Positions 1 to 8,966 of a stretch of 8,966 nt of DNA are shown here, piece after piece. The stretch is from an uncultured Gammaproteobacteria bacterium (lineage in GTDB: Bacteria > Pseudomonadota > Gammaproteobacteria > Pseudomonadales > Azotimanducaceae_A). The DNA lies in the NCBI GenBank assembly GCA_913049565.1, contig CAJWZG010000109.1:1-8966 (forward strand), in the 5' to 3' direction. Both the position numbers and the translations under genes were made by a program. Positions within the stretch are counted from its first letter, which is position 1. The number at the start of each line of letters is the position of its first letter. A model generated the notes under the pieces. It was not told the origin of the DNA, searched no databases, and worked only from the letters and a program-made list of their open reading frames with translations.

Positions 1-1529
1 GTTTGACCGACATCTTGGAAGACCCACTGTTCGGTCAACAACCCCCGAATGTGGAAGCTACCGAGCGGCACCGCAAACGGGTGTGTGAGCATATGGCGAC
101 CCGTACCCTGGATGAGTGGATGGCGCTCTTCCAGGCGGACGGAGGTGTGGCATCACACCCCTACCAGACCACCCAGCAGGCGATGGAAGACGCAGATATC
201 GTCGCCAACGGACATAGTGATACCGCGCACGGGTTTCGACAGCTCGGCTTGCTGGGTCAGTTCAAAGGCAGACCGGGCGCCGTGGCGGCCCCGCCGGTGC
301 GCCGGGACTTGAGCGAAATTACGCTGCCGAAGAAATTCTCCTCGCAGGGGGCTGATAAACCGTCCAGTGGGCAGATTCCTAAGCTACCGCTGACTGGGGT
401 CACCATTGTGGAAGCCGCGGCCATTATCGCATCGCCTCTAGGCGCCTCGATGCTCGCGGATTTGGGAGCGAGGGTGATCAAACTGGAACCCATGGACGGG
501 GACCCGTTTCGAGCCATGATTTTTGGCTTGGGCGCTGATCGGTGCAATACCGATAAACAGAGCCTTGCCTTGGATCTAAAGAGCGCCGAGGGCCAACAGA
601 TTGCTCAAAACCTGATCGCTAAGGCTGATGTTTTTATCCATAACTATCGACCCGGGGTCCCGGAGCGACTGGGGCTAGACTACGCAACGTTGGTCAAAGT
701 TAATCCGCGCTTGGTGCATCTGTCGGCAACTGGCTATGGTACTGAGGGACCCGGCAGAATCCGCCCGTCGACTCACCCCGTGCCCGGTGCTGCAATGGGT
801 GGGGTGCTTTATCAGTTCGGGGACCTGCCAAGTACGCCGCTTGATTACGATGAAATGCTTGATGTCAGCCGTCGTCTGTTTCGTGCTAACGAACTCAACC
901 CAGACCCTAACACCTCGTTTATCGTAGCCAGCGCTGCAGTCATGGCCTTGGTAGCTGCGGCTCAATCAGGTGAGGGGCAAATGGTGCAGCTAGATATGTT
1001 TGGTGCGAACGCTTACGCCAATTTCGATGACTTCGCCGAGTCAAGCCAAGGCAGTGCCAGAAAGCCGCTGGACGAAGATCATCGGGGCACAGGCCCGTTC
1101 GAACAACTTTATCCTTGCAAAGAGGGCTGGTTGCTCATCAGCGTTGTTAACGAGGCCGATCAACAAAAACTCTTGGACGAGATCGGTAGTTTCGACAATT
1201 TACGCACTCAAGATGCGAGTTACTGGCAAGACCGGTTGCTGCAGTTGAACTTAGGCGCCATCCGTGCGGATGGTAGCGTTACGGGGTTACGCATTTGCGA
1301 GCCGCAGTTTGCCCAGAGCGGTTTGGTGGCCTATTTCGATCATCCAACGCATGGCAGCGGTATTCGACACGGTGCGATGTCACAGTGGCCGATGAGTGCA
1401 AGGTCGCTGGGCGGTCCCTGTCAGACTGGTGATGCGACCGAATCTCTGCTGACTGAGCTGGGATTGAGCCAAGAGCAAGTTGCCGAGCTACAAAGGCGCT
1501 GGGTGGTCAAGGTTTATGGCGTTGGCTAG
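1..1529 (+). CDS. Tandem-domain CaiB/BaiF family (class III) CoA-transferase, 5' end cut off by the window
   Basis: Class III CoA-transferases move CoA between carboxylic acids in the cytoplasm; the substrate cannot be told from this sequence. About 508 residues are visible (numbered from the TTG at 3). Residues 1 to about 115 look like the C-terminal lobe of one CaiB unit (RTLDEWMALF near 34-43, then a GQFKGRPGAV segment). After a linker, a second unit starts near residue 127 (LTGVTIVEAA, LADLGARVIKLE). So the full protein is probably two fused CaiB units with most of the first missing. Asp301 in NPDPNTS aligns by eye with the catalytic Asp of formyl-CoA transferases (ALGDSNTG in YfdW, from memory). 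An unusually long segment of about 20 residues (277-298) lies before it. The TTG at 3 is just the first in-frame codon able to start, not a supported start. Stop is TAG; no Shine-Dalgarno site can be judged. Family call firm; activity of the second unit uncertain. Confidence 0.88.
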   Translation, partial: LTDILEDPLFGQQPPNVEATERHRKRVCEHMATRTLDEWMALFQADGGVASHPYQTTQQAMEDADIVANGHSDTAHGFRQLGLLGQFKGRPGAVAAPPVRRDLSEITLPKKFSSQGADKPSSGQIPKLPLTGVTIVEAAAIIASPLGASMLADLGARVIKLEPMDGDPFRAMIFGLGADRCNTDKQSLALDLKSAEGQQIAQNLIAKADVFIHNYRPGVPERLGLDYATLVKVNPRLVHLSATGYGTEGPGRIRPSTHPVPGAAMGGVLYQFGDLPSTPLDYDEMLDVSRRLFRANELNPDPNTSFIVASAAVMALVAAAQSGEGQMVQLDMFGANAYANFDDFAESSQGSARKPLDEDHRGTGPFEQLYPCKEGWLLISVVNEADQQKLLDEIGSFDNLRTQDASYWQDRLLQLNLGAIRADGSVTGLRICEPQFAQSGLVAYFDHPTHGSGIRHGAMSQWPMSARSLGGPCQTGDATESLLTELGLSQEQVAELQRRWVVKVYGVG

Positions 1530-1550
1530 ACGTCTCATGAGCGCTACTAT
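1522..1550 (+). promoter_or_regulatory. Candidate sigma70-type promoter for the desaturase
   Basis: TTGGCT at 1522-1527 (4 of 6 matches to TTGACA) is separated by exactly 17 nt from TACTAT at 1545-1550 (4 of 6 matches to TATAAT). The -35 box overlaps the last codons of the CoA-transferase gene. It is correctly placed for a transcript starting about 45 nt before the desaturase start. Both boxes are imperfect, so this is a by-eye prediction. Read-through from the CoA-transferase gene is the alternative. Confidence 0.35.
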
Positions 1551-1559
1551 TGATAGTAG
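1544..1559. promoter_or_regulatory. Perfect inverted repeat, possible operator
   Basis: CTACTAT, a 2-nt spacer (TG), then ATAGTAG: 7 bp of perfect dyad symmetry. It covers the candidate -10 box of the desaturase promoter, a common position for a repressor site. No regulator gene is present in the window to pair with it. With a 2-nt spacer it is more likely a DNA-level operator than an RNA hairpin. Confidence 0.35.
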
Positions 1560-1568
1560 AAAAAGAAG

Positions 1569-1585
1569 GCCGCGTTAGCCGCGGC
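1569..1585. other. GC-rich hairpin between CoA-transferase and desaturase
   Basis: GCCGCG, a 5-nt loop (TTAGC), then CGCGGC form a 6-bp all-GC stem. On the plus strand no T-run follows. Read on the minus strand it is followed by a T-rich stretch (CTTCTTTTTC), which is the form of an intrinsic terminator, but no minus-strand gene ends here. It may be a 5' leader hairpin of the desaturase transcript, or a remnant terminator. Function not determined. Confidence 0.3.
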
Positions 1586-1601
1586 AACAAGCAATGAGTT
1601 G

Positions 1602-2555
1602 ATGGGTATGAACACAATCGAACGAACGACAGCGAACGCGCAAAGACCCACAGATTTTTTCACACCGCAGGAAATCGCTTACTTACGCGAAATTGATCCT
1701 TGGCGAAGCGCTCTAGCCGTCGCGCACTGCTGGGCGGTGATTATTGGTACGTGGATCGTCGTGTGCATGTTTCCCAATCCCATCACAATAACATTGGGCG
1801 TTATGATCATTGGTGCGCGTCAACTGGGGTTGTTTGTGCTCACTCATGACGGTGCTCATGGGGCGCTGTTCAAGAATCGGCAGCTCAACGACTGGGTCTG
1901 CGAATGGCTACTTAACCGGCCATTTACCGACGAAAAAATCGACAACTATCGCAAGTACCATGTGGTGCACCACGCTAACACCCAACAAGAAGATGATCCC
2001 GATTTGGTATTGTCTAAGCCTTTCCCGATTACCAAAAGCTCATTCCGTCGCAAGGTGATTCGCGACCTCACCGGTCAAACTGGCTGGGATCAATATGGGA
2101 GAATCGTAAAAGCCGCATTCAAAGGAGACACTCTGCACGCAAGGCTGCAACGTGCATGGCCGAGGATTGGGCCTAATATTCTAATTAATTTGGTTTTTTT
2201 CTCGGCATTCGCGGCGGCAGGTGTTTGGTACATGTATTTTGTGCTGTGGTTATTGCCGGCGTTTACCTGGAACCGTTTCGTCGTTCGTCTGCGTAACATC
2301 GGCGAACACGCCGTGGTACCCGATAATGATGACCGTCTGCGCAACACTCGGACAACGCTCGCAAGTTGGTGGGAGCGAGCGCTGATCGCCCCATATAACG
2401 TGCAGTACCACCTAGAGCATCACTTGGTGGTGAACTGCCCACACTATAAACTAGCAGACGCGCATCAAATGTTGCTGGATAAAGGCTATCGAGACCAGAT
2501 GGAAATCCAGCCCGGCTACAAGGCCGTGCTAGATCTCGCACTCCGGCACGGCTAA
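1602..2555 (+). CDS. Membrane fatty acid desaturase (FA_desaturase family)
   Basis: This is a di-iron, oxygen-dependent desaturase or hydroxylase of the inner membrane. Counted from the ATG at 1602 (317 aa), the three histidine boxes are intact: HDGAH at 82-86, HVVHH at 120-124 and HLEHH at 270-274. An additional RNIGEHAV segment (His236) fits the iron-binding set of this family. Hydrophobic segments lie at about 37-57, 62-80, 193-206 and 208-221. This gives the usual layout, with the His clusters on one face of the membrane. Candidate starts are TTG 1599, ATG 1602 and ATG 1608; none has a strong Shine-Dalgarno site, and ATG 1602 is chosen over the TTG. The gene follows the CoA-transferase by about 70 nt. 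It ends 4 nt from the convergent redoxin gene, with no terminator between. Substrate (acyl lipid, sphingolipid, carotenoid or other) and regioselectivity cannot be read from sequence. Confidence 0.9.
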   Translation: MGMNTIERTTANAQRPTDFFTPQEIAYLREIDPWRSALAVAHCWAVIIGTWIVVCMFPNPITITLGVMIIGARQLGLFVLTHDGAHGALFKNRQLNDWVCEWLLNRPFTDEKIDNYRKYHVVHHANTQQEDDPDLVLSKPFPITKSSFRRKVIRDLTGQTGWDQYGRIVKAAFKGDTLHARLQRAWPRIGPNILINLVFFSAFAAAGVWYMYFVLWLLPAFTWNRFVVRLRNIGEHAVVPDNDDRLRNTRTTLASWWERALIAPYNVQYHLEHHLVVNCPHYKLADAHQMLLDKGYRDQMEIQPGYKAVLDLALRHG

Positions 2556-2559
2556 TCGA

Positions 2560-3033
2560 TCACTTCTTCAGGCTGTTTAGGTAGGTGATCAGAGTGAGTG
2601 TCTCTGCCGGATCCATACGCCCTACCGGGGCATTGCTGTAGGCAGAGAACATCACCTTACCCTGAGGGTTTAATACGAACTCGCTGGGTTGAATGAAATC
2701 CCGTCGTTCATCCCACCAAGAACCTAACCGATCGCCAATCTCTCGCGTCACCCCATAAGCGACTGGAAAGTTCAATGTTTCGGCCACTTCTTGTGTCTTT
2801 TCCAGTGAGTCCACGGTGCCAGCTACAATGCTGACTCCCTGTGCTGCAAACGCTTCACGGCGTTCTTCGTAGCCGGCTAACAGTCGGCGGCAGTAGGGTC
2901 ACCAGTGACCGCGATAAAACAAGACTAGCGTATAGGGTGTTTCGAGATCTGCGGGTAGGGCGATTGTGTCGCCCTCAACACTAATGAGAGTCATATCCGG
3001 GAATTGATCACCCGAGGTAAGCATCGTGCCCAT
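2560..3033 (-). CDS. Peroxiredoxin-like (AhpC/TSA, redoxin) selenoprotein with in-frame TGA as Sec45
   Basis: Thioredoxin-fold redoxin, probably a cytoplasmic thiol-dependent reductase or peroxidase. One frame runs from ATG 3033 to TGA 2562-2560, 158 codons, broken only by TGA at codon 45 (2901-2899). Around it the protein reads FYRGHW-U-PYCRRLLAGYEE, matching the RGxWCPYCRRQL active site of this family, so TGA stands exactly at the first, catalytic cysteine. Cys48 completes a UxxC pair and is the only cysteine in the protein. Downstream sequence stays in frame to the expected C-terminus (GTVDSLEKT, GKVMFSAYSN, ending LNSLKK). AGGAGA 5 nt before the ATG supports the start. A conventional caller would report only the 84-aa piece after the TGA and miss the active site. 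The gene follows the aminotransferase by 33 nt, probably co-transcribed. Prx-like UxxC selenoproteins are a known marine-bacterial class. The alternative is a chance Cys-to-stop mutation. Confidence 0.82.
2872..2888 (-). promoter_or_regulatory. Candidate bacterial SECIS hairpin just after the Sec TGA
   Basis: Counting the T of TGA as 1, bases 14-17 (GCCG) pair with 27-30 (CGGC). After an A/C mismatch, C19 pairs with G25, leaving the five-base loop UGUUA. The loop has a G at its second position and starts 16 nt after the TGA. As I recall the bSECIS model (short upper stem, G in the first loop bases, loop roughly 16-37 nt downstream), this fits, near the short limit. The stem is only 4-5 bp, so this is supportive rather than decisive. 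Such an element would bind SelB and recruit Sec-tRNA to the TGA. Confidence 0.45.
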
Positions 3034-3038
3034 CGTGG

Positions 3039-3044
3039 TCTCCT
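3039..3044 (-). promoter_or_regulatory. Ribosome binding site of the redoxin selenoprotein
   Basis: AGGAGA on the minus strand lies 5 nt before ATG 3033-3031, within the 33-nt gap after the aminotransferase stop. It decides the start: translation begins well upstream of the internal TGA, so the part before the TGA is a real, translated N-terminus. Confidence 0.7.
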
Positions 3045-3066
3045 GAGTTATTGTTCTTCGGCCTGT

Positions 3067-4233
3067 CTAAGATGTTTCTGCAAATAGCGTATCAAATTGT
3101 CTGCCTTCATTGCTGCCCCGACAACTCTTGATGCAACGGGCGAGAATGGGTAGCCCGTCGCGGATCTGCTCCAGCGTTAAGTGGCCAAAGGCTAGGCGCA
3201 GATAGGGCACATTCTCTCGCTGATAATGGAAACTCTGCCCCGGCAAGAAGTTAACACCCTGCTCGAGCGCCATAGGGCGAAGTGCCTTGGTATCCACGTC
3301 ATGAGGCAACCGCACCCAGATAAACAAGCCACCGACTGGCTCTGACCAAACGCAAATGTCGCCTAACTCGGTCTCTAGCCCGTCGAGGGTTAGATCTCGC
3401 TTTTCTTTCAGTACCGGATTGGTGGCTTTGGCATGTTTTTGAATCCCGTCCTGATAGAACTCGGCGGCAATCGCCGCCGCAAGGTAGTTGCTGCCGGCGT
3501 CGTGACGACGGCCAAGAATTTTTTCGAGCATCGGTGGTCGGGCGTAGATGTAACCCAGCCTCAGTCCGGGGGCTAAAATTTTCGACAGTGAGCATAAATA
3601 GATTTGATTCGGATCGTCATCCAGTGCATAAAAAGCCGGTTCCAAGGGGCCGTCGTAGTGCACGTCTGCGTAGCAGTTGTCTTCAACGATTGGCACACCA
3701 TAGTGCTTAGCCAATTCAATGATTTGCAGCCTGCGCGCTTTGGGCATCACAAAACCGGTTGGGTTTTGGTAAGTCGAGATGGTGTAGATAAATTTTGGCA
3801 GCCGTCTTTCTTTGCTCAGCCTTGCTAGCTCTCGCTCTACTGCATCAGGACACATGCCACCTTCATTCAGCGGTATACCAACCATGTCGTACTTCAGAGA
3901 ACGATAAGCGCTAAGCGTGCCCGGATAGCAAAACTCTTCGACCAGCACCGTGTCACCGTGGTTATCTTGTAGTGCTTCGGCGGTCAAGGTAACCCCCTGC
4001 ATGGAGCCGTTGGTTAGTAACAGATGATTGGGGTCAATCGCGATACCTTCGCGATCTTCTTCCCGCTGAGCCATGGCGGTTCGCATGCCGGTATGACCTA
4101 AGTCGCCTGGATATTGAGTGAGGGCCTCCGCTTGTTCTTCGATCACTTTGCTCGCAGCGGCCTGCAGGGCGGCAACTGGAAATGTTGCTGGGTCAGACCG
4201 GCCGCTACCAAAGTCGTATTTGATTTGAGTCAT
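3067..4233 (-). CDS. PLP-dependent class I/II aminotransferase (LysN/ARO8-like group)
   Basis: Fold-type I PLP enzyme transferring an amino group between an amino acid and a 2-oxo acid in the cytoplasm. Counted from ATG 4233 (388 aa): YQNPTG at 155-160 (Asn157, PLP O3' contact), VEDNCYADV with Asp185 (PLP pyridine nitrogen), SLSKILAPGLRLG with Lys218 (Schiff-base lysine), and YLRLAF with Arg346 (substrate carboxylate). The set resembles 2-aminoadipate or aromatic/branched-chain aminotransferases of the MocR-like catalytic group. There is no N-terminal helix-turn-helix domain, so it is an enzyme rather than a MocR regulator. A GTG at 4260 would add 9 residues; the ATG is preferred because GGGGAG sits 7 nt before it. 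The gene lies 33 nt upstream of the redoxin selenoprotein on the same strand. Substrate unknown. Confidence 0.9.
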   Translation of the reverse strand: MTQIKYDFGSGRSDPATFPVAALQAAASKVIEEQAEALTQYPGDLGHTGMRTAMAQREEDREGIAIDPNHLLLTNGSMQGVTLTAEALQDNHGDTVLVEEFCYPGTLSAYRSLKYDMVGIPLNEGGMCPDAVERELARLSKERRLPKFIYTISTYQNPTGFVMPKARRLQIIELAKHYGVPIVEDNCYADVHYDGPLEPAFYALDDDPNQIYLCSLSKILAPGLRLGYIYARPPMLEKILGRRHDAGSNYLAAAIAAEFYQDGIQKHAKATNPVLKEKRDLTLDGLETELGDICVWSEPVGGLFIWVRLPHDVDTKALRPMALEQGVNFLPGQSFHYQRENVPYLRLAFGHLTLEQIRDGLPILARCIKSCRGSNEGRQFDTLFAETS

Positions 4234-4240
4234 TTGATTT

Positions 4241-4246
4241 CTCCCC
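4241..4246 (-). promoter_or_regulatory. Ribosome binding site selecting ATG 4233 for the aminotransferase
   Basis: GGGGAG on the minus strand stands 7 nt before ATG 4233. The alternative GTG start at 4260 has no comparable site, so the shorter protein is preferred. Confidence 0.6.
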
Positions 4247-4405
4247 GTCGCGTCTACCACATGGCAAACGGTTACTCTGACTCAACCATATCGGATTCTG
4301 CAGGATGCGTAATACGTTTTAGCGCAAATTCGCGGCCATTTGTCGTTGCTTGGTTAGATGTTGAAGTCACGTGCGTTAGCCTGTCGTCCACCGAGTTTTC
4401 AGAGA
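4247..4405. other. Divergent intergenic region
   Basis: This stretch separates the leftward aminotransferase from the rightward DUF1761-like gene and must hold promoters for both if both are expressed. I could not find a convincing -35/-10 pair on either strand. A 54-codon open frame starting ATG 4261 runs through it, but it has no ribosome binding site and no recognisable motif, so I do not call it a gene. Confidence 0.4.
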
Positions 4406-4411
4406 GGGAGG
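4406..4411 (+). promoter_or_regulatory. Ribosome binding site pointing to a CTG start
   Basis: GGGAGG lies 4 nt before CTG 4416-4418. The following codons read DVSNFNGFTILV, like the MDVSN start typical of DUF1761 proteins. Spacing is short but the match is good, so CTG appears to stand where homologs have ATG. Confidence 0.45.
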
Positions 4412-4415
4412 AATA

Positions 4416-4822
4416 CTGGACGTAAGCAACTTCAATGGTTTTACCATTTTGGTATCTGCTATTGCCGGTTTCGTTGTGGGGGGATTTGGTTCGGGCCGAT
4501 CATGGGACAACGCTGGTTGGCAGCAGTAGGTTTGTCCGCCGATGACGCTCAAAGCAGCAACATGCCGGCCATTTTTGGCTGTGCGTTCGCGTTCAGCCTT
4601 GTTGCCTCCGCTATGTTGGCGTGGATATTGAGTGCTTTTCCACAGCTGGGGTCACTGCGGAAGATGGCGGTTTGCGTCTGCATCGGGTCTGGTTTTATTG
4701 TGCTTGAATTAGGCACCAACTACCTGTTCTCGCATAAGAGTCGTCAGTGGTTTTTGATCGATGGGACGTATTTGCTGCTTTCTTACTTGGCGATGAGAGG
4801 CGTACACGCCTATGGCCGGTGA
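4416..4822 (+). pseudogene. DUF1761-type small membrane protein, frameshifted in a G6 run
   Basis: No molecular function is known to me for this family. The first part is in the frame of CTG 4416 (DVSNFNGFTILVSAIAGFVVGG). The rest is in the next frame (WFGPIMGQRWLAAVGLS onward, with ADDAQSSNMPAIFG and LGTNYLF) to TGA 4820-4822. Adding one G to the run at 4478-4483 joins them as VVGGIWFGP and gives about 135 residues, the usual family length. The product would have four hydrophobic helices and no signal peptide. The break falls in a six-base homopolymer, so a read or assembly error, a slippage-controlled switch or a true mutation are all possible. The CTG start is a second anomaly in the same gene. 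Its stop lies 2 nt from the end of the convergent ParB-like gene. Confidence 0.7.
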
Positions 4823-4824
4823 CA

Positions 4825-5229
4825 TCACAGTCTAAAAAGAGCTGGGTTATAGGGAAGATCTTGGGGCGAGCAGTTGATAAAATCGGGCACTGGATCGTCA
4901 GTAAACTGTTTTGCCTCGATGCGGCTATACCCCTCATACACAGCCCTGTACACGCGGTGCATGCCATCCATTATCCTGCCCGCTGCATCGAGAATAATGG
5001 GGTATGACAGATCGCACTGTTCGATTAGCTGCATATGTTCTAGCACGCTGCGCGGTGTGGGTTGTTGTGATGTATCCATATACCAATGGTTTGTATCCAA
5101 CTCTGCCAGAGTGTTGGGATTGATCGTCATCGTCGGTAAAGCCCTGCTAAGCTGAATCAGTCTGCTGACGTTGAAGGCATCGAGACCTGTCGCGGTTCGG
5201 CGAAAATGATATTGAGGCCTGATAGACAT
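4825..5229 (-). CDS. Small ParB/sulfiredoxin-fold-like protein
   Basis: A 134-aa protein from ATG 5229 to TGA. Residues about 71-100 (LSYPIILDAAGRIMDGMHRVYRAVYEG) carry the pattern of the ParB N-terminal or sulfiredoxin-like fold: a hydrophobic strand, G-x-I-x-DG, then the xHRxxRA helix that in ParB forms part of the nucleotide site (GxxR/GxHR). There is no helix-turn-helix or dimerisation domain, so it is not a chromosome-partitioning ParB; its function is unknown. The frame stays open back to 5595, but that part is the antisense-free shadow of the kinase gene and is not protein-like. The start is chosen at 5229, where recognisable sequence begins. No good Shine-Dalgarno site is present. The ATG comes 2 nt after the kinase stop, which suggests coupled translation. 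Confidence 0.7.
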   Translation of the reverse strand: MSIRPQYHFRRTATGLDAFNVSRLIQLSRALPTMTINPNTLAELDTNHWYMDTSQQPTPRSVLEHMQLIEQCDLSYPIILDAAGRIMDGMHRVYRAVYEGYSRIEAKQFTDDPVPDFINCSPQDLPYNPALFRL

Positions 5230-5231
5230 GG

Positions 5232-5774
5232 TTAATTGGCACTCGATGTTAGTTGCACGGTTTTGATGAATGTAGATGCGTCTTGGGGCGAGCATAGACG
5301 AATAAAATCGATCGCCGTGTAGTTTGGATCGTGCATCAAATGGACAAACTTTTCTTTGTTGGGTAAGTAGTGCTGAAAGCTCCAAAGAATCATCGAATCT
5401 TTTGAGAACAGGCGCGCCCAGCTTTCTCTGTTGCCGGTGCCAGGCCACAACTTGCGTTGAGTGATGGCCCGACTCAGCGCGCGTTTTCAGGCTTGGTAGG
5501 GGGTTCTCGTAAAGGAGTAGTCCAGCCAGACCACTCGCCCAACTCGGCGCCACTTGATGTGAGTGGTTCGCGTGTAGTTGCCATCGAGCACCCAAGAAGC
5601 GCCAGAAAGCGCCTGCTCTAGTCTGGAGAAAAACTCATCGTTGCAGGATTCCGTCCAATTCTGCTTCCAATGTAGCTGATCCATTTCTATGCATGGAATG
5701 TCTAACGCAGCGGCCAGTGCTTTTGCAAATGTGGATTTGCCGCTACCACTAGTGCCAATCACGTTAATCCTCAT
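5232..5774 (-). pseudogene. P-loop nucleoside/adenylate kinase-like ATPase with in-frame TGA at codon 96
   Basis: Small P-loop kinase of the FlaR/adenylate kinase-like group; substrate unknown. From ATG 5774: Walker A GTSGSGKST at residues 8-16, EMDQLHWKQNW at 30-40, VLDGNYTRT and VVWLDYSF in the middle. After a TGA at 5489-5487 the same frame continues as KRALSRAI, ELW-like KLWPGTGNRESW, LFSKDS and RLCSPQDAS, to TAA 5234-5232. Both halves are recognisable parts of one protein. The total of 180 residues is normal, so the TGA is the only lesion. The position is not a conserved cysteine in the homologs I recall (usually Arg, Lys or Leu), so CGA-to-TGA mutation or a sequence error is the simplest reading. 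A hairpin after the TGA leaves recoding open. The start has no strong ribosome binding site; the gene lies 78 nt after fbiC on the same strand. Confidence 0.7.
5454..5480 (-). other. Hairpin just downstream of the kinase TGA
   Basis: On the minus strand GCG-C-TGAGT pairs with ACTCA-A-CGC: eight base pairs with one C/A mismatch around a nine-base loop (CGGGCCATC). It begins 6 nt after the in-frame TGA. The loop opens 15 nt after it and has G at its second position. The shape is bSECIS-like and stronger than the one in the redoxin gene. Stems of this size also occur by chance, and no cysteine is expected at the TGA, so function is doubtful. Confidence 0.3.
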
Positions 5775-5852
5775 GGATTTGGGTTCTGTGAAAACGCGCT
5801 GGTCGACGATTACGAAGAAGGCAGGGGGTTTACCGCCGCAATACCGTTATCG

Positions 5853-8336
5853 CTACCCGCCTACCCTGTCGGCGCTTTTTCCAAGCCGTGGTGCCTGATT
5901 TCGGATTAGCTGAGCTGACGGCGTTTTGCGCTCGTATTTTTCCGCTGGTGTGTTGATGATCTCGAGCAGTTCACCCTGACCTAACCCCGCATTCATGCGC
6001 TCTTGGCTAACGTTGCCGTAGCCGGTAGACCGCTGTTGAGGGTCACGATTGAGCCGACGAATCAAGTTGGCCATTTGTCGTGGATTGGTTTCTTGGCCAT
6101 GCTGAGTGCCGGCGGCTCGACTGATGGATTCGTTCATCAAGGTACCGCCAAGGTCGTTACAGCCTGCGTTAAGACAGGCCTTCACACCTTCGTGGCCCAT
6201 CTTTACCCAGCTGGTTTGAATATTGTCGATCTGTCCATACAGGGCAAGTCGTGCAACTGAGTGCATCAAAATTGCTTCGCGGAATGTCGGGCCTTTGCGC
6301 GCCTTACCCTTGAGATACATAGGCGCTTCCATATGCACAAAGGGCAGGGGAACAAATTCAGTAAAGCCGCCTGTACGTTCTTGCAGCGCTCGCACGCGTA
6401 TAATGTGCCTCGCCCAGTGTTCGAGCTTTTCGACATGTCCGTACATGATCGTAGCCGTGGTTTTGTAGCCCAGCTCGTGGGCGGCTTCCATCACGTCCAA
6501 CCACTGTTGGGTGTTGATCTTATCGGCGCAAATGATGTCACGAACTTCGTCATCTAAAATTTCCGCCGCGGTACCCGGTAACGTGTTTAGTCCTGCATCT
6601 TTGAGTTGCTGCAAATACTCGCTGACATCGAGTTTCAGCGTGGCTGCACCTTGCCAAACTTCCAGCGGCGAGAAGGCGTGCACATGCATATCTGGTTGCG
6701 CTGCTTTAACAGTGCGCACGATATTGATGTAGGTTTCACCTGTGTATTCGGGATGTATGCCGCCCTGCATACATACTTCTGTAGCGCCTCGCTCCCAAGC
6801 CTCGTTGGTGCGTCGTGCAATTTCCTCATCGGACAAATCGTAGGGTCGGCCGCGCAGATTTTCAGACAGCTTGCCTTTCGAGAAGGCACAGAACTGGCAT
6901 TTGAAATAACAAATGTTGGTGTAGTTGATGTTGCGGTTTACAACAAAGCTAACGCTGTTGCCTGAGGTTTTTGCTCGCAACGTGTCGGCTCGTTGCACAA
7001 CAGCACTAAAGTCGTCGCCACGGCTTTGAAACAGACGCACGATCTCCGCTTCAGTGAGGGCTTCACCGGCACTGGCCTTGTCTAAGATGCCACTGACATC
7101 AGCGCTAACATGCCTGGGTGTATTGACGATCGCGTTCATCACATCCGATGGTGGCGCTATCTCTACGTCCCCAGGGCACCAGTCATCAATTCGCGGGAAA
7201 CCCTCTGCATCGATCATCTCGAGCATTCGCACATGTAGGTCTGGGTGCGCCCAGCGGTCAAGGTTGACTGCATAGTCCGGGTACATTGTAAGTCGTTCGG
7301 TTAAAAACTTACCTGCGGCTGCGGTTTCACGTGCCAGTTCATCCAGGTGTGGCCACGGGGCCTCAGGATTTACAAAATCCGGTGTTACTGGTGATACGCC
7401 ACCCCAATCGTTGATACCGGCATGTACGATTTGCGGCAGCACGCCTGGGCTCAAGTTTGGTGGGGCCTGCACGCTCATCGACGGCCCGAAAATCAGCCGC
7501 GCAACGGCAATCGTCCAAAGCAGCTCGTTTAAATCGGGTTCTGGTGCATTCACCATCTTGGTTTCTGGCTTGGCACGGAAATTCTGCACAATGATTTCTT
7601 GCACATGACCGTATTGCTCATGGATCTCGCGAATGGCCAGCAAGCTTTCGATCCGTTCGAGACGGGTCTCACCAATACCGATCAAAATGCCGGTAGTGAA
7701 AGGTACGGCAGCAATACCCGCGTTCGCCAGCGTTTGTAAGCGAACCGCTGGAATTTTATCCGGTGAGCCGTAATGGGGCATACCTTTTTCGCACAATCGC
7801 TCAGAAGCCGACTCGAGCATGATGCCCATCGACGGCGATACAGTCTTTAAGCGCGTTAGTTCCTCAGGCTCTAAGTTGCCCGGATTCAAATGGGGCAGCA
7901 TGCCGGTTTCTTCGAATACCGCTTTTGCGGCGGCAAACAAATAGTCAGTGGTAGATTCGTAACCCATCTCGGCAAGTGCTTCGCGGGCTGCTTTGTAGCG
8001 CAGCTCTGGTTTTTCGCCCAAGGTAAACAACGCCTCTTTGCAGCCCATAGCAGCCCCATGTCGCGCAACCTCCAGTACTTCGTCGATACTCATATAGGGC
8101 GCTATGACTTTGCGGGGTACCTGAGCAAAGGTGCAGTAGTGGCAAACGTCGCGACACAAATGAGTGAGTGGAATAAAAACCTTGCGGGAGTAAGTGACGG
8201 CGTTGCGAAACCCTTGATCACGTAGTTCAGATGCAACATCGGCAAGTGCTTTGGTGTCGGTGAAGTCAGCCAGAGCCAACGCGTTGTCAGAACTCAGTCG
8301 TTGACCCTCGACTAGGCCTTTGAGTACATCTTTCAT
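5853..8336 (-). CDS. fbiC: Fused CofG-CofH 7,8-didemethyl-8-hydroxy-5-deazariboflavin (Fo) synthase
   Basis: Makes the F420 chromophore Fo from tyrosine and 5-amino-6-(D-ribitylamino)uracil, using two radical-SAM centres. The 827-aa protein has a CofG half first and a CofH half second, the same order as actinobacterial FbiC and close to its length. CofG cluster motif: Cys61, Cys65, Cys68 (LCRDVCHYC). CofH cluster motif: Cys476, Cys480, Cys483 (ICYFKCQFC). Other landmarks are NPGNLEPEEL near 151-160, DWGGVSPVTPDFVNPE near 310-325, VCMQGGIHPEYTGETY near 521-536 and NDLGGTLMNESISRAAG near 727-743. Start ATG 8336 overlaps the cofC stop (ATGA) and has GGAGA upstream. The open frame extends to 8480, but that part is only the shadow of cofC. 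Both halves look intact. Confidence 0.95.
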   Translation of the reverse strand: MKDVLKGLVEGQRLSSDNALALADFTDTKALADVASELRDQGFRNAVTYSRKVFIPLTHLCRDVCHYCTFAQVPRKVIAPYMSIDEVLEVARHGAAMGCKEALFTLGEKPELRYKAAREALAEMGYESTTDYLFAAAKAVFEETGMLPHLNPGNLEPEELTRLKTVSPSMGIMLESASERLCEKGMPHYGSPDKIPAVRLQTLANAGIAAVPFTTGILIGIGETRLERIESLLAIREIHEQYGHVQEIIVQNFRAKPETKMVNAPEPDLNELLWTIAVARLIFGPSMSVQAPPNLSPGVLPQIVHAGINDWGGVSPVTPDFVNPEAPWPHLDELARETAAAGKFLTERLTMYPDYAVNLDRWAHPDLHVRMLEMIDAEGFPRIDDWCPGDVEIAPPSDVMNAIVNTPRHVSADVSGILDKASAGEALTEAEIVRLFQSRGDDFSAVVQRADTLRAKTSGNSVSFVVNRNINYTNICYFKCQFCAFSKGKLSENLRGRPYDLSDEEIARRTNEAWERGATEVCMQGGIHPEYTGETYINIVRTVKAAQPDMHVHAFSPLEVWQGAATLKLDVSEYLQQLKDAGLNTLPGTAAEILDDEVRDIICADKINTQQWLDVMEAAHELGYKTTATIMYGHVEKLEHWARHIIRVRALQERTGGFTEFVPLPFVHMEAPMYLKGKARKGPTFREAILMHSVARLALYGQIDNIQTSWVKMGHEGVKACLNAGCNDLGGTLMNESISRAAGTQHGQETNPRQMANLIRRLNRDPQQRSTGYGNVSQERMNAGLGQGELLEIINTPAEKYERKTPSAQLIRNQAPRLGKSADRVGG

Positions 8337-8966
8337 GACTGAATCTCCGATTCTAATTGCCGAATTGCGAGGCGGCGAGCGATACCTGAACGGTGTAGGT
8401 AAGTGGCAGTTTGGCTGCGCGGATCTTCCGCCAAGAGCGATTGCAGGTCGCTCGGTGTGTCGATATCCAGCGCAAAACAACTGCTAGGTATGAGACGCGG
8501 TGTAATGCCGTTGGCAAACGCTGCATCTGCATGGGGTTTGAAACTTTGGCCATCAAAGATGAACTCGATGGCATCGGGCGGACTACAGATCATACCGTTG
8601 GTGCCAATATTCTCTGCATCGGGCAACAGCGTGACCGAGTCGTTGCACTCGATCAGTTCATCAACTTGATCGGTGGTAATACCTGGTACGTCGGCAGGAA
8701 CGATAAACACCCCGTCAGCGGAAAAATGTTCCACAAGATAATCGGCTGCTTGGGTAAGCGCGCCAGCAAGATTGGCATCGGGGCTTTCAGCGAAGCGCTC
8801 GGTGGAAAAAGCTGAGGCCAATACGTCGGCTTCCGCAGCGCGGGAGACGATCAGAATACCTTCTAGTTGCTTGGCTTTGGACAAACAGGTCAGCACATCG
8901 CGAGCCATAGCCAGCATCAGTGATCGACGTTCTTCCTCGTTTAAGACGTTAGCCAGTCGTTGTTTC
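8333..8966 (-). CDS. cofC: CofC/FbiD phospho-acid guanylyltransferase of F420 synthesis, N-terminus beyond the window
   Basis: Activates a three-carbon phospho-acid (2-phospholactate, phosphoenolpyruvate or 3-phosphoglycerate, depending on lineage) with GTP before transfer to Fo. 210 residues are visible. The frame runs open to the window edge, and KQRLANVLNEEERRSLMLAM before the internal Met at 8917 matches the family's K-x-RL and DVL start region. So the true start lies outside, probably about 10-20 residues upstream. Motifs: VPADVPG (metal-binding Asp), NIGTNGMICSPPDAI, SFKPHADAA, and LDIDTPSDL near the C-terminus. These fit the MobA-like nucleotidyltransferase fold. The stop overlaps the fbiC start by ATGA, so the two F420 genes are translationally coupled. 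Which phospho-acid is used cannot be told from these motifs by eye. Confidence 0.9.
   Translation of the reverse strand, partial: KQRLANVLNEEERRSLMLAMARDVLTCLSKAKQLEGILIVSRAAEADVLASAFSTERFAESPDANLAGALTQAADYLVEHFSADGVFIVPADVPGITTDQVDELIECNDSVTLLPDAENIGTNGMICSPPDAIEFIFDGQSFKPHADAAFANGITPRLIPSSCFALDIDTPSDLQSLLAEDPRSQTATYLHRSGIARRLAIRQLESEIQS
8344..8348 (-). promoter_or_regulatory. Ribosome binding site of fbiC inside the cofC 3' end
   Basis: GGAGA on the minus strand, 7 nt before ATG 8336, within the last codons of cofC. Together with the ATGA overlap it fixes the fbiC start and supports translational coupling. Confidence 0.55.

Follow-up and report, generated by a model that had tools for sequence, protein, structure and literature searches.

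A peroxiredoxin-like selenoprotein gene with two tandem hairpins and a SECIS that may have moved from one to the other

The window, that is the whole stretch of 8,966 nucleotides that was analysed, carries a peroxiredoxin-like (Prx) gene with a UGA codon at its active site and two hairpins, H1 and H2, in tandem behind it. We think it fairly probable, judging from aligned sequences, that the two hairpins together form the selenocysteine (Sec) insertion signal, the SelB-binding hairpin having moved from H1 to H2 and H1 having become a spacer. The loci that carry the UGA fall into two classes; selection acts on H1 in each class and on H2 in only one.

Results

An active-site UGA codon in a peroxiredoxin-like gene

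The gene occupies positions 2560–3033 on the minus strand and encodes 157 residues in one frame, from an ATG at 3033 to a terminal TGA. A Shine-Dalgarno-like AGGAG (3040–3044, minus strand) lies 6 nt 5′ of the ATG, so that the single frame with a ribosome site described in an earlier note on this DNA was found again. The only internal TGA (2899–2901, minus strand) falls at residue 45 and replaces the first Cys of the motif RGHW-C-PYC, just where that note had placed it. The Cys48 codon (2890–2892, minus strand) is intact, and its cysteine would be the redox partner of U45 in the UPYC motif; the frame contains no other cysteine, again in agreement with the note. Translated with Cys at the TGA, the frame matched PF00578 (AhpC/TSA domain) with 73.7 bits against a cut-off of 26. 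The warning that gene calling would drop the N-terminal third proved apt, many database copies being about 106 aa long.

In an AlphaFold model (pLDDT 91.5), residue 45 immediately precedes a helix spanning residues 46–57. In thioredoxin-fold enzymes, the catalytic residue sits at the position just before such a helix. Matches to PDB structures, among the 50 listed, were mostly peroxiredoxins, with TMq values of 0.71–0.86. The product is probably a peroxiredoxin-like thiol/selenol oxidoreductase in which the active site, U45-P-Y-C48, opens a thioredoxin-type helix; the UxxC motif suggests that U45 and C48 would form a selenenylsulfide pair. Two narrower assignments were rejected. The match to the SelL-related redox protein (NF040769) reached 27.2 bits, the curated cut-off being 120, and the motif U-P-Y-C differs from the TxxU motif by which Sec-peroxiredoxin is defined in the relevant passage of PMC1088965.

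Upstream on the same strand, across a gap of 33 nt, lies a gene for a MocR-like PLP aminotransferase of class I/II (3067–4260, minus strand), which adjoins the Prx gene in 11/28 relatives examined (L001, L003–L011 and L013). The convergent neighbour, a fatty-acid desaturase gene (1599–2555, plus strand), adjoins it in L001–L011 and L013. Genes for the F420 cofactor were also seen near the selenoprotein gene: cofGH and cofC occupy positions 5853–8480 and 8333–8965 of the window (minus strand), and among close relatives cofGH was present in L003–L009 and cofC in L004, L005, L006 and L009, some of these loci being incomplete.

TGA and Cys codons divide the homologues

A scan of species genomes yielded 138 loci encoding a relative, and the best 80 of these 138 were analysed. 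At codon 45, the 28 closest loci (57–87% identity) had TGA and the remaining 52 (≤52% identity) had TGC or TGT, the earlier note having proposed a search for homologues with Cys or Sec at this site. The 28 loci came from proteobacterial MAGs, several of them from marine clades.

Wider sampling gave the same codon. In the family of G004, the gene was present in 87/206 genomes (E ≤ 1e-30), and 88/88 matches had an internal TGA. One of them, G446:C112:7175-7630 (L209), is a second copy of the Sec-encoding Prx gene in G446 and has two internal TGAs, the sole such match among the 88. An order-wide survey matched 14/390 genomes, ten with TGA and four with Cys, and a class-wide search at E ≤ 1e-25 matched 1/369 genomes, which was G004 itself. 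Likewise, the family of G286 gave 1/10 genomes, namely G286. Taken together, the window and 94 genomes contributed 96 distinct clade loci, and TGA stood at this codon in 96/96.

Protein databases present a different picture of the site. In an alignment of 26 chosen database copies, 20 had Trp at the site, two had Cys and four were cut off after it. The Trp copies, with motifs such as RGHWWPYC and RGYWWPYC (P0002–P0012, P0014, P0016, P0017, P0021, P0024, P0028, P0029, P0031 and P0032), presumably arose through translation of TGA by code 4 on short contigs. They are a trap for homology searches.

Relatives encode the Sec machinery

The check for sel genes that the earlier note had proposed was applied to relatives. 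A selB match over the cut-off was found in 78/94 of their carrier genomes, 21/28 in a first set and 57/66 in a further set. In the first 28 carriers, selA was present in 21, selD in 23 and tRNA-Sec in 18 over the Rfam cut-off, to which ARAGORN added a tRNA-Sec in G016 and G027. Of these four genes, none was seen in G022 and selD alone in G003. Gaps in the MAGs could explain the 16/94 carriers without a selB match over the cut-off. We also inspected 17-kb stretches around selB in six assemblies: a selA match lay just upstream of selB in 6/6 and a tRNA-Sec(UCA) was present in 5/6, the exception being G586. In four of the six (G571, G572, G346 and G586), selB stood on a contig of more than 1 Mb. 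The selD matches in 23 of G001–G028 lay in open frames of 695–777 aa for a SelD match of 311 positions, lengths expected for the Ndh-SelD fusions that are mentioned in a passage of PMC2398784.

One locus, L029:5115, is a Cys form nested among Sec forms in the tree, an apparent Sec-to-Cys reversion. Its genome, G029, gave no match to selA or selD, and none over the cut-off to selB or tRNA-Sec. At L029, H1 was no longer visible, and inspection by eye found no remnant SECIS-like structure; according to a passage of PMC1794560, some Cys homologues retain such remnants.

Residue 45 of the window's protein is very probably Sec. This reading, which the earlier note had already put forward, is well supported because TGA pairs with Cys among homologues, most relatives carry sel genes, the hairpins 3′ of the UGA described below are conserved, and the L029 case fits.

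Two conserved hairpins follow the UGA

The earlier note does not mention the two RNA hairpins, which are the less usual feature of this gene. H1 (2872–2888, minus strand; GCCGAC-UGUUA-GCCGGC) contains one A·C mismatch, which is an A-U pair in L134, and 16 nt separate its loop from the UGA. H2 (2848–2865, minus strand; GAACGC-CGUGAA-GCGUUU) has a loop starting 39 nt after the UGA. The H2 consensus is GARCGC-CGUGNN-GCGUUY, with the frozen codons CGC CGT NNN GCG; in the first 29 sequences, codons +13, +14 and +16 were CGC in 29/29, CGT in 28/28 and GCG in 29/29, codon usage elsewhere being mixed. Two codons outside the hairpins, +81 (AAG in 21/22) and +86 (ACC in 19/20), were also unusually constant in the first 29 loci.

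In the 29-row alignment, 95.5% of cells were paired, compared with 93.4% in shuffles, and 0/500 shuffles reached the observed value. Three pairs had changed on both sides, all in H1, a number that 19/500 shuffles reached. H2 was 100% paired in the 29 rows and varied only between G-C and G-U and between A-U and G-U. Relative to its synonymous recodings, the sequence following the UGA showed better folding in 28 Sec loci (the 29th was excluded for an N), but not in the 29 of the 52 Cys loci that were compared, with p values of 1.4e-5 (33 nt), 3.6e-5 (39 nt), 0.018 (45 nt), 2.4e-6 (51 nt) and 0.002 (60 nt). Taken alone, the 52 nt after the UGA of the window gave no folding signal (z 0.23); the structure becomes apparent only by comparison. 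An Rfam search of the window returned no match at E up to 5, and examination by eye revealed no convincing pseudoknot or kissing interaction between the two loops.

A covariance model built from the 29 sequences recovered, at 40–81 bits, the eight Sec loci that the order-wide survey had added, and none of the 16 Cys loci to which it was applied scored higher than 13.7 bits. Run on 29 genomes, the two-hairpin model gave 28 strong matches (≥63 bits), all in the Prx gene, and other matches of at most 23 bits. Four weak matches were considered as other Sec genes and rejected: three had no TGA at the place of the UGA, and the TGA of L150 was out of frame. Formate dehydrogenase genes were searched for in 66 genomes and, among the matches listed, none had an internal TGA (one had a TAG). 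Neither the model in the 29 genomes nor formate dehydrogenase in the 66 revealed another selenoprotein gene whose SECIS could be compared.

Constraint is exchanged between H1 and H2

We divided the 96 loci by the core CGC-N6-GCG at nt 40–51. Class A, with the core, comprises 68/96 loci including the window, and class B, without it, 28/96. An alternative cut by pair number (72/24) would move L137, L169, L184 and L217 to class A, as these class B loci have 5 or 6 of 6 pairs at the place of H2 in other letters; all four carry the loop-1 GU, and class B was exceptionless for GU under either cut.

H1 was more often paired than in synonymous recodings in both classes (91.9% versus 63.8% in class A, 88.1% versus 66.5% in class B), and 0/500 recodings reached the observed values. 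For H2, pairing was 99.5% versus 77.7% in class A (0/500), whose definition itself fixes three H2 pairs and the H2 position beyond the first 29 loci, and 49.4% versus 51.1% in class B (394/500). Selection therefore acts on H1 in class A and class B alike, but on H2 in class A alone.

The loops behaved differently. GU was present in loop 1 of 28/28 class B loci and of 24/67 readable class A loci, the window included, and was absent in 43/67; L014 was excluded from this count for an N in loop 1. The Leu-Leu codons were CTG TTA in 27/27 class B loci and in 18/65 class A loci, which used 20 combinations. When only the commonest amino acid was counted, class B had CGC at codon 4 in 27/27, CTG at codon 6 in 27/27, TTA at codon 7 in 27/28 and GCC at codon 8 in 19/19. 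Synonymous conservation was maximal at codons 4–9 in class B and at codons 13–16 in class A, where 13, 14 and 16 were in excess. Codons 13 and 16 are part of how class A was defined; when loci were chosen instead by the protein motif R13 R14 A16 alone, 66/68 read exactly CGC CGT NNN GCG, Arg usage elsewhere being mixed. Constraint on the RNA is thus exchanged between the two hairpins.

The upper part of H1 differed as well. At pair 18-26, which adjoins the pair that closes the loop, class B had A·C in 16 loci, U-A in six, U·C in three and something else in three, with G-C in 0/28, whereas G-C was commonest in class A (43/68). G was missing from the first two H1 loop positions in 30/68 class A loci versus 0/28 in class B. 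Loop 2 begins with CGUG in 66/68 class A loci. Among individual loci, L196 has GU in neither loop, L028 has the H2 stem without a GU loop, and the window belongs to class A but has an H1 of class B type, with the A·C mismatch and the UGUUA loop.

Phylogeny of the classes and the SelB C-terminus

A protein tree was built with the hairpin columns left out and rooted by distant Cys homologues; it rests on few columns and has many open forks. Class B formed a basal, partly unresolved set. Sixty-five of the 68 class A loci fell into one supported clade (support 97/97), which also took in L169, L181 and L217 of class B; these H2-less members had the loop-1 GU in 3/3. The class A loci outside the clade were L023, L214 and L028.

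Parsimony counted seven changes of class and 11 of loop-1 GU (L014 left out), and all of the latter lay on class A branches, which make up 62% of branch length. Fitch losses of the loop-1 GU taken alone were 4/4 in class A (p = 0.14), and an independent-pairs test of H2 against loop-1 drift had only four pairs and was not significant. A count that allowed no regain placed 16/16 losses in class A, for which a calculation by hand gave 0.616^16, about 0.0004. The association of H2 with loop-1 drift rests largely on one clade and its strength varies with the method, only the no-regain count being strong.

We then compared 72 SelBs, 52 from class A and 20 from class B genomes. The motif RDxxxxGRNxxIExLE stood close to the C-terminal end of nearly all of them, with variation at one or two positions; departures were noticed in G286 (class B) and in G028 and G533 (class A), and G501 was unreadable there. 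By eye, no residue in the last stretch of the 72 SelBs separated the classes. G500 (class B) and G231 (class A) have near-identical SelB ends and differ in H2. Since SelB ends are alike across classes, the change seems to be located in the mRNA.

Discussion

A model for handover of the SECIS

In the model that we propose, SelB and tRNA-Sec(UCA) decode the UGA. Class B would represent the ancestral form, with H1 as the sole SECIS and SelB reading the GU in the apical loop of H1, 16 nt beyond the UGA. Class A would be the derived form, in which H2 arose 23 nt further downstream and SelB now reads the GU of the CGUGNN loop. H1, retained as a stem in class A, may take 17 nt out of the path by folding and so place the H2 loop effectively 22 nt from the UGA (39 − 17), while the demands of the RNA would have fixed the local protein sequence ERRxAF. 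Handover is favoured because, with the 17 nt of H1 folded, the remaining path of 22 nt lies inside the published range. On balance we lean, a shade less firmly than towards the two-hairpin signal as such, towards the full account in which a SECIS was relocated within one gene, its distance from the UGA growing from 16 to 39 nt and so leaving the accepted range, the old hairpin serving as a folded spacer, the RNA dictating ERRxAF and the recognition domain of SelB staying visibly unchanged.

SelB might instead bind H1 in all members, and H2, as an accessory stem to which SelB does not bind, would raise Sec insertion by slowing the ribosome or by hindering release factor 2. The retention of H1 pairing in both classes speaks for this, as do its spacing of 16 nt, within the published range where the 39 nt of H2 is outside, and the loop-1 GU kept in 24/67 readable class A loci. 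We nevertheless consider it rather unlikely. An early G in loop 1 is missing in 30/68 class A loci and in 0/28 of class B, an accessory stem would have no need of the CGUG that begins loop 2 in 66/68, and the loss of the loop-1 GU solely alongside H2 would be left unexplained. A further alternative makes H2 a DNA operator or a regulatory site in the RNA that has no part in Sec insertion and lies in this gene by chance, and the inverted repeat GARCGC-N6-GCGTTY would indeed suit a dimeric regulator. Its 14-base core, with one mismatch allowed, had 84 matches in 29 genomes compared with 37 for a reversed control; the Prx gene contributes about one core match per genome, and the remainder is still somewhat above the control. 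Against such a site, the first 29 loci, gathered when no classes had yet been defined, all had H2 at an identical distance from the UGA, the two-hairpin model did not exceed 13.7 bits in any of the 16 Cys loci to which it was applied, and the one second exact copy inspected (L151 in G022) had no TGA 39 nt upstream. As the loop-1 GU, too, is missing only where H2 is present, we hold an operator or regulatory site to be improbable.

Other readings of the TGA itself have very little left to them. It is scarcely credible that the TGA is an ordinary stop codon or stems from a sequencing error or from decay of the gene, given its presence in 96/96 clade loci, a conserved downstream frame and hairpins under selection. 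Decoding as Trp by code 4 might be supposed from the RGHWWPYC copies in protein databases (20/26 aligned), but the relatives have tRNA-Sec(UCA), selA and selB, three of seven window genes checked end in TGA, the Prx gene included, and homologues carry Cys at the site and not Trp; its chances are equally minute.

If SelB was handed from H1 to H2, the 28 loci without H2 and the 68 with it form an aligned natural series in which a SECIS rule is visible while changing. The series opens to test the question whether SelB is able to work over 39 nt from a hairpin that lies beyond another stem, and shows how a recoding signal within a coding sequence could move and reshape the protein.

Comparison with known selenoproteins and SECIS elements

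The earlier note stated that Prx-like selenoproteins of the UxxC type are known from marine bacteria, and two surveys confirm this in the passages concerned: the Sargasso Sea survey counts 21 UxxC sequences in a Prx-like family (pfam00578; PMC1088965), and the Global Ocean Sampling survey lists 225 sequences as 'Prx-like 1' (pfam00578, UxxC; PMC2398784). The window's gene has the AhpC/TSA domain, an in-frame UGA at the U of UxxC and Cys homologues that characterise this family, and shares with it the Prx-like fold and an occurrence in marine bacteria. Where these surveys treat the SECIS, they describe the usual bacterial element with a small apical loop containing G; those passages, figures aside, hold no second hairpin and no split into classes. 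The selenoprotein family has thus been known in print since 2005, and it is the recoding signal that looks new. In the text of the open-licence literature that was searched, we found no account of a bacterial SECIS made of two hairpins or shifted in position. A 2026 review notes that the SECIS elements of a subset of bacterial selenoprotein genes break the one-hairpin model, which points to distinct classes (PMC13188914), and a model-based program missed at least 40 known genes (13.0%) in test genomes, according to a passage of PMC12013277.

The consensus bacterial SECIS of the bSECISearch model is one hairpin with a loop of 3–9 nt, an early G (often GG or GU) and a loop 16–37 nt from the UGA (PMC13188914). 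A canonical hairpin also has an energy of −7.5 kcal/mol or lower. H1 of the window agrees with this in its loop, UGUUA, its early G and its spacing of 16 nt, and class B H1 satisfies the rules for loop and spacing. H1 of class A departs from it through the absence of the early loop G in 30/68 loci. H2 conforms in its loop, with G at position 2 followed by U (CGUGAA in the window), but not in its spacing, since the loop lies at 39 nt, outside 16–37, and behind another conserved hairpin.

In E. coli fdhF, the SECIS is a single hairpin with a bulged U, and the C-terminal winged helix of SelB reads the GU of its apical loop. The weak or mismatched pair 18-26 near the loop of class B H1 is somewhat like this bulged U. 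The E. coli element has one hairpin where two are present here, and in class A it is the distal hairpin that bears the frozen loop.
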